Part shown: one piece after another, positions 1 to 64,000 of the stretch | Layout of the letters: each line of letters opens with the position of its first letter | Numbering within the stretch: the first letter of the stretch is position 1 | Assembly: GCF_024267655.1 (NCBI RefSeq) | Contig: NZ_CP100595.1 | Location: 992,001 to 1,056,000, forward strand | Direction: 5' to 3' | Source: Arcobacter roscoffensis | GTDB taxonomy: Bacteria; Campylobacterota; Campylobacteria; Campylobacterales; Arcobacteraceae | DNA length: 64,000 bases | Made by a program: the position numbers and the translations under genes | The notes under the pieces: model-generated | Databases searched by the model: none | What the model was told of the DNA's origin: nothing | What the model saw: the letters and a program-made list of their open reading frames with translations, nothing else

Positions 1-370
1 ATGAAATGATATTTGTAATTTCTAAAACAACATCTTTTATTTCATCATCATCAATTTCATCATCTTCTAAACCAAACTCTTTAGTAAGATTATAGCTAGA
101 TTTTTCATCAATTATAAAAAGATTTTCTCCTGAAATATTCCCATGAATAAGTTGATTCGCAATAAAATAGTTCCCATTTTCAACAATTTTTTCATTTAAG
201 TGTTTAAGTAAACCCTCAGAAGTAACTGTATTAATTACTGGAATATTCAAAGTTGCAAATTTATCTATGATTTTAGATATGGCAGCAGTTGCTTCACCAT
301 AAGCTATATTCATGAGTTCTTGTAAGCAGTCTCTTTCATCTTCATTTAAATCAATAAGATTTTTGCCCAT
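1..370 (-). CDS. CheC-like chemotaxis phosphatase, C-terminus cut by window edge
   Basis: The reverse strand reads an open frame from an ATG at 370 to the window edge, about 123 residues. The N-terminus contains D14-x3-E18-x2-N21 within DCLQELMNIAYGEA, the active-site pattern of CheC/CheX/FliY phosphatases that dephosphorylate CheY-P. A second copy of the pattern, expected in CheC, would lie near or beyond the cut end, where an acidic stretch leads into an LEITNIIS helix. The start codon overlaps the stop of the upstream CheY-like gene by one base, so the two are probably translationally coupled. The function as a terminator of a CheY-like signal is inferred from family and context. It could also be a CheX-type adaptor. 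Confidence 0.75.
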   Translation of the reverse strand, partial: MGKNLIDLNEDERDCLQELMNIAYGEATAAISKIIDKFATLNIPVINTVTSEGLLKHLNEKIVENGNYFIANQLIHGNISGENLFIIDEKSSYNLTKEFGLEDDEIDDDEIKDVVLEITNIIS

Positions 371-735
371 TAGATTAGTCCAAGTTTTTCAAGCATCTTT
401 TTTAAATTTTCTAGGTTTATTGGTTTTTTTATAAAACCTAATGCGCCATTATTTTTAGCTTTTTGCATAGCTTGTTCTTGAATATCTGCACTTACTATAA
501 TGATTTTAGAGTCTTTATCGAATTGACTTATTTCTTTAGTTGCTTCAAAACCATCTACAACAGGCATTGTTAAGTCCATAAAACAAATAGAAGGATTATG
601 CTCTTTGTAAAGCTCAATTGCCTCTTGGCCATTTGTAGCTTCTACAATATTTGAGTCTTCGCTTATTATCTCTTTTAAATTCTTAATTGTCATTTTTCTT
701 GCTAGTTTAGAATCGTCAACTACTAAATATGTCAT
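370..735 (-). CDS. Single-domain CheY-like response regulator
   Basis: This 121-residue protein is a bare receiver domain. It has the acidic pair D7-D8, the phospho-acceptor D54 in CFMDLTMP, S82 in IIVSAD and K104 in FIKKP. There is no output domain, so it should act by protein contact, as CheY does. It is followed with a one-base stop/start overlap by a CheC-like phosphatase gene, which suggests a dedicated signal and off-switch. The start is preceded by GAGG and a clear -10 box. It is not necessarily the flagellar-switch CheY, because no flagellar or core che genes are nearby. Confidence 0.9.
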   Translation of the reverse strand: MTYLVVDDSKLARKMTIKNLKEIISEDSNIVEATNGQEAIELYKEHNPSICFMDLTMPVVDGFEATKEISQFDKDSKIIIVSADIQEQAMQKAKNNGALGFIKKPINLENLKKMLEKLGLI

Positions 736-761
736 AAAGTATCCTCAATTAAATTTTGGAC

Positions 762-767
762 ATTATA
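762..767 (-). promoter_or_regulatory. -10 box of the cheY-like/cheC-like operon
   Basis: The reverse strand reads GCTATAATG about 27 bases before the ATG at 735. No clear -35 is visible, which is usual for Campylobacterota sigma-70 promoters. Confidence 0.55.
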
Positions 768-836
768 GCATAATAATTTTTGTTTTAATTTGAAAAAAGT
801 GTTAGTTTGTGATGTTTTTTTGATTTTGTAGATAAA

Positions 837-914
837 TGGTCGGGGCGAGAGGATTCGAACCTCCGGCCCCCTGGTCCCAAACCAGGTGCGCTAACCAGAC
901 TGCGCTACGCCCCG
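837..914 (-). tRNA. tRNA-Pro (UGG)
   Basis: The reverse strand folds into a full cloverleaf. The acceptor stem is CGGGGCG/CGCCCCG, the anticodon stem is CCTGG/CCAGG around the loop TTTGGGA giving anticodon UGG, and the T arm is GGAGG-TTCGAAT-CCTCT. The 3' ACCA is encoded. Anticodon UGG reads proline codons. It stands alone, not in a tRNA cluster. Confidence 0.97.
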
Positions 915-932
915 ACGATTAACAAGGCGGGA

Positions 933-938
933 ATAATA
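933..938 (-). promoter_or_regulatory. -10 box of tRNA-Pro with GC-rich discriminator
   Basis: The reverse strand reads TATTAT followed by TCCCGCC, about 18 bases before the tRNA 5' end. The GC-rich stretch after the -10 box is typical of stringently controlled stable-RNA promoters. Confidence 0.5.
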
Positions 939-978
939 CTATGTTTTTTAATAAATGTCAAGTATATATTCCAAAAAA

Positions 979-1449
979 CTATTGAATTTTTGAAATTTCA
1001 ATATCATTTATATTTTCTACTAGTTTAAGTAAGCTATTGTCTTTCATTTCTAAATAACCTTCACTTTTAATTCTTCCTTTAGAGTCATAAACAAATTTAA
1101 AGTTTTCATCAAAACTTACAGTAATAAACTTATCTTTTTTTACTTCTAGTTTTTCTGTTTTTACATCATTTGCCATAGCTTTTTTTAGAATATAGATAAT
1201 GGCATATTTGTCTTTTTTATATTTTGTATTTTCATCATTTTTTTTATTTTTAAAATCTTCATTGTAAAAAACAAACTTATCCTTTCCTAATAAAAATCTA
1301 GCAATAGAGTTTGTAACTTTTGCTTCAAGATAGTTGTGTTCTAAAGACTTAAAGTTTTCTATTTCACCTAAAGTAATACCTTTAAATTTGATTGTATAGT
1401 TTGCAAACGCAAAACTCGCAAGTAGTATAGTTGTTATTAAAATTTTCAT
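979..1449 (-). CDS. Exported hypothetical protein
   Basis: This 156-residue protein begins with a short signal peptide (MKILITTILLASFAFA, cleavage after FAFA). The rest is lysine-rich with alternating beta-like segments (YTIKFKGITLGEIENF; FITVSFDENFKFVYDSKGRIKSEG). The opening resembles the start of DUF3108-type periplasmic proteins, but the match is too weak to name. It is the last gene of a minus-strand set with a SprT-like protease and a J-domain protein, 59 bases after the protease gene. I do not recognise a function; it is probably periplasmic. Confidence 0.7.
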   Translation of the reverse strand: MKILITTILLASFAFANYTIKFKGITLGEIENFKSLEHNYLEAKVTNSIARFLLGKDKFVFYNEDFKNKKNDENTKYKKDKYAIIYILKKAMANDVKTEKLEVKKDKFITVSFDENFKFVYDSKGRIKSEGYLEMKDNSLLKLVENINDIEISKIQ

Positions 1450-1508
1450 GTTTTCCCTTTTAATTTAAGTGATATTATATCTAAAAAGTGAATTTTTCGT
1501 GAAAGCTT

Positions 1509-2009
1509 TTAATTGAAAAGTTTTGTTTTTTCCATCAAAATATCATTATGATTTACGAATCTTTCACATCTAAGACCATTTAGTTTTTTACAAATTCTTT
1601 GCCATTTTTTTGTATGACCTGAGTTTTTATTTGAAAAGTCACTAATATGAAACATTATAGCATGGGCATATTCGTGGGGAAGTACATCATTTATCATATA
1701 ATTTGAGCTTTCTTTAAATCTTTTTTTATTTAAATATATTTCAATACTTCCATCTCTTTCATAAACAGCCATGCCAAATCTATTTGCAGTCATTTCCTCA
1801 GAAATAATTATAGGAAATTCTCTTACAATATTAAAATTTATTTTTGCTAAGTATCTTAACTCTTTAAGTTTTAGTGTTAGTTGGGTTTTGTATTTATCAT
1901 CAAGTGGTTTTTTATCAAAAGAATAGTCTTCATACCAAAGTAGAACTAAAAGTGCCAAAGCACCTATAGTTATAAAGAAGAAAGTTTTTTGTAGCTTTTT
2001 AAAAAACAT
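1509..2009 (-). CDS. Membrane-anchored SprT-like zinc metalloprotease
   Basis: The 166-residue protein has one N-terminal transmembrane segment (about residues 9-25, FFFITIGALALLVLLW) followed by a SprT-like domain. The zinc-binding and catalytic motif HEYAH follows MINDVLP. The downstream GHTKKWQRICKKLNG matches the G-H-x3-W/F segment that supplies the third ligand in SprT proteins. The zinc ribbon of full SprT is missing. The gene follows the membrane J-domain gene with a 5-base gap, so the two are probably co-translated. A protein-quality role at the membrane is inferred; the substrate is unknown. Confidence 0.8.
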   Translation of the reverse strand: MFFKKLQKTFFFITIGALALLVLLWYEDYSFDKKPLDDKYKTQLTLKLKELRYLAKINFNIVREFPIIISEEMTANRFGMAVYERDGSIEIYLNKKRFKESSNYMINDVLPHEYAHAIMFHISDFSNKNSGHTKKWQRICKKLNGLRCERFVNHNDILMEKTKLFN

Positions 2010-2014
2010 AAGTT

Positions 2015-2488
2015 TTATTTTACTGTTTTTATTAAAATATCTCTAAAGTGATTTAGCTCTTTCATTTTTGTATCATCTCCACCGTTTATATCAGGGTGAT
2101 ATTTTCTTGCTAATTCTTTGTATCTTTTTTTTATCTCTTCTTTTGTAGGTTCACCTGTAAAACCAAAAAAGTCTTTTGCTTGTTGTATTTCATTGTATCT
2201 TGGCTGATTTGCAAAGTTTTGAAAATCATTTGAATTAAAATTTTGAAAATCATTGAAGTTGAAATTTGCATTGTTTCCTTGTGAAAACTCTTGACCGTTA
2301 AATTTAAAGTGAAAACCATTTGTTTTAATTTTCTTTTTTAAATTATATATTGCTATAAAACCTAAGATAAATATAATCCCTATTATCATTAAAAATGTTC
2401 CAAAGTTTGTAAATATTAAGTATAAAATAAAAAATATTATTGCAAGTCTTACTATTCTGTTAAATATATAAATGGCTGTATTGTTCAT
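2015..2488 (-). CDS. Membrane J-domain (DnaJ-like) protein
   Basis: The 157-residue protein has two hydrophobic helices at the N-terminus (about residues 10-50) and an Asn/Phe-rich linker with repeated NFN/FQN units (about 68-98). A C-terminal J-domain (about 104-157) carries the HPD motif in ELARKYHPDINGGDD. J-domains stimulate the Hsp70 ATPase, so the protein should recruit DnaK to the inner membrane. Glycine-rich and zinc-finger regions of DnaJ are absent. It is the first gene of the minus-strand set with the SprT-like protease. Confidence 0.85.
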   Translation of the reverse strand: MNNTAIYIFNRIVRLAIIFFILYLIFTNFGTFLMIIGIIFILGFIAIYNLKKKIKTNGFHFKFNGQEFSQGNNANFNFNDFQNFNSNDFQNFANQPRYNEIQQAKDFFGFTGEPTKEEIKKRYKELARKYHPDINGGDDTKMKELNHFRDILIKTVK

Positions 2489-2519
2489 AAAAATCTAAAT
2501 CCTTTAAAATAAAACGTGT

Positions 2520-2525
2520 ATTATA
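2520..2525 (-). promoter_or_regulatory. -10 box for the J-domain/SprT-like/exported protein set
   Basis: The reverse strand reads TACTATAATACACG, with TATAAT about 32 bases before the J-domain start codon. The rest of the 223-base gap to lctP is AT-rich and must also hold the divergent lctP promoter, which I could not place with certainty. Confidence 0.5.
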
Positions 2526-2711
2526 GTATTCTTTTTAAAATAAGTAAATTAAAGCTATTTCTTATATAAAAATTAATTATATTTATTAAATGTGTTACAA
2601 AAGTAATCATTAAAACTTTAAAAATATTGCTATTTAAATGCTATAGAAAAATTATCATAAAAATATCACATGCTAGGAATATTCTTTTTGTGTTAAAACA
2701 AGGAGGAATAC

Positions 2712-4403
2712 ATGAGTATTGGTTTACAAGCATTTTTTGCTGCATTACCTATATTTTTAGCTGGTATTTTACTAGTTGGTTTAAGGGTTTCTGCTAAGAA
2801 AGCAATGCCTTTAGTTTATATAGCAACAGTTGGTGTTGCATTTGTTGTGTGGGAAGTTTCTTTTAATAGAGTTATGGCTTCAACTATTCAAGGTCTACTT
2901 ATAACAGTTGCTGTTTTATGGATTATTTTTGGTGCAATTTTACTTTTAAATACACTAAAACATTCAGGTGCGATTGCTGTAATTAGACAAGGTTTCAACA
3001 ATATTAGTCCTGATAGAAGAGTACAAGTTATTATAATTGCATGGTTATTTGGATCATTTATTGAGGGTGCTTCTGGATTTGGTACACCTGCTGCGATTGC
3101 TGCACCACTTTTAGTTGCTATTGGTTTCCCGGCAATGGCTGCTGTTATGGTTGGTATGATGATTCAAAGTACACCTGTATCTTTTGGTGCTGTTGGAACG
3201 CCTATTTTAATAGGAGTAAATAAAGGTTTAGATGCTCAAGGAATAGGGCTTGACTTAGAAAGTATTGGTTCGTCTTGGGATGTTTATTTACAAATTATTA
3301 CTTCACAAGTTGCAATTACTCATGCAATTGTTGGTACTTTAATTCCTTTATTTATGACTGTAATGTTAACTAGGTTTTTTGGTGAAAATAAGTCATGGAG
3401 TGAGGGCTTAAGTATTTTACCTTTTGCTATTTTTGCAGGACTTGCGTTTACAATTCCTTATGCTTTAACAGGTGTTTTCTTAGGTGCTGAGTTTCCATCA
3501 TTAATAGGTGCTTTAGTTGGACTTCCAATAGTTATGTTTGCAGCTAAAAAAGGTTTCTTAGTTCCTAAAAAAGCTTGGGATTTTGCTCCAAGAGAGAAAT
3601 GGCCTACATCATGGGTTTCAAAAATAGAGATGAAATTAGACGCAATGAGTGCAAAAGTTCCAATGTCTTTAACAAAAGCATGGATTCCATATATCTTAGT
3701 TGCAGTGATTTTAGTAATTACAAGAGTTAGTGATGAGGCTAAAGCGTTTGTTAAATCTTGGATTATTCCATTTAAAGATATTTTAGGTGAAAACTTAGGT
3801 TATTCTATCACTCCACTTTACTTACCAGGGGGTATTTTAGTATTTGTAGCCCTTGTTACTTATTTCCTACATAAAATGGAATTTAAAGAGATGAAAGAAG
3901 CTATAGGTGAGTCTTCAAAGGTTATGTTAGGTGCTGGTTTTGTACTTATTTTTACAATTCCATTAGTTAGAATTCTAATTAATTCAGGTGTAAATGATTC
4001 TGGATTTGATTCAATGCCAGTTGCAATGGCTAATTTTGTAGCTTCATCAGTTGGAGATATATATCCATTATTTGCTCCAATGGTTGGTGCTTTAGGTGCA
4101 TTTATTGCAGGTTCAAATACAGTTTCAAATATGATGTTAGCACAGTATCAATTTGGTGTTGCAGATGCACTAGGTGTATCAACAGCCTTTATGGTAGCAC
4201 TTCAAGCAGTTGGAGCTGCTGCTGGTAATATGATTGCAATTCATAATGTTGTTGCAGCAAGTGCAACTGTTGGTCTTTTAGATCAAGAAGGGCAAACATT
4301 AAGAAGAACAATTATTCCTACAATCTATTATTGTTTATTAGCAGGTATTATCGGACTTGTTGGTATGTATGTATTAGATGTGGTTGATCCACTTATGAAA
4401 TAA
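2712..4403 (+). CDS. lctP: L-lactate permease (LctP/LldP family)
   Basis: The 563-residue protein is hydrophobic throughout, with a dozen or more transmembrane helices. It carries the family segments [21 protein letters not shown] (about residues 114-134) and the C-terminal [19 protein letters not shown]. The family imports lactate, and often glycolate, with protons. AGGAGG lies five bases before the ATG. The gene stands alone, between a divergent promoter region and a hairpin terminator. No lactate dehydrogenase genes are adjacent, but the window carries a LUD-domain protein and an FAD 2-hydroxyacid oxidase far downstream. The transport direction and substrate are from the family. Confidence 0.93.
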
Positions 4404-4429
4404 AGAAAAGAGATTTAATCTCTTTTCTT
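4403..4429 (+). terminator. Hairpin terminator after lctP
   Basis: A perfect 13-bp inverted repeat (AAGAAAAGAGATT / AATCTCTTTTCTT) begins at the lctP stop codon, with a one-base centre. The right arm is T-rich. Confidence 0.7.
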
Positions 4430-4507
4430 AAACTACTATTTTAACCTCTTTATAACCTCTTTTTTGATAATCTAAATCATAATTTATATACATAGGTAAC
4501 TAATTTT

Positions 4508-6439
4508 ATGTTAAATAAACTTTTAGAGAAAAAAGAACTTTTATTTGGAAAAAAAGAGTCATTAGAAGAGCTTGTAATAAAAGATCCTTTTAATGAAAAA
4601 AAGCTTCAAAAAGCAATAGATGCTTATGATTTAGACTTAAATAACCAATACTTACTTAAGCTATGTATACAGAACAACTCTTATGAAGCTTTAAGTTTTC
4701 TTATAGAAAAAGTAGGCTTTAAAATAGACAAACTAGATGTAAATAAAGAAAACCTATTATTCTTAGCTATAAGAGAAAAAGTTAATGAGTGTTGTAAAGT
4801 CTTATTATCAAATAATATTGATATTAATCAAGCAAATATAAACAGCATTACACCCTTGCATCTTGTAACTAAAAGTGGCATGGAAGACATATTTGATATT
4901 ATCACAGATAGAGTTGACAATCTTGAAATAGAAGATAAAGACGGAAGAAATATTCTTTTCTATGCAATACAATCAAAAAACTTTGAAATTATAAAAAAAG
5001 TATTTCAACTAACATCTATAAAACTTAACTTCAAAGACAATCAAGACAATACAATTGTTCATATAAAAGAGATTACAGCAAATCTTGACTTATTTAAATT
5101 TTTCGTAAGTAAGGGATTAAATGTAGATAGCATAAATAAAAACAATGAAGATTTTTTATATTTAAACTGTTTAGATTTAGATGTTCCAGATGAACTTTTT
5201 ATATCTTTTTTACAAAAAAGTAATTTAAAAAATAGAAAGTATGGATTAAATGAAGAGTCTATTTTAATGAAAATAGTAAAAAAAATACTTTCAATTGATA
5301 TACAAGTTCTAGAAAATAAAGGTTTAGTTACTAAGTATCAAGATAGACTTATTACCTTTATCGAACATGGGGTAGATGAAAATAGCTTGAATAGTGAAAA
5401 TGAAAACTTTTTATTTGATGTTGTAAGAGCAAAAGATGATTTAGTTTTAGAGTTTTTATTAAACAGAACAAAAGTAAATATTAATCAAATTAATAATCAT
5501 GGTCAAAACTTACTTGACTTAGCAATCTTTAATGGAAAAGTAAATGTTGAATTAGTTAAAAAGCTAGTATATACAAACATAAATTGTACTGTAAAAGATA
5601 AAGATGGATTAACAATAGTTGAAAAACTTGTAGATGTTATATTAAGTGAAGATATTCCAAATAGAGTAAGAAAAATAGGGAAAACAAAAAGTGCAAAAAA
5701 TGTAAACTATACTCAAATTTTAACTTTTATTTTAGATTATACAAAAATTGATATAAATCAAATTATGTTTGAGGCTGAACCTATAGTATTTGAGATAGGA
5801 AAATCTTTTCATGTTCCATTATTAGAAGTATTTAAAAAACATGGTGCAAATTTAAATATAGTAGGTCAAAAAGATAAACTTACTATTTTTTATAAGGTTT
5901 TAGAAGCAGGTAAAGATGCAAAAGATGAAAGAGCACTTTTTTTAAAAATGTTAAAGTATTTAGTTCTATGTGATGTTGATATTGACCATAAAGATTCACA
6001 TGGTGGAAATGTAATACATAAAGCAATTTTAGATCACGATTTACAAGTTGTAAATATTCTAACTCTAAGAGTTAAAAATTATAAAGCAAGGGATAAAAAA
6101 GGAAGAACTTATATTCATAATACAATTTGGAAAAATAAAGCAGATATTTTGAAAAAAATAGCCTTTAAAAATAAAGACTTGATGAATATACCTGATAAGT
6201 TTGGTTTATTACCTATAAATTATGGCGTTATAATGGGAAAAAAAGAAGTTGTATTTGCTTTAATAAAAATGGGTGCTTATTTAAATAATCCTTATAATGT
6301 AAACGAACAATTTAAAGAACAATTCTTTTCAAAACTTGGAAAACTTGAGGATATTTTGAGTTCAACAATGACTGAAAATGAGAGATCTCTAATGACAGAA
6401 CTAGTAAGAAGTATGCAAAAAGAACTTGATATAGAATAA
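4508..6439 (+). CDS. Large ankyrin-repeat protein, copy 1
   Basis: The 643-residue protein is built of degenerate ankyrin repeats. Typical units are DVNKENLLFLAIREKVNECCKVL, NINSITPLHLVTKSGMEDIF, DKDGRNILFYAIQSKNFEIIKKV and HGQNLLDLAIFNGKVNVELVKKL. It has no signal peptide or membrane helix, so it should be cytoplasmic. It shares its whole layout with the next gene, including the N-terminal EELVIKDPFNEK and the C-terminal VNERSLMT-like end (here TENERSLMTELV). Such proteins are usually interaction scaffolds. The partner is unknown and no catalytic domain is visible. Confidence 0.85.
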   Translation: MLNKLLEKKELLFGKKESLEELVIKDPFNEKKLQKAIDAYDLDLNNQYLLKLCIQNNSYEALSFLIEKVGFKIDKLDVNKENLLFLAIREKVNECCKVLLSNNIDINQANINSITPLHLVTKSGMEDIFDIITDRVDNLEIEDKDGRNILFYAIQSKNFEIIKKVFQLTSIKLNFKDNQDNTIVHIKEITANLDLFKFFVSKGLNVDSINKNNEDFLYLNCLDLDVPDELFISFLQKSNLKNRKYGLNEESILMKIVKKILSIDIQVLENKGLVTKYQDRLITFIEHGVDENSLNSENENFLFDVVRAKDDLVLEFLLNRTKVNINQINNHGQNLLDLAIFNGKVNVELVKKLVYTNINCTVKDKDGLTIVEKLVDVILSEDIPNRVRKIGKTKSAKNVNYTQILTFILDYTKIDINQIMFEAEPIVFEIGKSFHVPLLEVFKKHGANLNIVGQKDKLTIFYKVLEAGKDAKDERALFLKMLKYLVLCDVDIDHKDSHGGNVIHKAILDHDLQVVNILTLRVKNYKARDKKGRTYIHNTIWKNKADILKKIAFKNKDLMNIPDKFGLLPINYGVIMGKKEVVFALIKMGAYLNNPYNVNEQFKEQFFSKLGKLEDILSSTMTENERSLMTELVRSMQKELDIE

Positions 6440-6501
6440 AAATAATTTTTAAAAACCCTAAAATAAAGGGATTTAATTCAAACATAATAAAAAAATTGCT
6501 A

Positions 6502-6521
6502 TTCTTTCGCTAATGAAAGAA
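6502..6521 (+). repeat. Small stem-loop between the two ankyrin genes
   Basis: TTCTTTC and GAAAGAA form a 7-bp stem with a 6-base loop, followed by an A-run and the ribosome site of the second ankyrin gene. An ACCCT/AGGGA hairpin lies about 45 bases upstream. Either could be a weak terminator or part of a leader. Confidence 0.35.
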
Positions 6522-6534
6522 AAAAGGTAGAGTA

Positions 6535-8448
6535 ATGCTAGATAAATTATTTGGTAGTAGTGAAACTATCGAAGAGTTAATAATAAAAAAACCTTTTAAT
6601 GAAAAAGCGGTAGAAAAGAAATTAGCAAAATCTGATTTTAATAAAAATGATAGCTCTTTATTGCATCATTGTGCAAAATATGATGCTTTTAATGCAGTTA
6701 ATTATTTGCTAAGTATTGGAGTTAAATTTAATTCTTTAAATGAATTTAATGAAAATGCACTTTTTACAGCTTTAAAAAGCTCAAGTTTAGAGACTTCTAA
6801 ACTATTATTAAAAAAAGGAATAGATGTAAATCAAGAAAATCTTGATGGGGAAATCCCCTTACATTTAGCTTTTAAATATGGAGCAATTCAATTAATAGAT
6901 ATAATTGCTTCAAAAACGCAAGATATAAATAAAAAAAATAAAGTAGGTAGAACAGTTTTATTTTATGCAATAGAGTCAAAAAATAGACTAGCCATAAAAA
7001 AAGTTTTAGCTTTAAGTAATGAATTAGATATTAATCAACAAGATAATAATGGTAATACAATTTGTCATTTAAAAGAAATAACTGCTGATTTAAATATTTT
7101 TGATGGATTGCTTGATTTAGGTTTAGATTTAAACTCTATTAACAACAAAGGACAAGACTTTTTATATCTAAATTGTTTAGATTTGGATTTAAATAACAAT
7201 CTTTTCTCTTTTGCAATAAGAAATAATGCTTCATTAAATAGAAGATATGGAACAAAGAAAAATACCTTATTGATATACTTGATTGATAAACTATTAACTT
7301 ATGATATTCAAGTTTATGAAAATAAAAGTTTTATAAATAAATATCAAGATAGGATAATGACTTTTGTTGAAAATGGTGCAAATGTAAATCTTTTGAATTT
7401 AGAAGAAGAGAATTTATTATTTAACATAATAAGAGCAAGAAGTGAGTTTAATTTAGATTTTATTTTAAAGTCAACATCTATAAATGTAAATCAAACTAAT
7501 GCTATTGGTAATACGGTTTTAGATATTGCTATTTTTAATGGTAAACCTAACATTGATCTAATAAAAAGACTTCTTTTTTCAAATATTGACTCAAGTTTAA
7601 AAGATAAAAATAATCATAGTGTTATAGAAAAAGTAGTAGATGTTATTTTGAGTGAAAACTCACCAAATAGAGTAAGAAAAGTATCAAATATAAGAGTTTA
7701 TCCAGAGGTTAATTATAATCAAATTCTAAATTTACTTTTAGAGTTTATAAAAGTAGATATAAATGAAATACTTTTTGAAGAAGAGCCAATTATTTTTGAA
7801 ATTGCAAAATATTTTAATGTTCCTTTACTTGAGACATTTAAAAAATATGGTGCAAATCTAGATATCTTAAGTAAAAAAGATAATCTAAATGCATTTTATA
7901 GGGTCCTTCAATCAGGAAAAGAACAAAAAAATCAAAAGCAAGCTTTTCATAAAACTTTGAATTTCCTTATCTTAAATAATGTAAATATTGACTGTAAAGA
8001 CTCTTATGGAGGAAATGTAATTCATAAAGCTATATTAGATCATGACTTACAAGTTATAAATATTCTTACAAAAAGAGTAGGGGATTATAGAGCTGTAGAT
8101 AATAAGGGAAGAAACTATATTCATAATACAGTTTGGAGTGATAAAATAGATATATTAAAGAAAATTGCTTTAAAAAATAGAGACCTAATAAACAAACCTG
8201 ATAGATTTGGTATCTTACCAATAAATTATGCTGTTATTATGGGTAAAAAAGAGGTTGTGTTCTCTCTTATAAAATTAGGTGCATTTTTAAATAATCACAA
8301 TAAAATCAATCAGCAATTTAAAGAGAGTTTTTTTTCTAAACTAGGAGATTTAGATGATATTTTAAATACTTCAATGACGGTAAATGAAAGAAGCTTAATG
8401 ACTAAATTAGTATCTAATATGAAAGAAGAGTTTCATATTAAGAAATAG
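6535..8448 (+). CDS. Large ankyrin-repeat protein, copy 2
   Basis: The 637-residue protein is a full-length paralogue of the preceding one. The two align from the start (EELIIKKPFNEKAVEKK) through LLKKGIDVNQENLDGEIPLH and GNVIHKAILDHDLQV to the end (NERSLMTKLV). Some segments are nearly identical, such as VIHKAILDHDLQVVNILT versus VIHKAILDHDLQVINILT, while the middle has drifted. No secretion signal is present. Its stop codon lies 11 bases before the convergent kinase gene, and no terminator is visible there. The role is unknown; tandem duplication with divergence is the clear observation. Confidence 0.85.
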   Translation: MLDKLFGSSETIEELIIKKPFNEKAVEKKLAKSDFNKNDSSLLHHCAKYDAFNAVNYLLSIGVKFNSLNEFNENALFTALKSSSLETSKLLLKKGIDVNQENLDGEIPLHLAFKYGAIQLIDIIASKTQDINKKNKVGRTVLFYAIESKNRLAIKKVLALSNELDINQQDNNGNTICHLKEITADLNIFDGLLDLGLDLNSINNKGQDFLYLNCLDLDLNNNLFSFAIRNNASLNRRYGTKKNTLLIYLIDKLLTYDIQVYENKSFINKYQDRIMTFVENGANVNLLNLEEENLLFNIIRARSEFNLDFILKSTSINVNQTNAIGNTVLDIAIFNGKPNIDLIKRLLFSNIDSSLKDKNNHSVIEKVVDVILSENSPNRVRKVSNIRVYPEVNYNQILNLLLEFIKVDINEILFEEEPIIFEIAKYFNVPLLETFKKYGANLDILSKKDNLNAFYRVLQSGKEQKNQKQAFHKTLNFLILNNVNIDCKDSYGGNVIHKAILDHDLQVINILTKRVGDYRAVDNKGRNYIHNTVWSDKIDILKKIALKNRDLINKPDRFGILPINYAVIMGKKEVVFSLIKLGAFLNNHNKINQQFKESFFSKLGDLDDILNTSMTVNERSLMTKLVSNMKEEFHIKK

Positions 8449-8459
8449 TTTTAATGGTT

Positions 8460-10394
8460 TTATTTTTTAGGCCCCAATAAGGGCACTTCAATTGTAAATT
8501 TTGCTCCATTAAAACTAGAACCTTTATAATTATATGATATGTTTTCAACAGAAAGTTTCCCTTTTAAACTTTTTGTTACTATGTTTTTTGACATATAAAG
8601 TCCTATACCTGTACCTTCATTTCCTTTTGTAGTAAAATAAGGACTAAATACATTTTTTATAATATCTTCATTTATTCCTTTTGCATTATCATATATTTCT
8701 AATTTTAAAAAATTGTCATTTTTTAATGTTTTGATAAAAATAAATTTATTTTCTTCAAGTTCTTCTCTGTTTTCAAGTGCTTCACTTGCATTTTTAATGA
8801 TATTTACTAAAACTTGCAGTAGTTCATTTTCATTACTTTTTATAGATATATCTTTATCTTCTCTAATTACTTTGATATTACAAGTTTTAATTGAACTTTC
8901 TAAAAGTTTAAGTGTTCTATTTATTGTATTTGTAACTTCAAAGTCATTGAATTCTTTGTGGGGTGAAAAGAAGTTTTTAAAATCATCTATTGTCTCAGAT
9001 AGATACTTTGTCGATTTTGTGATTTTATCCATCTGTGAATTAATATCTTCAAGTTTTAAATAGTTTAATTCATTTTGCATTTTTATTCCAGAAGATATTG
9101 TTGTTATTTGACTTAGAGGTTGTTTCCATTGATGTGCAATATTTGCTATCATTTCTCCCATTGTTGCCATCTTCGCTTGTTGGGACATTAAGTCATCTTT
9201 TTCTTTATTTTCTATGATTTTATTTTCAATTTCTTTTTTATAAAGTTTAAGTCTACTTTCTAAAACTTTTGAGATAAAAAATGAAATAATAAGTAAAAGC
9301 ATAGTTGTTAAAATGCTTATTTTTGTAATAGTTTCAATATTATCAAGTTTTTTCTTTTCAAGTAAAAGCTTTTTCTCTTCAATCTTTTTATTTAAGTTTT
9401 CAGTATAAAAACCAGTTCCTATAACCCATTTGTATGCTTCAAATTTTCTGATATAAGAGATTTTTTTATTGCTAAGGGCACTTTTATCTGTATTGATAGT
9501 TGCCTCATAAGTCATATACTCCCCATCATTATTTCTTGCAAAATTTATAATATCTTGAACTAAATATCTACCTGCACTGTTTTTATAGTTTATTCTATTT
9601 TTACCAATTAGTTTTGTTTTATAATGAGCTAAATATTTCCCATCATAATCTATTACAAAAATATAAGCATTATTTGCATATCTTATTTTTTGAATATACT
9701 CTAAAATTTTAGTTTTAAGTTTTGCTTCAAAGTCAACTATATATTCCCCTGTACCTATAATAATATCATATGGCTCAAAATATTTATAAAATGCAATTTT
9801 TTCAAAGACTTCAGCTGTATCATTGTTCTTATACCAAAAATAGGAATCAAAACTTTCACTTTTCTTTTTAATCGTTTCAATCATTTTTCTAACTGGGTAA
9901 TTACCTTCTTTATCTCTAAAGTTTATGTAGTTTTTGCCTTCAATGGATTTATTTAATGGTTGAAGAACATTATTCCCATACTTGTCATTTATGAAAAAAT
10001 ATCCCCTTCCTTCATTAAAAATTATACTTTCTAATGTTGTTTTTATTAAAGAGAAAATTTCTTCTTTTGATTTTGTATCTTTATTTTTTTCATAGATTTT
10101 TGTAGCAATATTATGAGCTAGATAAACTTTTTCTTTTATAAAAACTTTTAGTTCTTTTTCTGTATTATTTTTTTCATTTTCAATATGATTATAGACTCTT
10201 TGTACTTCTTCATAAACTCTTTTTTTATTTTGTAAGTAGTACTCTTTTTCTAATTCTGTAATCTCTTTTTTATAAGATACTTCTTTTTCATTTAGTATTA
10301 TTTTAGTTGCAATAAGTGAGAAAATAATAACAAATATAATAGGTGCATACTTTATAAAAAATATTATAAACTTGTCATTATTTGATTTTATCAT
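8460..10394 (-). CDS. Cache-domain sensor histidine kinase
   Basis: The protein has a transmembrane helix (about residues 12-31) and a periplasmic region with two Cache_2-like modules. Their marks are YFFINDKYGNNVLQPL ... NYINFRDKEG and AYIFVIDYDGKYLAHYKTKLIGKNRINY. A second helix (about 350-372) is followed by the H-box MIANIAHQWKQPLSQI with its histidine near residue 421. The C-terminal HATPase has NIIKNASEAL and GTGIGLYMSKNIV. ATG at 10394 is preferred over GTG one codon upstream because AAGG lies 8 bases before it. No response regulator is adjacent, so its partner is elsewhere. The ligand is unknown; Cache_2 modules often bind small organic acids. Confidence 0.88.
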   Translation of the reverse strand: MIKSNNDKFIIFFIKYAPIIFVIIFSLIATKIILNEKEVSYKKEITELEKEYYLQNKKRVYEEVQRVYNHIENEKNNTEKELKVFIKEKVYLAHNIATKIYEKNKDTKSKEEIFSLIKTTLESIIFNEGRGYFFINDKYGNNVLQPLNKSIEGKNYINFRDKEGNYPVRKMIETIKKKSESFDSYFWYKNNDTAEVFEKIAFYKYFEPYDIIIGTGEYIVDFEAKLKTKILEYIQKIRYANNAYIFVIDYDGKYLAHYKTKLIGKNRINYKNSAGRYLVQDIINFARNNDGEYMTYEATINTDKSALSNKKISYIRKFEAYKWVIGTGFYTENLNKKIEEKKLLLEKKKLDNIETITKISILTTMLLLIISFFISKVLESRLKLYKKEIENKIIENKEKDDLMSQQAKMATMGEMIANIAHQWKQPLSQITTISSGIKMQNELNYLKLEDINSQMDKITKSTKYLSETIDDFKNFFSPHKEFNDFEVTNTINRTLKLLESSIKTCNIKVIREDKDISIKSNENELLQVLVNIIKNASEALENREELEENKFIFIKTLKNDNFLKLEIYDNAKGINEDIIKNVFSPYFTTKGNEGTGIGLYMSKNIVTKSLKGKLSVENISYNYKGSSFNGAKFTIEVPLLGPKK

Positions 10395-10459
10395 CACTTG
10401 CCTTTTTAGGTATTCTTCTATTATATAACATAAGTTATTAAATATAATAAAAAAAAGGC

Positions 10460-10489
10460 TTTAAAAAAGGAGTTTAATCCTTTTTTAAA
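10460..10489 (-). terminator. Terminator of the DsbA-like gene
   Basis: A 12-bp perfect inverted repeat (TTTAAAAAAGGA / TCCTTTTTTAAA, 6-base loop) overlaps the stop codon of the DsbA-like gene. On the minus strand it is followed by AGCC and a run of eight T. Confidence 0.8.
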
Positions 10490-11108
10490 AATAGATATTT
10501 TGTGTTAAATCAATAATCTGCTTTAACATACTTGTATGATCATCATATTTTATATTTATTGGATAAACTTCTTTCTTATATTTTAATACAAGAGAAGGGA
10601 AAACTCTAACTTTTAGTGATCTTCTTAAATTTAATTCATCTTGTAAATCTTCTTCGATTTTTTGACCTTTCAAATCTTCTTCAAATTTCTTTTCATCTAA
10701 TCCTATTTTTTTTGCAAGATCGATTAAAGTAGAAGCATCACTTGGGTTTTTTGCTTCTTGATAATAAGCTTTTTGAATAGCTTCTATCATTTCATCTTCT
10801 TTATTTTCATATCTAGCTAGCATTGTAGCTTGGCATGAAAGGTAAGTTGAACGTCTTGGTTCACATTTTTTCCAGAAGTCGTGATTAAATTTTGTTCCAA
10901 CTTCTTTATTTATTTGTTTCCATATATTTTCAATTGTTTCTTGCTGTTCTTTTGGCATAGGAATATTACTATTTTTAGCTAATCCTCCCACAACATGTAC
11001 AAGTTCTACATTTGATGGAAGTTCTTTTCTTAAGTTATCAAGAGTAGGTTTAAAAGCATAACACCATGAACACATTGGGTCATGTACATGATAAAGTATT
11101 GATTTCAT
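10485..11108 (-). CDS. DsbA-family thioredoxin-fold protein (cytoplasmic type)
   Basis: The 207-residue protein opens with a thioredoxin-fold strand and the active-site motif C13-S-W-C16 in HDPMCSWCYAFKP. The cis-proline region is LKVRVFPSLVL (V-F-P). A helical insertion lies between them (about residues 45-150), as in the FrnE/DsbA group. There is no signal peptide, so it acts in the cytoplasm, unlike periplasmic DsbA. A disulfide exchange or GSH-type isomerase role is inferred from the family; the substrate is unknown. It is transcribed alone, from its own -10 box to a strong terminator. Confidence 0.82.
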   Translation of the reverse strand: MKSILYHVHDPMCSWCYAFKPTLDNLRKELPSNVELVHVVGGLAKNSNIPMPKEQQETIENIWKQINKEVGTKFNHDFWKKCEPRRSTYLSCQATMLARYENKEDEMIEAIQKAYYQEAKNPSDASTLIDLAKKIGLDEKKFEEDLKGQKIEEDLQDELNLRRSLKVRVFPSLVLKYKKEVYPINIKYDDHTSMLKQIIDLTQNIYF

Positions 11109-11127
11109 ATATTCTCCTAAAATTTAT

Positions 11128-11133
11128 ATTATA
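11128..11133 (-). promoter_or_regulatory. -10 box of the DsbA-like gene
   Basis: The reverse strand reads AAGTATAATATAAATTTT, with TATAAT 20-25 bases before the start codon, followed by AGGAG. It is divergent from the J-domain promoter about 40 bases away. Confidence 0.5.
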
Positions 11134-11174
11134 CTTGTAGTATACTATATTCATTTAAAAAAAATATTGTAGAA

Positions 11175-11180
11175 TATAAT
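11175..11180 (+). promoter_or_regulatory. -10 box of the J-domain/ADPRH/PsiE set
   Basis: TATAAT in AGAATATAATTGATT lies 24-29 bases before the ATG at 11204. Confidence 0.5.
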
Positions 11181-11203
11181 TGATTATATAATTAGGGAAA
11201 AAT

Positions 11204-11470
11204 ATGGATTATGAAGAGTTTGAAAAAGCAGTTGATATAATGGGAGTTCTTACAAGAACCTCTAAAAAAGATTTGAAGAAAAAATATTTAAAACTCTCAA
11301 AAAGATACCATCCTGATATGCCAGAAGGTAGTCATGAAAAGTTTCAAGAAATAAAAGATTCATATGACTTACTTTGTGCATACATGGATTCGTATTGTTT
11401 TTTATTTGATAAAGAAGAGTTTAAAGAGCAGTTCCCAGCTTTTACAAATTATAAAAATTGGAATAGATAA
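11204..11470 (+). CDS. Stand-alone J-domain protein
   Basis: The 88-residue protein is almost only a J-domain: helix 2 LKKKYLKLSKRYHPDMP carries HPD, followed by FQEIKDSYDLL. The tail of about 30 residues is rich in aromatic residues (FLFDKEEFKEQFPAF). It should stimulate an Hsp70 such as DnaK. It lies 11 bases before an ADP-ribosylglycohydrolase-like gene in the same direction, so they are probably co-transcribed. The client protein is unknown. Confidence 0.85.
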   Translation: MDYEEFEKAVDIMGVLTRTSKKDLKKKYLKLSKRYHPDMPEGSHEKFQEIKDSYDLLCAYMDSYCFLFDKEEFKEQFPAFTNYKNWNR

Positions 11471-11481
11471 AAGGATAATTA

Positions 11482-12342
11482 ATGTTTGAACAAAAAAAAA
11501 TAAAAGAGTTAGTGCTAACTTCACTGGTAACAGATGCATATTGTTTAGGAACACACTGGGTTTATGATGAAAAACAGTTATTGGATGATTCAATTAACTT
11601 TGAGAAGCTAAATAAACCCCTTTCTATTTGGCATAAAGAAAAAGTTGCAGGTGAGTTTACTCATTATGGCGATCAAACTTATTGGCTTTATGAATTTTTA
11701 AAAGATAAAGAAGAATTTAATGAAAATGATTTTCTAGAGTTTTGGACTAATAAAATGGCTGCTTATAATGGTTATATTGATGGTGCATCTAGAAATACTT
11801 TACAAAATATAAAAGATTCAGTAGTACCTAGTGGTTCAAACTCTAGCGATTTATCAATTGTTGGAAGAATTGCACCTTTATTAAAAGTTTCGAAAACAAA
11901 AGAAGAGTTTTTAGAAAATGTAGAAAAGTTTGTAAAATTAACACATAATTCATCAAAAGCTTTAAATGCTTCAAGATTTTTTGCAAAAGTCTTATTAAAA
12001 GTTTTAGATAAAAAAGATATTAAAGAAGCAATTATGAGTTTAAAAGATGAGTTTGATATATCTATTAAAAAGCATATTGAAAATGCAATAGATTCTAAAG
12101 ATAAAGATACTTTCCAAGTAATTAGAGAGTTTGGTCCTGCTTGTGATGTAGATCAAGGTTTTGCTGGAACTATACATTTACTTTTAAAATATGACAGTTT
12201 AAAAGAAATGTTAATTGAAAATGCAAAAGCTGGTGGAGATTCTAGTGCTAGAGCTATGATAGCATCTATCATATTCATGGCAAATAATTCAATAAAACAA
12301 ATACCAAATGATTGGTTAGCAATTAAAGTGGTAATAGATTAG
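11482..12342 (+). CDS. ADP-ribosylglycohydrolase-family protein
   Basis: The 286-residue all-helical protein matches the ADPRH/DraG/J1-crystallin superfamily. It has DAYCLGTHWVYD near the N-terminus, HYGDQTYWLYEFL in place of the usual TDDT metal-binding stretch, and AGGDSSARAMIASIIF in place of GGDTD. Family enzymes remove ADP-ribose from proteins or small molecules using two magnesium ions. The GDQT and GGDSSAR variants keep some but not all acidic ligands and are closer to the J1-crystallin-like branch, so activity is uncertain. It sits between a J-domain gene and a PsiE-like gene, with a 7-base gap to the latter. Confidence 0.8.
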   Translation: MFEQKKIKELVLTSLVTDAYCLGTHWVYDEKQLLDDSINFEKLNKPLSIWHKEKVAGEFTHYGDQTYWLYEFLKDKEEFNENDFLEFWTNKMAAYNGYIDGASRNTLQNIKDSVVPSGSNSSDLSIVGRIAPLLKVSKTKEEFLENVEKFVKLTHNSSKALNASRFFAKVLLKVLDKKDIKEAIMSLKDEFDISIKKHIENAIDSKDKDTFQVIREFGPACDVDQGFAGTIHLLLKYDSLKEMLIENAKAGGDSSARAMIASIIFMANNSIKQIPNDWLAIKVVID

Positions 12343-12349
12343 GAGATTT

Positions 12350-12781
12350 ATGAAAAAAACAGTATTAAATTTTTTCTCGGATAAATTGTATATAGAATTA
12401 GCAATAGCTTCAGTTTTATTTATTATTGCTTTATCTTTAGGCATGTTAATGGATTTTATTATTTATATGCTTTATTTTATTATATTTTTAGAAATTGTTA
12501 GAGCTGTAATTAATTATATAAGGGAGCAAAGGGTTGCTCTTACTCTTTTAGTTGATGCTTTTATAATTCTTGCTTTAAGAGAATTTATTGTAAATGTTGT
12601 AAAAGTTAATAAAGAAGAGTTAAATTCAATTGATGCAATATTCAGTAGTGCAGTTAATTATAATCTTCTAATTTTGTCAGGGGTTATTGTATTTTTACTT
12701 GTTGTTAGATATTTTTCAATTAAGACATCTCAAAAATATTTATTTACTAAAAGAATAAAAGAAGAGAAAAAACTTGATTAA
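12350..12781 (+). CDS. PsiE-like membrane protein
   Basis: The 143-residue protein has four predicted transmembrane helices (about residues 15-32, 35-55, 65-85 and 103-122). It matches the PsiE family, with the central FLEIVRAVINYIREQRVALTLLVDAFIILALRE. PsiE is induced by phosphate starvation in enterobacteria, but its biochemical role is unknown. It is the last gene of a three-gene set with J-domain and ADP-ribosylglycohydrolase-like proteins. The inner-membrane location is clear; the function is not. Confidence 0.8.
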   Translation: MKKTVLNFFSDKLYIELAIASVLFIIALSLGMLMDFIIYMLYFIIFLEIVRAVINYIREQRVALTLLVDAFIILALREFIVNVVKVNKEELNSIDAIFSSAVNYNLLILSGVIVFLLVVRYFSIKTSQKYLFTKRIKEEKKLD

Positions 12782-12970
12782 TGTAACTTATTGTTTTATA
12801 TAGAATAATTAATAAATGTTATTCAAATATGCTCAAATATTAAAGTTATTTTAATTTAAAACAGAATATTATTAAAATAGAATAATGATTCTTCAAGGGG
12901 TTTAATAAGAGTTATTAGAGGATAGAAACTATTATTTAATATTTTTTATCAAAAGAAAAAAGGGGCGATT

Positions 12971-15523
12971 ATGTTAAAATCTATATCCATTAAAGCTAAG
13001 CTTTTAATGATTGTAATTAGTTCAATTGTAGTAGTTTCAGTTGCAATGATTGTTCAATCAATTATTTCATTACAAGAAACATCTGAAACTGTGATTGAAA
13101 AGTTTAAGGCAGATGCATACAAATCAAAAGAAAAAGAGCTAGAAAACTATATTTCATTAGCTATAAAAACAGTTGAAACTTATCATGCAAGAACGGCAAA
13201 AGATAAAGTAAAAGCTGAGGTTCAAAGTTACCTAAAAGAACAAACTGGATTTATGTTATCTGTAATGGAAGGAACTTATAATCAATATAAGGGAAAAGTT
13301 TCAGATGATGAGTTAAAAGAATTAGTAAGAACAGCAGTAAAATCTACAAGATATGGTAAAACGGGTTATTTTTGGATGAATGACTTAGATGCAAATATAG
13401 TAATGCATCCAATTAAACCGCAACTTGATGGAAAAGATTTATCTCAGTTTAAAGATAAAGGTGGAAAAAGAATTTTCTTTGAGTTTGCAAAAGTTGCAAA
13501 ACAAAAGGGTGAAGGTTTTGTAGATTATGTATGGCCTAAACCTGGATTTGAAGCTCCACAAGATAAAGTATCTTTTGTAAAATTATTTAAGCCATTTGGT
13601 TGGGTAGTTGGTACTGGTGAATATGTTGATGATGTTACATCAAGACTACAAAAAGAAGCTTTACAGGCAGTTGCTGATATGAGATATGGTAAAGATGGAT
13701 ACTACTGGATCAATGACTCTCATCCTAAAATGGTAATGCATCCTATAAAACCAAAACTGAATGGAAAAGATTTAACAAACAATGCCGATGCCACAGGAAA
13801 AAGACACTTTGTTGAAATGTCAAAGGTTGCAAATTCTTCAAAAGAGGGTGGATTAGTTAGTTACAAGTGGGATAGACCAGGAAAAGTTGGTGATCCTAGA
13901 CTAAAATTCTCTTATGTTAAAAAATTTGAGCCATGGGATTGGATTATTGGAACAGGGGCATATGTAGATAATATTGAGTCAAAAATTGCTGAAATGGAAG
14001 CAAAAACTCAAGAGCAGATTTTAGATGTAATTATTAGAAACTGTATTATCATTTTCATAATTATGATTATTTTAGCATTTGTAATGGCAGTATTATCAAA
14101 TAAAGCAATCTTTAAACCATTACAAGAGTTCCAAGATGGTTTATTAAATTTCTTCAAATATATCAACAAAGAAAAAAATGATGTTGATCATTTAGACGAT
14201 AGCGCTAATGATGAGATTGGTAGAATGGCTAAGATTATTAATCAAAATGTTGTTAAAACAAAATCATTAGTTGAGCAAGATGCCGCACTTATTGAAGATG
14301 TGACAAGAGTTGTTGCAAATATCAAAGATGGATATTTAGATAGTAGAGTTGAAAAAACTACTCAAACAGAAGCCCTACAAATTTTACAAACTCAAATCAA
14401 TGAGATGTTAGATAATCTAGAAACAAATATTGGTAGAGATACAAATATAATTTTAGATGTATTAGCAAAATATGGTCAATTAGACTTTAGAAATAATATT
14501 AAAAATGCTAATGGAAAAGTAGAAATTGCAATCAATGATTTATCAAAAATTATTAATGATATGTTAGCAGAAAACAAACAAAATGGTTTAACTCTTGATT
14601 CAAGTTCAGATGTTCTACTTCAAAATGTAGATAAATTAAATAAAAACTCTACAACAACAGCAGCAGCCTTAGAAGAAACAGCAGCAGCTTTAGAAGAGAT
14701 TACAAGTACAATTATTAATAATACAGATAGTATTAGTATTATGGCAGCTAATTCAGAAGAGTTATCTAAATCTATTAATATAGGACAACAATTAGCAACG
14801 GGAACTGTTAAATCTATGGATGAAATTAATGATCAAACACAAGATATTGCAGAAGCAATTACAGTTATTGATCAAATTGCATTCCAAACAAATATCCTTT
14901 CACTAAACGCAGCAGTTGAAGCAGCTACAGCAGGTGAAGCTGGAAAAGGCTTTGCAGTAGTTGCACAAGAAGTAAGAAACCTTGCAGCAAGATCAGCAGA
15001 AGCTGCAAAAGAGATTAAAAATATTGTTGAAAAAGCAACAGAAAAAGCAAATGCTGGTAAAGATGGTGCGGATAAGATGATTAAAGGTTATGAGACTTTA
15101 AATCAAAGTATCTTAAAAACTACAGAATTAATTGCTACAATTACAGAAGCTTCAAAAGAACAAAGAGCAGGAATTGAGCAAATTAATGATGCAGTAACAC
15201 AACTTGATCAACAAACACAACAAAATGTTGTTATTTCAAATACAACTCATAGTATTGCTTCTCAAACTGATGAGATAGCGAAACTTATCGTTCAACAAGC
15301 AGATGAAAAAGAGTTTATTGGAAAAGAAACAATAAAAAGTGAGGCTGTAAAGTTAAGTGAAAAAAGTTCAGAAGAAATTTTGGCAGAACTTAGAAATAAA
15401 ACAAATTCAAAGAATTCATCTAAACCAAAACAGACGCAAAGTTATACTCAATCAGAATCAAAAACAAACACAAAACAATCATTCACAGATACAAGTAGTG
15501 ATGATGAGTGGGAAAGCTTCTAA
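12971..15523 (+). CDS. Methyl-accepting chemotaxis protein with double Cache domain
   Basis: The 850-residue receptor has a transmembrane helix (about 11-31) and a periplasmic region with two Cache_2 modules. The modules are marked by [10 protein letters not shown] near residue 128 and [10 protein letters not shown] near 240, each followed by MHPIKP and DGKDL/NGKDL. A second helix (about 353-376), HAMP-like linkers and a cytoplasmic signalling domain follow. The signalling tip (about 633-676) includes [20 protein letters not shown]. After a Ser/Lys/Gln-rich flexible tail the protein ends in EWESF, which fits the aromatic-x-x-aromatic pentapeptide that tethers CheR. AGGGGC precedes the ATG. 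The ligand is unknown. It is monocistronic. Confidence 0.95.
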
Positions 15524-15533
15524 AAGAAGCTTT
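15513..15533 (+). terminator. Terminator overlapping the chemoreceptor stop codon
   Basis: AAAGCTTCT and AGAAGCTTT form a 9-bp perfect stem with an AAA loop that includes the stop codon, followed by TCTCTC. The convergent response-regulator gene ends 10 bases downstream. Confidence 0.65.
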
Positions 15534-15542
15534 TCTCTCAAC

Positions 15543-16205
15543 TTATTTAATTAGCTTATATCCTACACCTCTTAAATTTATTATCATTCCACTTTTTAGT
15601 TTTTGTTTCAATTTATGAATAACACTTCTCATACTTACAGTTTGCATCTCTTTAGAACTCCATACATATTCATGTATCATCTCATTTGTAACTGTATTAT
15701 TTATATTTTTAGAAAAAAGAGTAAGAAGAAGTTTTTCTTTTACTGTTAAATCAATCTCATGTTTATGTTTATAAAGCCTTTGTTCTATTAAATCAAAAGA
15801 GAAATTATTACCTAAATCTTTTTGTAATTCGCTGGTTTTTTCTAAGTTTAAGTGGGATAAGTGATACTCAATTCTAAGATATAACTCTTCAAAATCAAAG
15901 GGTTTTTTTATATAATCATTACAACCAAGATTGTATGATTTCTTGATATTTTCAATATCAATTTTTGCACTAATCATAATAACAGGTGTATTTATATCTT
16001 TTTGTCTAATAAACTCTAAGGTTTTATGACCATCAAAGCCTAAGACATTTACATCTAAAATATATAAATCATAACTATCATTTAGTATTTTATCAACTGC
16101 TTTATATCCATCTATAAAGCTATCTATGAAAAAACCTTTTTTTTCAAGTGAGACTTTTATGATTTTATTTAGATTATGGTCATCTTCTAAAAGTAGTATT
16201 TTCAT
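15543..16205 (-). CDS. OmpR-family response regulator
   Basis: The 220-residue protein has an N-terminal receiver with E7-D8-D9, phospho-acceptor D51 in LYILDVNVLG and the conserved lysine in DYIKKPFD. A C-terminal winged helix (about 130-220) ends in VSMRSVIHKLKQKL and INLRGVGYKLI, the usual recognition helix and wing. Its start overlaps the end of the receiver-kinase gene by 4 bases, so they form an operon. The pair lies back-to-back with a hybrid kinase and close to urtA, whose promoter carries 11-bp direct repeats of the kind OmpR-family proteins bind. Control of urea uptake is an inference. Confidence 0.9.
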   Translation of the reverse strand: MKILLLEDDHNLNKIIKVSLEKKGFFIDSFIDGYKAVDKILNDSYDLYILDVNVLGFDGHKTLEFIRQKDINTPVIMISAKIDIENIKKSYNLGCNDYIKKPFDFEELYLRIEYHLSHLNLEKTSELQKDLGNNFSFDLIEQRLYKHKHEIDLTVKEKLLLTLFSKNINNTVTNEMIHEYVWSSKEMQTVSMRSVIHKLKQKLKSGMIINLRGVGYKLIK

Positions 16206-17257
16206 AAAACTTCCTTTATCATATTTTTTGGAAAAATATAAGAGAAACTTGTTTCTTCTTTACTTGAATTTATATCTATTTGTATTTGATTGTTTTTACA
16301 AATCTCTTTTACAATACTAAGCCCCAAGCCTAAACCAATATTTTTATCTTTTTGTTGATAATATGCTTTAAAAATAGAATCCTTATCTTCTATAATAATA
16401 CCTTTATTTTTTATCTCTATTATTCCTTGATTTTTATAATCTAAAATAATTTCTATATCTTTATTTTCATATGAGTATTTTATTGCATTTGATATTGTAT
16501 TATCAATTACTCTTTCAAGTTCATATCTATCCATAAAAAGTTCAAACTCTTTATCTATCTCTAAATGAATATGAAGATTTTTTGTTTTTGCTATCTCATC
16601 AAAAAATTGTATTCTTGAAGATAAAAAAGAGACTAAATCTATTTTTTCGCAAGACTTTTCTCTTGCTTTCTTTTTTGTTAAAAAGTACAAGTCATTATAA
16701 ATTGAAGAGAGTGATTTGCTTGAGGCTTTTATAACTTCAAGTTGTTCTTTTTGTCCTATTTGCTCTTCTAAATTATCTACATTTAAAGAGATTACACTCA
16801 GAGGTGTGTTTATTTCATGAATAATTTTTTTTAGAAAAAAGTCTTGTTGATTTAATAGTTTTGAAATAGTTTGTTTATTTTCATATATTTCAAGTTGTGT
16901 TCTTATTCTTGCTTTTACTTCTTCTTGCTCAAAAGGTTTTGTAATATAATCAACCCCACCTTGCTCAAAAGCTTTAACTTTTATAGAAACATCATCTAAA
17001 GCACTTATAAAAATTATGGGTATATCTTTAAGTTTCTCATCTTGTTTTACTATCTTACAAACTTCAAAACCATCAATATTTGGCATTTTTATATCAAGTA
17101 GTATTAAATTTGGTGGCTTTTGTTTTGCTGATTCAATTGCAAATAGTGCATCAGGTGTTGCTTTTAATTCATACGTTTCATCTTTTAAAATCTCTTTTAA
17201 GTACTTTAAATTCTCAATTTTATCATCTATTATAAGTACTGTATATTTTCTATTCAT
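16202..17257 (-). CDS. Receiver-histidine kinase fusion
   Basis: From the ATG at 17257 the protein is about 351 residues. A receiver domain with D11-D12 and phospho-acceptor D55 (LILLDIKMPN) is followed by a histidine kinase core with H-box KKIIHEINTPLSVIS (histidine near 142) and HATPase motifs NAIKYSYE and GLGLGLSIVKEI. No membrane segment is present, so it is a soluble relay kinase that probably receives phosphate from another kinase. A longer frame to a TTG at 17302 adds 15 residues with no domain and no ribosome site, so the ATG is preferred. It is co-transcribed with the OmpR-type regulator. Confidence 0.85.
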   Translation of the reverse strand: MNRKYTVLIIDDKIENLKYLKEILKDETYELKATPDALFAIESAKQKPPNLILLDIKMPNIDGFEVCKIVKQDEKLKDIPIIFISALDDVSIKVKAFEQGGVDYITKPFEQEEVKARIRTQLEIYENKQTISKLLNQQDFFLKKIIHEINTPLSVISLNVDNLEEQIGQKEQLEVIKASSKSLSSIYNDLYFLTKKKAREKSCEKIDLVSFLSSRIQFFDEIAKTKNLHIHLEIDKEFELFMDRYELERVIDNTISNAIKYSYENKDIEIILDYKNQGIIEIKNKGIIIEDKDSIFKAYYQQKDKNIGLGLGLSIVKEICKNNQIQIDINSSKEETSFSYIFPKNMIKEVL

Positions 17258-17332
17258 GGTGATTACTCTTTTTGCTTTGGCTATTGTTACAATTATAAGC
17301 AAATAGATATAAAGATAGATTGAGGATTTTAG

Positions 17333-19621
17333 GTGAAATTAAAGAAACTTTTTATGTTGCTGTTTATTTTTAATACAGTTGCTTTTATAAGTATGGCAAT
17401 TGTGATTAATAAATATCAAAAAGCAACCATTGATTTAGAAGATGCTTATGAAATGCAATACAAATCACTTATTCTAGCTCATGAGTTAAGGCAAAGTAGT
17501 GATGATTTAACACGAATGGCTAGAACCTATGTAATAACGGGAAATCCAATGTTTGAACAGCAGTATAAAACAGTTCTTGATATAAGAAATGGTTTAAAAC
17601 CAAGACCTAAAAGATACAATGGTATTTTTTGGGATTTTCTCACAATAGATGGAAGTAAGGCTAAACTTGATGGGAAAAAAGTTCCTTTGAGAGAATTGAT
17701 GAAAGAAGCAAACTTCCCAGATGAAGAGTTGAACTTACTTTTTACTTCACAAAATGAATCTGATGAACTAACAAGGCTAGAACATAAAGCAATGAATGCT
17801 GTAAAAGGTATTTTTGAAGATAAAAATGGAAACTATACTATAAAAGAAGAACCTAACTTCACACTAGCAAGACAGATTATGCACTCTAAAGAGTATCATG
17901 AAGCAAAAATAAGAATTATGAAACCTCTAGATACCTTCTACAGAGCCTTTGAAAATAGAACAAAACAAAAAGTTATTGAAGCTGCAAATGTAGTAAAACA
18001 ACAAGAGTTAAATGTAAATGTGATTGTAGTTTTATCTATTCTTATATTTTTAACTTCCTTTTTTATAATTTTATTTAGAATAGTTTATCCCCTTGATTTA
18101 CTTAGAAAAATCATGTTAAGACTATCACAAAATGATATGAGTGTAGAGCTTGAGAAAAATAAATATGAAGATGAAATAGGTGATATGATAGGAGCTGTTG
18201 AAATCTTTAAAGATAATACAACAAAACTTATAAGTAGTGAGGCAAAATTAAGAGTTGCTATTAGTGAAGCAAAAAGTGCAAACAAAGCAAAATCAATATT
18301 TTTAGCAAGAATGAGTCATGAATTAAGAACTCCTCTAAATGCTATATTAGGTTTTTCAAGCTTGCTTCAAAAATCAAAAAATATAAAAAAAGATGAAATT
18401 GAAAACCTAAATATTATTCATAAAAGTGGAAAACATCTTTTAAATATAATAAATGAAATATTAGAACTTTCAAAAATTGAAGCAGGGAAAATTGAAATAC
18501 GAGCAGTAAGTTTTGATTTTTATGAGCTAATAAAAGAGATAGATTCAATTTTTAGTTTTAGATGTAAAACAAAAGATATTGATTTTAAGATAAAGCACCT
18601 ATCAAGCCTACCTAAATATATAAAAGCAGATGAACAAAGACTAAAACAAATACTTATAAACTTACTTGGAAATTCATTAAAATTTACAGAAAAGAAAGGC
18701 TCTATTTTAGTAAATATCTATGAGAAGAATAAAAAGCTTTTTTTTGAAGTAAAAGATAGTGGTAAGGGTATAAAAAAAGAAGATATAAGAAAAATATTCA
18801 AACCATTTGAGCAAGTAAATGATGAAGAGTTCAAACAAAAAGGTACTGGACTTGGATTATCTATCACAAAAGAGCTAGTAAACTTAATGGGTGGAGATAT
18901 TTATGTAAAAAGCCAAGTTAATATTGGAAGTCAATTTTTCTTTAGTATAGAGTATGAAAAAAGTATAGAAAAAAACTCAAAGTTAAATAGCATAGAACTT
19001 TTTTCAAAACAAGAAATAAAAGGTAAAAACAAAACTATCTTAGTAGTTGATGATATAAAAGTAAATAGGGATTTGATTTGTAAGATACTGCAAGAGTATG
19101 ATTTTAAAACTTTTGAAGCAAGTAGTGGAAAGCAAGCTTTAGCTTTAATCTCAAAATATGAAATAGATTTAGTTTGTATGGATATTTTGATGAAGGATTT
19201 AAATGGTTTAGAAACCATGAAAATACTAAGAGAAGATTTAAATATAAAAATACCCATTATTGCAATCTCTGCAAACGTATATGAGGAAGATAAAACAAAA
19301 GCCTTAGATTGTGGAGCAAATGACTTTGTATGTAAACCAATAGATGAAAATGAACTTATTTCTAAAATATCGAAATATTTAAATCTATGTAATGAAACTA
19401 AAGCTCTTAGTACTGAAAACATAGAAGATAGTTTTATTAAAATATCTAAAACTTTTTTTGAACTATTAAAAAAATATAGCTTAGATATGAATGAAGATAA
19501 GATACTTGAACTTCTTGAAATCTATAAACTCTCAGAAAATCAAAAGGCTTATATAAAAGCTTTATTGAATGATTTTAACTACAGTAAAATAAATGACTTA
19601 TGTATAAAATATATACACTAA
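17333..19621 (+). CDS. Hybrid sensor histidine kinase next to the urea transporter
   Basis: The 762-residue protein starts at GTG, six bases after AGGA. It has a helix (about 5-24) and a sensor region with SDDLTRMARTYVITGNP and RNGLKPRPKRYNGIFWDF. A second helix (about 227-252), a HAMP, an H-box FLARMSHELRTPLNA (about 323-337), a HATPase (GTGLGLSITKELV) and a receiver with CMDILMK follow. An unrecognised tail of about 80 residues closes it. The sensor segment resembles those of other two-helix receptors, but its ligand is unknown. It lies about 100 bases before urtA in the same direction and back-to-back with the receiver-kinase/OmpR pair. Together they could form a relay sensing urea or nitrogen, which is inference. 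Confidence 0.88.
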   Translation: MKLKKLFMLLFIFNTVAFISMAIVINKYQKATIDLEDAYEMQYKSLILAHELRQSSDDLTRMARTYVITGNPMFEQQYKTVLDIRNGLKPRPKRYNGIFWDFLTIDGSKAKLDGKKVPLRELMKEANFPDEELNLLFTSQNESDELTRLEHKAMNAVKGIFEDKNGNYTIKEEPNFTLARQIMHSKEYHEAKIRIMKPLDTFYRAFENRTKQKVIEAANVVKQQELNVNVIVVLSILIFLTSFFIILFRIVYPLDLLRKIMLRLSQNDMSVELEKNKYEDEIGDMIGAVEIFKDNTTKLISSEAKLRVAISEAKSANKAKSIFLARMSHELRTPLNAILGFSSLLQKSKNIKKDEIENLNIIHKSGKHLLNIINEILELSKIEAGKIEIRAVSFDFYELIKEIDSIFSFRCKTKDIDFKIKHLSSLPKYIKADEQRLKQILINLLGNSLKFTEKKGSILVNIYEKNKKLFFEVKDSGKGIKKEDIRKIFKPFEQVNDEEFKQKGTGLGLSITKELVNLMGGDIYVKSQVNIGSQFFFSIEYEKSIEKNSKLNSIELFSKQEIKGKNKTILVVDDIKVNRDLICKILQEYDFKTFEASSGKQALALISKYEIDLVCMDILMKDLNGLETMKILREDLNIKIPIIAISANVYEEDKTKALDCGANDFVCKPIDENELISKISKYLNLCNETKALSTENIEDSFIKISKTFFELLKKYSLDMNEDKILELLEIYKLSENQKAYIKALLNDFNYSKINDLCIKYIH

Positions 19622-19640
19622 GTCTTTATTTTTAATCTAA

Positions 19641-19662
19641 AAAACAACACTAAAACAACACT
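19641..19662 (+). promoter_or_regulatory. 11-bp tandem direct repeat before urtA
   Basis: AAAACAACACT occurs twice in perfect tandem, ending 8 bases before the TATACT -10 box. Direct repeats with an 11-bp period in the -35 region are the usual binding geometry of OmpR-family activators. An OmpR-family regulator is encoded in the adjacent gene cluster. Confidence 0.6.
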
Positions 19663-19669
19663 TCTTTTT

Positions 19670-19675
19670 TATACT
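19670..19675 (+). promoter_or_regulatory. -10 box of urtA
   Basis: TATACT follows a T-run, 44-49 bases before the urtA ATG. Confidence 0.5.
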
Positions 19676-19718
19676 TCTTTTTAGAAGTCAAGATGACTTG
19701 AATTAAAAAGGAGAATTC

Positions 19719-20996
19719 ATGAAGAAAAGATTTGCAAAAGCCTTAGCTGCTTCGGCGTTGGTTAGTATGAGTTTAATGGCACAAGCTGCTGATACAATTA
19801 AAGTTGGTGTTTTACACTCTTTATCAGGAACGATGGCTATTAGTGAGACAACACTTAAAGATACAGTTTTAATGCTAATAGAAGAGCAAAATAAAAAAGG
19901 TGGACTACTAGGTAAAAAATTAGAGCCTGTAGTTGTTGACCCTGCTTCAAACTGGCCTTTATTTGCTGAAAAAATGAGAGGTCTTTTAACTAAAGATAAG
20001 GTAGATGTTACTTTTGGATGTTGGACATCAGTATCTAGAAAATCTGTTTTACCTGTGGTTGAAGAGTTAAATGGTTTATTATTTTATCCTGTTCAATATG
20101 AAGGGGAAGAATCTTCTAAAAATGTATTTTATACAGGTGCTGCGCCAAATCAGCAGGCAATTCCAGCAGTTGATTACTTAATGAATGAAGTTGGTGTTAA
20201 AAGATGGGTTTTAGCAGGAACTGACTATGTATATCCAAGAACAACAAACAAAATTTTAGAAGCATATTTGAAAGCAAAAGGGGTTGCTGCTTCAGATATT
20301 ATGGTTAACTATACACCATTTGGTCACTCTGACTGGCAAAGTATTGTAAGTGATGTTAAGAAGTTTGGTAGTGCAGGGAAGAAAACAGCAGTTGTTTCTA
20401 CAATCAATGGTGATGCAAATGTACCATTTTATAAAGAATTAGGAAACCAAGGTATTACTTCTGAAAATATTCCAGTAGTTGCTTTTTCTGTTGGGGAAGA
20501 AGAGTTATCAGGAATTGATACTAAACCTTTAGTTGGTCACTTAGCTGCATGGAACTACTTCCAAAGTGCTGAATCACAAGCTAATGATGAGTTTATATCT
20601 AAATGGAAAACATTTATCAAAGATGATAAAAGAGTTACAAATGACCCAATGGAAGCAACTTATATTGGATTTAATATGTGGGTAAAAGCTGTAGAAAAAG
20701 CAGGAACTACTAATGTTGATAAAGTAAGTGATGCAATGATTGGAATTGAAGTACCAAATCTTACAGGTGGAACTGCAAAAATGCTTAAAAATCACCACTT
20801 AACAAAACCTGTTTTAATTGGTGAAATTCAAGAAAATGGTCAGTTTGAAACTGTATGGGAAACTGACGGTGAAGTTGCAGGTGATGCATGGTCTGACTTT
20901 TTACCAGGAAGTAAAGACTTGATTTCTGACTGGACTAAACCAGTTAATTGTGGAAACTACAACACAAAAACTAATAAATGTATAGGTGCAAATTAA
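19719..20996 (+). CDS. urtA: Urea ABC transporter, periplasmic substrate-binding protein
   Basis: The 425-residue precursor has a signal peptide (MKKRFAKALAASALVSMSLMAQA). The mature protein begins ADTIKVGVLHSLSGTMAISETTLKDT, the start of UrtA/FmdD-type periplasmic binding proteins, and contains the typical GCWTSVSRKSVLPVVEELNGLLFYPVQYEG. Length matches UrtA. It would capture urea in the periplasm for UrtBC. It is first in urtABCDE, preceded by AAGGAG and a putative regulated promoter. A strong stem-loop between urtA and urtB probably stabilises the urtA transcript. Short-chain amide binding proteins are close relatives, but the neighbouring urease supports urea. Confidence 0.92.
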   Translation: MKKRFAKALAASALVSMSLMAQAADTIKVGVLHSLSGTMAISETTLKDTVLMLIEEQNKKGGLLGKKLEPVVVDPASNWPLFAEKMRGLLTKDKVDVTFGCWTSVSRKSVLPVVEELNGLLFYPVQYEGEESSKNVFYTGAAPNQQAIPAVDYLMNEVGVKRWVLAGTDYVYPRTTNKILEAYLKAKGVAASDIMVNYTPFGHSDWQSIVSDVKKFGSAGKKTAVVSTINGDANVPFYKELGNQGITSENIPVVAFSVGEEELSGIDTKPLVGHLAAWNYFQSAESQANDEFISKWKTFIKDDKRVTNDPMEATYIGFNMWVKAVEKAGTTNVDKVSDAMIGIEVPNLTGGTAKMLKNHHLTKPVLIGEIQENGQFETVWETDGEVAGDAWSDFLPGSKDLISDWTKPVNCGNYNTKTNKCIGAN

Positions 20997-21029
20997 TAAA
21001 AGTATGGAAGTTCTCTTCCATGCTTTTAT
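20996..21029 (+). repeat. Intercistronic stem-loop between urtA and urtB
   Basis: ATAAAAGTATGGAAG and CTTCCATGCTTTTAT pair over 15 bp with one G-T wobble and a TTCT loop, right after the urtA stop. No T-run follows, so it fits an RNA-stabilising or partial-termination hairpin that favours the binding-protein message. Confidence 0.7.
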
Positions 21030-21043
21030 AAAGAAAGGTTAAT

Positions 21044-22642
21044 ATGAATATTTTAAAAATAATATTACTTAATTTATTGCTAGTAAGTTTTACATATGCA
21101 AATACTTTAAAAGAAGATGCAAACTCTTTACTTACAAATAGTTTTAAAGGCAAAGAGAAAGCTATTAAAAGTTTAGCTTCAAAATACTCAGAAAATGACA
21201 ATTTAGAGTTTCTTTTACAAAGAATGTTAGAGGGAAAACTTTACTACATAAAAAAAGATAAAACATTAGTTTTCTTAAAAGAAAAGATTCAAAGAGAGTA
21301 TATAACTGTTGAGGTTTTCTCAAAAAAAACTTTAGAAAAGAAATCAAAATATGATTTCAAAAAAATTAAAATAAACAATAAATTAAGAAGTGTTATCAAA
21401 GAATCACTTGCTAAACTAAATCTTTTTTCAAAAAATGAAGACAAAAGACTTAAGTCAGCAAAAAATTTACTTAAAAACTTAGATATAAAAAGTCAAGCTT
21501 TAGTTTTAGAAGCTTTAAATAAAGAAAAAAGTAGTGATGTAAAAGAGGTTTTAGAAGAGATAAAAACAAATCTTGATGCAAAGTATGCTTCTTCATTAGA
21601 TAAACAAATGGAAGCAACAAAAAAACTAGGAGAGTTTTTATCTTCTAAATCACTTCAAACATTAAATGAGATTAAAAATAGTAGTGAAGATAAAGTTTTA
21701 GTTCAAACTGCTCAAAAATCAATAAAAAGTATTGAATCAAGTAAATCTTTTTACTCTTTTATTGAAACTGCATTTTTTGGTTTAAGTATGGGGTCTGTTT
21801 TACTTTTAGCTGCAATTGGTTTAGCTATTACTTTTGGTGTTATGAAGGTTATTAATATGGCTCATGGTGAGCTTATTATGATTGGGGCATATACAACTTA
21901 TACTATTCAGCAAATTATGCCAGGACTTATTGAGTACTCAGTTCTTATTGCTATTCCAGTTGCTTTTGTTGTAAGTGGTATTGTAGGGATTTTAATTGAA
22001 AGATTGGTTATTAGACATCTTTATGGAAGACCACTTGAAACACTTTTAGCAACATTTGGGGTTAGTTTGATTTTACAACAATTAGTTAGAACAATTTACT
22101 CTCCTTTAAATCAAGAAGTAAAAACACCATCTTGGATGAGTGGAGCTTGGGAAGTAAATAGTACGCTGTTTTTAACATACAACAGACTTTATATTATTAT
22201 ATTTGCCTTTGCTGTATTTTTAGCAATTTTATTTGTGATGAAAAAAACTTCACTTGGATTAAAAGTTAGAGCTGTTTCTCAAAACAGACCAATAGCAAGA
22301 GCTATGGGAATAAAATCGAACTATATTGATGCCTTAACATTTGGTATTGGTTCAGGTATAGCAGGTGTTGCAGGTGTTGCTTTATCTCAACTTACAAATG
22401 TAGGACCAAATCTAGGACAAGCTTATATAGTTGATAGTTTTATGGTAGTTGTATTTGGTGGAGTTGGTAACTTATGGGGTACGCTAATAGCAGCTCTTAC
22501 ACTTGGAGAGATAAATAAATTTATAGAACCAATTTCAGGAGCAGTTCTTGCTAAGGTTATTATTCTTGTGTTTATTATTTTATTTATACAAAAAAAGCCT
22601 AGAGGATTATTTCCTCAAAAGGGCAGAGATGTTGAGGATTAA
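21044..22642 (+). CDS. urtB: Urea ABC transporter, permease UrtB
   Basis: The 532-residue protein has a signal-like N-terminal helix and a helical, lysine-rich extracytoplasmic domain (about 20-235) typical of UrtB. The permease part (about 245-532) has the LivH-like segments SLLLAAIGLAITFGVMKVINMAHGE (in part) and AVSQNRPIARAMGIKSNYIDALTFGIGSGIAGVAG. It forms the membrane channel with UrtC. It is followed after 4 bases by urtC. The long N-terminal domain separates it from ordinary branched-chain amino-acid permeases. Confidence 0.92.
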   Translation: MNILKIILLNLLLVSFTYANTLKEDANSLLTNSFKGKEKAIKSLASKYSENDNLEFLLQRMLEGKLYYIKKDKTLVFLKEKIQREYITVEVFSKKTLEKKSKYDFKKIKINNKLRSVIKESLAKLNLFSKNEDKRLKSAKNLLKNLDIKSQALVLEALNKEKSSDVKEVLEEIKTNLDAKYASSLDKQMEATKKLGEFLSSKSLQTLNEIKNSSEDKVLVQTAQKSIKSIESSKSFYSFIETAFFGLSMGSVLLLAAIGLAITFGVMKVINMAHGELIMIGAYTTYTIQQIMPGLIEYSVLIAIPVAFVVSGIVGILIERLVIRHLYGRPLETLLATFGVSLILQQLVRTIYSPLNQEVKTPSWMSGAWEVNSTLFLTYNRLYIIIFAFAVFLAILFVMKKTSLGLKVRAVSQNRPIARAMGIKSNYIDALTFGIGSGIAGVAGVALSQLTNVGPNLGQAYIVDSFMVVVFGGVGNLWGTLIAALTLGEINKFIEPISGAVLAKVIILVFIILFIQKKPRGLFPQKGRDVED

Positions 22643-22646
22643 TTAG

Positions 22647-23756
22647 ATGGAAAGAAAAGCATTAATATTAAAAATATTAGAAAATGACAAAGGAGGGAAG
22701 ATAGTTCTTTCTTCTTTAGCTGTAGTAGTTTTTGTAGTTGCTTTTTGTAATTTATTTGTTCCAAGTGATTCGATATTTTACATCTCAACTTTTACAGTAA
22801 CTATTTTAGGAAAGTATTTAGCCTTTGCACTTTTAGCCTTGGCTTTGGATTTAGTTTGGGGATATTTAGGAGTTTTAAGTCTTGGTCATGGGGCATTTTT
22901 TGCCCTTGGTGGTTATGCTTGGGCTATGTATCTTATGAGACAAATAGGTGATAGAGGTGTTTATGGAAACCCTGATTTACCTGATTTTATGGTTTTTATG
23001 AACCTAAAAGAGTTACCATGGTTTTGGCAAGGCTTTGATAATCCACTATTTGCTTTTTTAATGGTGATGTTAATTCCAGGTATCTTAGCTTTTGTTTTTG
23101 GATACTTAGCTTTTAAAAGTAGGGTTACAGGAGTTTATCTATCGATAATAACTCAAGCTTTAACTTATGCTTTAATGTTGGCATTTTTTAGAAATGATAT
23201 GGGTTTTGGTGGAAACAATGGACTTACAGATTTTAAAGATATTTTAGGTTTTGATTTACAAGCTGATACAACAAGGGTTGCACTTTTAATCATCACTTTT
23301 TTAGCTTTAGTTTTAGGATATTTAGTTTGTAGATTTATTATAAATTCAAGACTTGGAAGAGTTGTTATCTCAATTAGAGATGCTGAAAGTAGAGTAAGAT
23401 TTTTAGGATATAAAGTTGAGCAATATAAACTATTTATCTTTGTAGTATCAGCTGTTTTAGCTGCAATTGCAGGAGCTTTATATGTACCGCAAGTTGGGAT
23501 TATAAACCCTGGTGTATTCTCTCCTTTATTTTCTATTGAGCTTGTGATCTGGGTTGCTATTGGAGGAAGAGGTACTTTATATGGTGCAATTATTGGAGCA
23601 ATAGTTGTAAGTTTTGCAAGTACATATTTTACATCAGCTTTACCTGAGATTTGGTTATATGCTTTAGGTGCTTTATTTGTAATATCGACTTTATATTTAC
23701 CAAAGGGAGTTGTGGGAGTATTTGCACAACTTAGCTCAAAACTAAAAAAGGCTTAA
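22647..23756 (+). CDS. urtC: Urea ABC transporter, permease UrtC
   Basis: The 369-residue LivM-type permease has about ten helices and the motifs LALDLVWGYLGVLSLGHGAFFALGGY and ISIRDAESRVRFLGYKVEQYKLFIF (coupling loop). It pairs with UrtB in the inner membrane. It lies 4 bases after urtB and 1 base before urtD. Confidence 0.92.
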   Translation: MERKALILKILENDKGGKIVLSSLAVVVFVVAFCNLFVPSDSIFYISTFTVTILGKYLAFALLALALDLVWGYLGVLSLGHGAFFALGGYAWAMYLMRQIGDRGVYGNPDLPDFMVFMNLKELPWFWQGFDNPLFAFLMVMLIPGILAFVFGYLAFKSRVTGVYLSIITQALTYALMLAFFRNDMGFGGNNGLTDFKDILGFDLQADTTRVALLIITFLALVLGYLVCRFIINSRLGRVVISIRDAESRVRFLGYKVEQYKLFIFVVSAVLAAIAGALYVPQVGIINPGVFSPLFSIELVIWVAIGGRGTLYGAIIGAIVVSFASTYFTSALPEIWLYALGALFVISTLYLPKGVVGVFAQLSSKLKKA

Positions 23757-23757
23757 A

Positions 23758-24546
23758 ATGAAACTATTAAAACATGAAAATGAACAAAATGTAGGTGATT
23801 TAAAAAAAGGAGATAGAATCCTTTTAGTTGATGGTGTAAGTGTTAGTTTTGATGGTTTCAAGGCTTTAAATAATCTAAGTTTTTCTATAAATTATGGTGA
23901 GCTTAGATGTATTATTGGTGCAAATGGTGCAGGAAAATCAACTATGATGGATGTAGTAACAGGAAAAACAAGACCAGATGAAGGTCATGTTGTTTTTGGT
24001 GAAGCTGTTGATTTACTTGGACTTAATGAGCCAACAATAGCTCAAATAGGTATTGGAAGAAAGTTCCAAAAACCAACTGTTTTTCAAAACAATACAGTTT
24101 TTGAAAACCTAGAACTTGCTATGAAAGAAGATAAAAGGTTTTTTAAAACTCTATTTTCAAAGTTAAGTGGTGAGCAAGAAGATAAAATTGATGAGACTTT
24201 AGGACTTATTGGACTTAAAGATTTAGTGCATAGGCAAGCAGGTATTTTATCACACGGGCAAAAGCAGTGGTTAGAAATAGGAATGTTAATCATGCAAGAA
24301 CCAAAACTTCTACTTGTAGATGAACCAGTTGCAGGAATGACTCCCCAAGAAGTGGAAAATACAGCTGAAATTCTAACAAATTTAGCAAAAGATAATGCAG
24401 TTGTAGTCGTTGAGCATGATATGGAGTTTATTAGAAGTATCGCTAAAAAAGTTACAGTTTTACATGAGGGGTCTGTTTTAGCTGAGGGAAGCATGGATGC
24501 TATACAGAACAATGAGAAAGTAAGACAAGTATATTTGGGTGAATAG
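23758..24546 (+). CDS. urtD: Urea ABC transporter, ATP-binding protein UrtD
   Basis: The 262-residue ATPase has Walker A GANGAGKST, the signature LSHGQKQWLEIG (the variant usual in UrtD), Walker B LLLVDEPVAGM and the H-loop VVEHD. The F-x-K-P segment GIGRKFQKPTVF is typical of UrtD. It energises urea import together with UrtE. It follows urtC after one base. Unlike the other junctions, it is separated from urtE by 138 bases with three hairpins. Confidence 0.93.
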   Translation: MKLLKHENEQNVGDLKKGDRILLVDGVSVSFDGFKALNNLSFSINYGELRCIIGANGAGKSTMMDVVTGKTRPDEGHVVFGEAVDLLGLNEPTIAQIGIGRKFQKPTVFQNNTVFENLELAMKEDKRFFKTLFSKLSGEQEDKIDETLGLIGLKDLVHRQAGILSHGQKQWLEIGMLIMQEPKLLLVDEPVAGMTPQEVENTAEILTNLAKDNAVVVVEHDMEFIRSIAKKVTVLHEGSVLAEGSMDAIQNNEKVRQVYLGE

Positions 24547-24663
24547 AACCCAAATATAAAGGCAAACTCGTTTGCCCCTTTAGGGTTTTGTTCACTTTTA
24601 ACAATTTTTTATAAATTGTGTTAAAAAGTGTTATAGATAAAAAGGTCCCTGTTAAATTGGGAC
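24547..24663 (+). repeat. Three consecutive stem-loops between urtD and urtE
   Basis: Stem 1 is GGCAAAC/GTTTGCC (24561-24567 and 24570-24576), inside an outer AACCC/GGGTT pairing. Stem 2 is CACTTTTAACAATTT with AAATTGTGTTAAAAAGTG (24593-24630). Stem 3 is GTCCC/GGGAC (24645-24649 and 24659-24663). They interrupt an otherwise tight operon. They could be a partial terminator, a processing site or a repeat element. Confidence 0.65.
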
Positions 24664-24684
24664 AATTTAATAGGAAAAAACAAT

Positions 24685-25380
24685 ATGTTAAAAATAGAAA
24701 AAATAAATCAATACTATGGACAAAGTCATACTCTTTGGGATCTAAGTTTAGAGCTTAAAAAAGGTAGGTGTACTTGTATTATGGGAAGAAATGGTGTTGG
24801 TAAAACAACACTAAGTAAAGTAATTATGGGATTACTTCCTATAAAAGATGGACAGCTTTTATATGATGGAAAAGATATTTCAAACTTAAGTGACCATAAA
24901 AGAGCAGGTATTGCCATAGGATATGTACCTCAAGGAAGAGAGATATTTTCACAACTTACAGTTTTAGAAAATCTTCAAATAGGTGTATTAGCAAATAGAA
25001 ATAAAATCAAAAAAGTACCTGAAAAAATCTATGAGCTTTTTCCTGTTTTAAAAGATATGCAAAAAAGAAAAGGTGGGGATTTAAGTGGAGGTCAGCAACA
25101 ACAATTAGCAATTGCAAGGGCTTTATGTATAGATCCAAAATTTCTAATCTTGGACGAACCAAGTGAGGGAATACAACCAAATATCGTAGCTCAAATAGGT
25201 GAGGTTATTGATTATCTTACAAAAGAAGAAGATATGACAGTTATGTTAGTTGAGCAAAAACTTCCTTTTGCAAGACGACATGGAGATGACTTTTATGTAT
25301 TAGATAGAGGTAGTGTTGTAGCAAATGGTGAAATCAATGAACTAAGTGATGATATTGTAAATAAATATATGTCTGTTTAA
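24685..25380 (+). CDS. urtE: Urea ABC transporter, ATP-binding protein UrtE
   Basis: The 231-residue ATPase has Walker A GRNGVGKTT, signature LSGGQQQQLAIARAL and Walker B FLILDEPSEGIQPN. The order and lengths match the LivF-like UrtE. It starts with MLKIEKINQYYGQSHTLWDL, typical of UrtE. It is the last gene of urtABCDE. A weak stem (AGGTCAAGA/TCTTGATCT, 25397-25423) follows it. Confidence 0.92.
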   Translation: MLKIEKINQYYGQSHTLWDLSLELKKGRCTCIMGRNGVGKTTLSKVIMGLLPIKDGQLLYDGKDISNLSDHKRAGIAIGYVPQGREIFSQLTVLENLQIGVLANRNKIKKVPEKIYELFPVLKDMQKRKGGDLSGGQQQQLAIARALCIDPKFLILDEPSEGIQPNIVAQIGEVIDYLTKEEDMTVMLVEQKLPFARRHGDDFYVLDRGSVVANGEINELSDDIVNKYMSV

Positions 25381-25464
25381 ATTCACAAAATAAAATAGGT
25401 CAAGAAAAACTTAGTCTTGATCTATACTTCTTGTATCTAAAAAAACTATCAAATAATCCAAAAT

Positions 25465-25603
25465 ATTGTAGACAATCTTTTAAATATTTATACAAAAAAT
25501 ATACAGCTATATAAAAAATATATAAACAAATTGTATTATATATTATAAATATATAAAATGAATATATTATATACAAGAATTGTATACAATTATTGTTGAC
25601 AAT
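25465..25603. promoter_or_regulatory. Three ATTGTNNACAAT operators before the GntR/FCD gene
   Basis: ATTGTAGACAAT lies at 25465-25476, ATTGTATACAAT at 25579-25590 (inside the 14-bp perfect palindrome AATTGTATACAATT, 25578-25591) and ATTGTTGACAAT at 25592-25603. All share ATTGT-N2-ACAAT. Palindromes with GT-Nx-AC cores are the usual sites of GntR/FCD repressors. The outer sites are about 115-125 bases apart, which would allow looping. The 90 bases between them are almost pure A/T. Autoregulation of the adjacent gene is likely. Confidence 0.75.
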
Positions 25604-25641
25604 CTGCTAATATTTCCTCATATCAAAAAAGGATTTACTTA

Positions 25642-26328
25642 ATGCTTGAAATAAATGAACATAGAACTTTAGAAGAGGAAATCGTCTATTTTATTTTTGA
25701 TTCAATATTAAATAAAAAAATACAAGCAGGAATAAAACTCTCTGAGAGTGTTTTAGCAAAAGAGTTTAATACAAGTAGAGATGTTATTAGAAAGGCTTTT
25801 AGTCAACTTCAAAGCATGGGAATTTTAAAGTATAAAAAAAATCAAGGTTTTCATGTTGTTTGGTTAACAAAAGAAGATACAAAAGATATTTTTGCAACAA
25901 GAAAAATATTAGAGTTAGGGATAATTCAAATACTTACACAAATGCATGCTAAAAATGAGCTGGATTTAAGTCTTTTAAATCAAAGTGTAGAAACAGAAGA
26001 GTTTTTAAAAGTATCTCTTAGAAATGGTGAGTATGTAAAAAGTTCTTGTGATTTTCACTTAAATTTGGCACTTTTAACAAAAAATGACTATTTAATAAAT
26101 GCCTTAAAACCTTTGATTGCTTTAAGTACACTTGCTGCACTTATTTATGATAATCAAGAAACATCTTTTTGCTCTTACGATGAACATAAAGTAGTTATAA
26201 AAGCTATTGAAAGTCATGATATTGAAAATGCAAAAAGTATTATGTATCAGCATTTAAATCATTGTGTTGAGTCTTTAGATTTTGATATAAAGCCAAGTAA
26301 AAAAATAAATTTAATTTTTGGAAAATAG
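25642..26328 (+). CDS. GntR-family regulator with FCD domain
   Basis: The 228-residue protein has an N-terminal winged helix (about 5-75) with the GntR pattern KLSESVLAKEFNTSRDVIRKAFSQLQSMGIL and a C-terminal all-helical FCD ligand domain (about 85-215). Its metal ligands probably include the H-x3-L of CDFHLNLALL and the two-histidine segment EHKVVIKAIESHD plus YQHLNH. It heads the purine-degradation genes, with puuE starting right after its stop. It is therefore probably the pathway regulator, with urate, allantoin or a later intermediate as a candidate effector. That assignment is inference. Confidence 0.85.
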   Translation: MLEINEHRTLEEEIVYFIFDSILNKKIQAGIKLSESVLAKEFNTSRDVIRKAFSQLQSMGILKYKKNQGFHVVWLTKEDTKDIFATRKILELGIIQILTQMHAKNELDLSLLNQSVETEEFLKVSLRNGEYVKSSCDFHLNLALLTKNDYLINALKPLIALSTLAALIYDNQETSFCSYDEHKVVIKAIESHDIENAKSIMYQHLNHCVESLDFDIKPSKKINLIFGK

Positions 26329-26331
26329 TTG

Positions 26332-27252
26332 ATGTATGATTTTAATAAAAATTACCCAAGGGATTTAATAGGCTATGGAAATAATCCAGTAAACCCAAAA
26401 TGGCCAAATAATGCAAAAATTGCTTTACAGTTTGTCTTAAATTATGAAGAAGGTGCTGAAAACTCAATCTTACATGGAGATGAAGCAAGTGAAGTGTTTT
26501 TATCAGATATGGCAAATCCTCAAGCCTTTAAAGCAAGACATAAAAGCATAGAGTCTTTATATGAATATGGTTCAAGAGTAGGTGTTTGGAGAGTCTTAGA
26601 GCTTTTTAAAGCTTATAATATTCCAGTTACTATTTTTGCAGTTGCTATGGCAATTGCTAGAAATCCAAAACTTGCTGAATACTTAGCTAAAAACAATTAT
26701 GACATTTGTTCTCATGGATATAGATGGATAAATTATCAAAATATTGATAAATCTATTGAAGAAGATCATTTATATAAAAGTATAGAAATTTTAGAGCAAA
26801 TGATAGGGAAAAGACCTCTTGGATGGTACACAGGAAGAGATAGTGTTAATACTAGGGAGCTTGTAGTAAAAGAGGGTGGTTTTTTATATGACAGCGATGC
26901 TTATAATGATGATTTACCATATTTTTCACCTGAAATTACTTCAAAAAAGCATTTAGTAATTCCTTATACTATGGATAATAATGATATGAGGTTTTTACCA
27001 AATGGCTTTTCATATTCACAAGAGTTTTATGAGTACTTAAAAGATAGTTTTGACACCTTATATGAAGAAGGAAAAACAAGTCCAAAAATGATGTCTATAG
27101 GAATGCACTGTAGAATTTTGGGTCGTCCTGGGAAAATAGCTGCTATGAAAAAGTTTTTAGATTATGTAAGTGGATTTGATGATGTTTGGTTTTGCACAAG
27201 AGAGCAAGTAGCTAGACATTGGATAAATAATTTTAGTGAATTAAAAATTTAA
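26332..27252 (+). CDS. puuE: Allantoinase PuuE (polysaccharide-deacetylase fold)
   Basis: The protein is about 306 residues from the ATG at 26332; a TTG one codon upstream is less likely. It matches the cofactor-independent PuuE allantoinases, with YPRDLIGYGNNPVNPKWPNNAKIALQFVLNYEEG (in part) and GDEASEVFLSD. The core of the deacetylase-type fold carries ICSHGYRWINYQ, GWYTGRDSVNTR and SIGMHCRILGRPG. It hydrolyses allantoin to allantoate in the cytoplasm. It is three bases after the GntR gene stop and upstream of a 240-base gap, then the remaining purine genes. Its place beside alc, allA, uraD and puuD makes the function secure. Confidence 0.92.
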   Translation: MYDFNKNYPRDLIGYGNNPVNPKWPNNAKIALQFVLNYEEGAENSILHGDEASEVFLSDMANPQAFKARHKSIESLYEYGSRVGVWRVLELFKAYNIPVTIFAVAMAIARNPKLAEYLAKNNYDICSHGYRWINYQNIDKSIEEDHLYKSIEILEQMIGKRPLGWYTGRDSVNTRELVVKEGGFLYDSDAYNDDLPYFSPEITSKKHLVIPYTMDNNDMRFLPNGFSYSQEFYEYLKDSFDTLYEEGKTSPKMMSIGMHCRILGRPGKIAAMKKFLDYVSGFDDVWFCTREQVARHWINNFSELKI

Positions 27253-27262
27253 AGGATATTTG

Positions 27263-27295
27263 ATGAAGCAATCAATTTTAAGTATACCACCATAA
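27263..27295 (+). CDS. Possible 10-codon leader ORF (MKQSILSIPP)
   Basis: An ATG six bases after AAGGA opens a ten-codon frame right after puuE and closes with TAA. The ribosome site is as good as those of the real genes. It could be a leader peptide for the hairpin-rich gap that follows, or the start of a deleted gene. Nothing supports expression beyond the spacing. Confidence 0.3.
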   Translation: MKQSILSIPP

Positions 27296-27298
27296 AAA

Positions 27299-27468
27299 TG
27301 ACTTTTTTAATCCATATTTAAAATATTTCCTAAAAAAGTCACGCCAATACAATTATAGTGAAAATATTATTAAATAAGGAAAATGCAGTGATAAGAAAAT
27401 CATTTTTCATTATAAATTGATAGATATACACACTTTTTATGTCTAGTAAAAAATATAATGAAAAATAT
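27299..27468. repeat. Two long inverted repeats in the puuE-uraD gap
   Basis: TGACTTTTTTA (27299-27309) pairs perfectly with TAAAAAAGTCA (27331-27341). Further on, TTTTTCATTATA near 27402-27413 pairs with TATAATGAAAAA near 27454-27465. The second right arm contains the putative -10 box for the downstream genes. They may form alternative RNA structures or a terminator followed by a new promoter. Confidence 0.5.
27454..27459 (+). promoter_or_regulatory. -10 box for the uraD-alc-allA-puuD operon
   Basis: TATAAT in AAATATAATGAAA lies 33-38 bases before the uraD ATG. It would start a second transcription unit of the purine island. A half-site ATACAAT of the GntR operator lies about 100 bases upstream. 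Confidence 0.45.
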
Positions 27469-27492
27469 TATTAGATATAAAAAGGAATTTTA

Positions 27493-28014
27493 ATGATTAA
27501 ACCTCATACTTTAGCAAATAAAAATAAAGAACTTTTTCTTGATACTTTCAAGGATGTTTACGAGCATTCAGCTTGGATTATAAAGGACTCTTATGAAATT
27601 GCAAAGGCAAATGAATTATATGATGATGTACAAAAGTTTCATATTCTTCTTTCTCAAATAGTTTTAAACTCTACAAAGAGTCAACAAGACTTACTAATAA
27701 AAGCTCACCCTATGTTAGCAAAAGAGAAATTAGCTTTTAAAGAGCTAACACTAAACTCTCAAAATGAACAAAAGTCAGCAAGTTTGGATTCATGTAGCAA
27801 GGATGAACTTGAGAAGTTTACAAGCTTAAATACAAAATATTTTGAGAAATTTGGCTTTCCTTTTATTATGGCAATTAAAAATAAATCAAAAGAAGAGATT
27901 TTAGAAAGTTTTGAAAGAAGAATTAAAAATACAAAAGAGCAAGAGCATGAGGAATCTTTAAATCAAATCAATCAAATTGCTCTTTTAAGAATAAAGGATA
28001 TTTATGAAAAATAG
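27493..28014 (+). CDS. uraD: OHCU decarboxylase (UraD)
   Basis: The 173-residue all-helical protein has the active-site segment LLIKAHPMLA with the catalytic histidine, LNTKYFEKFGFPFIMAIKNKS and the closing helix ERRIKNTKEQEHEESLNQIN. It decarboxylates 2-oxo-4-hydroxy-4-carboxy-5-ureidoimidazoline to (S)-allantoin, the third step from urate. Length and motifs match the family. It overlaps the allantoicase gene by 11 bases. Confidence 0.92.
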   Translation: MIKPHTLANKNKELFLDTFKDVYEHSAWIIKDSYEIAKANELYDDVQKFHILLSQIVLNSTKSQQDLLIKAHPMLAKEKLAFKELTLNSQNEQKSASLDSCSKDELEKFTSLNTKYFEKFGFPFIMAIKNKSKEEILESFERRIKNTKEQEHEESLNQINQIALLRIKDIYEK

Positions 28015-29014
28015 TATTGATAACCTAGCAAATGTTGCAAGTTATGATTTAGGTTCAAGGGTTATTTACTCAAGTGATGAGTTTTTTGCACAAGCAAATA
28101 GAATGCTAGAAGACACAGATGCTGTTTTTAAAGATGAGTATGATGATAATGGTCATTGGATGGACGGTTGGGAAACTAGAAGAAGAAGAAATGATGGAAA
28201 TGACTACTGTATCATCAAGCTTGCAGAAATCTCAACAATCGATAACTTCTTAGTAGATACAAGCTTTTTTAAAGGAAATTTCCCCCCAGCTGTTTCAATA
28301 AAAGGGTGTTTTAGTAAAAATGGAAATGATGAAGAGTTTATCTCAAATCAAGATACACAAGAATGGTTTGAATTATTAGAACAATCAGACTTACAAGGGG
28401 ATAATCAAGAATTATTTACTTGTATTTCACAAAAGCAAGTAAGTCATTTAAAAGTTGATATTTATCCTGATGGTGGTATTGCAAGACTTAGAGCTTATGG
28501 TTCTATAGTTTTTAATGAAAAGCTTTTTAAAGAAGACAATATAAATGTTATAAGTGCAAAAACTGGTGCAAAAGCAGTTTCTACAAACAATGAGTTTTTT
28601 GGAAAACTAAAAAACATCCTAAAAGATAGTAAAGCTTTAAATATGGGTGATGGTTGGGAGACTAGAAGAAGAAGAGAACCTGGTTATGACTGGGGAATTA
28701 TAGAGTTAGGAAATAGTGCAGTTGTTGATAATATCATGATTGATACTAATTTCTTCAAAGGAAATTATCCTGACTCATTTAGTATTTGTAGTGCTTATTT
28801 GCCAAATACTACACCAAGTAGTGTAATTACTCAAAGTATATTTTGGGAAGATTTGATCTCTTCACAAAAACTACAAATGAACAAAGAACACTATTTTGAT
28901 AAGAGTTTCTTGCTTCATAATAAACCAATAACACATATTAGAATAAATATTTTTCCAGATGGTGGAGTTTCTAGACTTAAACTTTTTGGAAAATTTGTAA
29001 AAGAAGAAGTATAG
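28004..29014 (+). CDS. alc: Allantoicase
   Basis: The 336-residue protein contains two copies of the allantoicase fold. The first has DGWETRRRRNDGNDYCIIKLA and the second GDGWETRRRREPGYDWGIIELG. Each is followed by a D-T-x-F-F-K-G-N-(F/Y)-P motif and a closing PDGGIARLRAYG/PDGGVSRLKLFG. It converts allantoate to ureidoglycolate and urea. The urea then feeds the urease encoded downstream. It is translationally coupled to uraD and followed by allA after 3 bases. Confidence 0.95.
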   Translation: MKNSIDNLANVASYDLGSRVIYSSDEFFAQANRMLEDTDAVFKDEYDDNGHWMDGWETRRRRNDGNDYCIIKLAEISTIDNFLVDTSFFKGNFPPAVSIKGCFSKNGNDEEFISNQDTQEWFELLEQSDLQGDNQELFTCISQKQVSHLKVDIYPDGGIARLRAYGSIVFNEKLFKEDNINVISAKTGAKAVSTNNEFFGKLKNILKDSKALNMGDGWETRRRREPGYDWGIIELGNSAVVDNIMIDTNFFKGNYPDSFSICSAYLPNTTPSSVITQSIFWEDLISSQKLQMNKEHYFDKSFLLHNKPITHIRINIFPDGGVSRLKLFGKFVKEEV

Positions 29015-29017
29015 AAA

Positions 29018-29536
29018 ATGAAGCTTAGTTTAAAACCACAAGCTTTAACACAGGAGAGCTTTAGTGCTTATGGAAAGGTATTAAGTACAAAAGACTCAAA
29101 AAGCAAAATCATAAATAATGGCTTTGCAAAAAAGCATTATGAACTTTGTTTGATGGATGCAAATGAGAAAAATGGTGTTTCAACACTACATATTTATATT
29201 GCAAAGAAAAGAGAGTTTCCTTTAAGTATAAATATGCTTGAAAAGCATCCATTTTTTTCTCAAACCTTTATGCCAAGAAGTGAAAAACCTTTTTTACTTG
29301 TGGTTGCATTAGGCGAAGATAAACCTGATTTATCAACAATTAAAGCTTTTGTAACAGATGGAAGTCAAGGGGTACATTATGACAGAGGTATTTGGCATTT
29401 TCCTTTGATTAGTTTAGAAGACAATGAAGAGTTTATAGTAATAGATAGAAGTGATAAAGGTTTGACTCAAAGTAAAATTGAAGAGTGTATAGAGTTTGAT
29501 TTTATTAATGAGAATATCACTTTAGAAAGGACATAA
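29018..29536 (+). CDS. allA: Ureidoglycolate lyase
   Basis: The 172-residue cupin-like protein has the AllA start LKPQALTQESFSAYGKVL, the central FPLSINMLEKHPFFSQTFMP and the closing GVHYDRGIWHFPLISL. It splits ureidoglycolate into glyoxylate and urea. It follows alc after 3 bases and precedes puuD after 1 base, so expression is coupled. Confidence 0.93.
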   Translation: MKLSLKPQALTQESFSAYGKVLSTKDSKSKIINNGFAKKHYELCLMDANEKNGVSTLHIYIAKKREFPLSINMLEKHPFFSQTFMPRSEKPFLLVVALGEDKPDLSTIKAFVTDGSQGVHYDRGIWHFPLISLEDNEEFIVIDRSDKGLTQSKIEECIEFDFINENITLERT

Positions 29537-29537
29537 A

Positions 29538-30725
29538 GTGGAAGCATATATATTAGACTGGCTAAATACAATGATTAGGTTTGCCCATTTCATAACAGGA
29601 ATTGCATGGATTGGAGCCTCATTTTATTTTAACTGGTTAGAGAATAATTTAAATAGACAAGCAGGTCAAAAAGAAGGAATTGCAGGTCATTTATGGGCTG
29701 TTCATGGTGGAGGTTTTTACTATTTAGAAAAGTATAAATCTTATCCAAATGAACTTCCAAAAGAGTTACATTGGTTTAAATGGGAAGCTTATTTTACCTT
29801 AATAACAGGATTTGCTTTATTAGTAGTGATTTATTATTACAACGCAAACTCATATTTATTATTGCCAAATAGTTCAATCTCTGCAATAACAGGAATTGCA
29901 CTAAGTTTTTTTGGTTTGGTTTTAGGCTGGTTGATTTATGATAGTTTGACAAAAACAGCATTAGTTAATAAGCAAAATATTATTGCTTTAATTATGCTAG
30001 GTGTTGTGGCACTTTTTGCTTTATTTTATCAGCAGTTTTTTACACCAAGAGCTGTGTTTATTCAGATTGGAGCAATGATAGGAACTATTATGGTTCTAAA
30101 TGTATTTTTTGTAATTATTCCTTCTCAAAAACAACTAGTTAAAGCCTGTGTAGATAAAGCAGATATTGGAAATGATTTGGTTTTCAAGGGATATATTAGA
30201 TCAAGAAACAATAACTATTTTACTTTACCTGTACTATTTATTATGTTAAGCGGACACTTTCCAATGTTTTATTCAAATGTAAATCCAGCTTTGATGTTGG
30301 TTTTAATTTTCATAACAACAGTATTAATTAGACACTACTTTAACTTAAAAGGTGAAGGTAAAAAAGGAACTTCTTTAGTTTTAGCCTTAGTTGTTATTTT
30401 AACAGCTAGTGTATTTTATGCACTTATGCCTCAAAAAAGAGTTTTAAGTGAGAATGCAAAAGTAGTAGAGTATGAAAAAATCGCAACTATTATAGAAAAA
30501 AGATGTGCAACATGTCACTCTTCAAACCCAAGAGATGAGAGTTTTAGTGTAGCACCATCAGGTTTTATTCTTGATACAAAAGAGCAGATTATAAATGCTA
30601 AAGATGCAATTTATTCAAGAACAATCGCAAGTGCTTCAATGCCTTTAGCAAATAAAACAAATATGACAGATGAAGAGAGAACAAATCTTGCAAATTGGCT
30701 TATCTCTTTATCAAAGGAAAAATAA
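29538..30725 (+). CDS. puuD: Membrane urate oxidase with C-terminal cytochrome c (PuuD)
   Basis: The 395-residue protein starts at GTG after AAAGGA. It has about eight or nine transmembrane helices in the urate hydroxylase domain (RFAHFITGIAWIGASFYFNWLE; HGGGFYYLEKYK; HWFKWEAYFTLITGF). A C-terminal cytochrome c domain (about 310-395) carries the heme motif C-A-T-C-H in KRCATCHSSNP and a downstream methionine in SMPLAN. PuuD oxidises urate to 5-hydroxyisourate and passes electrons to the respiratory chain, so no hydrogen peroxide forms. This replaces soluble uricase in the pathway. Confidence 0.94.
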   Translation: MEAYILDWLNTMIRFAHFITGIAWIGASFYFNWLENNLNRQAGQKEGIAGHLWAVHGGGFYYLEKYKSYPNELPKELHWFKWEAYFTLITGFALLVVIYYYNANSYLLLPNSSISAITGIALSFFGLVLGWLIYDSLTKTALVNKQNIIALIMLGVVALFALFYQQFFTPRAVFIQIGAMIGTIMVLNVFFVIIPSQKQLVKACVDKADIGNDLVFKGYIRSRNNNYFTLPVLFIMLSGHFPMFYSNVNPALMLVLIFITTVLIRHYFNLKGEGKKGTSLVLALVVILTASVFYALMPQKRVLSENAKVVEYEKIATIIEKRCATCHSSNPRDESFSVAPSGFILDTKEQIINAKDAIYSRTIASASMPLANKTNMTDEERTNLANWLISLSKEK

Positions 30726-30726
30726 G

Positions 30727-31071
30727 ATGAAAAAATTAAGTACACATGTTTTAGATACAACATTAGGTAAGCCAGCAGAAAATGTAAAAATTGAACTTTT
30801 TAAGCTTGAAGATGAAAACAAAAAGCTTTTAAAAACAGTTTTTACAAATAGTGATGGAAGAGTTAATGAGCCTATTTTAAAAGATGAAGAACTAGAAAAA
30901 GCAACTTATGAGTTTGTATTTTATACAGCATCTTATTTTAAAGAAAATGGTATCAAATCTACATTTTTAGAAGATGTAGTAATTAGATTTTGTATTGATT
31001 TAAAAGAGGATAATTATCATGTTCCTCTTTTATTATCACCTTATGGCTACTCAACATATAAGGGTAGTTAA
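30727..31071 (+). CDS. uraH: 5-hydroxyisourate hydrolase
   Basis: The 114-residue transthyretin-like protein has LSTHVLDTTLGKPAENVKIELF, GRVNEPIL and the closing signature Y-K-G-S, with lysine where arginine is usual. It converts 5-hydroxyisourate to OHCU. The ATG at 30727 is chosen because the family starts at KLSTHVLD; a longer frame would overlap puuD by about 55 bases. It follows puuD after one base. There is no signal peptide, so it is cytoplasmic. Confidence 0.93.
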   Translation: MKKLSTHVLDTTLGKPAENVKIELFKLEDENKKLLKTVFTNSDGRVNEPILKDEELEKATYEFVFYTASYFKENGIKSTFLEDVVIRFCIDLKEDNYHVPLLLSPYGYSTYKGS

Positions 31072-31103
31072 AAAAAATTATAAATATTACAAGGATTATT
31101 AAA

Positions 31104-31850
31104 ATGAAAAAAATTATAGCGTTAACATTAGGAATCAATTTATCTTTATTTGCATTTAGTTCAACAAGTTTATCAGTATTAAATGGAAAATTTGATGGAA
31201 ATAGTGCAGTTTACGATACAAACGAAGGTAAAAATAAAACAACAGTTACATTTGAGACTTTAACAAAAGGAAAAATGGGTGATGTCTTTTTCTTTGCCGA
31301 TTATGCACAAGCAAGTAGTGGACAGTTATATAACAAGGATAATAAATCATGGATTTATGCTGAGCTTGCACCAAGATTGAGTTTAAGTTACTTAACAGAC
31401 AAAGATTTATCAAACTCATTTGTAAAAGATTATTTTATCGCGTCACAGTATAACTATGGAAGTAATTCTGATTTTAAAGCAGGTTTACTTGGAGTTGGAG
31501 CTGACTTAAATGTTCCTGGATTCGATTTCTTTCAAGCAAATCTTTATTATAGAAATGTAGATCTAACAATCAAAGCAAAAGATTATGATAGAAATACTTA
31601 TCAAGTAACAACAGTTTATGGGAAAAAGTTTAAGGATTATGGAATATCTTTTAAAGGTTTTGTGGATTTAACAGGATATAACCTAGGAACTCAAAACCAA
31701 CTTTTATATGATTTATTTGAAATTGAAGGAAAAGCTGTACAAGTTGGAGTTGAACACTTATACTACTATGAATTCAAAAACGATTTTACATCAAGTAACC
31801 CTCATGTAAAAACTAGTGCTTTACAAGCAATGATTAAATTTTCTTGGTAA
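31104..31850 (+). CDS. Tsx-like outer-membrane channel
   Basis: The 248-residue precursor has a signal peptide (MKKIIALTLGINLSLFAF) and alternating beta strands ending in LQAMIKFSW, as expected for an outer-membrane barrel. Segments such as TVTFETLTKGKMGDVFFFADYAQA and the aromatic closing strand match the Tsx/OmpK nucleoside-channel family. Its place before a purine permease suggests it lets urate, nucleosides or other purines cross the outer membrane. The exact ligand is inferred. Confidence 0.82.
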   Translation: MKKIIALTLGINLSLFAFSSTSLSVLNGKFDGNSAVYDTNEGKNKTTVTFETLTKGKMGDVFFFADYAQASSGQLYNKDNKSWIYAELAPRLSLSYLTDKDLSNSFVKDYFIASQYNYGSNSDFKAGLLGVGADLNVPGFDFFQANLYYRNVDLTIKAKDYDRNTYQVTTVYGKKFKDYGISFKGFVDLTGYNLGTQNQLLYDLFEIEGKAVQVGVEHLYYYEFKNDFTSSNPHVKTSALQAMIKFSW

Positions 31851-31863
31851 GAAAGGATAAAAA

Positions 31864-33303
31864 ATGAGTAATGATAAAGAATTAATTTATAAACTTGATG
31901 ATAATCCCTCCGCAAGGGAGTCTTTTTTTGCAGCAATACAACATGTATTAGCTAGTTTTATTGGAATTATTACCCCTACTTTAATTATAGGAGGGGTACT
32001 TGGATTAGGAAGTGAAATCCCTTATTTAATCTCTATGGCACTTATGGTTTCAGGAGTTGGTACTATTATTCAAGCCAAAAAACCAATGGGAATTGGTACA
32101 GGTATGATATGTGTACAAGGTACAAGTTTTGCTTTTTTAAGTTCAGTATTAGCAGCAGGATTTATAGCTAAAGCAAATGGTGGTGGCCCTGATGATATTT
32201 TAGCAATGATATTTGGTGTATGTGTTTTAGGTGCATTTATTGAAATAGGACTTAGCCAAGTTTTATCAAAATTAAAAAGAATAATCACTCCTTTAGTTAC
32301 AGGTACAGTTATTACTATTATTGGTATTAGTTTAATCAAAGTAGGATTTACAGACTTAGCAGGTGGAAAATGGCTTATGACAAATAAACCTGAATTTTTT
32401 GCAAGTTTTGAGAATCTATTTTTAGGATTTATTGTAATGCTTACAATAATTATTGCAAATAAATCACCAAACCAATGGGTTAGATTATCTTCGATTATTC
32501 TAGGTATGTTAGTTGGTTTTGTAATTGCCATGTTTATGGGAAAAGTAAATTTTGCTTCAATTACTCAAGTTGAATCAGTTATTAGTATACCAATTCCATT
32601 TAAATATGGTTTTGATTTTGATATTGCTGCTTTTATACCAATTGCATTGATTTATTTAATTACTGCTATTGAATCATCAGGAGATATTACAGCAAACTGT
32701 ATGATTTCAAAACAAGATATAAAAGGAAAGTCTTATTTAGAAAGAATAAAAGGTGGAGTTTTAGCTGATGGTGTTAACTCACTAATTGCAGGAGTATTTA
32801 ATACTTTTCCAAATACTACTTTTAGTCAAAATAATGGAGTTATTCAGTTAACTGGAATTGCAAGTAGATTTATTGGTGTATGGATTGGAGCAATTTTAAT
32901 TATTCTTGGATTGTTTCCTCATATTGGTGCGGCTTTTAGAGCTATACCAAACTCTGTTTTAGGAGGTGCAACTATTATTATGTTTGCAACTGTTGCAATA
33001 GCTGGAATAAAAATTTTATCTCAGGTAAATCTAAATAGAAGAAATATGCTGATTCTAGCTATCTCTTTTGGTATGGGTTTAGGGGTTTTATTAGTTCCTG
33101 AAATCGTAAATACAGTAGCTGCTAATGTGGGTGGAGATTTAGGAAAAATTATCAAAAGTGTATTTGGTTCTTCTATTACAGCAGGTGGTATCACCGCTAT
33201 TTTGGCTTCACTATTTATCTCAAAAGCAGAAGATGTACAAGAATTACCAAGTGAAGAACCTATAAAACAAGATTTTGCAACACCAGCTAGTGCAGCTATC
33301 TGA
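31864..33303 (+). CDS. NCS2-family purine (urate/xanthine) permease
   Basis: The 479-residue protein has about 13-14 helices and NCS2 motifs: ESFFAAIQHVLASFIGIITP with the conserved Q-H, the TM8 segment YLITAIESSGDITANC, and TTFSQNNGVIQLTGIASR. The family imports xanthine, uric acid or uracil with protons or sodium. The surrounding urate genes favour urate. It is 10 bases before the deaminase gene. XanQ-type xanthine specificity cannot be excluded from sequence alone. Confidence 0.9.
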   Translation: MSNDKELIYKLDDNPSARESFFAAIQHVLASFIGIITPTLIIGGVLGLGSEIPYLISMALMVSGVGTIIQAKKPMGIGTGMICVQGTSFAFLSSVLAAGFIAKANGGGPDDILAMIFGVCVLGAFIEIGLSQVLSKLKRIITPLVTGTVITIIGISLIKVGFTDLAGGKWLMTNKPEFFASFENLFLGFIVMLTIIIANKSPNQWVRLSSIILGMLVGFVIAMFMGKVNFASITQVESVISIPIPFKYGFDFDIAAFIPIALIYLITAIESSGDITANCMISKQDIKGKSYLERIKGGVLADGVNSLIAGVFNTFPNTTFSQNNGVIQLTGIASRFIGVWIGAILIILGLFPHIGAAFRAIPNSVLGGATIIMFATVAIAGIKILSQVNLNRRNMLILAISFGMGLGVLLVPEIVNTVAANVGGDLGKIIKSVFGSSITAGGITAILASLFISKAEDVQELPSEEPIKQDFATPASAAI

Positions 33304-33313
33304 AGGGAGATTT

Positions 33314-34654
33314 ATGGGAGTGAAAATTTGGATAAAGCAGCCTTTAGCTATATACGCAACTAATGCCGAAAATGGTTTAGTAGTACAAGATGATAAAATT
33401 ATAGAATTAGTACCAAAAGGTGCTACTCCTTTAAATCTAATTGATGAGGTATTTGATGCCTCACAATTAGTAGTAACTCCTGGTTTAATAAATACTCATC
33501 ATCACTTTTATCAAACTTTGACAAGGGCATATCCAACAGCTTTAAATAAAGAGCTATTCCCTTGGCTTTTATCTTTATATGATGTTTGGGAAAATCTTGA
33601 TGAACAGATGATTTATCACTCTACAAAACTTGCTTTAAGTGAGCTTTTGCTTTCAGGTTGTACTACTGCTAGTGATCATCATTATGTATTTCCTAAAAGA
33701 TTAGAAAATGCCATTGACATTCAAGTTCAAGTTGCAAAAGAGCTTGGAATAAGAACAGTTTTCACAAGAGGTTCTATGAGTTTAGGAAGAGATGATGGTG
33801 GCTTACCTCCTCAAAGTGTAGTTCAAGATGAACAAACAATAATTGATGACTCAATTAGACTAATCAAAGCTTATCATGATGAAAATGAAGGTGCTATGAG
33901 CCAAATTGCTTTAGCCCCTTGTTCTCCTTTTTCTGTATCAACACAGCTTATGAAAGAGAGTGCAAAATTATCAGAAGAATATAATGTTTGTCTACATACT
34001 CATTTAGCTGAAACAATTGATGAAGAAAAGTTTTGTTTAGAAAAGTTTGGTATGAGAACTGTTGATTATTTAGAGCATACAAATTGGTTACATGATAAAA
34101 CATGGTTAGCCCATGGAATACACTTTAATGATGAAGAGATTTCAAGACTTGGAAAAGCAAATGTTGGTATTACTCATTGTCCAACTTCAAATATGATGTT
34201 AGCTTCTGGAATTTGTAAGACTTTAGAACTTGAAGAAGCAGGGGCAATAGTAGGTTTAGGTGTTGATGGCTCTGCTTCAAATGATGGTTCAAATATGATT
34301 CAAGAAGTAAGAATGGCTATGTATCTTCAAAGATTGAAATATGGTTCTACAAAAATCACACATCAAAAGGCATTATCTTGGGCAACAAAAGGAAGTGCAA
34401 GTCTTTTAAGAAGAGATGACTTAGGTGAAATAAAAGTAGGTAAGCAAGCCGATATAGCATTTTTTAAACTTGATGAAATTCAGTTTTCAGGTTCTCATGA
34501 TCCTTTGGCTGCCTTACTATTATGTGGAGCAAGAAAAGCAAATGCTGTTATGGTAGCAGGTAAGTTTAGAGTACTTGATTCAAAAATAGTTGATATGGAT
34601 ATAGAAGAGATTATCTCAAATCATAAAAAACAGGCTAAAAAATTAGCTGTGTGA
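33314..34654 (+). CDS. 8-oxoguanine deaminase-like amidohydrolase
   Basis: The 446-residue protein is a TrzA/AtzA-type amidohydrolase. It has metal ligands in TPGLINTHHHFYQTLTRA, HTHLAETIDEE and AHGIHF, with VDGSASNDGSNM near the C-terminus. The sequence set NTHHHFYQTLTRA plus DHHYVFP and SMSLGRDDGGLPP matches the 8-oxoguanine deaminase group, which makes uric acid directly from 8-oxoguanine. The start ATG at 33314 follows AGGGAG and sits 10 bases after the permease stop; a longer frame overlaps the permease. Guanine deaminase is the main alternative, but urate as product fits the absence of a xanthine dehydrogenase. Confidence 0.82.
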   Translation: MGVKIWIKQPLAIYATNAENGLVVQDDKIIELVPKGATPLNLIDEVFDASQLVVTPGLINTHHHFYQTLTRAYPTALNKELFPWLLSLYDVWENLDEQMIYHSTKLALSELLLSGCTTASDHHYVFPKRLENAIDIQVQVAKELGIRTVFTRGSMSLGRDDGGLPPQSVVQDEQTIIDDSIRLIKAYHDENEGAMSQIALAPCSPFSVSTQLMKESAKLSEEYNVCLHTHLAETIDEEKFCLEKFGMRTVDYLEHTNWLHDKTWLAHGIHFNDEEISRLGKANVGITHCPTSNMMLASGICKTLELEEAGAIVGLGVDGSASNDGSNMIQEVRMAMYLQRLKYGSTKITHQKALSWATKGSASLLRRDDLGEIKVGKQADIAFFKLDEIQFSGSHDPLAALLLCGARKANAVMVAGKFRVLDSKIVDMDIEEIISNHKKQAKKLAV

Positions 34655-34740
34655 TTATTTTATATACAAATGTAGAAAAAATAACTGGATGTTTTTAGTT
34701 AAAATATCTTTATAAATTATAGACATGATTAAGAGGAAAT

Positions 34741-35493
34741 ATGAGCATAAAGTTTGGTTTTAAAGAAGATGTATTTAGTTTAGATAAACTACTTTTACCG
34801 TCACGATATTACTATTTTAACGAAGATGAAAACTATATAAAACTTCTAAATATAGGTGAGGGAATATTTCCAAAAGATAGAATAAAACTTCATGTATCTT
34901 TGAATAAATCAAACTTAGTTCTTACAACTGAATCTGCAACTAAGATTTATAAATCAAAAAAAGAGTATGGAATCAACTATATCAATATCAAACTTCAAAA
35001 AAGCGCGAACTTGGAGTTTATAAATGATGAGTTGATTTTATATGAACAATCAAAATATATACAGCTTTTTAGACTAAGTTTTGATGAAAACTCTACATTT
35101 TTTTATACTGATATTTTGAGTCGTGGAAGAAGTTATGAGAACTTTGATTTTACTTCTATGCTTATGAAAAACTCTTTTTATGAAAACAATAACTTAGAGT
35201 ATCAAGAAAAGTTTGATGTAAGTGGTGTTCAACTAAAAGATTATATGAAAAGAAAAAAGAGTAAACAAAACTTTTTTGCCAAAATTTATATTAAAACAAA
35301 AAACAATGAAGAGTTTTTAAATGAGGTTTATAAAAGTGGTTTTGAAAGTATAACTTACTCTTCAAATCAAAAAATGCTTATAGCTGTAATATCCCATGAA
35401 AATATGAACAGTTTAAGAAAAGAAATCTTTTTTATTTGGAGTTTATATAGAAAAAGTCTAAATAAAAAAGAGTTTAATCTAGGAAAACAATAA
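34741..35493 (+). CDS. ureD: Urease accessory protein UreD
   Basis: The 250-residue protein is a divergent UreD/UreH, recognised by [15 protein letters not shown] (the L-T-T-Q-x-A-x-K-I-Y motif, with E for Q) and [17 protein letters not shown]. UreD is the scaffold that recruits UreF and UreG to apo-urease for nickel loading. It is first in the urease cluster, 11 bases before the structural gene. The C-terminal third is weakly conserved. Confidence 0.9.
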
Positions 35494-35504
35494 AAGGAGA
35501 AAGT

Positions 35505-36197
35505 GTGTTTCTTACAAATCGTGAATCAGAAAAACTGCAAATTTATACAGCAGCAAAATTAGCCCTTGAGAGAAAAGATAGAGGCTTAAAACTTAACTAT
35601 CCTGAAGCTGTTGCTATTATCACTTCATATATCATAGAAGGTGCTAGAGATGGAAAAAGTGTAGCTCAACTTATGGTTGATGCAACTAAAGTTTTAAAAC
35701 AAGATGATGTAATACCTGAAGTTGCTTCTATGATTTCTATGGTTCAAGTAGAAGCTACTTTTGATGATGGAACAAAACTAGTAACTGTTCATAATCCAAT
35801 ACCAACTTCAAAAGATATAGAAGTTCCAGGAGAGTATTTAGTAGATGATGAAGAACTTATATTAAATGAAAATGCCAAGATTACTACAATAGAAGTAGAA
35901 AACAAAGGGGATAGACCTGTTCAGATAGGTTCACACTATCACTTTTTTGAGGTAAATAAAGAGCTTGATTTTGAAAGATTTGAAGCTTATGGAAAAAGAC
36001 TTGATGTACCTGCTGGAACATCTGTAAGGTTTGAGCCAGGTTCTAAAAAACAAGTTGATTTAGTTGCCTTTACTGGAAAAAGATATATGAGTGGTTTTAA
36101 TGGTTTAGTGGAAGGCTTTTTAGATGATGAAGAAACTAAAGAAAAAGCTAAAAAAAATTTAGAGAAGTTTTTAGGAGAGTGTGATGAAGATAAGTAA
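35505..36197 (+). CDS. ureAB: Urease fused gamma-beta subunit
   Basis: The 230-residue protein joins the gamma subunit (about 1-100, [25 protein letters not shown] and [19 protein letters not shown]) to the beta subunit (about 125-225, [43 protein letters not shown], in part). The same fusion is found in Helicobacter UreA. The GTG start is preceded by AAAGGAGAAA. The gene overlaps ureC. The two-subunit design supports a Campylobacterota origin. Confidence 0.95.
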
Positions 36198-37884
36198 ACA
36201 AAAATATGCTTCTATGTATGGTCCAACAAAGGGTGATAGATTTAGATTAGCTGATACTTCATTAATAGCAAAAATTGAAAAAGATTATACTACTTATGGT
36301 GAAGAGGTTAAGTTTGGTGGGGGAAAGACTATTAGGGATGGTATGGCTCAAAGCCCAACAGCAACTGTTACTTGTGATTTGATTATCACAAATGCTACTA
36401 TTATTGATTATACAGGAATTTATAAAGCTGATATTGGAATAAAAGATGGCTTAATTAGTGCTATTGGAAAAGCAGGAAATCCAAATCTTTGTGATGGTAT
36501 TAGTGAAGGTTTGGAGATTGGTGCAAATACAGAAATACTTTCAGCTGAGGGAAAAATCATAACAGCAGGGGGAATTGACTCTCATATTCACTTTATCTCT
36601 CCTGGGCAAATTGATGAAGCACTAGCTAGTGGTGTTACTTCTATGCTTGGAGGTGGTACTGGACCAAACACAGGAACAAATGCTACAACTTGTACACCTG
36701 GTGAGTGGAATATATCAAAGATGATTCAAAGTGTTGATGATATACCTATGAACTTTGGATTTATGGGAAAAGGAAATAGTTCAAGCTATGAAGCTTTAAA
36801 AATGCAAATAGAAGCAGGTGCTATGGGTCTTAAACTTCATGAAGATTGGGGAAGTACTCCAAAGGCTATTGATACATGTCTTAGTGTTGCAGATGATTTT
36901 GATATACAAGTTGCAATTCATACAGATACTTTAAATGAGTCAGGTTTTGTGGATAATACAGTTGATAGTTTTAAAAATAGAACTATTCATACTTTCCATA
37001 GTGAAGGAGCTGGTGGTGGTCATGCCCCTGATATTATGAAAGTTGCAGGTTTAGCAAATATTTTGCCTTCAAGTACAAACCCAACACTTCCATATACAAA
37101 AAATACTATTGAAGAACACCTTGATATGCTTATGGTTTGTCATCACTTAAGCCCTAAAATTCCTGAGGATGTGAGCTTTGCAGAAAGTAGAATTAGAGGT
37201 AATACTATCGCAGCTGAGGATGTACTACAAGACTTAGGAGCTATTTCTATTACTAGTTCTGACTCACAAGCTATGGGAAGAGTAGGTGAAGTAGTAATAA
37301 GAACTTGGCAAGTTGCTGACTCTATGAAAAAACAAAGAGGAGCTCTTGAGGGTGATGATGAAAAAAGTGATAATGAAAGAATCAAAAGATACATAGCAAA
37401 ATACACTATAAACCCTGCAATTGCTTGTGGAATTGATGAGTATGTGGGAAGTGTTGAAGTTGGAAAAATGGCTGATTTAGTTTTATGGAATAGGGCATTT
37501 TTTGGAGTGAAACCAGAACTTGTACTAAAAGGTGGATTTATAGCTCTTGCTATGATGGGAGATAGTAATGCTTCTATTCCTACACCTGAACCAAATATGT
37601 ATAGACCTATGTTTGGTAGTCTTGGTAAGGCTAGTGCTAAAACAAGTGCTATTTTTACTTCAAAAGTAGCAAGTGAAAACTTAGCTAGTAAACTTGGAAT
37701 AAACAAACAAGTTTTAAGTGTAAAAAACACAAGAAATATAGGTAAAAAAGATATGAAACTAAATGATTTCATAGGTGAGGTTGAGGTTGACCCTGAAACT
37801 TATGATGTAAGAGTTGATGGAAAACTAATAGAATCAAATTATGTAAGTGAAGTGCCAATGGCTAAGAAATACTTCTTATTTTAA
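36184..37884 (+). CDS. ureC: Urease alpha (catalytic) subunit
   Basis: From the ATG at 36184 the protein is 566 residues. The key residues fall at the numbers known from Klebsiella UreC: nickel ligands H134 and H136 in GGIDSHIHF, carbamylated K217 in MGLKLHEDW and H219 beside it. The flap segment MVCHHLSP and the metal aspartate region SDSQAMGR follow. A GTG one codon earlier also opens the frame, but AGGAG is better spaced to the ATG and the residue numbering supports it. It hydrolyses urea to ammonia and carbamate. It overlaps ureAB by 14 bases. Confidence 0.97.
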
Positions 37885-37908
37885 AATGTGACATTTTAAG
37901 GAATATAA

Positions 37909-38343
37909 ATGATAAAAAAAATAATAGAAATAAAAAAAGACATCAGTTTTGATGATGAGGTTGAGTTATCATGGTTTGATATGCAAAAACCAAACCTAAC
38001 AGCTGTAAGTAAAAAAGGTGTTGATTTTATAATAAAAGCCAAGTTTACGCACTTGCATGAAAATGATATTTTAGTTGATGAAGATGGCTTTACTATCAAA
38101 GTTTCAAGAAGTGAAGATATGATTTATATCTTAGAGTTTAAAGATGCACTTAGTTTTGCAAAAACTGCTTATGAGATAGGAAATAGACACCAACCAGTGC
38201 AAATAAGTGAGTCAAAAATAGTGGTTTTAGATGATATATCTATTGAAGATATTATCAAAGACTGCTATAAAAATGAGTCAATAAAAGTAGAAAAGACAAG
38301 AGGGTATTTTAAACCAAATGGAAAAGCACACCACTCACACTAA
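37909..38343 (+). CDS. ureE: Urease accessory protein UreE (nickel carrier)
   Basis: The 144-residue protein has the UreE fold segments, with YEIGNRHQPVQI (the conserved G-N-x-H) near residue 95 and a short C-terminal histidine tail (GKAHHSH) that can bind nickel. It delivers nickel to the UreDFG complex. The tail is shorter than the long histidine stretches of Klebsiella. It overlaps ureF by 26 bases. Confidence 0.92.
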   Translation: MIKKIIEIKKDISFDDEVELSWFDMQKPNLTAVSKKGVDFIIKAKFTHLHENDILVDEDGFTIKVSRSEDMIYILEFKDALSFAKTAYEIGNRHQPVQISESKIVVLDDISIEDIIKDCYKNESIKVEKTRGYFKPNGKAHHSH

Positions 38344-39019
38344 GACTTTAAAAAGCTTAAGTAGATTTTTGCAAATACTTGATGGAAGTTTTCCCTCAGG
38401 TGTTTTTGTTCACTCTTTTGGACTTGAACCTCATATGGTTTTAGAAGAAGTAAAAGATATAGATACTTTAAGAGAGTATCTTAAAAACTTTATTTATGAT
38501 CAGTATGCAAAACAAGAGTTTGTATACATCAAAAAAGTCTATGAGGCTTTAAGTAGTGAAAATCTAGTAGTATTAAAAAAACTTGATAAAAATCTAGGGG
38601 CATATTTGACTTTTGAGTATGCGAAGGCTTCAAAACATATAGGTGAAAACTATTTTGCTCAAACAAAAACTTTGCCCCAAAAGCAAATAGTAAAAGAGTA
38701 CTTTTTAAAAATAGAAAATAAACAGTGTTTAGGAAATGAACTTTTAGTTTTAAGCTCACTAGCCTTTGATATGGATATAAAAATAGAAGATTTTATAGTA
38801 ATGTGGACTAAAAAAAATCTCATAAACATCTGTGCAGCAACACTAAAAATATCAAGAATAAAACCCTCACAAATTCAACAACTCTTATTTGAGTTTGATG
38901 AGTTTTTAGATGAGTTTGATTATGAAAATATTGATGAAAAGATTACAAATTTTAATCCACTTTTTGAAGAAGTGATATTTAAACATAAAAATTTAGAACC
39001 CAAACTATTTATTACATAA
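38318..39019 (+). CDS. ureF: Urease accessory protein UreF
   Basis: The 233-residue helical protein has FLQILDGSFPSGVFVHSFGLE, the UreF N-terminal signature (S-D-S-x-F-P-x-G in others, here with G), and closes with a variable acidic region. UreF links UreD and UreG during nickel insertion. The start overlaps the ureE end by 26 bases, in a different frame. Sequence drift in the middle is normal for UreF. Confidence 0.9.
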   Translation: MEKHTTHTKTLKSLSRFLQILDGSFPSGVFVHSFGLEPHMVLEEVKDIDTLREYLKNFIYDQYAKQEFVYIKKVYEALSSENLVVLKKLDKNLGAYLTFEYAKASKHIGENYFAQTKTLPQKQIVKEYFLKIENKQCLGNELLVLSSLAFDMDIKIEDFIVMWTKKNLINICAATLKISRIKPSQIQQLLFEFDEFLDEFDYENIDEKITNFNPLFEEVIFKHKNLEPKLFIT

Positions 39020-39041
39020 AAATTAGTCAGTAGGAGAAAAA

Positions 39042-39629
39042 ATGGCACTAAAAATAGGAATAGCAGGACCAGTAGGAAGTGGTAAAACTTCTTTGATTGA
39101 AAGCCTTACAAATGTTTTGAAAGATAAATATAGTTTAGGAATAGTAACAAATGATATTTATACAACAGAAGATGCAAACTATCTTAAAAAAACACTTGAT
39201 TTAGATGAAAATAGAATTCTAGGAGTTGAGACAGGAGGATGTCCTCACACAGCAATCAGAGATGATATTTCTATGAATCAAAAAGCAGTAGTTGAGTTAG
39301 AAGAGAAGTTTAATCCTGATATTATTTTTGTAGAAAGTGGTGGAGACAATCTAAGTGCTACTTTTTCTTATGAATTAATAGATTATTACTTATATGTTAT
39401 TGATGTTGCACAAGGTGCTGATATTCCTAGAAAAAAGGGTGCTGGTTTACTTTTTAGTGATTTACTTGTGGTAAATAAAACAGATTTAGCCCCTTATGTT
39501 GGTGTATATTTAGAGCAGATGAAAGAAGATGTAGCAAACAATAGAAAAAATAAACCCTCGCTTTTTATCACAAACAAAGATGAAAAAAGTTTAGAAAAAC
39601 TAGTAGAGTGGGTAGAGGTTTTACTTTGA
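39042..39629 (+). CDS. ureG: Urease accessory GTPase UreG
   Basis: The 195-residue GTPase has the P-loop GPVGSGKTSL, TNDIYTTEDANYL, the metal-binding GVETGGCPHTAIRDD (C-P-H) and VVNKTDLAP. GTP hydrolysis drives nickel delivery to apo-urease. It is the last urease gene. No nickel transporter or UreI-type channel follows. Confidence 0.95.
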   Translation: MALKIGIAGPVGSGKTSLIESLTNVLKDKYSLGIVTNDIYTTEDANYLKKTLDLDENRILGVETGGCPHTAIRDDISMNQKAVVELEEKFNPDIIFVESGGDNLSATFSYELIDYYLYVIDVAQGADIPRKKGAGLLFSDLLVVNKTDLAPYVGVYLEQMKEDVANNRKNKPSLFITNKDEKSLEKLVEWVEVLL

Positions 39630-39689
39630 TATAAGTATTTAAAAAGAGCAAAAGGATATAATTTCATAAATTTTAAAAAGAGAAAATAT

Positions 39690-40781
39690 ATGATAAAAAA
39701 ACTTTTTGTTCTAAGCCTTTTTGTTAGTTGTTTATTTGCAAATGAAAACTATACAAAAAAACAAGTAGAAAATATGATAGCAAAGATGGTAGTCTTAGGT
39801 TTTCATGGTACAGATGTATCTGTAAATGATAAAATATATAAGGATATAAAAAACTATAATCTAGGTGGTGTTATTCTTTTTGATAAAGACCCAAATGATA
39901 AAAGTAAAAGAAAAAATATAGTAAATCCTACTCAACTTAAAACTTTAACTTCAAAACTTCAAAATATTAAAGTTGAGAAACTTTTAATCTCTATAGACCA
40001 AGAGGGTGGAGTCGTGCAAAGACTAAAACCTGCTTATGGATTTAAGTATACATCATCAGCCCAAAAAGTCTCTTCAATGGGTGAAAACTTTGCAAGACAA
40101 GAGTATCAAACACTTGCAAAACAGCTAAAAGAAAATGGAATAAACCTAAACTTCGCACCAGTAGTTGATCTAGCTATAAATCCTAAAAATAAAGTAATCT
40201 ATAAACTAAAAAGATCTTATGGAAAAGACCCAAAACAAGTAATAAAGTATGCTTCTATCTTTGTAGAAGAATCAAGAAAACAAGGTGTTATCTCTGTACT
40301 TAAACACTTCCCTGGACATGGTTCATCTTATGGAGACTCTCATAAAGGCTTTGTAGATGTAACAAAAACTTGGAAACAAGAAGAGATGAAACCATATGAA
40401 TATCTAATACAGAACAATAAAGTTGATATGATTATGAGTGCTCATGTTTTCAATAAAGAGATGGATAGAAACTATCCTGCAACACTTTCATATGATATAA
40501 ATACTATTATTTTGAGAGATATGCTAAACTATAAAGGTGTTTTAATAAGTGATGACTTACAAATGAAAGCTATCTCTTCACACTATAGTTTAGAAGATAC
40601 AGTAACTTTAGCTATAAATTCAGGTGTAAATATCTTGCTTTTTGCAAATCAACTTGCAAAACCTGTAAAACTTGAAACTATCATAAATACAGTTTACACA
40701 CAAATACAAAAAGGAAAAATATCTCTTGATAAAATAGTTGATTCAAATAAAAAGATAGAAACACTACTTCAAAAGATATAA
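39690..40781 (+). CDS. Beta-N-acetylhexosaminidase (NagZ-like, GH3), exported
   Basis: The 363-residue precursor has a signal peptide (MIKKLFVLSLFVSCLFA). It is a single-domain GH3 enzyme: LLISIDQEGGVVQRLKP, FAPVVDLAINPKN, SVLKHFPGHGSSYGDSHKG (the family segment with catalytic His/Asp) and GVLISDDLQMKAI (nucleophile aspartate). It probably removes N-acetylglucosamine from peptidoglycan fragments. Cytoplasmic NagZ lacks a signal peptide, so this is the exported type. It is 8 bases before the leucine-rich-repeat gene. Confidence 0.88.
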   Translation: MIKKLFVLSLFVSCLFANENYTKKQVENMIAKMVVLGFHGTDVSVNDKIYKDIKNYNLGGVILFDKDPNDKSKRKNIVNPTQLKTLTSKLQNIKVEKLLISIDQEGGVVQRLKPAYGFKYTSSAQKVSSMGENFARQEYQTLAKQLKENGINLNFAPVVDLAINPKNKVIYKLKRSYGKDPKQVIKYASIFVEESRKQGVISVLKHFPGHGSSYGDSHKGFVDVTKTWKQEEMKPYEYLIQNNKVDMIMSAHVFNKEMDRNYPATLSYDINTIILRDMLNYKGVLISDDLQMKAISSHYSLEDTVTLAINSGVNILLFANQLAKPVKLETIINTVYTQIQKGKISLDKIVDSNKKIETLLQKI

Positions 40782-40789
40782 AAATAACA

Positions 40790-41389
40790 ATGTTTGAATT
40801 TGAAGATAAAACTATCGAAACTTTAAATCTAAACCATAAAAACTTAAAAGAAATCCCTAAAGAGGTCTTTGAAATAAGCTCTTTAAGGAAACTCTACCTT
40901 TGGAGCAATGCTATTTCGATGCTACCAAATGAAATAGCTAGCTTAAACTTGCTAGAATGTTTAGATATTAGAAATAATACTTTAGAAACTTTGCCTTTTG
41001 AGATTTCTAAGCTTGAAAACTTAAAAACACTTTATCTCACATCAAATAAGCTAAAAGAGTTACCACTAGGATTTTATAAGCTAAGAAACTTAGAAAAAAT
41101 AGTCTTAAATGATAACTGTTTTGAGGTGTTTCCTAGTGAACTTCTAAAAATGCCAAAGCTTCAAAGAGTGATAATAAGAAACAATAAGATAAAAGAAATA
41201 CCCAAAGAAATAACAAATATGAAAAGTCTAAAAAACTTGGACATTAGTGGAAATTTATTGGAAAATTTACCAAAAGAGTTAAAAAATCTAAAAAATCTAA
41301 AAAGACTAGATGTAAGTGGAAATAAAATAAAACAAAATGAACTTAAAATAGAAGAGTTTGAAAGCTTAAAAGTCTTTCAAAACTCTTGA
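40790..41389 (+). CDS. Leucine-rich-repeat protein
   Basis: The 199-residue protein consists of about seven 23-residue leucine-rich repeats, with units such as LPNEIASLNLLECLDIRNN, LPFEISKLENLKTLYLTSN and IPKEITNMKSLKNLDISGN. The pattern LPxxIxxLxxLxxLxLxxN is the bacterial/plant-like type. There is no signal peptide or enzyme domain. It is a likely protein-binding scaffold of unknown target. Its nearness to the NagZ-like gene suggests co-transcription. Confidence 0.85.
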   Translation: MFEFEDKTIETLNLNHKNLKEIPKEVFEISSLRKLYLWSNAISMLPNEIASLNLLECLDIRNNTLETLPFEISKLENLKTLYLTSNKLKELPLGFYKLRNLEKIVLNDNCFEVFPSELLKMPKLQRVIIRNNKIKEIPKEITNMKSLKNLDISGNLLENLPKELKNLKNLKRLDVSGNKIKQNELKIEEFESLKVFQNS

Positions 41390-41414
41390 TTTTTTAAGAC
41401 TGCTCAGAGTTTTG
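41378..41414 (+). terminator. Possible terminator after the LRR gene
   Basis: CAAAACTCT (41378-41386) pairs with AGAGTTTTG (41406-41414) around the stop codon. The loop is large (19 bases) and T-rich and no T-run follows, so the call is weak. Confidence 0.3.
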
Positions 41415-41530
41415 TATCAGTAACTGATAGTTCCTAGAATTTTAGTATAGTTAATCTTACTAATCCTAATTTGCGCCAAAAAGTACAGGTTTTGAATCAG
41501 AATTTAACAATCAATATTTATTCATAAAAT

Positions 41531-42333
41531 TTAAAAATCCAATGGTGATTTAATATCACCTTTATTTAATTCTTTTACTACATGTGTATATATCATCGTA
41601 GTTTCTATAGATTTATGTCCTAAAAGTTCTTGAATGCTTCGTATATCTGTACCATTCTGCAAAATAGGAAAAACATATTGCCATTTGGTTTCAAATTTTG
41701 CTTTTGGAAATTTTCGTTCAAGTGCATAAGGTATATATACACTTCCATATCCATTTTCTAAATCTTTTTGGTGTATTTCTTTTACTTTCTCAACTTGAAT
41801 TTTAAGTTCATCTTTTATTTTTAGTGGAAGTGGTAAAGTTCTATCTTTAAGTGACTTACTATCCCAAATATAGATTTTATCGTATCCGAAATCAATATCT
41901 TTTATACGTATATATTGTGCTTCTTTCATTCTTAATCCACACCCATACATAAGTTTAACTATGAGTTGATAAATACCTGTCATATTTAATATAATACTTC
42001 TTACTTCATTTATAGTTAAAACTACAGGAATATGCTTTCTTTTGCTCTTAGTGCTTGAATATTTTGGTCTTTTAAAGAGATATTTAAAACTTGTTCATAT
42101 AAAAATAATATTGCATTAAAGGCTTGGTTCTGTGTTGTAGGAGATACGTTTAGTTTTGTGGCAAGATAAGTCAAAAACTGTTCTATTTCGATTTTTCCCA
42201 TTTCTATAGGGTGCCTTTTCTTATGGTAAATAATATATCTTTTAGCCCAGCCGATATAGCTTTGTTCTGTTTTTATACTGTAGTGCTTAAATCGTATTTT
42301 GTCTCTCATAATATCTAGTAATTTTTTACCCAT
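41531..42333 (-). pseudogene. intI: Integron integrase (IntI-type tyrosine recombinase), inactivated
   Basis: The N-terminal part (42333 to 42022) reads HYSIKTEQSYIGWAKRYIIYHKKRHP and [19 protein letters not shown], typical of IntI. Past a run of four T on the plus strand (42040-42043) the frame shifts. The next frame continues [19 protein letters not shown] directly into [11 protein letters not shown], as an intact integrase would, so one base was probably lost from an A-run. The C-terminal part keeps the catalytic arginine region and [16 protein letters not shown] with the tyrosine. It joins WQYVFP directly to LQNGTDIRS, so about 50 residues including the HxLRH box are missing. The end KSPLDF is intact. 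Confidence 0.9.
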
Positions 42334-42655
42334 AATAGACTCCTGATATATTTATCATTATGTTAAACTATTACAGTTTTTAATCAATATCAGAACATTT
42401 TGATAAGATATTAAGGATATTAGTTAATAATCTAACAAAAATAATTATATCAAAGATAAAAAATAAGATAAAAAATAAGATAAAAAATATTACATATTGT
42501 AATATATTATTTTATATTTTATTGAATTAATCCTATTTATAGGACTTTGTCTAACTTGATATCATAACATTTAAAATGTATTACTATTAAGTAATTTTAT
42601 GGGTAATTAGTATATAATGTATTACTAATAAATAGTTATACATAAAAGGAGAAAC
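42334..42655. promoter_or_regulatory. intI-cassette intergenic region, presumed attI side and array promoter
   Basis: This 322-base stretch has no gene. It holds AGGAG for intI at its left end, three 12-bp tandem repeats (42454-42489), a TATTACA/TGTAATA palindrome (about 42487-42503), a 12-bp direct repeat AATGTATTACTA (42575-42586 and 42616-42627), TATAAT at 42613-42618 and GTTATAC at 42635-42641. ATAACATTTA (from 42564) can pair with TAAATAGTTAT (ending 42639) with one bulge, so the right part resembles an attC or attI. TATAAT would drive the first cassette. Confidence 0.55.
42454..42489. repeat. Three perfect 12-bp tandem repeats
   Basis: AAGATAAAAAAT occurs three times in a row. The repeats sit on the attI side of the broken integrase. 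They could be simple slippage sequence or bent-DNA binding sites. Confidence 0.8.
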
Positions 42656-42949
42656 ATGTTAACACAACAAGAATTACAAATTAAAATTGATAGATATACA
42701 AAACAACCATTTATGTATTATGTTGAATATCCTGAAAGTGATGATAATGAATATTTTTGGAAAGATGGTTTGGGAGAATTACAATTCATTCCAGATATGA
42801 CAATGGATCATTTAAAGGCATGTATTAATAAAATCAAAAAAGATATAAAAGAATTTTATGATGAAGATGTTCGGGATATCCTTATTCCTATTGCAGAAAA
42901 AAAACAAAAGCAATTACAAGCAGAATTAATGAGAAAAGCAAATAGTTAA
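42656..42949 (+). CDS. Cassette gene 1, unknown 97-residue protein
   Basis: The protein is acidic and soluble, with no signal peptide or membrane helix. It has a beta-like first half (FMYYVEYPESDDNEYFWKDGLGELQFIP) and a charged helical second half (HLKACINKIKKDIKEFYDE; PIAEKKQKQLQAELMRKA). AAAGGAG lies 6 bases before the ATG, and GTTATAC, a possible recombination core, 15 bases before it. It is the first gene of the array and the one closest to the putative array promoter. I recognise no family. Confidence 0.7.
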   Translation: MLTQQELQIKIDRYTKQPFMYYVEYPESDDNEYFWKDGLGELQFIPDMTMDHLKACINKIKKDIKEFYDEDVRDILIPIAEKKQKQLQAELMRKANS

Positions 42950-42952
42950 AAT

Positions 42953-42969
42953 ATAACAAGTCATTGGAG
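42953..42969 (+). other. attC left half (right half missing)
   Basis: ATAACAAGTCATTGGAG, four bases after the cassette-1 stop, closely matches the left half of the complete attC at 43877 (ATAACAAATCAGTGGAG). No matching right half ending in GTTAT is found before the next gene. The site looks truncated by a deletion or fusion, and its GGAG now serves as ribosome site of the repeat gene. Confidence 0.6.
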
Positions 42970-42978
42970 AAAAATATT

Positions 42979-43215
42979 ATGAGTAATCAATACAATGGAA
43001 AACGAATTTATGAGTATGGGCGTGGTTCTCAAGCTAAATATGAGATTCGCGGTAATTTAATTCATGAGTATGCTCGTGGTACACAAGCAATCTACGAAAT
43101 TAGAGGCAACCTGATTCATGAATATGCTAGAGGAACACAGGCTAAATATGAAATTAGAGGTAAGTATATCCATGAATACGCACGTGGAACTCAAGCAGTT
43201 TATGAAATACGTTGA
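42979..43215 (+). CDS. Cassette gene 2, four-fold 18-residue repeat protein
   Basis: The ATG at 42979 follows GGAG by 9 bases and gives 78 residues. After SNQYNGKR the protein is four copies of an 18-residue unit, for example IHEYARGTQAIYEIRGNL, the last lacking its final three residues. At DNA level the 54-base units differ at many synonymous sites (CGT, CGC, AGA for arginine), so the repeat is old and kept by selection. It resembles the small proteins named four-fold beta flower proteins, in which each unit forms one blade; this name is from memory and unchecked. The function is unknown. CGT and CGC codons are unusual among its neighbours. Confidence 0.8.
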   Translation: MSNQYNGKRIYEYGRGSQAKYEIRGNLIHEYARGTQAIYEIRGNLIHEYARGTQAKYEIRGKYIHEYARGTQAVYEIR

Positions 43216-43239
43216 GAAACAGCATAATAAAGGAAGCAA

Positions 43240-43875
43240 ATGAATGATGTTTTAACAACAATATTTTATGGAGTTATTTCAAGTATTATTGCTGCGATAA
43301 TACTTGAATTAGCTAGAAAAAACTCTTCATGGATACCATCTCCATCCGAAAACAAATCATTAAAAAACACATTAGAATCCATAGAAGAAAATGATGTAAG
43401 ATCAAGAAATAAAGAAAAATTAAATCGAACTTTCTTTAATATGTTTTTTTATTTTTATACGTTCATGTTATTATATTTAGCATTACTTATGCCACCACTG
43501 TTAAAAGGTGGATTATTAAATAAAGGTGTTGTTTATTTAGATGATGCTAGATTTATAGGTGCTTATTTACCACACATTCTAATACAGTCGAATATTGTAC
43601 AATCAGTTTTTATTGGAATAGCTATTGTATTTTATCTTCCTCTTTTATTAATTGTAAATAAATGCTCGCTATATATTGCACTTATAGTTGATAAGTTTAA
43701 GCTTGTGGACTTTTACGAATGGAGAAGAATTCAAACACTTATTTTTATGGTATTTTCATCAATAATAGCCATACTATCTATATGGCTTTATAATGAAATG
43801 AGTATAGGAAAGGCATTTTCTTCATTTTTAACATTTATATTTTTAGGTTTTGTACTTGCATCAGGTAAGCGATAA
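43240..43875 (+). CDS. Cassette gene 3, unknown multi-pass membrane protein
   Basis: The 211-residue protein has an N-terminal helix (about 5-23), a charged loop (about 25-62), then about four further helices (about 67-87, 122-145, 165-183, 190-208). No family is recognised. It starts 24 bases after the repeat-protein gene with AAAGGAAGC as ribosome site, and no attC separates the two. They therefore probably share one cassette. Its own attC follows within two bases of the stop codon. Confidence 0.72.
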   Translation: MNDVLTTIFYGVISSIIAAIILELARKNSSWIPSPSENKSLKNTLESIEENDVRSRNKEKLNRTFFNMFFYFYTFMLLYLALLMPPLLKGGLLNKGVVYLDDARFIGAYLPHILIQSNIVQSVFIGIAIVFYLPLLLIVNKCSLYIALIVDKFKLVDFYEWRRIQTLIFMVFSSIIAILSIWLYNEMSIGKAFSSFLTFIFLGFVLASGKR

Positions 43876-43876
43876 A

Positions 43877-43943
43877 CATAACAAATCAGTGGAGTCAATA
43901 AATTACCCTGCAGGCAATTTATTGGCTCATTTTAAACGTTATC
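43877..43943 (+). other. attC site B (about 66 bp)
   Basis: The outer boxes are ATAAC (43878-43882) and GTTAT (43938-43942). Inside, GAGTCAATAAATT pairs with AATTTATTGGCTC over 13 bp with one T-G wobble around an 11-base loop. Asymmetric unpaired segments lie between stem and core. This is the standard attC geometry, like short Vibrio repeats. Confidence 0.85.
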
Positions 43944-43971
43944 AATATTTATATCAAGGATGGAGTATATA

Positions 43972-44487
43972 GTGAAAGATAAAATAGTTTTTTATTTAGC
44001 AATATGGGGTGCACTATTAAGTTCAATATTGGGTTATTTTCAAATTCAAGAATATTTAACTCCAAAACATACTATTTATATAGATGCTCAAATAAGTGCC
44101 ACCAATAATAAAAATGGTGAAAATATTGTAATGTGGATACGAAATATTGGACAATCAACATTTTCAATAAAACCTCCAATAAAAATAATAAGTATGAATA
44201 AAAATGACAAAAAGGCTTACACACAAGTTCTTAATTGGAGTGAAATACCATCAACAAGAAAAAATTCTGATAACAGAATAGTACCTGGTCCAGCATTGCT
44301 AAAAACAAATGAGCTAATTGAAGCAAGAGGCACCTTAAACATGATGGATAAATTTAATCCAAAAGATAATGATGTATTTGTAGTCTTTGATATTGTTAAT
44401 GAAGGTCAATATCAAACTATTCTAAATGTTACAGAATCATATAGCAAAAATAATTTCAGGGTCAATGGATTTGTGCATAAATATTAA
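43972..44487 (+). CDS. Cassette gene 4, single-helix membrane-anchored protein
   Basis: From the GTG at 43972 the protein is 171 residues; AAGGATGGAG gives this start a proper ribosome site. An ATG at 43960 would add four residues but directly abuts AAGG. One N-terminal helix (IVFYLAIWGALLSSILGYF) is followed by a domain of about 140 residues rich in beta-type sequence (TIYIDAQISATNNKNGENIVMWIRNIG). The domain is probably outside the inner membrane or facing the cytoplasm as an anchored protein. No family is recognised. It fills a complete cassette between attC sites B and C. Confidence 0.72.
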   Translation: MKDKIVFYLAIWGALLSSILGYFQIQEYLTPKHTIYIDAQISATNNKNGENIVMWIRNIGQSTFSIKPPIKIISMNKNDKKAYTQVLNWSEIPSTRKNSDNRIVPGPALLKTNELIEARGTLNMMDKFNPKDNDVFVVFDIVNEGQYQTILNVTESYSKNNFRVNGFVHKY

Positions 44488-44488
44488 T

Positions 44489-44621
44489 TGATAACAAAAC
44501 ATTGGAAAGAAAAACGAGGGTGTACTTGCGGTTTTAAAGTTATAAATTGTAAGTAGAATTTAAAAGTGGTATTGAATAATCAGATGGAATCTTTCCTCGT
44601 TTTTCAATTCAACCGTTAGCA
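44489..44621 (+). other. attC site C (about 130 bp)
   Basis: The outer boxes are GATAAC (44490-44495) and GTTAGC (44615-44620). TTGGAAAGAAAAACGAGG (44502-44519) pairs with CCTCGTTTTTCAATTCAA (44595-44612) at 15 of 18 positions. The long central loop is about 75 bases. The site begins three bases after the stop of cassette gene 4. Confidence 0.85.
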
Positions 44622-44634
44622 TAGGAAATAATCA

Positions 44635-45108
44635 GTGAATATCCCAAATATCCCAACAGACAATCTTTATAAGTTTTTAAGTATATCTAGCATGTTAATT
44701 ACCATTTTTTTCTTTGTTATCCCCTTATACCTTAAACACGAAATAGATATAAAAATAATATATCTTACTGGAGAAATGGATTTAATTGAAAAAAAGATAT
44801 CTATTACTTCTAATGATCTAGATATACTTGATAAACTAGCTCAAACAGAAGATAAGCAATCATTAAAATATATTGAATTAGAAAAAGAAATCAAAAAAAA
44901 CAATCTTGTTAATGAGAATAGTTTAAATGAAATTCGTGTTAAATCTACACTTATAGCATATTATAAGAAAAATCTTTTTTATCTTGCTATAATTTCTTTT
45001 ATTATATTGTTCGTAAGTATTCCAATGACTTTTATTGGGTTTAGGCTATGGTACATAAAGATTCAGAAACCATTAGATACAGAATTGTATACTAACTTAA
45101 AGTGCTAA
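44635..45108 (+). CDS. Cassette gene 5, two-helix membrane protein with charged loop
   Basis: The 157-residue protein starts at GTG, 8 bases after AGGAAA and just inside the cassette after attC C. A helix (about 15-33), a charged, probably coiled-coil loop (about 35-105, KHEIDIKIIYLTGEMDLIEKK; KYIELEKEIKKNN) and a second helix (about 112-135) make a hairpin-like membrane protein. No family is recognised. Its stop codon lies inside the start of attC D. Confidence 0.72.
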   Translation: MNIPNIPTDNLYKFLSISSMLITIFFFVIPLYLKHEIDIKIIYLTGEMDLIEKKISITSNDLDILDKLAQTEDKQSLKYIELEKEIKKNNLVNENSLNEIRVKSTLIAYYKKNLFYLAIISFIILFVSIPMTFIGFRLWYIKIQKPLDTELYTNLKC

Positions 45109-45232
45109 AACCTTGGAAGAAAAACAAGGGTATACTGCGGTTTATTTTAACTTTTTAGAACAAAAAAGCTCAAATGAAAATTTGAAATTATCAAGTGGAA
45201 TCATACCCTTGTTTTTCAAGTCCAACGTTAGA
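45104..45232 (+). other. attC site D (about 130 bp), end of array
   Basis: GAAAAACAAGGGTAT on the left (within 45113-45133) pairs perfectly over 15 bp with the right arm ATACCCTTGTTTTTC (45203-45217), extended by TTGG/CCAA. The right core is GTTAGA (45228-45233). The central loop shares GCGGTTT and GTGGAATC with attC C, so the two sites are related. No gene follows in the next 150 bases. Confidence 0.83.
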
Positions 45233-45382
45233 ACTCCTATAAACTCTAAATTTTGGAAGAAAATCAGAAAATCTTACTTATCGGCTTTATAAGCTTTATG
45301 TAGAGATATAATTTGTTCCAAAAAGTATTCAAGAAGTAGAATTTATAGATTCTCTAAAATCAGACCTTTTGAACAATAAAAA

Positions 45383-46072
45383 TCACTTTTTATAAACTGC
45401 AAAAAAGTGAGGAACACTTGGTACTTGCTCATCATCATAAGCTAAAAAACTTTGCTCTTTTAGATTTTGTACTGTTATGAACTCATCTATTTCTGATTTA
45501 CTTAAAGGTTTTGGTATTTCATCTTCTTTTTCATGCTCATCTCTACTTCTACATGAAACTAAAATATATCCATCTTTTGAAAGAAGGGAAGTCATAGAAG
45601 TTCTTGCTTTTTTTCTGTATTCATCTGGTAAAACTTGAATCGTATTACACTCATAAACTACATCAAAACTCTCAAACCACTCTTTTGGATAGTCAAACAA
45701 ATCAGCTACTATAAACTGCACTTTTGTATCAGGGTATCTGTTTTTACAAAGCTCTATAGCCTTTGGTGAAATATCAAAAGCTATAACTTCAAAACCAAAC
45801 TCACTTAAAGCCTGTGCATCATCACCAACTCCACAGCCAATAACACAAGCTCTTTTATTCGCTTTGTTTATAGGGTTTTCTTTTAGCCAAGATACAAGAT
45901 AAGGACTTGGCTCTAAGTCAGCCCAAAACACCTTCGTATAGTCACCTTTGGCACTCTCATAAATATGGTCAAACCATTGTGTAGGTTTGTCTTTTTCATA
46001 ATAAGACTTAACCATGTCTTTGTATTTATCTGCTTCAAAAGTATCTTTATTTAGAAAATCAAAATCATTCAT
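45383..46072 (-). CDS. Class I SAM-dependent methyltransferase (TPMT-like)
   Basis: The 229-residue protein has motif I VIGCGVGDDAQALSEFG, the acidic end of strand 2 VIAFDIS, and YECNTIQVLP. The layout (WFDHIYESAKGDYTKVFWADLEPSP before motif I) matches the thiopurine-methyltransferase-like group. The substrate is unknown. It ends near the right border of the integron array, facing it, and has no partner gene. Confidence 0.85.
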   Translation of the reverse strand: MNDFDFLNKDTFEADKYKDMVKSYYEKDKPTQWFDHIYESAKGDYTKVFWADLEPSPYLVSWLKENPINKANKRACVIGCGVGDDAQALSEFGFEVIAFDISPKAIELCKNRYPDTKVQFIVADLFDYPKEWFESFDVVYECNTIQVLPDEYRKKARTSMTSLLSKDGYILVSCRSRDEHEKEDEIPKPLSKSEIDEFITVQNLKEQSFLAYDDEQVPSVPHFFAVYKK

Positions 46073-46233
46073 AATATACGCCTTTTGTTTTTGAGTGATT
46101 TTAGCAGTAGTTTTCTTAAGGGTGCTAGAGTGTTTATAAAATAAGAATTTCTCTGCATTTTTTATTTAGTTGTCAGTTGACAATAATATATTTATTTTAT
46201 ATAATTGATAAATGTATTATCTAAAGGTAAAAA

Positions 46234-46713
46234 ATGAAAAATTATGATTTTGAACTTATATTTAAAGTTCCCAATATATCAAAAGATATAAATGAATACT
46301 TAGATAGTTTATATGAAAGTGCTTGTGATGATGCCATTATAAGTACAGGTCAGTTTGGAATGATAGCATTGTCTTTTTCAAGAGAATCAAATAGTGCAAA
46401 TGAAGCTATAAAAAGTGCAATAACTGATGTCAAAAAAGCCATAAAGGATGCCAAACTAGTAGAAGCAACTCCTGATATAGTAAGTATTTCTGATGTAGCA
46501 TCTATTTTAGGCTATTCAAGACAATATATAAGAAAACTTTTTGAAGAAAATATATCTTATCTACCAACACCAATTCATATAGGAAATCCTTCTATATGGC
46601 ACTTAAATGAAATACTTTCTTGTATCAAAGAAATCAAAAAAAACAAAGATATCAATGAATTGCTTTTTGAAGTATCTAGGGTTACTAAAGAAGTTAATAG
46701 AAGTAGGGTATGA
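46234..46713 (+). CDS. HTH DNA-binding protein (MerR/excisionase-type helix)
   Basis: The 159-residue protein has an N-terminal alpha/beta half (YDFELIFKVPNISKDINEYLDSLYESACDDAII; TDVKKAIKDAKLVEATPD) and a C-terminal helix-turn-helix (about 90-115, ISDVASILGYSRQYIRKLF), followed by a helical tail. The same two-part layout occurs in small regulators scattered across bacteria, function unknown. No partner toxin or phage gene is adjacent. Confidence 0.75.
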   Translation: MKNYDFELIFKVPNISKDINEYLDSLYESACDDAIISTGQFGMIALSFSRESNSANEAIKSAITDVKKAIKDAKLVEATPDIVSISDVASILGYSRQYIRKLFEENISYLPTPIHIGNPSIWHLNEILSCIKEIKKNKDINELLFEVSRVTKEVNRSRV

Positions 46714-46972
46714 TTCAGTATGATAATTTTTATATTGAAAACAAACACAAATCATGATACGAAAAATAAATATTTAAACATCAAAAAGTGGTATGTAAAA
46801 TTTGATTTTTCATACCATTCATCTTATTGTCTAAATCTATTTCATAAAAGTTACCCCTTCACACACTCAAAAAAAGCTATGATAAAATTGCTATATTAAT
46901 CAAAAAAGCTCAACTAATACAAAGAAAATTTATGTATATTATATATAAAATATTTATACATTGGGAAGATAG
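46714..46972. other. Intergenic stretch with one hairpin
   Basis: No gene is seen in these 259 bases. TGGTATG (46789-46795) pairs with CATACCA (46811-46817), with a T/A-rich loop. It could be a terminator for the HTH gene or an operator. Confidence 0.4.
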
Positions 46973-47872
46973 ATGAAGTTATTGGTTGAACTACCTGAAT
47001 TGATTGAAGATACTGTTTTGATTACTCCTGCTATTGAGAATCTTTTGAAGCATTATAGAAACGCTGAAGTTACTTTTGTAGGTTCTAGTGTTTCTACTCA
47101 ACTTTTTTCTAAAGATGAAAGAGTTAAAAACCTTGTTGTTGAGGAGACTTCTAAGAGTTTGTTTACTCTTATTTCACTTTTTAGAATGGCTAAAAGTTTT
47201 GATGAACAAGATTTAGTTATCTCTTTTAAAGATGGTTTTTTATCTAAGTTTTTTGTTTATTTTGTAAATGCAAAAAAGAAAGTAAGTTATACTTCAAACA
47301 ACAAAGATATTCATCAAGTTGAAAAGTACAATAACTTTGTAAATGAAACTTTAGATACTTCATATAAAGCAGGGGATTTGATGCTTCACTTTAAACCTCA
47401 GTGGTTTAAAAAACCTACTTTTGGTATTCACCCAGGTTCAACTTATGCAGATGTTAAAAGATGGCCACCGCAAGAGTTTGCTAAAGTAGCTGTTGCTTTA
47501 TCTGCTAAGTATGATATTGTACTTCTTGGTGGTAAAAATGAAGTTGATATTTGTAGTGTGATAGAAGAAGAACTTCAAGCAAATGGTATTACAAACTATG
47601 AAAATCTTGCAGGCAAAACTTCTGTAGCTGATTTAGTAGAAAAAATCGCTGCTCTTGATTTATTTTTAGGAATAGATTGTGGGCCTATGCAGTTAGCTGC
47701 TGTTTACAGAGTAAACTCTATAATATTACCAACATCTTATGATAAGATAGAGCAAAGAAATCAGTGGAAAAACCCACTTGAGACTATAGTTTATAAAGAA
47801 GTAGACCCTTATGAGGATGAGCCTGATTATACTGTTCAAGCCCAAGATGTTTTAAAACTGTTTAAGTTATAA
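46973..47872 (+). CDS. Glycosyltransferase family 9 (heptosyltransferase-like)
   Basis: The 299-residue protein has the GT9 start (MKLLVELPELIEDTVLITPAIENLLKHY), FGIHPGSTYADVKRWPPQEFAKVA with the donor-binding region, VLLGGKNE, NLAGKTSVADLVEKIAALDLFLGIDCGPMQLAA and the closing acceptor region. GT9 enzymes add heptose to the lipopolysaccharide core at the inner face of the inner membrane. The usual Asp/Gly-rich D-C-G-P-M-Q replaces the more common D-S-G-x-x-H, so it may have another donor. It is convergent with xth. Confidence 0.88.
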   Translation: MKLLVELPELIEDTVLITPAIENLLKHYRNAEVTFVGSSVSTQLFSKDERVKNLVVEETSKSLFTLISLFRMAKSFDEQDLVISFKDGFLSKFFVYFVNAKKKVSYTSNNKDIHQVEKYNNFVNETLDTSYKAGDLMLHFKPQWFKKPTFGIHPGSTYADVKRWPPQEFAKVAVALSAKYDIVLLGGKNEVDICSVIEEELQANGITNYENLAGKTSVADLVEKIAALDLFLGIDCGPMQLAAVYRVNSIILPTSYDKIEQRNQWKNPLETIVYKEVDPYEDEPDYTVQAQDVLKLFKL

Positions 47873-47890
47873 GAGGATAACTCTTATAAC
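47866..47890. terminator. Bidirectional terminator between GT9 gene and xth
   Basis: GTTATAAGAG and CTCTTATAAC form a perfect 10-bp stem with a GATAA loop. It spans both stop codons of the convergent genes. Confidence 0.65.
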
Positions 47891-48672
47891 TCAATCTCAA
47901 GTCCGATAGGACAATGATCACTTCCCATAACATCATCTAAGATATAAGCATCTTTTACAAAATCTTTTAAATCTTCACTTATATAAAAGTAGTCGATTCT
48001 CCAGCCAACATTGTTTCCTCTAGCATTTGCTCTGTATGACCACCATGAATATTTATCTTTTATATCACCATTTACAAGTCTAAATGTATCAAGATAACCA
48101 TGTTCTAAGAACTTAGTTAACCAATCTCTTTCCATCGGCAAGAAACCTGATTTTTTTTCATTTGCTTTTGGTCTTGCGATGTCGATTTCTGTGTGAGCTG
48201 TATTTACATCTCCACAAACTATGATAGATTTTCCTTCTTTTTTTAGATTTTCACAGTGTTCTAAAAATCTATCATAAAACTCCATTTTATATGTAAGTCT
48301 TTCTTCTTTTGATTGACCATTTGGAAAATATACATTGAAAAATGCTATATCTTTTTCACCTAAAGTAAAATGAACTTCATTTATTCTTCCCTCATCAAGC
48401 ACATCTACACTAGGACAGTTGCACTCAAAAGTTGTTTCTATATCTGTAAATAGTGCTGTTCCACTTCTTCCTTTGATAGCTGATTCACTAGCAAATAGTG
48501 TTTTGTACTTTTTGTCAAAGATTGACTCAGGGATTTGTGATTTCATTGATTTTGTTTCTTGTATACCAAGTAAATCAATATTTGCTTCATCTACCCATTT
48601 TAAAGCCTCTTTTTTATCAACTGCTCTAATACCGTTTACATTCCACGAAATAAATTTATATGTTTTTGCCAT
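47884..48672 (-). CDS. xth: Exodeoxyribonuclease III
   Basis: The 262-residue enzyme has FISWNVNGIRA, LLGIQETKS (metal-binding glutamate), CGDVNTAHTEID, WRIDYFYISED and GSDHCPI (catalytic Asp-His). It cleaves abasic sites and removes 3' blocks in base-excision repair. Length matches ExoA/Xth of Campylobacterota. It is transcribed alone. Confidence 0.95.
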   Translation of the reverse strand: MAKTYKFISWNVNGIRAVDKKEALKWVDEANIDLLGIQETKSMKSQIPESIFDKKYKTLFASESAIKGRSGTALFTDIETTFECNCPSVDVLDEGRINEVHFTLGEKDIAFFNVYFPNGQSKEERLTYKMEFYDRFLEHCENLKKEGKSIIVCGDVNTAHTEIDIARPKANEKKSGFLPMERDWLTKFLEHGYLDTFRLVNGDIKDKYSWWSYRANARGNNVGWRIDYFYISEDLKDFVKDAYILDDVMGSDHCPIGLEIEL

Positions 48673-48740
48673 TTATTTATACCTTATAATATCTATTGAA
48701 TTTTTGAAATTATATCAGAAAAGTCTTGTATTATTTTTAT

Positions 48741-48756
48741 CTTGATTCTAATCAAG
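48741..48756. promoter_or_regulatory. FNR/CRP-type box before the globin gene
   Basis: CTTGATTCTAATCAAG contains TTGAT-N4-ATCAA, a perfect match to the FNR consensus half-sites, 57 bases before the globin ATG. It fits control by an FNR/CRP-family protein responding to oxygen or nitric oxide. Confidence 0.75.
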
Positions 48757-48812
48757 ACAAAAAGTATCCTATTTTGCTAAACTTCGCCAAATTATTAAAA
48801 AAGGAATAAATT

Positions 48813-49238
48813 ATGAATGAAAAAACAATAGAAATTATAAAAGCAACTGCTCCAATTGTAAGAGATAAAAAAGATGAAATTACAAATACAATGTATGAGA
48901 TTTTATTTACAAAGTATCCAGAAACAAAGATTTTATTTAAAGATGCTACAGAAGAACAGCCTAAAAAATTAGCAAATGCAATTTATGCTTATGCAAGCAA
49001 TATTGATAAGTTAGACAATCTTACAAAAGGAATAGAAACAATGGTAAGTGCTCACGTAAAAACAAATATCCAAGCTAAGCACTATCCTATGGTAAAAGAC
49101 TCTTTACTTCAAGCTTTCAAAGAGGTTTTAGGTGAAGCTTGTACTTCAGAGGTAGCTAATGCTTGGGCTGAAGCATATGATTTTTTAGCAAATGTATTAA
49201 TTCAAAAAGAGAAAGAAGCTTATTCTAAAGTATCATAG
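48813..49238 (+). CDS. Single-domain globin (Cgb/Vgb type)
   Basis: The 141-residue protein is a single-domain bacterial haemoglobin. It has the B10 tyrosine in NTMYEILF, the proximal F8 histidine in SAHVKTNIQAKHYPMV (H81) and the closing SEVANAWAEAYDFLANVL. The flavin domain of flavohaemoglobin is absent. In Campylobacter, Cgb of this type detoxifies nitric oxide under the CRP-family regulator NssR. A perfect FNR-type palindrome upstream suggests similar control. AAAGGAATAAATT gives the start. Confidence 0.92.
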   Translation: MNEKTIEIIKATAPIVRDKKDEITNTMYEILFTKYPETKILFKDATEEQPKKLANAIYAYASNIDKLDNLTKGIETMVSAHVKTNIQAKHYPMVKDSLLQAFKEVLGEACTSEVANAWAEAYDFLANVLIQKEKEAYSKVS

Positions 49239-49245
49239 ATATAAG

Positions 49246-49280
49246 GTTTAAACTAAAATACTAAGGTATTTAGTTTAAAC
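49246..49280. terminator. Bidirectional terminator between globin and TetR genes
   Basis: GTTTAAACTAAAATAC pairs with GTATTTAGTTTAAAC with one bulged A and a TAAG loop. It overlaps the TetR stop codon at 49275. Confidence 0.7.
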
Positions 49281-49847
49281 TCTAAATGAATTTATATAAG
49301 ATACTAAGTGTTTCATTGTATCTTCAAAATCTTTTTCATTTTCATGTTTTTTACTAAGAAGTAAAGCACCTTCAATTGAAGCTATTAAAAAAGTGGCACA
49401 AGTTTTTGTATCTAGTGTTTGAGTTATTTGTTTTTTATCTTTTGCTTTTTGCAAGATGTTTGAAAAAAACTCTTTCCATTCATCTAAAATAGTAGTTAAG
49501 GCTTTTGCAAAGTCCTCATCATGGTCAAGTGATTCTTGAAGTAAGTTTCCTAAAGGACATCCATTTTTTAAATCCCAACTATTAATATCTTCTAAAATTG
49601 ATATAAGTGAATCTATAATATTCTCTTCAGTACTTGCTAAGTCTTTCCACTTATTTTCAATTCTTAATTTTATTTTTTCATCAATCATAGATAAAACCAT
49701 CTCTTTTTTTGAAGGAAAGTAGTGATACATAGCACCTTTTTTTACATCAGCTCTTTTTAGTATATGAGCTAGTGAAGCTGCTTGGTATCCTTTAGAAAAG
49801 ACTTCTTGAAATGTGGCTTCAATCAATCTACTTCTTACATCTTGCAT
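49275..49847 (-). CDS. TetR-family repressor
   Basis: The 190-residue protein has the N-terminal TetR helix-turn-helix (about 5-50) with RLIEATFQEVFSKGYQAASLAHILKRADVKKGAMYHYFPSKKEM (in part) and an all-helical ligand domain with NGCPLGNLLQE, as in the YxaF/AcrR-like group with a possible redox cysteine. It lies 11 bases after the peroxiredoxin-like gene and is the second gene of that operon. It probably represses its own operon through the palindrome before it. The inducer is unknown, possibly an electrophile. Confidence 0.9.
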   Translation of the reverse strand: MQDVRSRLIEATFQEVFSKGYQAASLAHILKRADVKKGAMYHYFPSKKEMVLSMIDEKIKLRIENKWKDLASTEENIIDSLISILEDINSWDLKNGCPLGNLLQESLDHDEDFAKALTTILDEWKEFFSNILQKAKDKKQITQTLDTKTCATFLIASIEGALLLSKKHENEKDFEDTMKHLVSYINSFRV

Positions 49848-49858
49848 TTGCTTACACC

Positions 49859-50512
49859 TTATTGGTTTTTGCTAATTATATCCAAAATTTCTTGGGGTTC
49901 ACTTCTACTTGTGTAGTCTTCATCTATGAAGGCATATAGTATTTCTTTGTTTTTATTTATTACATACGTTGCAGGCATGGGAAGGTTAAATGTGTCATCA
50001 TTATTTGAGCCAACTATATCTATTCCAAATTTTTCATATATAGGTTTTAGCTCATCTGCAAGTGAAAACACTAGTCCATATTCTTTTGCTATTTTATTAT
50101 CTGTATCACTTAGAACTTCAAAACTTAGCTCATTTTTCTCTTTTGTTGTTAAGCTTGCATCTGGAGTTTGAGGAGAAATAGCTATAAGTTTTGCTTTTTT
50201 GTTTAACAGTTGTTCATTTATAGACTCAAATGCTTTTAATTCTAAGTTACAATATGGACACCATGCTCCTCTGTAGAAATTTAAAACTACAAATTCATTT
50301 TCTTCAAGTAATTTATTTAAATTTACATCTTTATTTATTGCATTTTTTAAAGTAAAATCTTTTGCTATATCTGATACTTTCAAAGCATTTTTTGATAATT
50401 TTTGCTCTTTTAGCTTTTGTGTTGCATTTAGCATTGTTTCTTGTAGATTTTCAGGGACTCTTTTTCTAAAATCTTCTTGATATTTATTTATACTATCTAT
50501 TAATCTTGACAT
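49859..50512 (-). CDS. Peroxiredoxin-like thiol protein
   Basis: The 217-residue protein is an AhpC/TSA-fold protein with NFYRGAWCPYCNLELKAFESIN, where the W-C-P-Y-C pair replaces the T-x-x-C peroxidatic motif, and LVFSLADELKPIYEKFGIDI. Members of this peroxiredoxin-like group are poorly studied and may reduce peroxides or quinones. There is no signal peptide. It is the first gene of the operon with a TetR repressor, preceded by a palindromic operator. Confidence 0.85.
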   Translation of the reverse strand: MSRLIDSINKYQEDFRKRVPENLQETMLNATQKLKEQKLSKNALKVSDIAKDFTLKNAINKDVNLNKLLEENEFVVLNFYRGAWCPYCNLELKAFESINEQLLNKKAKLIAISPQTPDASLTTKEKNELSFEVLSDTDNKIAKEYGLVFSLADELKPIYEKFGIDIVGSNNDDTFNLPMPATYVINKNKEILYAFIDEDYTSRSEPQEILDIISKNQ

Positions 50513-50546
50513 TATATTCCTTTAAATTCTTGTTATTTATTTTAAA

Positions 50547-50567
50547 ACCAACCAGTTGGTCTGTTGG
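50547..50567. promoter_or_regulatory. TetR-type operator before the peroxiredoxin-like operon
   Basis: The reverse strand reads AGACCAACTGGTTGGT, with ACCA/TGGT half-sites in overlapping arrangement, about 35 bases before the start codon. Operators of the form AGACC-N-GGTCT are common for TetR-family repressors. Confidence 0.6.
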
Positions 50568-50624
50568 AATATTAACAAGAAATCAAACTTGTGTCAAGCA
50601 CTTTTTTGATTTCTTATTTAGTTT

Positions 50625-50885
50625 TTATTTGTTTTGAGTAGTTTTTTTAGTAGGTTTAGGTTTGTTTTGAGGTATTAAAGGTTTCGGTGCATTAGGCTTT
50701 TTAGGTTTATTTACTCCTATTGATAAAGAGTTAAAATTTTGATTTGTAAAAGCTGATTTTGAATCAATTAGTTTATCGCCTTTTCCTCCATGCATATCGA
50801 TATTTTTTGCATTTTGATTATTAAATGAGTAATTAGCATATAAAATATTTGAAAACACTAAACTTATAAATATTATATATTTCAT
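50625..50885 (-). CDS. Small exported Lys/Pro-rich protein
   Basis: The 86-residue precursor has a signal peptide (MKYIIFISLVFSNILYA) and a short mature part with a lysine/proline tail (KPKKPNAPKPLIPQNKPKPTKK). The tail is like those that bind peptidoglycan or acidic polymers, but no domain is recognised. It overlaps the end of the upstream membrane-protein gene by 4 bases, so the two are coupled. The function is unknown. Confidence 0.65.
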   Translation of the reverse strand: MKYIIFISLVFSNILYANYSFNNQNAKNIDMHGGKGDKLIDSKSAFTNQNFNSLSIGVNKPKKPNAPKPLIPQNKPKPTKKTTQNK

Positions 50886-51145
50886 TCTTCTTCCTTTTTT
50901 TTATTCTTTTTTTCTCTTATATTTTTTGCTATTCCATAAATAGTAATTCCTATCCAAAATACTTCGATTATGAAAGAACCCAAGTTAAAGTGTACAAAAA
51001 GAGATATTAAAAGTAAGATAGCACCAACAAGGTTTAAAAGTTGATACTGAATTGATCTAATAGTATATTTATCCATTTGTAAAAGTAAGTAAGCAAAAAC
51101 AACAAATGCCATTCCCACAAAGCCTATCCATTGGTAAATATCCAA
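50882..51145 (-). CDS. CBU_0592-like small membrane protein
   Basis: The 87-residue protein has three helices (about 3-22, 35-51, 57-75) and a lysine-rich tail. The pattern IGFVGMAFVVFAYLLLQ ... YQLLNLVGAILLLISLFVHFNLGSFIIEVFWIGITIYGI (in part) matches the CBU_0592 family of unknown function. It is the first gene of a two-gene unit with the exported Lys/Pro-rich protein. Confidence 0.78.
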   Translation of the reverse strand: MDIYQWIGFVGMAFVVFAYLLLQMDKYTIRSIQYQLLNLVGAILLLISLFVHFNLGSFIIEVFWIGITIYGIAKNIREKKNKKKEEE

Positions 51146-51246
51146 GGTATTCTCCTGTCGTGATTTAAAATCGGATTGTAGCTTTTTTTTGATAATAAAG
51201 CCTTAATTTAGTATCTTAAATATATAAAATATTTTGGAGATTTATT

Positions 51247-51960
51247 TTGACAGAGATTATCTTAGGTTTAGTCACGTTTTTTACATCTGCTATTGCTGCT
51301 ATTGTAGGTCTTGGTGGTGGTATGATGTTGATTGCTGTTCTTCCATCTTTTTTACCTTTAAATGCCATAATTCCAGTACATGGTCTAACTCAAATGTCAA
51401 GCAATGTAAGCCGAGCAGTTTTTGGATACAAAGATATACAGTATGAAACTATTCCAAAGTTTTTAATTGGCTCACTTTTAGGAGTAGGTCTTTTTGCTAG
51501 TATAGTCTCAGTTATTTCACTAGAGTATGTTCCTTTGTTCATAGGAATTTATATACTTCTATCTTTATGGTCAAAAAAGTTTAATAACAAAATCAAAAAG
51601 TTTGAAAACTACTATATCTTAGGCTTTTTTCAATCAGGATTATCCGTAGTTGTTGGTGCAACTGGACCTTTGACACTTACTTTACTTTATAAAGACTATA
51701 TTGATAAAAATAAAGTAGTAGCCACAAGTGCTGCTTTGATGAGCATATCTCATCTTTTAAAAATACTTGTATTTATCTATTTTGGTTTTGTATTTTTTGA
51801 TTATATAGAACTTATAACAGTTATGATAATAGCTGCTATTTTAGGCTCATATGTAGGAACAAAACTAAGAAATAAAATAGATGGAAAAAAGTTTGCTATT
51901 GTTTTAAAAGTTTTATTATCTATTTTAGCTTTTAAGTTGATACTTGGCTTATTTATATAA
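51247..51960 (+). CDS. TauE/SafE-family membrane exporter
   Basis: The 237-residue protein has about seven helices, with the family repeats IAAIVGLGGGMMLIAVLPSFLPLNAIIPVHGLTQMSSNVSR and, in the second half, VVGATGPLTLTLLYKDYIDKNKVVATSA (both in part). The family exports or imports sulfite, sulfoacetate or similar anions. The start is TTG at 51247, supported by GGAG eight bases upstream. It is divergent from the CBU_0592-like gene and convergent with the AEC transporter. The substrate is unknown. Confidence 0.85.
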   Translation: MTEIILGLVTFFTSAIAAIVGLGGGMMLIAVLPSFLPLNAIIPVHGLTQMSSNVSRAVFGYKDIQYETIPKFLIGSLLGVGLFASIVSVISLEYVPLFIGIYILLSLWSKKFNNKIKKFENYYILGFFQSGLSVVVGATGPLTLTLLYKDYIDKNKVVATSAALMSISHLLKILVFIYFGFVFFDYIELITVMIIAAILGSYVGTKLRNKIDGKKFAIVLKVLLSILAFKLILGLFI

Positions 51961-51968
51961 GTTTATTT

Positions 51969-52883
51969 TTAGACAAAATAGTTTAAAACAAAGATTATAA
52001 ACAGTATAGATAGTAAAGTTTGTACTGTTATAATTGAAGACATTAAGTTTATATCTCCACCAAGTTGTCTTGCTAGTACAAAAGAGGAGGGTGCTGTTGG
52101 AAGTACCGCAAAGATGATAAGTATTGAAATCATAAAGTCATCTAAATTAAAAAGTTTAGCTACTAAAAACATGATTATGGGTGTTATGATTAGCTTTGCT
52201 AAATTTGCATTAAATATTTCATTTTTAGATGAGTTTATCTCTTTTAGAACAAGTCCAAAGCCAACTGATAAAAGTCCTAGTGGAAGTGCTGCTGAGCTTA
52301 AAATGGCTAATATTTTATCTGCTATTACAGGAAGCTGTACCCCTAAAAAATTTATCATACCTCCTATGAAGCAAGCTATTATCAAAGGATTTGTGATTAT
52401 TGATTTAAGCAAATATATAAAAGTTAATTTATTGTTATTTATATAAAGTGCAAAACTTGAAATACAAAGTATATTTATAAATGGAATAACAAAAGTCATT
52501 AATATTGCTGCTAAAACAAGACCTTTATCTCCAAAAATAGAATCAACTAAAGCTAAAAAAACGTATGTATTAAATCTAATACCACCTTGTACAATAGATG
52601 TAAAAGCATCACCTTTGAATTTGAATAGTTTATTTATTATAATTAGAAGTATAAAAACAAAGCTAATAGCAAAAATTGCAGTAGCTACAAAGTTTAATCC
52701 ATCTACTCCTTTAAGGTTTGCAGTTGAGAGTTTATAAATCAAAAGTGATGGCATCAAAATAAAGTATGTTAATTTGTCAGCTTGAGGCCAAAACTCTTTT
52801 GATGGGAATTTGATTTTTTTTAAGAAGTAACCAATCATAATCAGCGAAAAGATAGGAATTAGTGCTGTAAAAATATGTATCAT
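51969..52883 (-). CDS. AEC-family (auxin efflux carrier-like) transporter
   Basis: The 304-residue protein has ten predicted helices in two halves, with ALIPIFSLIMIGYFLKKIKFPSKEFW at the start, and LPLGLLSVGFGL and LPTAPSSFVLARQLGGDINLMSSIITVQTL (in part) near the end. Bacterial AEC members move malonate, malate or other organic anions. The substrate is unknown. It is divergent from the PAS kinase gene; the gap holds TTGAAAC repeats, which might also affect it. Confidence 0.88.
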   Translation of the reverse strand: MIHIFTALIPIFSLIMIGYFLKKIKFPSKEFWPQADKLTYFILMPSLLIYKLSTANLKGVDGLNFVATAIFAISFVFILLIIINKLFKFKGDAFTSIVQGGIRFNTYVFLALVDSIFGDKGLVLAAILMTFVIPFINILCISSFALYINNNKLTFIYLLKSIITNPLIIACFIGGMINFLGVQLPVIADKILAILSSAALPLGLLSVGFGLVLKEINSSKNEIFNANLAKLIITPIIMFLVAKLFNLDDFMISILIIFAVLPTAPSSFVLARQLGGDINLMSSIITVQTLLSILFIIFVLNYFV

Positions 52884-52912
52884 AGTTACTCCTTAACTTT
52901 GCTTTATAAAAA

Positions 52913-52951
52913 GTTTCAATATAATCTAAACAATTGAAACAATTTTGAAAC
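52913..52951. promoter_or_regulatory. TTGAAAC repeats before the PAS kinase
   Basis: TTGAAAC occurs at 52934-52940 and 52945-52951, an 11-base period, and in inverted form GTTTCAA at 52913-52919. The same sequence TTGAAACAATTTTGAAAC precedes the TAXI gene. This fits a shared site of the OmpR-family regulator encoded here, with autoregulation. Confidence 0.7.
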
Positions 52952-52990
52952 TTTAGAATTATAGATTAAAAATATATAGGATAAGATTAA

Positions 52991-55600
52991 ATGCTTTTTA
53001 AAAATGAAAAAAAATACACTCTTTATGATATACAAAAGCTTTTTTCTCAAATCCCTGTGATATTTATAATGATATTTGCAAGTTTATTTATTGTAATTTC
53101 ATATTTTATTTTAGAAGCTAAAGAAAATAGAGAAATAGATCTTTTAAAACAAAAATCTTTTTTAAGCTATAAGTTTGAAAAAAAAGAACAAATTATTGAT
53201 TTTAAGTCAAAAGTAGAAGAGCAGCTAAAAGAAGGCTTTTTAGAAGAAGAAACTTTATTAAAAAAAGTAACTTATAAAGCTATTGGTTATTTAGAATCAA
53301 ACTCTTTATCAAAGTTTGATTTACTTACAGATTATTTACAAAAAATAGAAAAACAAAACCACATAGAACTAGTAGTATTTACAAAAGATAATCTAAATAT
53401 TTTATATGGAAAAGATTCAATTAGTTATTTACAAAAGTTAATATTTAATTCAGATACAAAAAATCATGAAAATATAACATTGAAGTATATTTACTCTCAA
53501 GGGCAAAGTAACCTTCAATATTGGAAGGATGATTTAAAAAGAACAGTTAGATTAAGCTTTTTTGATAAGATAACTATAAATGGCTATGAGTATTTTGTGG
53601 GTTCATTTTCTACTATTAATTCCATAAAAGAAATCACTAAAAGCTCTATAATGAGCACAATTTCAAATCAAAATTATGATATATGGTTTTATGATATTAT
53701 CTCCCAAGATACTTTTAATTTTAATGCTAAGAAAAAAAATATAAAATCTAATGAACTACTTAAAAATAAAGATGATAATATCTCATATAAGATTTTAGAA
53801 CATTATTTTAAAGATTATGAATATAATAAAAAATTTAAAGATTATACCTACTTTTATGATAAGTATAATTTTTTGATAGTAAGTTTTTATGATGAAAATG
53901 AAATCAACGATGAAATGAAATATACTGTAAAACAAATAAAAAAAGAGTATCTAAATCAGTTTTTTCAAATATCAACATTGATTATAATTATAACTACTGT
54001 TTTTATACTTTTTACATATATCTTCTCTAATTTTATTAAAAATATTTTCAATGAATACAATGATGAACTTGAAGGTAAAACTTTATCTTTGGAGCATTGG
54101 AAAAAAAGATTTGAACTTGCTATTATTGCTTCAAATGATGGATTATGGGATATTGATTTCAAAACTAAAAAGATATACTTTTCTGATAAATGGCTTGAAA
54201 TGTTTGCTTATGAAAAGCAAGAATTACAAACATTTTCAGATTGGTTTGAACTAATTCATAATGAAGATAAAAAAAATGTAGAAAAGCTTTTTGATAAAAT
54301 CTTTGCAAAAGTTGATGATACTTTTATTTGTGAGTATAGACTAAAAACAAAAAATGATGGTTTCAAATGGGTACTTGCACGTGGAAAAGCCTTTGTAAAT
54401 GACAAAAACGAACTAGATAGAATGCTTATGATGTCAATGGATATAGATAAAAATAAAAGAATGAAAAAAGAACTTTTAGATGTTGAATATCTTGTTGAAG
54501 ATGGGAAAATCGTAATCTTTAAACTTAAAAATGATGAGAATTTATCAGTTCAATATATCTCAAATAGTATTAAGTCTTTTGGCTATACAAAAAAGAATTT
54601 TGAACAAAAAGAAATGAATTTTTTAAATCTAATTCATAAAGAAGATACAAACAAAGTTCAAGTAGCAATAAATGCAGCACTTAAAAATGATCTTCCAAAT
54701 TTTACAGTTGTATGTAGAGTAAAAAATGCAGCAAATGAAACTAGATGGATTTCATCAAGAGTAATACTTATCAAAAATCATTCAGGAAAAGTTTCTCATT
54801 TTTACGGTTATATAAATGACATAACAAAAATCAAGTTAAGTGAAGAAGACCTAAAACTAAAAGTTGAAGATGAAGTAAAGAAAAATAGAGAAAAAGATAG
54901 AATTTTAATTCAACAAAGTAAGTTAGCAGCTATGGGAGAAATGCTTGGAAATATAGCACACCAGTGGAGGCAGCCTCTAAATAATATCTCTTTAATCATG
55001 CAGTTTTTAAGAGATAACTATAAAAATGAAGCAGTTAGTGAGCAAAAACTAGATAAGTTTATGAATAAAGCAAATAAACATATAGAGTATATGAGTGAAA
55101 CAATAGATGATTTTAGAAACTTCTATAAACCCTCAAAAACTCAAGATAAATTTAGCATAAAAGATTGTATAAACACACTTTTATATATGATAAAAAATCA
55201 GTATGAAAGTGATGGTGTTAGAATAGAGTTTGAATGTGAAGATATAATAATCATTAACTATGAAAATGAATTAAAGCAAGCATTACTGAATATCTTAAAC
55301 AATGCAAAAGATGCTTTATTAATCAAAAAAGAGAATAAAAAGTTTGATGCAACTATCAAAATAGTAGTAAAGAAACAAGATGATAAACTAAAAATAGAAA
55401 TCTTAAATAACGGTGATAATATTAAAAATGATATAATAGATAGGATTTTTGAACCCTATTTTACTACAAAGTTTGAGACTCAAGGTACGGGAATAGGGCT
55501 TTATATGACAAAATCAATAATTGAGACAAATATGAAAGGAAAAATTCAAGTTGAAAATATAAAAGATGGTGTGAAGTTTATAATCACATTAAATATTTGA
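52991..55600 (+). CDS. Membrane sensor histidine kinase with two PAS domains
   Basis: The 869-residue protein has a helix (about 20-42), a large periplasmic sensor (about 43-325) of Cache-like type, a second helix (about 327-348), PAS 1 (about 370-490, NDGLWDIDFKTKKIYFSDKWLEMF, in part), PAS 2 (about 505-620) and a kinase core. The H-box is GEMLGNIAHQWRQPLNNISL and the HATPase closes with GTGIGLYMTKSII. AGGA lies 8 bases before the ATG. It is followed after 15 bases by its response-regulator gene. The shared repeats suggest that the pair controls the TAXI-TRAP operon. Confidence 0.92.
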   Translation: MLFKNEKKYTLYDIQKLFSQIPVIFIMIFASLFIVISYFILEAKENREIDLLKQKSFLSYKFEKKEQIIDFKSKVEEQLKEGFLEEETLLKKVTYKAIGYLESNSLSKFDLLTDYLQKIEKQNHIELVVFTKDNLNILYGKDSISYLQKLIFNSDTKNHENITLKYIYSQGQSNLQYWKDDLKRTVRLSFFDKITINGYEYFVGSFSTINSIKEITKSSIMSTISNQNYDIWFYDIISQDTFNFNAKKKNIKSNELLKNKDDNISYKILEHYFKDYEYNKKFKDYTYFYDKYNFLIVSFYDENEINDEMKYTVKQIKKEYLNQFFQISTLIIIITTVFILFTYIFSNFIKNIFNEYNDELEGKTLSLEHWKKRFELAIIASNDGLWDIDFKTKKIYFSDKWLEMFAYEKQELQTFSDWFELIHNEDKKNVEKLFDKIFAKVDDTFICEYRLKTKNDGFKWVLARGKAFVNDKNELDRMLMMSMDIDKNKRMKKELLDVEYLVEDGKIVIFKLKNDENLSVQYISNSIKSFGYTKKNFEQKEMNFLNLIHKEDTNKVQVAINAALKNDLPNFTVVCRVKNAANETRWISSRVILIKNHSGKVSHFYGYINDITKIKLSEEDLKLKVEDEVKKNREKDRILIQQSKLAAMGEMLGNIAHQWRQPLNNISLIMQFLRDNYKNEAVSEQKLDKFMNKANKHIEYMSETIDDFRNFYKPSKTQDKFSIKDCINTLLYMIKNQYESDGVRIEFECEDIIIINYENELKQALLNILNNAKDALLIKKENKKFDATIKIVVKKQDDKLKIEILNNGDNIKNDIIDRIFEPYFTTKFETQGTGIGLYMTKSIIETNMKGKIQVENIKDGVKFIITLNI

Positions 55601-55615
55601 AACAGGATATAAAAA

Positions 55616-56323
55616 ATGAGTGAAATAATTACAAGAGTTTTATTAGTAGAAGATGAAGAAGATGCAAGAGAAATATTGGAGTTTTATTTAGATACGATTT
55701 TTGATGAAGTGCAAATCGCTTGTGATGGAGAACAAGGTTTAGAGCTATATAAAAAATATCATGATGAAAATAAAACCTTTGACTTAGTTCTAACAGATAT
55801 AAAAATGCCAAATAAAGATGGTCTTTCAATGATTGATGATATAACAGTTTTAAATGAAAATCAAAAGTTCATCATAGTATCAGCATATAAAGATGAAGAA
55901 TACCTATTTCGATCAATAGGACTAAATGTAATCTCATATTTCGTTAAACCCCTAGAAGTAAAAACAGTAATGGAAATGTTAAAAAAAGTAAAAACAAAAG
56001 TCCTAGAAGATAAATCATCAAAACAAGAAGACTTAGATGAAGTAATAAAGCTAAATCAGACCTACTCATATAATAGAAAAACAAATTTATTATACAAAAA
56101 TGATGAGCTAATAAATCTATCAAAAAAAGAGACATTATTAATACAAGCTCTAATCACAAATATAAAAGAGATAAAAACAAAAGAGTACCTAAAAGAGTTC
56201 ATCTGGAATGACTCAAATACCTCAGATGCCACAATGCGTACAGTTATTAAAAGAGTAAAAGATAAAGTATCAGATGATGACTTTATTGTTTCTAAGAAAG
56301 GGCTTGGTTATATAGTTGAGTAA
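55616..56323 (+). CDS. OmpR-family response regulator
   Basis: The 235-residue protein has a receiver with E12-D13-E14, phospho-acceptor D61 in LVLTDIKMPNKDG and K111 in SYFVKPLEV. A C-terminal winged helix has KKETLLIQALITN, DATMRTVIKRVKDKV and VSKKGLGYIVE. OmpR-family proteins bind 11-bp direct repeats, as found before its kinase gene and the TAXI gene. It is co-transcribed with the kinase. Confidence 0.92.
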   Translation: MSEIITRVLLVEDEEDAREILEFYLDTIFDEVQIACDGEQGLELYKKYHDENKTFDLVLTDIKMPNKDGLSMIDDITVLNENQKFIIVSAYKDEEYLFRSIGLNVISYFVKPLEVKTVMEMLKKVKTKVLEDKSSKQEDLDEVIKLNQTYSYNRKTNLLYKNDELINLSKKETLLIQALITNIKEIKTKEYLKEFIWNDSNTSDATMRTVIKRVKDKVSDDDFIVSKKGLGYIVE

Positions 56324-56384
56324 TAGAACTTTGTAATACTAATTGAATTAGAACTAACACACCCTTTTTTAGTATTGTTTTTCT

Positions 56385-56648
56385 TTATACATCTAATTTG
56401 ATTTTATTAGAAGCGAACTGATGTATAAGCATCTGAATTAGTGTTTGATATGGGATAGAGTTTTCTAAAGCTTTCTTTTTTAGTTCATAAATATCATTTT
56501 CATTTATTCTTATAGATATTGCTTTTTTCTTTTGATTTTTTATGTATGACTGTAGTTCTTTTAATCTATCTTCTTTATTGTTTCTGCTTTCCCATTCGTT
56601 ATTTTCAACACTTTGCAAAATATCATTTTCAAATTTGTCAAGAGTCAT
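56385..56648 (-). CDS. Antitoxin of a BrnTA/CopG-type pair
   Basis: The 87-residue protein is charged, with a C-terminal ribbon-helix-helix-like segment AISIRINENDIYELKKKALENSIPYQTLIQMLIHQF (in part), the usual pattern of CopG-type antitoxins that act on DNA and toxin. The N-terminal part (KFENDILQSVENNEWES) is typical of antitoxins paired with BrnT-like toxins. It overlaps the upstream toxin gene by 11 bases. It probably represses the operon. Confidence 0.82.
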   Translation of the reverse strand: MTLDKFENDILQSVENNEWESRNNKEDRLKELQSYIKNQKKKAISIRINENDIYELKKKALENSIPYQTLIQMLIHQFASNKIKLDV

Positions 56649-56940
56649 TTTTTGCTCCTTTATTATATTTTTTATTCATTTGTCTTGAAGGTATAATCGT
56701 TTTTAAAAATATTGATTTTTCATCTTCTACATAAGGAACTAAATATACATAATCTTTTATTTTTATTAAAATTATAAAAATATTTTGATTTGGATATTTG
56801 TTTTTATTTGGATGTTCTATATCATCCAATAGATTACCCTCTTCAATACTTAAAATCACATCTTCAAAACTAATATTTCTATCTCTCTTCAGAATTTCAT
56901 TTTTTTCTAAAGAATATCTTATAGTTTTATTTTTAAACAT
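56638..56940 (-). CDS. BrnT-like toxin
   Basis: The 100-residue protein has the BrnT/RelE-like order: N-terminal KNEILKRDRNISFEDVILSIEEGNLLDDIEHPN (in part), then the strands IFIILIKIKDYVYLVPYVEDE and the closing FLKTIIPSRQMNKKYNKG. The family comprises ribonuclease toxins that stop translation. It lies before its antitoxin with an 11-base overlap. The pair sits between the response-regulator gene and the TAXI gene and looks like an insertion there. Confidence 0.8.
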   Translation of the reverse strand: MFKNKTIRYSLEKNEILKRDRNISFEDVILSIEEGNLLDDIEHPNKNKYPNQNIFIILIKIKDYVYLVPYVEDEKSIFLKTIIPSRQMNKKYNKGAKNDS

Positions 56941-57259
56941 AATTAATCCTATATATACAATGTATTTTATATTCTTTTATTTTTATTGTCAAGTTATTTT
57001 AGCAATTAAATTTTAGTAGTATTGTTTTTATGTCAAATTGTAATAATTTTATATTTTAAATCATTATTTATATTTGATTTTAAGTAAATATAGATTCTGT
57101 AAAGTTTCAAAGTTAATAGATTTTTTGTATATAATAAATGATAAATCTCCCATAAATAAGGATGTTTAAAACAAATTTATAAATTTGAAACAATTTTGAA
57201 ACAATTTTGTTTCAAAATGTGTTATACTTCTTCTAGTACAAAAACTAAGGAGAAATAAG
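56941..57259. promoter_or_regulatory. Intergenic region before the TAXI gene with TTGAAAC repeats
   Basis: The 319-base gap has no gene. TTGAAAC lies at 57185-57191 and 57196-57202 (11-base period), followed by inverted GTTTCAA at 57209-57215, just before the -10 box TATACT at 57223-57228. A further GTTTCAA lies at 57104-57110. The repeats match those before the PAS kinase gene. Their place over the -35 region fits activation by an OmpR-type regulator. AAGGAG gives the TAXI start. Confidence 0.72.
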
Positions 57260-58279
57260 ATGTCTAAAATATCAATCTTAAAAAAACTTTTTGTTACATC
57301 AGCAATCACAGCTACAATGATTACTGGTGCCAATGCAGCAAAAAAAGAGTCTAAGTATGTAATTGCAACGGCAAGTACAGGTGGAACTTACTATCCAGTA
57401 GGTGTTGGAATTGCAACTATTGCTTCACTTAAATTAGCAAAAAAACATAAAACAACATTTTCTGCTATCACATCTGCTGGAAGTGGTGAAAATGTAGATA
57501 TGCTTCAAAAAGGTGAAGTAAACTTTGCTATTTTACAAGGGCTTTTTGGTTCTATGGCTTGGCAAGGAAAAGCTAAATATGAAGGTCAGCCAAAGAAAAA
57601 CTTAAGATCTATTACTATGTTATGGCAAAATGTTGAGCAGTTTACTATAAGAAAAGAGTTTGCTAAAACTGGAAATATTATGGATTTACAAAATCTTTAT
57701 GATGAAAGATTCTCAATTGGTGGAAGAAGTTCTGGTTCAAGGGTTTCAGCTGAAACTATTATGAGCTCATTAGATGTAGACTTTAATAAAATGAATATTC
57801 AATACTTAGGGTATACTCCCTCATCAACTGCTCTTCAAGATGGTAAAATCGATGGTATGAACACTCCCTCAGGACCTCCAACATCAGCTGTTACAAATGC
57901 TTTTGCTTCTATTGGAAATGATAAAATTAAAGTTTTAGATTTTAATGAAAAAGATTTAAAGAAAATCAACGACAACTATCCTGTATGGACTCCATTTACT
58001 ATTAAATCAGGTACATATCCAGGACAAACAGAAGATATCAATACAATCGCACAACCAAACTTATTAGTTGTTACAAAAGATACACCAGAAGAGACAGTAT
58101 ATCTTTTAACTAAAACGATTTATGAAAACTTACCATTTTTAAATAGTGTTCATAAAGCTACAAAAGCAATGAGTTTAGACAAAGCAATTTCAGGTCTTCC
58201 TATGCCCCTACATCCAGGTGCAGTAAGATTTTATAAAGAACAAGGTATTAAAATCCCAGCTACTTTAATGGCAAAATAA
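57260..58279 (+). CDS. TAXI-family TRAP transporter binding protein
   Basis: The 339-residue precursor has a signal peptide (cleavage after TGANA) and the TAXI pattern YVIATASTGGTYYPVGVGIATI, SAGSGENVDMLQKGEVNFAILQG and SIGGRSSGSRVSAETIM (parts). TAXI proteins bind small dicarboxylates or amino acids such as glutamate or 2-oxoglutarate and hand them to a DctQM membrane unit. The next gene is that unit. The following LUD and 2-hydroxyglutarate-oxidase-like genes suggest a 2-hydroxy acid as ligand; this is inference. Confidence 0.92.
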   Translation: MSKISILKKLFVTSAITATMITGANAAKKESKYVIATASTGGTYYPVGVGIATIASLKLAKKHKTTFSAITSAGSGENVDMLQKGEVNFAILQGLFGSMAWQGKAKYEGQPKKNLRSITMLWQNVEQFTIRKEFAKTGNIMDLQNLYDERFSIGGRSSGSRVSAETIMSSLDVDFNKMNIQYLGYTPSSTALQDGKIDGMNTPSGPPTSAVTNAFASIGNDKIKVLDFNEKDLKKINDNYPVWTPFTIKSGTYPGQTEDINTIAQPNLLVVTKDTPEETVYLLTKTIYENLPFLNSVHKATKAMSLDKAISGLPMPLHPGAVRFYKEQGIKIPATLMAK

Positions 58280-58293
58280 TTTTAAGAAATAGA

Positions 58294-58327
58294 CATACCA
58301 AAAGAAGATTTCTTCTTTTGGTGTATG
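58294..58327 (+). repeat. Intercistronic stem-loop between TAXI and TRAP permease genes
   Basis: CATACCAAAAGAAGA pairs with TCTTCTTTTGGTGTATG with a two-base bulge and a TT turn, about 15 bp. No T-run follows. As after urtA, it lies right behind a binding-protein gene and probably stabilises that message. Confidence 0.7.
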
Positions 58328-58383
58328 GATTATATAAGTAATTATAAATTGTTTATGTAGTTTATATATTTTAGGAAAAAAAG

Positions 58384-60333
58384 ATGATAAAAATAAAATA
58401 CTTTAAAGAAATTACCTTTATTTACGCAATCTTTATATCATTATTTCATTTTGGTATAAATGTTTGGGGTGGATTAAGTGATTTATGGTTTAACTCCGCG
58501 CACTTTGCACTTTTGGCTTCACTTGGATTTTTGACATATGAAGCAAGTAAAAATGAAAATCAAGTTTCCATTTTAAATTTAGTCTTTGCAGTTTTGTCAT
58601 TGGCTACTTTTATATATATGATGGCTTTTGAAGAGAGCCTTTATGCCGTTGCTAATGGTCAAATGAGAACAAGTGATTTAATAGTAGCTTCAATGACAAT
58701 TGTTTTAGCTATTGAGATGGTTAGAAAATCAACAGGTTATGTAATTCCTTCCATTATCGTGTTTTGTATTGCATATTTGCTATTTTTAGGTCAGCATTTT
58801 GAAGGTGTTTTTGCTTTTGGTGGAATGACTGTAGATAGATTTTTATATAGAATGTTCTATACAAATGAAGGTTTATTTGGTCCAATTGCAACAATTTCTT
58901 CAACATATGTATTTATGTTTATTCTTTTTGCTGCTTTCTTATTAAAATCAGGAGCAGGGGACTTTATAGTAGATGTGGCAAATGCTGTTGCTGGTAAATA
59001 TACAGGTGGAACTGGTCATGTTGCTGTTATCTCTTCAGCTATGATGGGAACAATCTCAGGTTCAGCAGTTGCAAATACCGTATCAACTGGATCTATTACA
59101 ATTCCTATGATGCAAAAAGCAGGATTCAAATCCAAATTCGCAGCAGCAGTTGAAGCAGCAGCTAGTACGGGTGGACAAATCATGCCTCCTATTATGGGAG
59201 CAGGGGCTTTTATCATGGCTCAGATGACTCATATTCCATTTGTTACTATTATTTCTGTATCTATTTTACCTGCTATTTTATATTTTGCTTCTATTGCATT
59301 TTATATAAATATTCATGCAAAAGAAAATAATGTAAGAGGTGAAAAAAGTGATGTTAAAATCCTTCCTATTTTAAGAGAAGGTTTTCACTTTATTATTCCA
59401 CTTTCTACTTTAGTTGGATTATTAATTTATGGATTTACTCCTACTTATGCAGCTGGTATTGCAATAGTTGCAATTGTTTTATCTTCATATCTTACAAAAA
59501 ATAAAAGAATGGGTATAAAAGAGATTTTAGGTGCTTTAGCCCTTGGTTCTCAAAATATGATTGTAACAGGTGTTTTACTTATTGCAGTTGGAATCATAGT
59601 AGGGATTATTAATATTTCAGGTATTGGTATTACTTTCTCTCAGTTAATTATGGAATGGTCTGGTAATTCACTATTAATCGCAATTGTATTAGTTGCTATT
59701 GCTTCTCTTATTTTAGGGATGGGATTGCCTGTAACTGCATCTTATGTTGTATTATCGGTACTATCAGCACCAGCATTAGTTGGTCTTATGCTAAGTCCTG
59801 AAATGGCAGCTTTAGTAAATGCAGGTATTCAAATTCCTGAAGTTACTATGTATTTATTATCAGCACACTTGATAATCTTTTGGTTATCACAAGATTCTAA
59901 CCTTACACCACCTGTGTGTCTTGCAGCATTTGCAGCAGCTGCAATTGCAAAAACACCACCAATGGCTACAGGTATGACTTCTTGGAAAGTTGGAAAAGGT
60001 ATGTATATTATTCCACTACTTTTTGCCTTCACTCCTCTTATCAATGGTACTTGGTTTGAGAGATTTGAGGTATTTGGATTTGCTTTATTTGGAATCATGG
60101 CATTTTCCATTGTTATGGAAGGATACTGGGATAAAAAAATGAGTATTTTAGAAAGAGTTGTATTTGCTGTTGCAGCTGTTCTTTTACTTACTCCTGATAG
60201 TGCTTTTGGTCTTGAAAGTTATTTAGGTTTAATTCAAAATACGCATATCTTAGGATTTGGGATTTTTGCTGTATCTATGGTAATGCATAAAATTTTATCA
60301 AAGGAGGAGAGAGCTTATGCAAAAGCTAATTAA
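58384..60333 (+). CDS. TRAP transporter fused permease (DctQM type)
   Basis: The 649-residue protein has about 16 helices: four or five of the small DctQ-like unit and the large DctM unit, with GGTGHVAVISSAMMGTISGSAVANTVSTGSITIPMM and STGGQIMPPIMGAGAFIMA (parts). The fused permease is the standard partner of TAXI proteins. It couples substrate uptake to sodium or protons. It overlaps the LUD-domain gene by 17 bases. Confidence 0.93.
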   Translation: MIKIKYFKEITFIYAIFISLFHFGINVWGGLSDLWFNSAHFALLASLGFLTYEASKNENQVSILNLVFAVLSLATFIYMMAFEESLYAVANGQMRTSDLIVASMTIVLAIEMVRKSTGYVIPSIIVFCIAYLLFLGQHFEGVFAFGGMTVDRFLYRMFYTNEGLFGPIATISSTYVFMFILFAAFLLKSGAGDFIVDVANAVAGKYTGGTGHVAVISSAMMGTISGSAVANTVSTGSITIPMMQKAGFKSKFAAAVEAAASTGGQIMPPIMGAGAFIMAQMTHIPFVTIISVSILPAILYFASIAFYINIHAKENNVRGEKSDVKILPILREGFHFIIPLSTLVGLLIYGFTPTYAAGIAIVAIVLSSYLTKNKRMGIKEILGALALGSQNMIVTGVLLIAVGIIVGIINISGIGITFSQLIMEWSGNSLLIAIVLVAIASLILGMGLPVTASYVVLSVLSAPALVGLMLSPEMAALVNAGIQIPEVTMYLLSAHLIIFWLSQDSNLTPPVCLAAFAAAAIAKTPPMATGMTSWKVGKGMYIIPLLFAFTPLINGTWFERFEVFGFALFGIMAFSIVMEGYWDKKMSILERVVFAVAAVLLLTPDSAFGLESYLGLIQNTHILGFGIFAVSMVMHKILSKEERAYAKAN

Positions 60334-60913
60334 TACACTTGAAAGTTGTGGTTACAAAGTACATAACGCAAAAGATAAAAAAGAAGCTTTAGAAATATCA
60401 AAGATTTATATAAAGGAGGGAATCTCTGTAGGTCTTGGAGGTTCTACTTCTGTTGGGCAGATTGGATTACTTGATTTTCTTGTAAATAATAAAAATATTA
60501 CTTTATACAATCAGTATGAAAAAGGTATTTCTATGGAAGAAAATACAAAGAGAAGAAGAGAAGGTATGCTTACTGATTTATATGTTACAGGTACTAATGC
60601 ATTAACTAAAGATGGGAAACTAGTAAATGCAGATGGCAGTGGAAATAGAGTCGCAGCTATGATTTTTGGACCTAAAAAGGTTTTAGTAATTGTAGGAAAA
60701 AATAAAATTGTAAATTCTGTAGAAGAAGGCTTTGATAGGGTTATGAATGTAGCTGCTGTTAAAAATATTGATAGAATGAATAAAAAAGCTATTGAAATGG
60801 GAAAAGAACCAAGACACAATTTAGATAATGCTGCAAATAAATTTACTTATATAAAAGCAGATGAAAAAGATAGAATAGTATTGATTTTAGTAGATGAAGA
60901 ATTGGGGTTTTAA
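60317..60913 (+). CDS. LUD-domain protein (LutC/DUF1121-like)
   Basis: The 198-residue protein has the LUD-domain pattern GISVGLGGSTSVGQIGLLDFL, LYVTGTNALTKDGKLVNADGSGNRVAAMIFGPKKVLVIVGKNK and KNIDRMNKKA (parts). LutC is one of three subunits of an L-lactate oxidase in other bacteria, but stand-alone LUD proteins of this size have no firm function. It overlaps the TRAP permease by 17 bases and is one base before the oxidase gene. It may help handle a 2-hydroxy acid. Confidence 0.85.
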   Translation: MQKLINTLESCGYKVHNAKDKKEALEISKIYIKEGISVGLGGSTSVGQIGLLDFLVNNKNITLYNQYEKGISMEENTKRRREGMLTDLYVTGTNALTKDGKLVNADGSGNRVAAMIFGPKKVLVIVGKNKIVNSVEEGFDRVMNVAAVKNIDRMNKKAIEMGKEPRHNLDNAANKFTYIKADEKDRIVLILVDEELGF

Positions 60914-60914
60914 G

Positions 60915-62111
60915 ATGTATGATTATTTGATTATAGGGGCAGGTATTATAGGATTAAATATTGCTAAAAACTTAAAACAGAGATTCCCTCAAAGCAAAAT
61001 TTTGGTGATAGAAAAAGAAAATGAAGTAGGCTTTCATAGTTCAGGACGAAATTCAGGGGTTCTTCATGCAGGCTTTTACTATACAGCAAATTCTTTGAAA
61101 GCTAAGTTCACAAAAGAGGGAAATGCAGCTTTAAAAGAGTTTGTTAAAAGCAGAGGATTACAACTTAATGAGTGTCAAAAAGTTGTAGTTGCAACAAATG
61201 ATAAAGAAGTTGAGGGATTAGAAGAACTTAAAAGAAGAGGAGATATTAATGGAGTTGAGCTTATATGGTTGGACGAAAAACAATTATCTGAGCTTTATCC
61301 AAATATTAAAACTTATAAAAAAGCACTTCTATGTCCAAGTACAGCAACAGTAAATCCAAAAGAAGTAACAAAAGAGTTTGCAAAAGTTATTGAAGAAATG
61401 GGAGTTGAGTTACTTTTAGATTGTAAATATATTTCAAGTAATAGCAATGTTGTATCTACAAGTGCTGGAGATTTTCAAACTACAAAAGTGATTAATTGTG
61501 CAGGATTATATGCTGATAATATTGCTAGAGATTTTGGTTTTTCAAAAGATTATGTGATTATTCCATTTAAAGGTATTTATTTAAAAGATAAAAAAAATGA
61601 ATCGAATCTTAAAACAAATATTTATCCTGTGCCAAATTTAGAAAACCCATTTTTGGGAGTTCATTATACTTTAACTGTAGATAATGAAAGTAAGATTGGG
61701 CCTACAGCTATTCCTGCATTTTGGAGAGAAAATTACAAAGGTTTTGATAACTTCTCTTTAAAAGAGTTTATTCAGATTCTGTATTATGAATCAAAACTGT
61801 TTATTACAAATGCCTTTGGCTTTAGAAGTTTGGCTTTTGCAGAGATGAGAAAGTATTCACTTTCTCATTTAAAAGGATTAGCTCAAACATTAAGTAACAA
61901 AAAAATGGACCATAAAGGTTTTGATTCATGGTCAACGCCAGGAATTAGAGCTCAATTGTTAAATAAAAACACATTAGAGCTAGTGCAAGATTTTGTTGTT
62001 GAATCTGATGAAAATTCAGTACATGTTTTAAATGCAGTAAGTCCTGCATTTACATCTTCAATACCTTTCGCGAACTGGGTAGTAGAGGAGCATGTTTTAA
62101 AAAGTAAATAA
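60915..62111 (+). CDS. lhgO: L-2-hydroxyglutarate oxidase-like flavoprotein
   Basis: The 398-residue protein starts at the ATG at 60915, one base after the LUD stop; a frame to 60894 overlaps that gene. It has the FAD-binding DYLIIGAGIIGLNIAKNL, HSSGRNSGVLHAGFYYTANSLKA and VINCAGLYADNIARDFG, typical of LhgO/YgaF. These enzymes oxidise L-2-hydroxyglutarate to 2-oxoglutarate and pass electrons to quinone. Its place after a TAXI-TRAP transporter suggests uptake and oxidation of this or a related 2-hydroxy acid. Other DAO-fold oxidases are the alternative. Confidence 0.88.
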   Translation: MYDYLIIGAGIIGLNIAKNLKQRFPQSKILVIEKENEVGFHSSGRNSGVLHAGFYYTANSLKAKFTKEGNAALKEFVKSRGLQLNECQKVVVATNDKEVEGLEELKRRGDINGVELIWLDEKQLSELYPNIKTYKKALLCPSTATVNPKEVTKEFAKVIEEMGVELLLDCKYISSNSNVVSTSAGDFQTTKVINCAGLYADNIARDFGFSKDYVIIPFKGIYLKDKKNESNLKTNIYPVPNLENPFLGVHYTLTVDNESKIGPTAIPAFWRENYKGFDNFSLKEFIQILYYESKLFITNAFGFRSLAFAEMRKYSLSHLKGLAQTLSNKKMDHKGFDSWSTPGIRAQLLNKNTLELVQDFVVESDENSVHVLNAVSPAFTSSIPFANWVVEEHVLKSK

Positions 62112-62118
62112 TATAGGA

Positions 62119-63156
62119 TTATTTAGGGAATGTAAGGCTTACCTTCGTTCCCACTTGAACTTCACTTCTAATATCTATTTGTATTTCTAATATATCACAA
62201 AGCTTTCTTACAATACTCATTCCAATACCAAGACCATTTTCATTCTCTTTATAGTATCTTTGAAATACTTTATTTGTATCTTTTATTCCTACACCTGTGT
62301 CTTCTATGATAAGGCTATTATTCTCTATACTTATGATTACTTTTCCATTTTTTTTGTTATATTTACAAGCATTTGTTAGAAGGTTGTCTATGATTCTATC
62401 AACTGCATTTTTGTTGCTTTTGATAGTTAAATCATCTTGTAGCTTTTCAAAAGAGACTCTTGGATATAGCTTTTCTAAAAGCTCTATTTTATTATCAATT
62501 AGTTCTTTTAGTGAGATTTCTTCATCTTTTATAATTTGTTGAGGATTTATAAATTCTAAATTTTTATATAAAGATGAGATTGTTTTAGCACTTAATTCTA
62601 TTCTCTCAATCTCTTTAAAATCACCTTTTCTTCTTAAAAGTTTTGTGTTTAATAAAATAGATGTAGCAGGAGTATTTAAATCATGTATCAAGTCTTTTAA
62701 GAATGTCTCTAGTAGATTTACAGCCTCTTTCATAGGTCTTATTGAGTACATGGCAAAGGCTATAGATATAAGAAGTATAAAAATGAAAATAACAATACTA
62801 AATTTAAATATTTTCATCAAAAAGTCATTATAAACTTTCTCATATTTGTTTTTATCATAGATTACTTTTAAAAGGTAAGGGTTTTTTGATGGTGTTTTAA
62901 AATAAGCACATAAACCTCCATCACACTCGTAGATTTTAAAAGTCTCTTTTTTATCACTATATTCAACAATATCTAAACTAAATTTATCACTTTGAAAATC
63001 AAAAGTATAGTCTTTCATCTGATATAAAATATTCTCTTTTATATATTTTATTCTATCTTGATGATACATATAAAGTACGATAAAAGCGAAGCTAATCAAA
63101 GGAATAAAAAACAAAAAAGTAGTTGTTAGTAAGGATTTCTTCTCATAGTTCTTCAA
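62119..63156 (-). CDS. Two-helix sensor histidine kinase
   Basis: The 345-residue protein starts at TTG, seven bases after AGGA, and overlaps the response-regulator gene by 14 bases. It has a helix (about 10-29), a short periplasmic loop (about 30-115) containing C-D-G-G-L-C, a second helix (about 120-142) and a kinase core. The H-box is DLIHDLNTPATSILL, and the HATPase has NLLTNACKYN and GLGIGMSIVRKL. The cysteine pair in the sensor loop could be redox-active. It is convergent with lhgO, 7 bases away. The signal is unknown. Confidence 0.88.
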   Translation of the reverse strand: MKNYEKKSLLTTTFLFFIPLISFAFIVLYMYHQDRIKYIKENILYQMKDYTFDFQSDKFSLDIVEYSDKKETFKIYECDGGLCAYFKTPSKNPYLLKVIYDKNKYEKVYNDFLMKIFKFSIVIFIFILLISIAFAMYSIRPMKEAVNLLETFLKDLIHDLNTPATSILLNTKLLRRKGDFKEIERIELSAKTISSLYKNLEFINPQQIIKDEEISLKELIDNKIELLEKLYPRVSFEKLQDDLTIKSNKNAVDRIIDNLLTNACKYNKKNGKVIISIENNSLIIEDTGVGIKDTNKVFQRYYKENENGLGIGMSIVRKLCDILEIQIDIRSEVQVGTKVSLTFPK

Positions 63157-63787
63157 GTTTGTATCCTATACCTTTTATATTTGTGATATTTAAATCAAAT
63201 GTTTTTTTTAGCTTACTTATCAAAACTCTAAGTGCTGTATCTGAGGGTTTATTCATATAGTCAAAAAAATCAGTTTTATTTACTGTAAGCCCTATATTTT
63301 TAATAAGAAGGGAAAATACATCTTTTTCTACGCTTCCTAGTGCTACTTCTTTTTCGTCTTGAAAAACTCTATTTTCAAGTAAATCAAAACTAATATTCTT
63401 ATAGTTTATAGTTGGATTTCTTCTTTTTAATGTGGCTTTAACACGTGCAAGAAGTTCATCTGGATCAAAAGGTTTTTTTATATAATCATCACATCCACAA
63501 TCAAAACCTTCAAGGGTAGATTTTGTATCAATAAGTGCAGTTATAAAAAATGTAGGAGTGTTGTCTTGGGCATCTCTTAGAAGTTTTAATGTTTCTTTTC
63601 CATTTAATAAAGGAACATTTATATCAAATAAATATAAGTCATATTTCTCTTCATATGTTGCTTCAAGTACTTCTTCACCATCATTTACCAAAGTAACATC
63701 ATAGTTCTCTTCTTCTAGTAAATCAAGTAAACTACTTGCTAAAACAGTATCATCTTCAAGTAATAGGATTTTTAGTTTTTTATTCAT
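63143..63787 (-). CDS. OmpR-family response regulator
   Basis: The 214-residue protein has a receiver with E11-D12-D13, the acceptor aspartate in LYLFDINVPLLNG and the lysine in DYIKKPFDP. The C-terminal winged helix has EKDVFSLLIKN, DTALRVLISKLKKTF and IKGIGYKLEEL. It overlaps the kinase gene by 14 bases and follows a truncated exported-protein gene after 2 bases. Confidence 0.92.
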   Translation of the reverse strand: MNKKLKILLLEDDTVLASSLLDLLEEENYDVTLVNDGEEVLEATYEEKYDLYLFDINVPLLNGKETLKLLRDAQDNTPTFFITALIDTKSTLEGFDCGCDDYIKKPFDPDELLARVKATLKRRNPTINYKNISFDLLENRVFQDEKEVALGSVEKDVFSLLIKNIGLTVNKTDFFDYMNKPSDTALRVLISKLKKTFDLNITNIKGIGYKLEEL

Positions 63788-63789
63788 AT

Positions 63790-64000
63790 CTATTTTTCTA
63801 AACTAAAAGTTTTAGTAGGAAGTTTACTTTTTGCTTTGATAATCGCATTTGATTCCTCTTGAACTTTTTTATTTTTATTCGCAAGTTTTATTTTTAGTTT
63901 CTCAATGAGTTGTTTTTTCTCAACTGGATTTTTTGTTTGGTTTATTTTTAAAAGTAAATTATCAATAGTATTAATATTTTCAGTTTGAGCGAAAAGTGTA
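63790..64000 (-). CDS. C-terminal part of a small exported protein, cut by window edge
   Basis: The reverse strand gives about 69 residues up to a TAG at 63790. It starts with TLFAQTENINTID, the likely end of a signal peptide (cleavage near TLFA), followed by a charged helical region with many Lys, Asn and Glu (QTKNPVEKKQLIEKLKIKLANKNKKV). It ends two bases before the response-regulator start, so it is the first visible gene of that operon. It may be a periplasmic partner of the kinase. No family is recognised. Confidence 0.7.
   Translation of the reverse strand, partial: TLFAQTENINTIDNLLLKINQTKNPVEKKQLIEKLKIKLANKNKKVQEESNAIIKAKSKLPTKTFSLEK

Follow-up and report, generated by a model that had tools for sequence, protein, structure and literature searches.

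We regard P0001, a 78-residue repeat protein of Arcobacter roscoffensis, with moderate confidence as an unnamed, helix-free, four-bladed mini-barrel of beta-flower-like type, which is carried as mobile accessory cargo and probably acts as a symmetric binding module. Its gene lies in a stretch of 64,000 nucleotides that was analysed as a whole and is called the window here (contig NZ_CP100595.1, positions 992,001 to 1,056,000). The protein goes back to an ancient four-fold internal duplication that is held by purifying selection. In our model, each unit would form one beta-hairpin, and the four hairpins, like four petals, would come together as a small closed barrel with eight strands, of the beta-flower type. 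Many described beta-flowers have a C-terminal helix inside the barrel; this protein would lack it. Its hairpin tips, four in number and nearly equivalent, would be presented to one ligand or partner. In A. roscoffensis, P0001 would be accessory cargo that is read from the first cassettes of an integron together with a downstream membrane-like protein. A wider claim is put forward tentatively, since we find it rather doubtful: P0001 may belong to a superfamily, not described before, of beta-flower mini-proteins that have strictly four blades and no helix and that spread through distant bacterial phyla by way of small plasmids and integron cassettes. Their tips would co-evolve within each protein, which would make them a four-fold symmetric recognition module that might serve in defence or regulate the co-travelling gene. 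The preferred reading of P0001, if true, would extend the beta-flower fold to its shortest helix-free four-fold form and tie it to gene mobility. In any case, a soluble-looking protein of this length lends itself well to structural work and binding assays.

Four units and the age of their duplication

The repeat ORF (Table 1) translates into MSNQYNGKRIYEYGRGSQAKYEIRGNLIHEYARGTQAIYEIRGNLIHEYARGTQAKYEIRGKYIHEYARGTQAVYEIR, in which residues 7 to 78 are four units of 18 residues in exact register. TRF, run on the whole window, returned a 54-nt tandem array at 43005-43196 with 3.6 copies; its score of 174 is the highest in the window (runner-up array, 88). Translation, register and tandem array thus confirm the protein of four 18-residue repeats that a sequence-only reading had described. 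The unit formula given there was right as to the repeat and has been refined to G-x-x-I-(H/Y)-E-Y-x-R-G-(S/T)-Q-A-x-Y-E-I-R, with the addition of an alternation at unit position 14, which is polar in odd and hydrophobic in even units. Across proteins, position 14 is hydrophobic in 4 of 16 odd units and 15 of 16 even units (Fisher p 0.0002, uncorrected for relatedness), which points to a two-fold symmetry laid over the four-fold one. The net charge of P0001 is +5, and neither a signal peptide nor a transmembrane segment is evident. The GC content of 42979-43215 is 36.7%, that of the window 28%, and that of the neighbouring cassette ORFs 24-27%.

Table 1. Features of the integron region in the window, and intact relatives of P0001
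Feature	Position	Strand	Basis or remark
Integron integrase remnant, two ORFs, broken	41531..42333	-	TIGR02249 matches; comparison with L004
Preceding cassette ORF, 97 aa	42656..42949	+	fused to the repeat-gene cassette through loss of half an attC
attC left half (TATAACAAGTCATTGGAG...), right half missing	42950..42978	+	intact counterpart in L002/L004
Four-unit repeat protein P0001, 78 aa	42979..43215	+	translation, TRF, dN/dS, AlphaFold, seven intact four-unit homologues
Unit 1 GKRIYEYGRGSQAKYEIR	42997..43050	+	strands 9-12, 19-24 (AlphaFold)
Unit 2 GNLIHEYARGTQAIYEIR	43051..43104	+	strands 27-30, 37-42 (AlphaFold)
Unit 3 GNLIHEYARGTQAKYEIR	43105..43158	+	strands 45-48, 55-60 (AlphaFold)
Unit 4 GKYIHEYARGTQAVYEIR	43159..43212	+	strands 63-66, 73-77 (AlphaFold)
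Second ORF of the repeat-gene cassette, 211 aa	43240..43875	+	hydrophobic segments, no family match
Complete attC closing the repeat-gene cassette	43873..43942	+	bottom strand folds, z -3.1
attC-like site of the next cassette (175-aa ORF)	44494..44622	+	fold z -1.6
attC-like site after a 157-aa ORF	45100..45230	+	fold z -4.0
Four-unit relative L003/H1, Vibrio cyclitrophicus conjugative plasmid			match at 44%
Four-unit relative L004, Arcobacter MAG			match at 55%; integron cassette
Four-unit relative L005, Desulfobacterales MAG
Four-unit relative L006, Acidobacteriaceae MAG
Four-unit relative L007, Acinetobacter
Four-unit relative L014, IMG/VR contig			integron cassette
Four-unit relative L015

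Between the units of P0001, identity is 63-76% in DNA and 67-94% in protein, and the codon-level comparison gave a pS of 0.71-1.0 and a pN of 0.06-0.19. Units 2 and 3 have all but 1 of 18 residues in common, whereas about 10.5 of their 11.7 synonymous sites differ, and arginine is encoded by a mixture of CGT, CGC and AGA. At positions with the same residue, codon identity between units is 0.41, compared to 0.43 after shuffling of synonymous codons within the gene, and therefore the synonymous sites are fully randomised. Saturated synonymous sites together with rare replacements argue for old units and for purifying selection on the residue pattern. Both the synonymous divergence, including the three arginine codons, and the old duplication with a selected protein pattern had been proposed from the sequence, and both withstood the analysis. 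The duplication in P0001 is old, and recent slippage or conversion is absent. Furthermore, close relatives with DNA-identical repeats were not found within its family. Selection for differing codons between units, as a means of avoiding repeat recombination, was rejected, as codon identity equals the shuffled expectation.

Could P0001 nevertheless be a low-complexity or decaying repeat from recent slippage, without a folded product? Degenerate copies are known: a two-unit remnant in a Methylophilaceae MAG has ATT where the start codon should be (L008), the repeat gene of a Desulfobacterales relative is frameshifted (L031), and another is interrupted by an in-frame stop (L029). However, synonymous sites are saturated while residues are conserved, the unit count is exactly four in all intact members, and AlphaFold gives a confident fold for both P0001 and its relative L006, which makes this explanation highly improbable.

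The integron setting

In the window, the repeat gene lies beside the remnant of an integron integrase. This remnant is a pseudogene: compared to the integrase of L004, its reading frame is shifted near 42025, and an internal stretch with the catalytic HxxR region has been deleted. The integrase of L004 itself (4257-5242, reverse strand) likewise falls into two ORFs that overlap, of 179 and 196 aa, and therefore the L004 integron may be inactive, unless the MAG is in error. The first cassettes of L004 (5554-5907) and of the window (42656-42949) encode different small proteins.

The half attC in front of P0001 has lost about 60-70 nt compared to the intact site of L004 and does not fold into a hairpin. 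Its GGAG stands 9 nt before the ATG of P0001 and probably serves as the Shine-Dalgarno sequence. Because the complete attC follows the 211-aa ORF, the repeat gene and this ORF make up one cassette. A stretch of 65-70 nt of the complete site is 88-95% identical to sites in other genomes of the same bacterial family, where near-identical attC sites cluster with up to six per ~10 kb (G032, G085, G083, G079, G059 and others); judged by these sequences, chromosomal integrons seem to be widespread in this family. The cassette of the window is thus closed by an attC and lies in an array that adjoins the intI remnant and has further attC-like sites.

Carriage on integron cassettes is seen independently in two of the seven intact relatives. 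In L004, the repeat gene opens a two-gene cassette adjoining intI. In L014 (1-560), the gene makes up a cassette by itself, flanked by attC boxes, with terminase-like and portal-like ORFs next to it; by these names, which are read from translations, the contig looks phage-like, and phages that carry integron cassettes have been described (PMC9892861). The intI remnants, the family-wide attC sites and the two cassette-borne relatives bear out the earlier suggestion of an integron cassette.

Relatives, carriers and neighbouring genes

Searches by tblastn and profiles yielded seven intact relatives with four 18-aa units (Table 1). The family is unnamed and scattered across very distant bacteria and mobile DNA. 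It occurs in 2 of 104 genomes of the window's bacterial family and in 1 of 250 genomes of the class of the Acidobacteriaceae member; the Acinetobacter relatives are those of Acinetobacter haemolyticus and a second Acinetobacter genome, and close homologues number 2 among 175 genomes of this genus. Integron cassettes, plasmids and other kinds of mobile DNA carry the family, and its intact members always have four units, which in L006 are mutually 28-61% identical. At the tip positions 8-10, likeness is 0.46-0.54 within proteins and 0.23-0.37 between proteins, with A-R-G-T at three tips of P0001 and M-S-A-S in several relatives. Taken together with the saturated silent sites, this points to old homogenisation followed by selection, or to parallel selection on the four tips.

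A sister family with longer loops has four units of 22-23 aa with H-x-x-G-W tips. It resides on small plasmids of E. coli and Enterobacter and in another Acinetobacter, and more members came from genomes searched in the classes to which the Acinetobacter and Desulfobacterales members belong; none was seen in the viral scan. Profile comparison with hhalign aligned the two families with their unit registers matched (probability 98, E 1.5e-13), and on this basis they appear homologous. The plasmid-borne sister members have an excess of codon identity between units, indicating recent homogenisation of the units there. Intact plasmid-borne cousins in E. coli are now unannotated or annotated on the wrong strand. 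On small E. coli plasmids, the true four-repeat ORF (L018, 2187-2486, forward strand) is unannotated, and the RefSeq ORF lies on the opposite strand (2142-2648). ORFs of this type are present in 14 of 5,426 complete E. coli genomes, all of them plasmid-borne and several from O111.

No catalytic pattern is evident in P0001, and a symmetric predicted barrel with four equivalent tips would be a non-enzymatic, probably cytosolic binding module. It is imaginable that the repeat protein is instead the first half of a two-gene unit, an antitoxin-like protein, chaperone or regulator acting on the downstream product. The next ORF starts 4-42 nt downstream in the window, L004, L005 and the Vibrio plasmid, abuts the repeat gene in L006, and shares one cassette with it in the integrons of the window and L004; in L004 this partner resembles DUF6988/DUF5677 and has a weak match to the candidate defence family PDC-S52. 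We consider such a unit unlikely, however. The partners are mutually unrelated (a membrane-like ORF, DUF6988, DUF6236, an acyl carrier protein and DUF6998) and the gene is also found alone, in both Acinetobacter loci and in the one-gene cassette of L014, which makes a fixed gene pair unlikely. Furthermore, the acyl carrier gene of L031 is intact although the repeat gene beside it is broken.

The very patchy spread in the family of the window and in Acinetobacter, and the nature of the carriers (integron cassettes, a conjugative plasmid, small mobilisable plasmids and a phage-like contig), would also suit anti-phage or anti-plasmid cargo; the symmetric barrel would then bind some part of the invading element. 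But patchiness is compatible with any accessory function, PADLOC gave nothing convincing for P0001 (one chance-level match), and no defence neighbours were seen besides PDC-S52, so that we hold this role to be quite improbable. Matches in PHROGs were weak and scattered.

Predicted fold and its comparison with known barrels

The preferred reading, a mobile binding module built as a mini-barrel, draws on the predicted structure. AlphaFold2, run with six sequences, predicts P0001 as eight strands in four hairpins (pLDDT 89.4, pTM 0.78), and the divergent L006 is likewise predicted with four hairpins (pLDDT 88.4, pTM 0.77). Four confident hairpins in each agree with the four-bladed beta structure anticipated from the sequence, and neither protein is predicted to be disordered. 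VIA-align matched small beta-barrel proteins weakly (Z 4.8-4.9, 3.5 A, 69-78 residues), the best structures being DUF4909 (4lqz), Atu4866 (2jmb) and potempin E (8ehc), as well as a part of PvdP (6rrq; Z 5.3, 3.2 A, 72 residues), all with Z values of 4.8-5.3, a range which the tool calls common. We take these four matches to be closed barrels. Since they span nearly the whole chain, we infer closure of the predicted barrel, in which four hairpins would form an eight-stranded barrel. Foldseek found nothing at E <= 0.001 in the PDB and BFVD; Tubby and beta-flower entries were not listed in it, which excludes nothing. Searches of PDB sequences by phmmer and profile had no matches.

Sequence models give a mixed answer on the relation to beta-flowers. 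PF21786 has a cut-off of 34 bits. Its matches to 6 of 8 members stay under this value, at 15.5-22.5 bits (E 1e-4 to 0.016), and it matches none of 10 register-permuted controls. P0001 itself matches none of the Pfam beta-flower models, PF21784 (Bflower) matches none of the members and has no match in the genome of P0001, and hhalign against three campylobacterial PF21786-type proteins returned nothing. These three proteins (L022 1432-1770, L023 822-1160 and L024 1378-1719, all on the reverse strand) are built of 20-aa KDGVIRDGSS units and share a conserved C-terminal segment with YHFLIKKI at its end. Myb_Rap1, a helical model, scores like PF21786 in 5 of 8 members. As AlphaFold predicts beta hairpins and Myb domains consist of helices, we judged these matches spurious. 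Weak scores on repeat proteins are thus unreliable alone, and membership in the beta-flowers is not established. The proposed relation accordingly stands in part, with the sub-threshold matches of members and the clean controls on its side and the unmatched P0001 against it. We call P0001 beta-flower-like, a likeness that is supported but not proven, and do not call it a member.

The beta-flowers are PF21784, PF21785 and PF21786 of clan CL0395 and have a semi-conserved [DNEQ]xxG motif at the hairpin tip; the Tubby C-terminal domain, a related barrel built of hairpins, belongs to the same clan (Durairaj et al. 2023, PMC10584680). P0001 resembles beta-flowers in its tandem hairpin units of ~18-20 aa, in its symmetry, which is four-, five- or six-fold in that group, and in the small symmetric beta-barrel that is inferred for it, and its 8 predicted strands in 4 hairpins fall within the 8, 10 or 12 short antiparallel strands of that fold. 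At the tips, longer-loop members are of the D-G-W-x-G type, and the short tips (MSASQ, ARGTQ) are without the motif. P0001 ends at its last strand, with no C-terminal hydrophobic helix inside the barrel; as this helix is present in many but not all beta-flowers, its absence is not disqualifying. What sets the P0001 family apart are scores below the Pfam cut-off, a helix-free C-terminus, a unit number of four only, and units of 18 aa with Y-M-S-A-S-Q or Y-A-R-G-T-Q tips or of 22-23 aa with H-x-x-G-W tips. For Tubby, P0001 yielded neither a sequence nor a structure match; with its 12 strands arranged about a central helix, Tubby differs from the helix-free P0001 and its 8 short strands. DUF4909, Atu4866, potempin E and the part of PvdP are without sequence similarity to P0001, and topology is the most that they would have in common with it. 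Integron cassette proteins with novel folds (PMC3548836) are likewise small, cassette-borne and without annotated relatives; the structures considered from that source are helical or alpha+beta and have no internal four-fold repeat, unlike P0001.

Follow-up and report, generated by a model that had tools for sequence, protein, structure and literature searches.

In all likelihood, the locus described here encodes a private two-component uptake circuit with two operators, in which a single regulator would activate a TAXI-TRAP importer operon and repress the operon that encodes the regulator itself and its kinase. Judging from domain content and operon structure, a membrane kinase whose periplasmic domain is of the Cache type would phosphorylate the adjacent OmpR/PhoB-type regulator. 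Phylogenetic footprinting suggests that the binding sites of the regulator are tandem 11-bp direct repeats (two TTGAAAC half-sites separated by AATT), at two places only. At the TAXI promoter, the repeats occupy positions of about -50 to -33, in place of a -35 element, and on this geometry their binding would activate an operon that runs from the TAXI gene through the DctQM and LUD genes to an L-2-hydroxyglutarate oxidase gene. At the regulator's own promoter, the repeats lie just past the -10 box, where binding would block transcription of the kinase and regulator genes. The imported substrate is probably 2-hydroxyglutarate, 2-oxoglutarate or both, to judge by the oxidase gene and by a TAXI system described in the literature.

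Transporter-linked two-component systems are a known kind. What is new is the family-wide evidence for an operator with two targets, placed in opposite ways at its two promoters, together with a predicted substrate and the existence of permease-less variants. A review from 2018 (PMC5812351) described TAXI-TRAP transporters as neglected. Searches of the accessible literature returned no description of two-component control of TAXI-TRAP in this group, and no link of any TRAP transporter to L-2-hydroxyglutarate.

The kinase–regulator and TAXI-TRAP genes

The features of the locus are listed in Table 1, with coordinates given within the window, i.e. the whole 64,000-nt stretch of Arcobacter roscoffensis DNA that was analysed.

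Table 1. Genes and proposed promoter elements of the locus (window coordinates).
Feature	Position	Strand	Remarks
AEC-family permease, divergent from kinase	51969..52883	-	PF03547
GTTTCAA fused to TATAAT	52913..52925	+	Inverted half-site and proposed kinase–regulator -10 box
Operator 1, TTGAAACAATTTTGAAAC	52934..52951	+	Downstream of kinase -10 box; proposed autorepression site
Membrane histidine kinase	52991..55600	+	Periplasmic Cache-type sensor, two PAS, HisKA, HATPase_c (Pfam)
OmpR/PhoB-type response regulator	55616..56323	+	Response_reg and Trans_reg_C (Pfam); proposed binder of both operators
Operator 2, TTGAAACAATTTTGAAAC	57185..57202	+	Upstream of TAXI -10 box; proposed activation site
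Inverted GTTTCAA, third 11-bp register	57209..57215	+	In some genera only (alignment of 26 TAXI promoters)
TATACT, proposed TAXI -10 box	57223..57228	+	20 bp past operator 2
TAXI-family TRAP substrate-binding protein	57260..58279	+	NMT1_3, E 2e-114; TIGR02122, 288.3 (cut-off 84.35)
Fused TRAP permease (DctQM)	58384..60333	+	TIGR02123, 601.8 bits (cut-off 320.65)
LUD-domain protein	60317..60913	+	PF02589
FAD oxidoreductase, L-2-hydroxyglutarate oxidase family	60894..62111	+	NF008726, 333.3 bits (cut-off 299)

By their domains, the kinase and the regulator are assigned to the OmpR/PhoB family of two-component systems. The matches of the regulator to PF00072 (66.7 bits) and to PF00486 (38.8 bits) exceed the respective cut-offs. 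The kinase carries PF00512 (HisKA) and PF02518 (HATPase_c), its gene is separated from the regulator gene by a 15-bp gap, and the gene order is conserved. The binding protein and the fused DctQM are likewise identified by their profile matches as a TAXI-TRAP transporter. The AlphaFold model of the kinase (pLDDT 88) shows a periplasmic part of the Cache/PDC sensor type. Foldseek searches with this sensor domain returned nothing below 1e-3, and VIA gave Z-scores of 8.3–11.7 to the sensor domains of WalK, PhoQ, CitA, DcuS, LuxQ, Tlp3 and others; the Cache assignment is based on these Z-scores together with one weak dCache Pfam match.

The kinase gene and the divergent AEC permease gene have the intergenic region with operator 1 in common. 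In five other genomes, an orthologue of this permease is likewise encoded at this position in the divergent direction, and the AEC permease gene is a possible third target of the regulator.

Distribution of the paired repeat and its likely reader

Both copies of TTGAAACAATTTTGAAAC were found on the forward strand where the original prediction had placed them, and an inverted GTTTCAA is indeed present near each pair of repeats (52913–52919 and 57209–57215). The exact 18-mer is seen twice within the window, and with three mismatches allowed the pattern gives three matches there against 0.8 expected. In the 3,154,193-bp genome, TTGAAACN4TTGAAAC has two exact matches, both at this locus; the opposite strand has no match, and neither does the reversed control. 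The pair with two mismatches occurs genome-wide at background level (118 matches vs 107 for the control), and a search widened to one or two mismatches across the genome gave background only. It is thus the exact copies that are conspicuous, and looser ‘sites’ are not. The genome scan for more sites had been set beforehand as a test, and it did not find the repeat at many unrelated promoters. The next-best triple repeat (G000:C1:1925950) lies inside the start of a LolA-like gene and is regarded as a chance occurrence. The presence of the two sites is real, and they are probably functional.

Conservation was assessed in 104 Arcobacteraceae genomes, with regulator orthologues defined by at least 60% identity. 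Such a regulator is encoded in 26 of them, all 26 of which also carry the TAXI orthologue (found in 29 of the 104 genomes in all), and the order kinase–regulator–TAXI–DctQM–LUD–oxidase is largely kept. This co-occurrence and synteny support the proposed link from the PAS kinase through the regulator to TRAP uptake. The 17-mer TGAAACAATTTTGAAAC has 27 copies in the family set (control, 0), and a comparison of coordinates shows that each of the 27 lies just 5' of this system's kinase gene or TAXI gene. When a single mismatch is tolerated, the 17-mer is found at the TAXI promoter in 26 of 28 cases and at the kinase promoter in 16 of 21. The mean majority fraction in the site columns is 0.98 for TAXI promoters (n=25), vs 0.59–0.84 in the flanks, and 0.94 for kinase promoters (n=21), vs 0.47–0.53 in the flanks. 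Two incomplete assemblies, G019 and G095 (91% and 86%), have a TAXI gene with the site, and the regulator was not found in them. In six genomes (G091, G034, G001, G032, G033 and G064) the TAXI gene and the regulator gene are kilobases apart or on different contigs, and the site is still present at both promoters, except that the kinase promoter of G064 has a single half-site.

An AT-rich genome in which relaxed patterns stay at background might produce such repeats by chance, or they might be relics of common ancestry that have no function. However, at the kinase promoter the sequence on either side of the operator has diverged to background but the site itself has been retained, and the exact 17-mer is never found elsewhere in the 104 genomes, which makes chance or mere ancestry very unlikely. 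Outside the family, the TAXI promoters of Sulfurospirillum-type MAGs also retain direct TGAAAC repeats, spaced by 11 bp (once by 12 bp), although the spacer between the repeats differs.

The regulator encoded next to the kinase is the best-supported candidate for the binder of both operators, as had been predicted: the 17-mers are confined to its two promoters, and the site follows the TAXI gene where the two are separated. The organisation of the site is in line with an OmpR-type reader, for which direct repeats about one helical turn apart would be expected; the repeats conserved at these promoters are 11 bp apart. A PHO box, the site of PhoB in E. coli and other bacteria, consists of two 11-nt units, each with seven conserved and four less conserved bases (PMC4415409). 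The operator described here likewise comprises two direct 11-nt units (7+4) located 5' of a -10 box, with a predicted winged-helix reader of the OmpR/PhoB type. It differs from the PHO box in its half-site, TTGAAAC, and in having two targets only. The regulator itself is not PhoB, since it scores 51.9 bits against the PhoB equivalog TIGR02154 (cut-off 296.2).

Ownership of the sites by another OmpR-family regulator, with the neighbouring regulator acting elsewhere, appears improbable. The same genome encodes a paralogous kinase–regulator–TAXI-TRAP system (G000:C1:2965569-2972103) whose regulator (G000:C1:2968807-2969508) is 52% identical and would be one such owner; a PhosR/PhoB-type protein would be another, given that the repeat architecture is generic among PhoB-like regulators and that the PhosR box of C. 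jejuni is similar, with GTTTC-type repeats. Yet 29 family genomes have the paralogue and lack both this regulator and this TAXI gene, and the 17-mer is found in none of them. In about ten genomes, TG[TC]AA[TC] is the half-site at the TAXI promoters of the paralogous system instead, and a global regulator would need more exact sites than the genome has. The paralogous TAXI system was also considered as a co-user of the site and rejected, its promoters being devoid of TGAAAC pairs. A correlation between recognition-helix type and half-site type was dropped because of exceptions.

Opposite placement at the two promoters

In the original prediction, the repeats at the TAXI gene were said to abut the TATACT box. 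In fact they end at 57202, 20 bp short of the box, with the inverted GTTTCAA in between. This distance is nearly fixed: in 19 of the 25 TAXI promoters, 20 bp separate the end of the 17-mer from TATA[CA]T, and in five others the gap is 19 bp. When one mismatch is permitted, a search for the operator followed by N20 and TATACT has 22 matches in the family, namely TAXI promoters in 20 genomes and two chance matches. An off-register control, with the spacing one base shorter, finds no TAXI promoter among the family members covered and a total of two chance matches in 399 genomes. Such a fixed position 5' of the -10 box is that of an activator that replaces the -35 element, and on this geometry the regulator very probably turns on the TAXI importer operon. 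Compared with phoA, the classical PHO case, the operator lies an additional 11-bp unit away from the -10 box.

At the kinase promoter, the TATAAT at 52920–52925, which the original prediction did not mention, lies on the upstream side of the repeats. The repeats follow a conserved GTTTCAATATAAT, and in 13 of 21 kinase promoters GTTTCAWTATAMT (as the pattern GTTTCA[AT]TATA[AC]T) is found 4–9 bp 5' of the operator. In seven genomes (G034, G001, G032, G033, G092, G099 and G093), which have TATAAT or TATACT upstream of the kinase operator, only 10–17 bp separate the end of the operator from the ATG. This leaves no room for a downstream promoter, so that the regulator, once bound, should keep its own operon from being transcribed. 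Feedback of the regulator on its own gene had been predicted and is supported; the operator position allows a negative sign to be proposed for it. The regulator thus very probably holds the kinase–regulator operon in check.

Whether the regulator represses or activates its own operon is less certain than its link to the site. Five genomes of the Halarcobacter group have a single clean half-site at the kinase promoter, beside a TTGACT that is possibly a -35 element, and the autorepression geometry is therefore not universal. In four genera including this one (G091, G078, G035 and the present genome), a TATAGAT-like stretch is found 7–8 bp past the second half-site of the kinase operator and would allow for a second, activated kinase promoter. 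If this stretch were the kinase -10 box, the regulator would activate both promoters and autoregulation would be positive. The arrangement in G094, where the TAXI gene is fused into the kinase operon and TATAAT follows the repeats directly, is in agreement with such activation, whereas the seven genomes with the operator close to the ATG and a -10-like box upstream of it argue against it. Positive autoregulation at both promoters is, on balance, unlikely, and autorepression at the kinase promoter is the preferred reading. A generic sigma-70 scan recovered neither the kinase nor the TAXI promoter proposed here, as neither has a good -35 element.

Probable substrate, possible co-sensing and related systems

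The L-2-hydroxyglutarate oxidase gene is the last gene of the operon in most genomes. In another class, a number of Oceanospirillales genomes have an independent, strongly matching L-2-hydroxyglutarate oxidase gene after their TAXI-TRAP genes (594–617 bits in the three tested); no kinase–regulator pair of this kind was detected beside TAXI in these Oceanospirillales. The closest solved structure to the TAXI protein is 9ibp, itself a TAXI protein. In the accessible part of PMC12344293, which gives nothing on regulation, a TAXI-TRAP of Proteus mirabilis is reported to have 2-oxoglutarate and 2-hydroxyglutarate as its specific substrates, and the system described here resembles it in its TAXI binding protein and in its predicted substrate class. 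The oxidase gene in the operon and the recurrence of this pairing in Oceanospirillales point to the same compounds, and by analogy with the published system the transporter probably takes up 2-hydroxyglutarate and/or 2-oxoglutarate.

Two genomes keep an intact TAXI gene without its permease. In the complete genome G094, there is an overlap between the TAXI reading frame and the end of the regulator gene; the site at the TAXI promoter has been lost, and the operator of the kinase promoter has the activator geometry. No orthologous permease is found in this genome (the only one present is the paralogue, with 35% identity), and LUD and oxidase genes were not found at the locus. G050 (86% complete) has the kinase, regulator and TAXI genes; neither the permease nor a recognisable operator was found in it. 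The retention of TAXI in these genomes suggests a role as a co-sensor for the kinase. Tentatively, TAXI may double as a periplasmic co-sensor that, when loaded, reports 2-hydroxyglutarate to a self-limiting switch, of which G094 and G050 would have kept the sensing half.

A model for such a co-sensor is LuxPQ of Vibrio, in which a binding protein docks on a Cache-type kinase. The periplasmic domain of LuxQ has a Z-score of 8.8 to the kinase sensor, but the similarity seen is structural and is equalled by that of many other Cache domains, and LuxPQ serves quorum sensing. A parallel in gene organisation is BctDE/bctCBA of Bordetella pertussis, for which the accessible part of PMC5812351 describes citrate uptake by a tripartite tricarboxylate transporter (TTT) and participation of BctC in BctDE signalling. 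In both cases a two-component system lies beside a binding-protein-dependent secondary transporter that it activates (by prediction here), and the binding protein takes part in signalling, as is proposed for TAXI. According to the same part of that source, the Bordetella system differs in that its transporter is not a TRAP and in that basal bctDE expression is independent of citrate; autorepression through a shared operator is not among the features described there.

With its exact operator and regulator, and with predictions for the substrate and for the sign at each promoter, the locus lends itself to tests in a culturable species of Arcobacteraceae. The permease-less variants would allow the proposed sensing role of TAXI to be told apart from its role in uptake.

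The paralogous TAXI-TRAP system

The paralogous kinase-regulator-TAXI-TRAP system of the source genome contains a kinase gene that is preceded by a truA-like gene, and the operator (TTGAAAC direct repeats 11 bp apart) is absent at this position. The paralogous TAXI promoter carries TG[TC]AA[TC] units, also at 11-bp spacing, in about 10 genomes.

Features of the locus, its flanks and compared stretches (L numbers)
Feature	Location	Strand	Remark
AEC permease	window 51969-52883	-	divergent from kinase
BrnT-like toxin and CopG/BrnA-like antitoxin genes	window 56395-56940	-	weak Pfam scores
Second kinase and OmpR-type regulator pair	window 62119-63787	-	immediately after oxidase gene, opposite strand, source genome
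Paralogous system	L091 7558-14103 (G000:C1:2965557-2972102)
TAXI genes immediately 3' of, or overlapping, the regulator gene	L116 9007-10708; L117 5181-6913
Split TAXI gene, genome G039	L120 143-1143

TAXI genes and their partners

The TAXI genes in L116 and L117 have no permease gene nearby, nor is an orthologue of it found anywhere in the genome. In G039, the TAXI gene is split into two reading frames, and both the orthologous regulator and the operator are absent. The TAXI-TRAP relatives in Oceanospirillales (L236-L275, 52–58% identity) are often followed on the 3' side by an L-2-hydroxyglutarate oxidase gene.

In the source genome, the regulator and TAXI genes are parted by a BrnT-like/CopG-BrnA-like toxin-antitoxin pair, identified by weak Pfam scores, whereas locus comparison shows that this interval is only ~120 bp long in most relatives.

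Flanking genes

Among the relatives compared, no orthologue of the second kinase/OmpR-type regulator pair was seen adjoining the operon. The AEC permease gene occupies a different position in genome G083, where, instead of lying on the kinase side, it adjoins the LUD gene at the opposite end of the locus, which hints at a functional tie.
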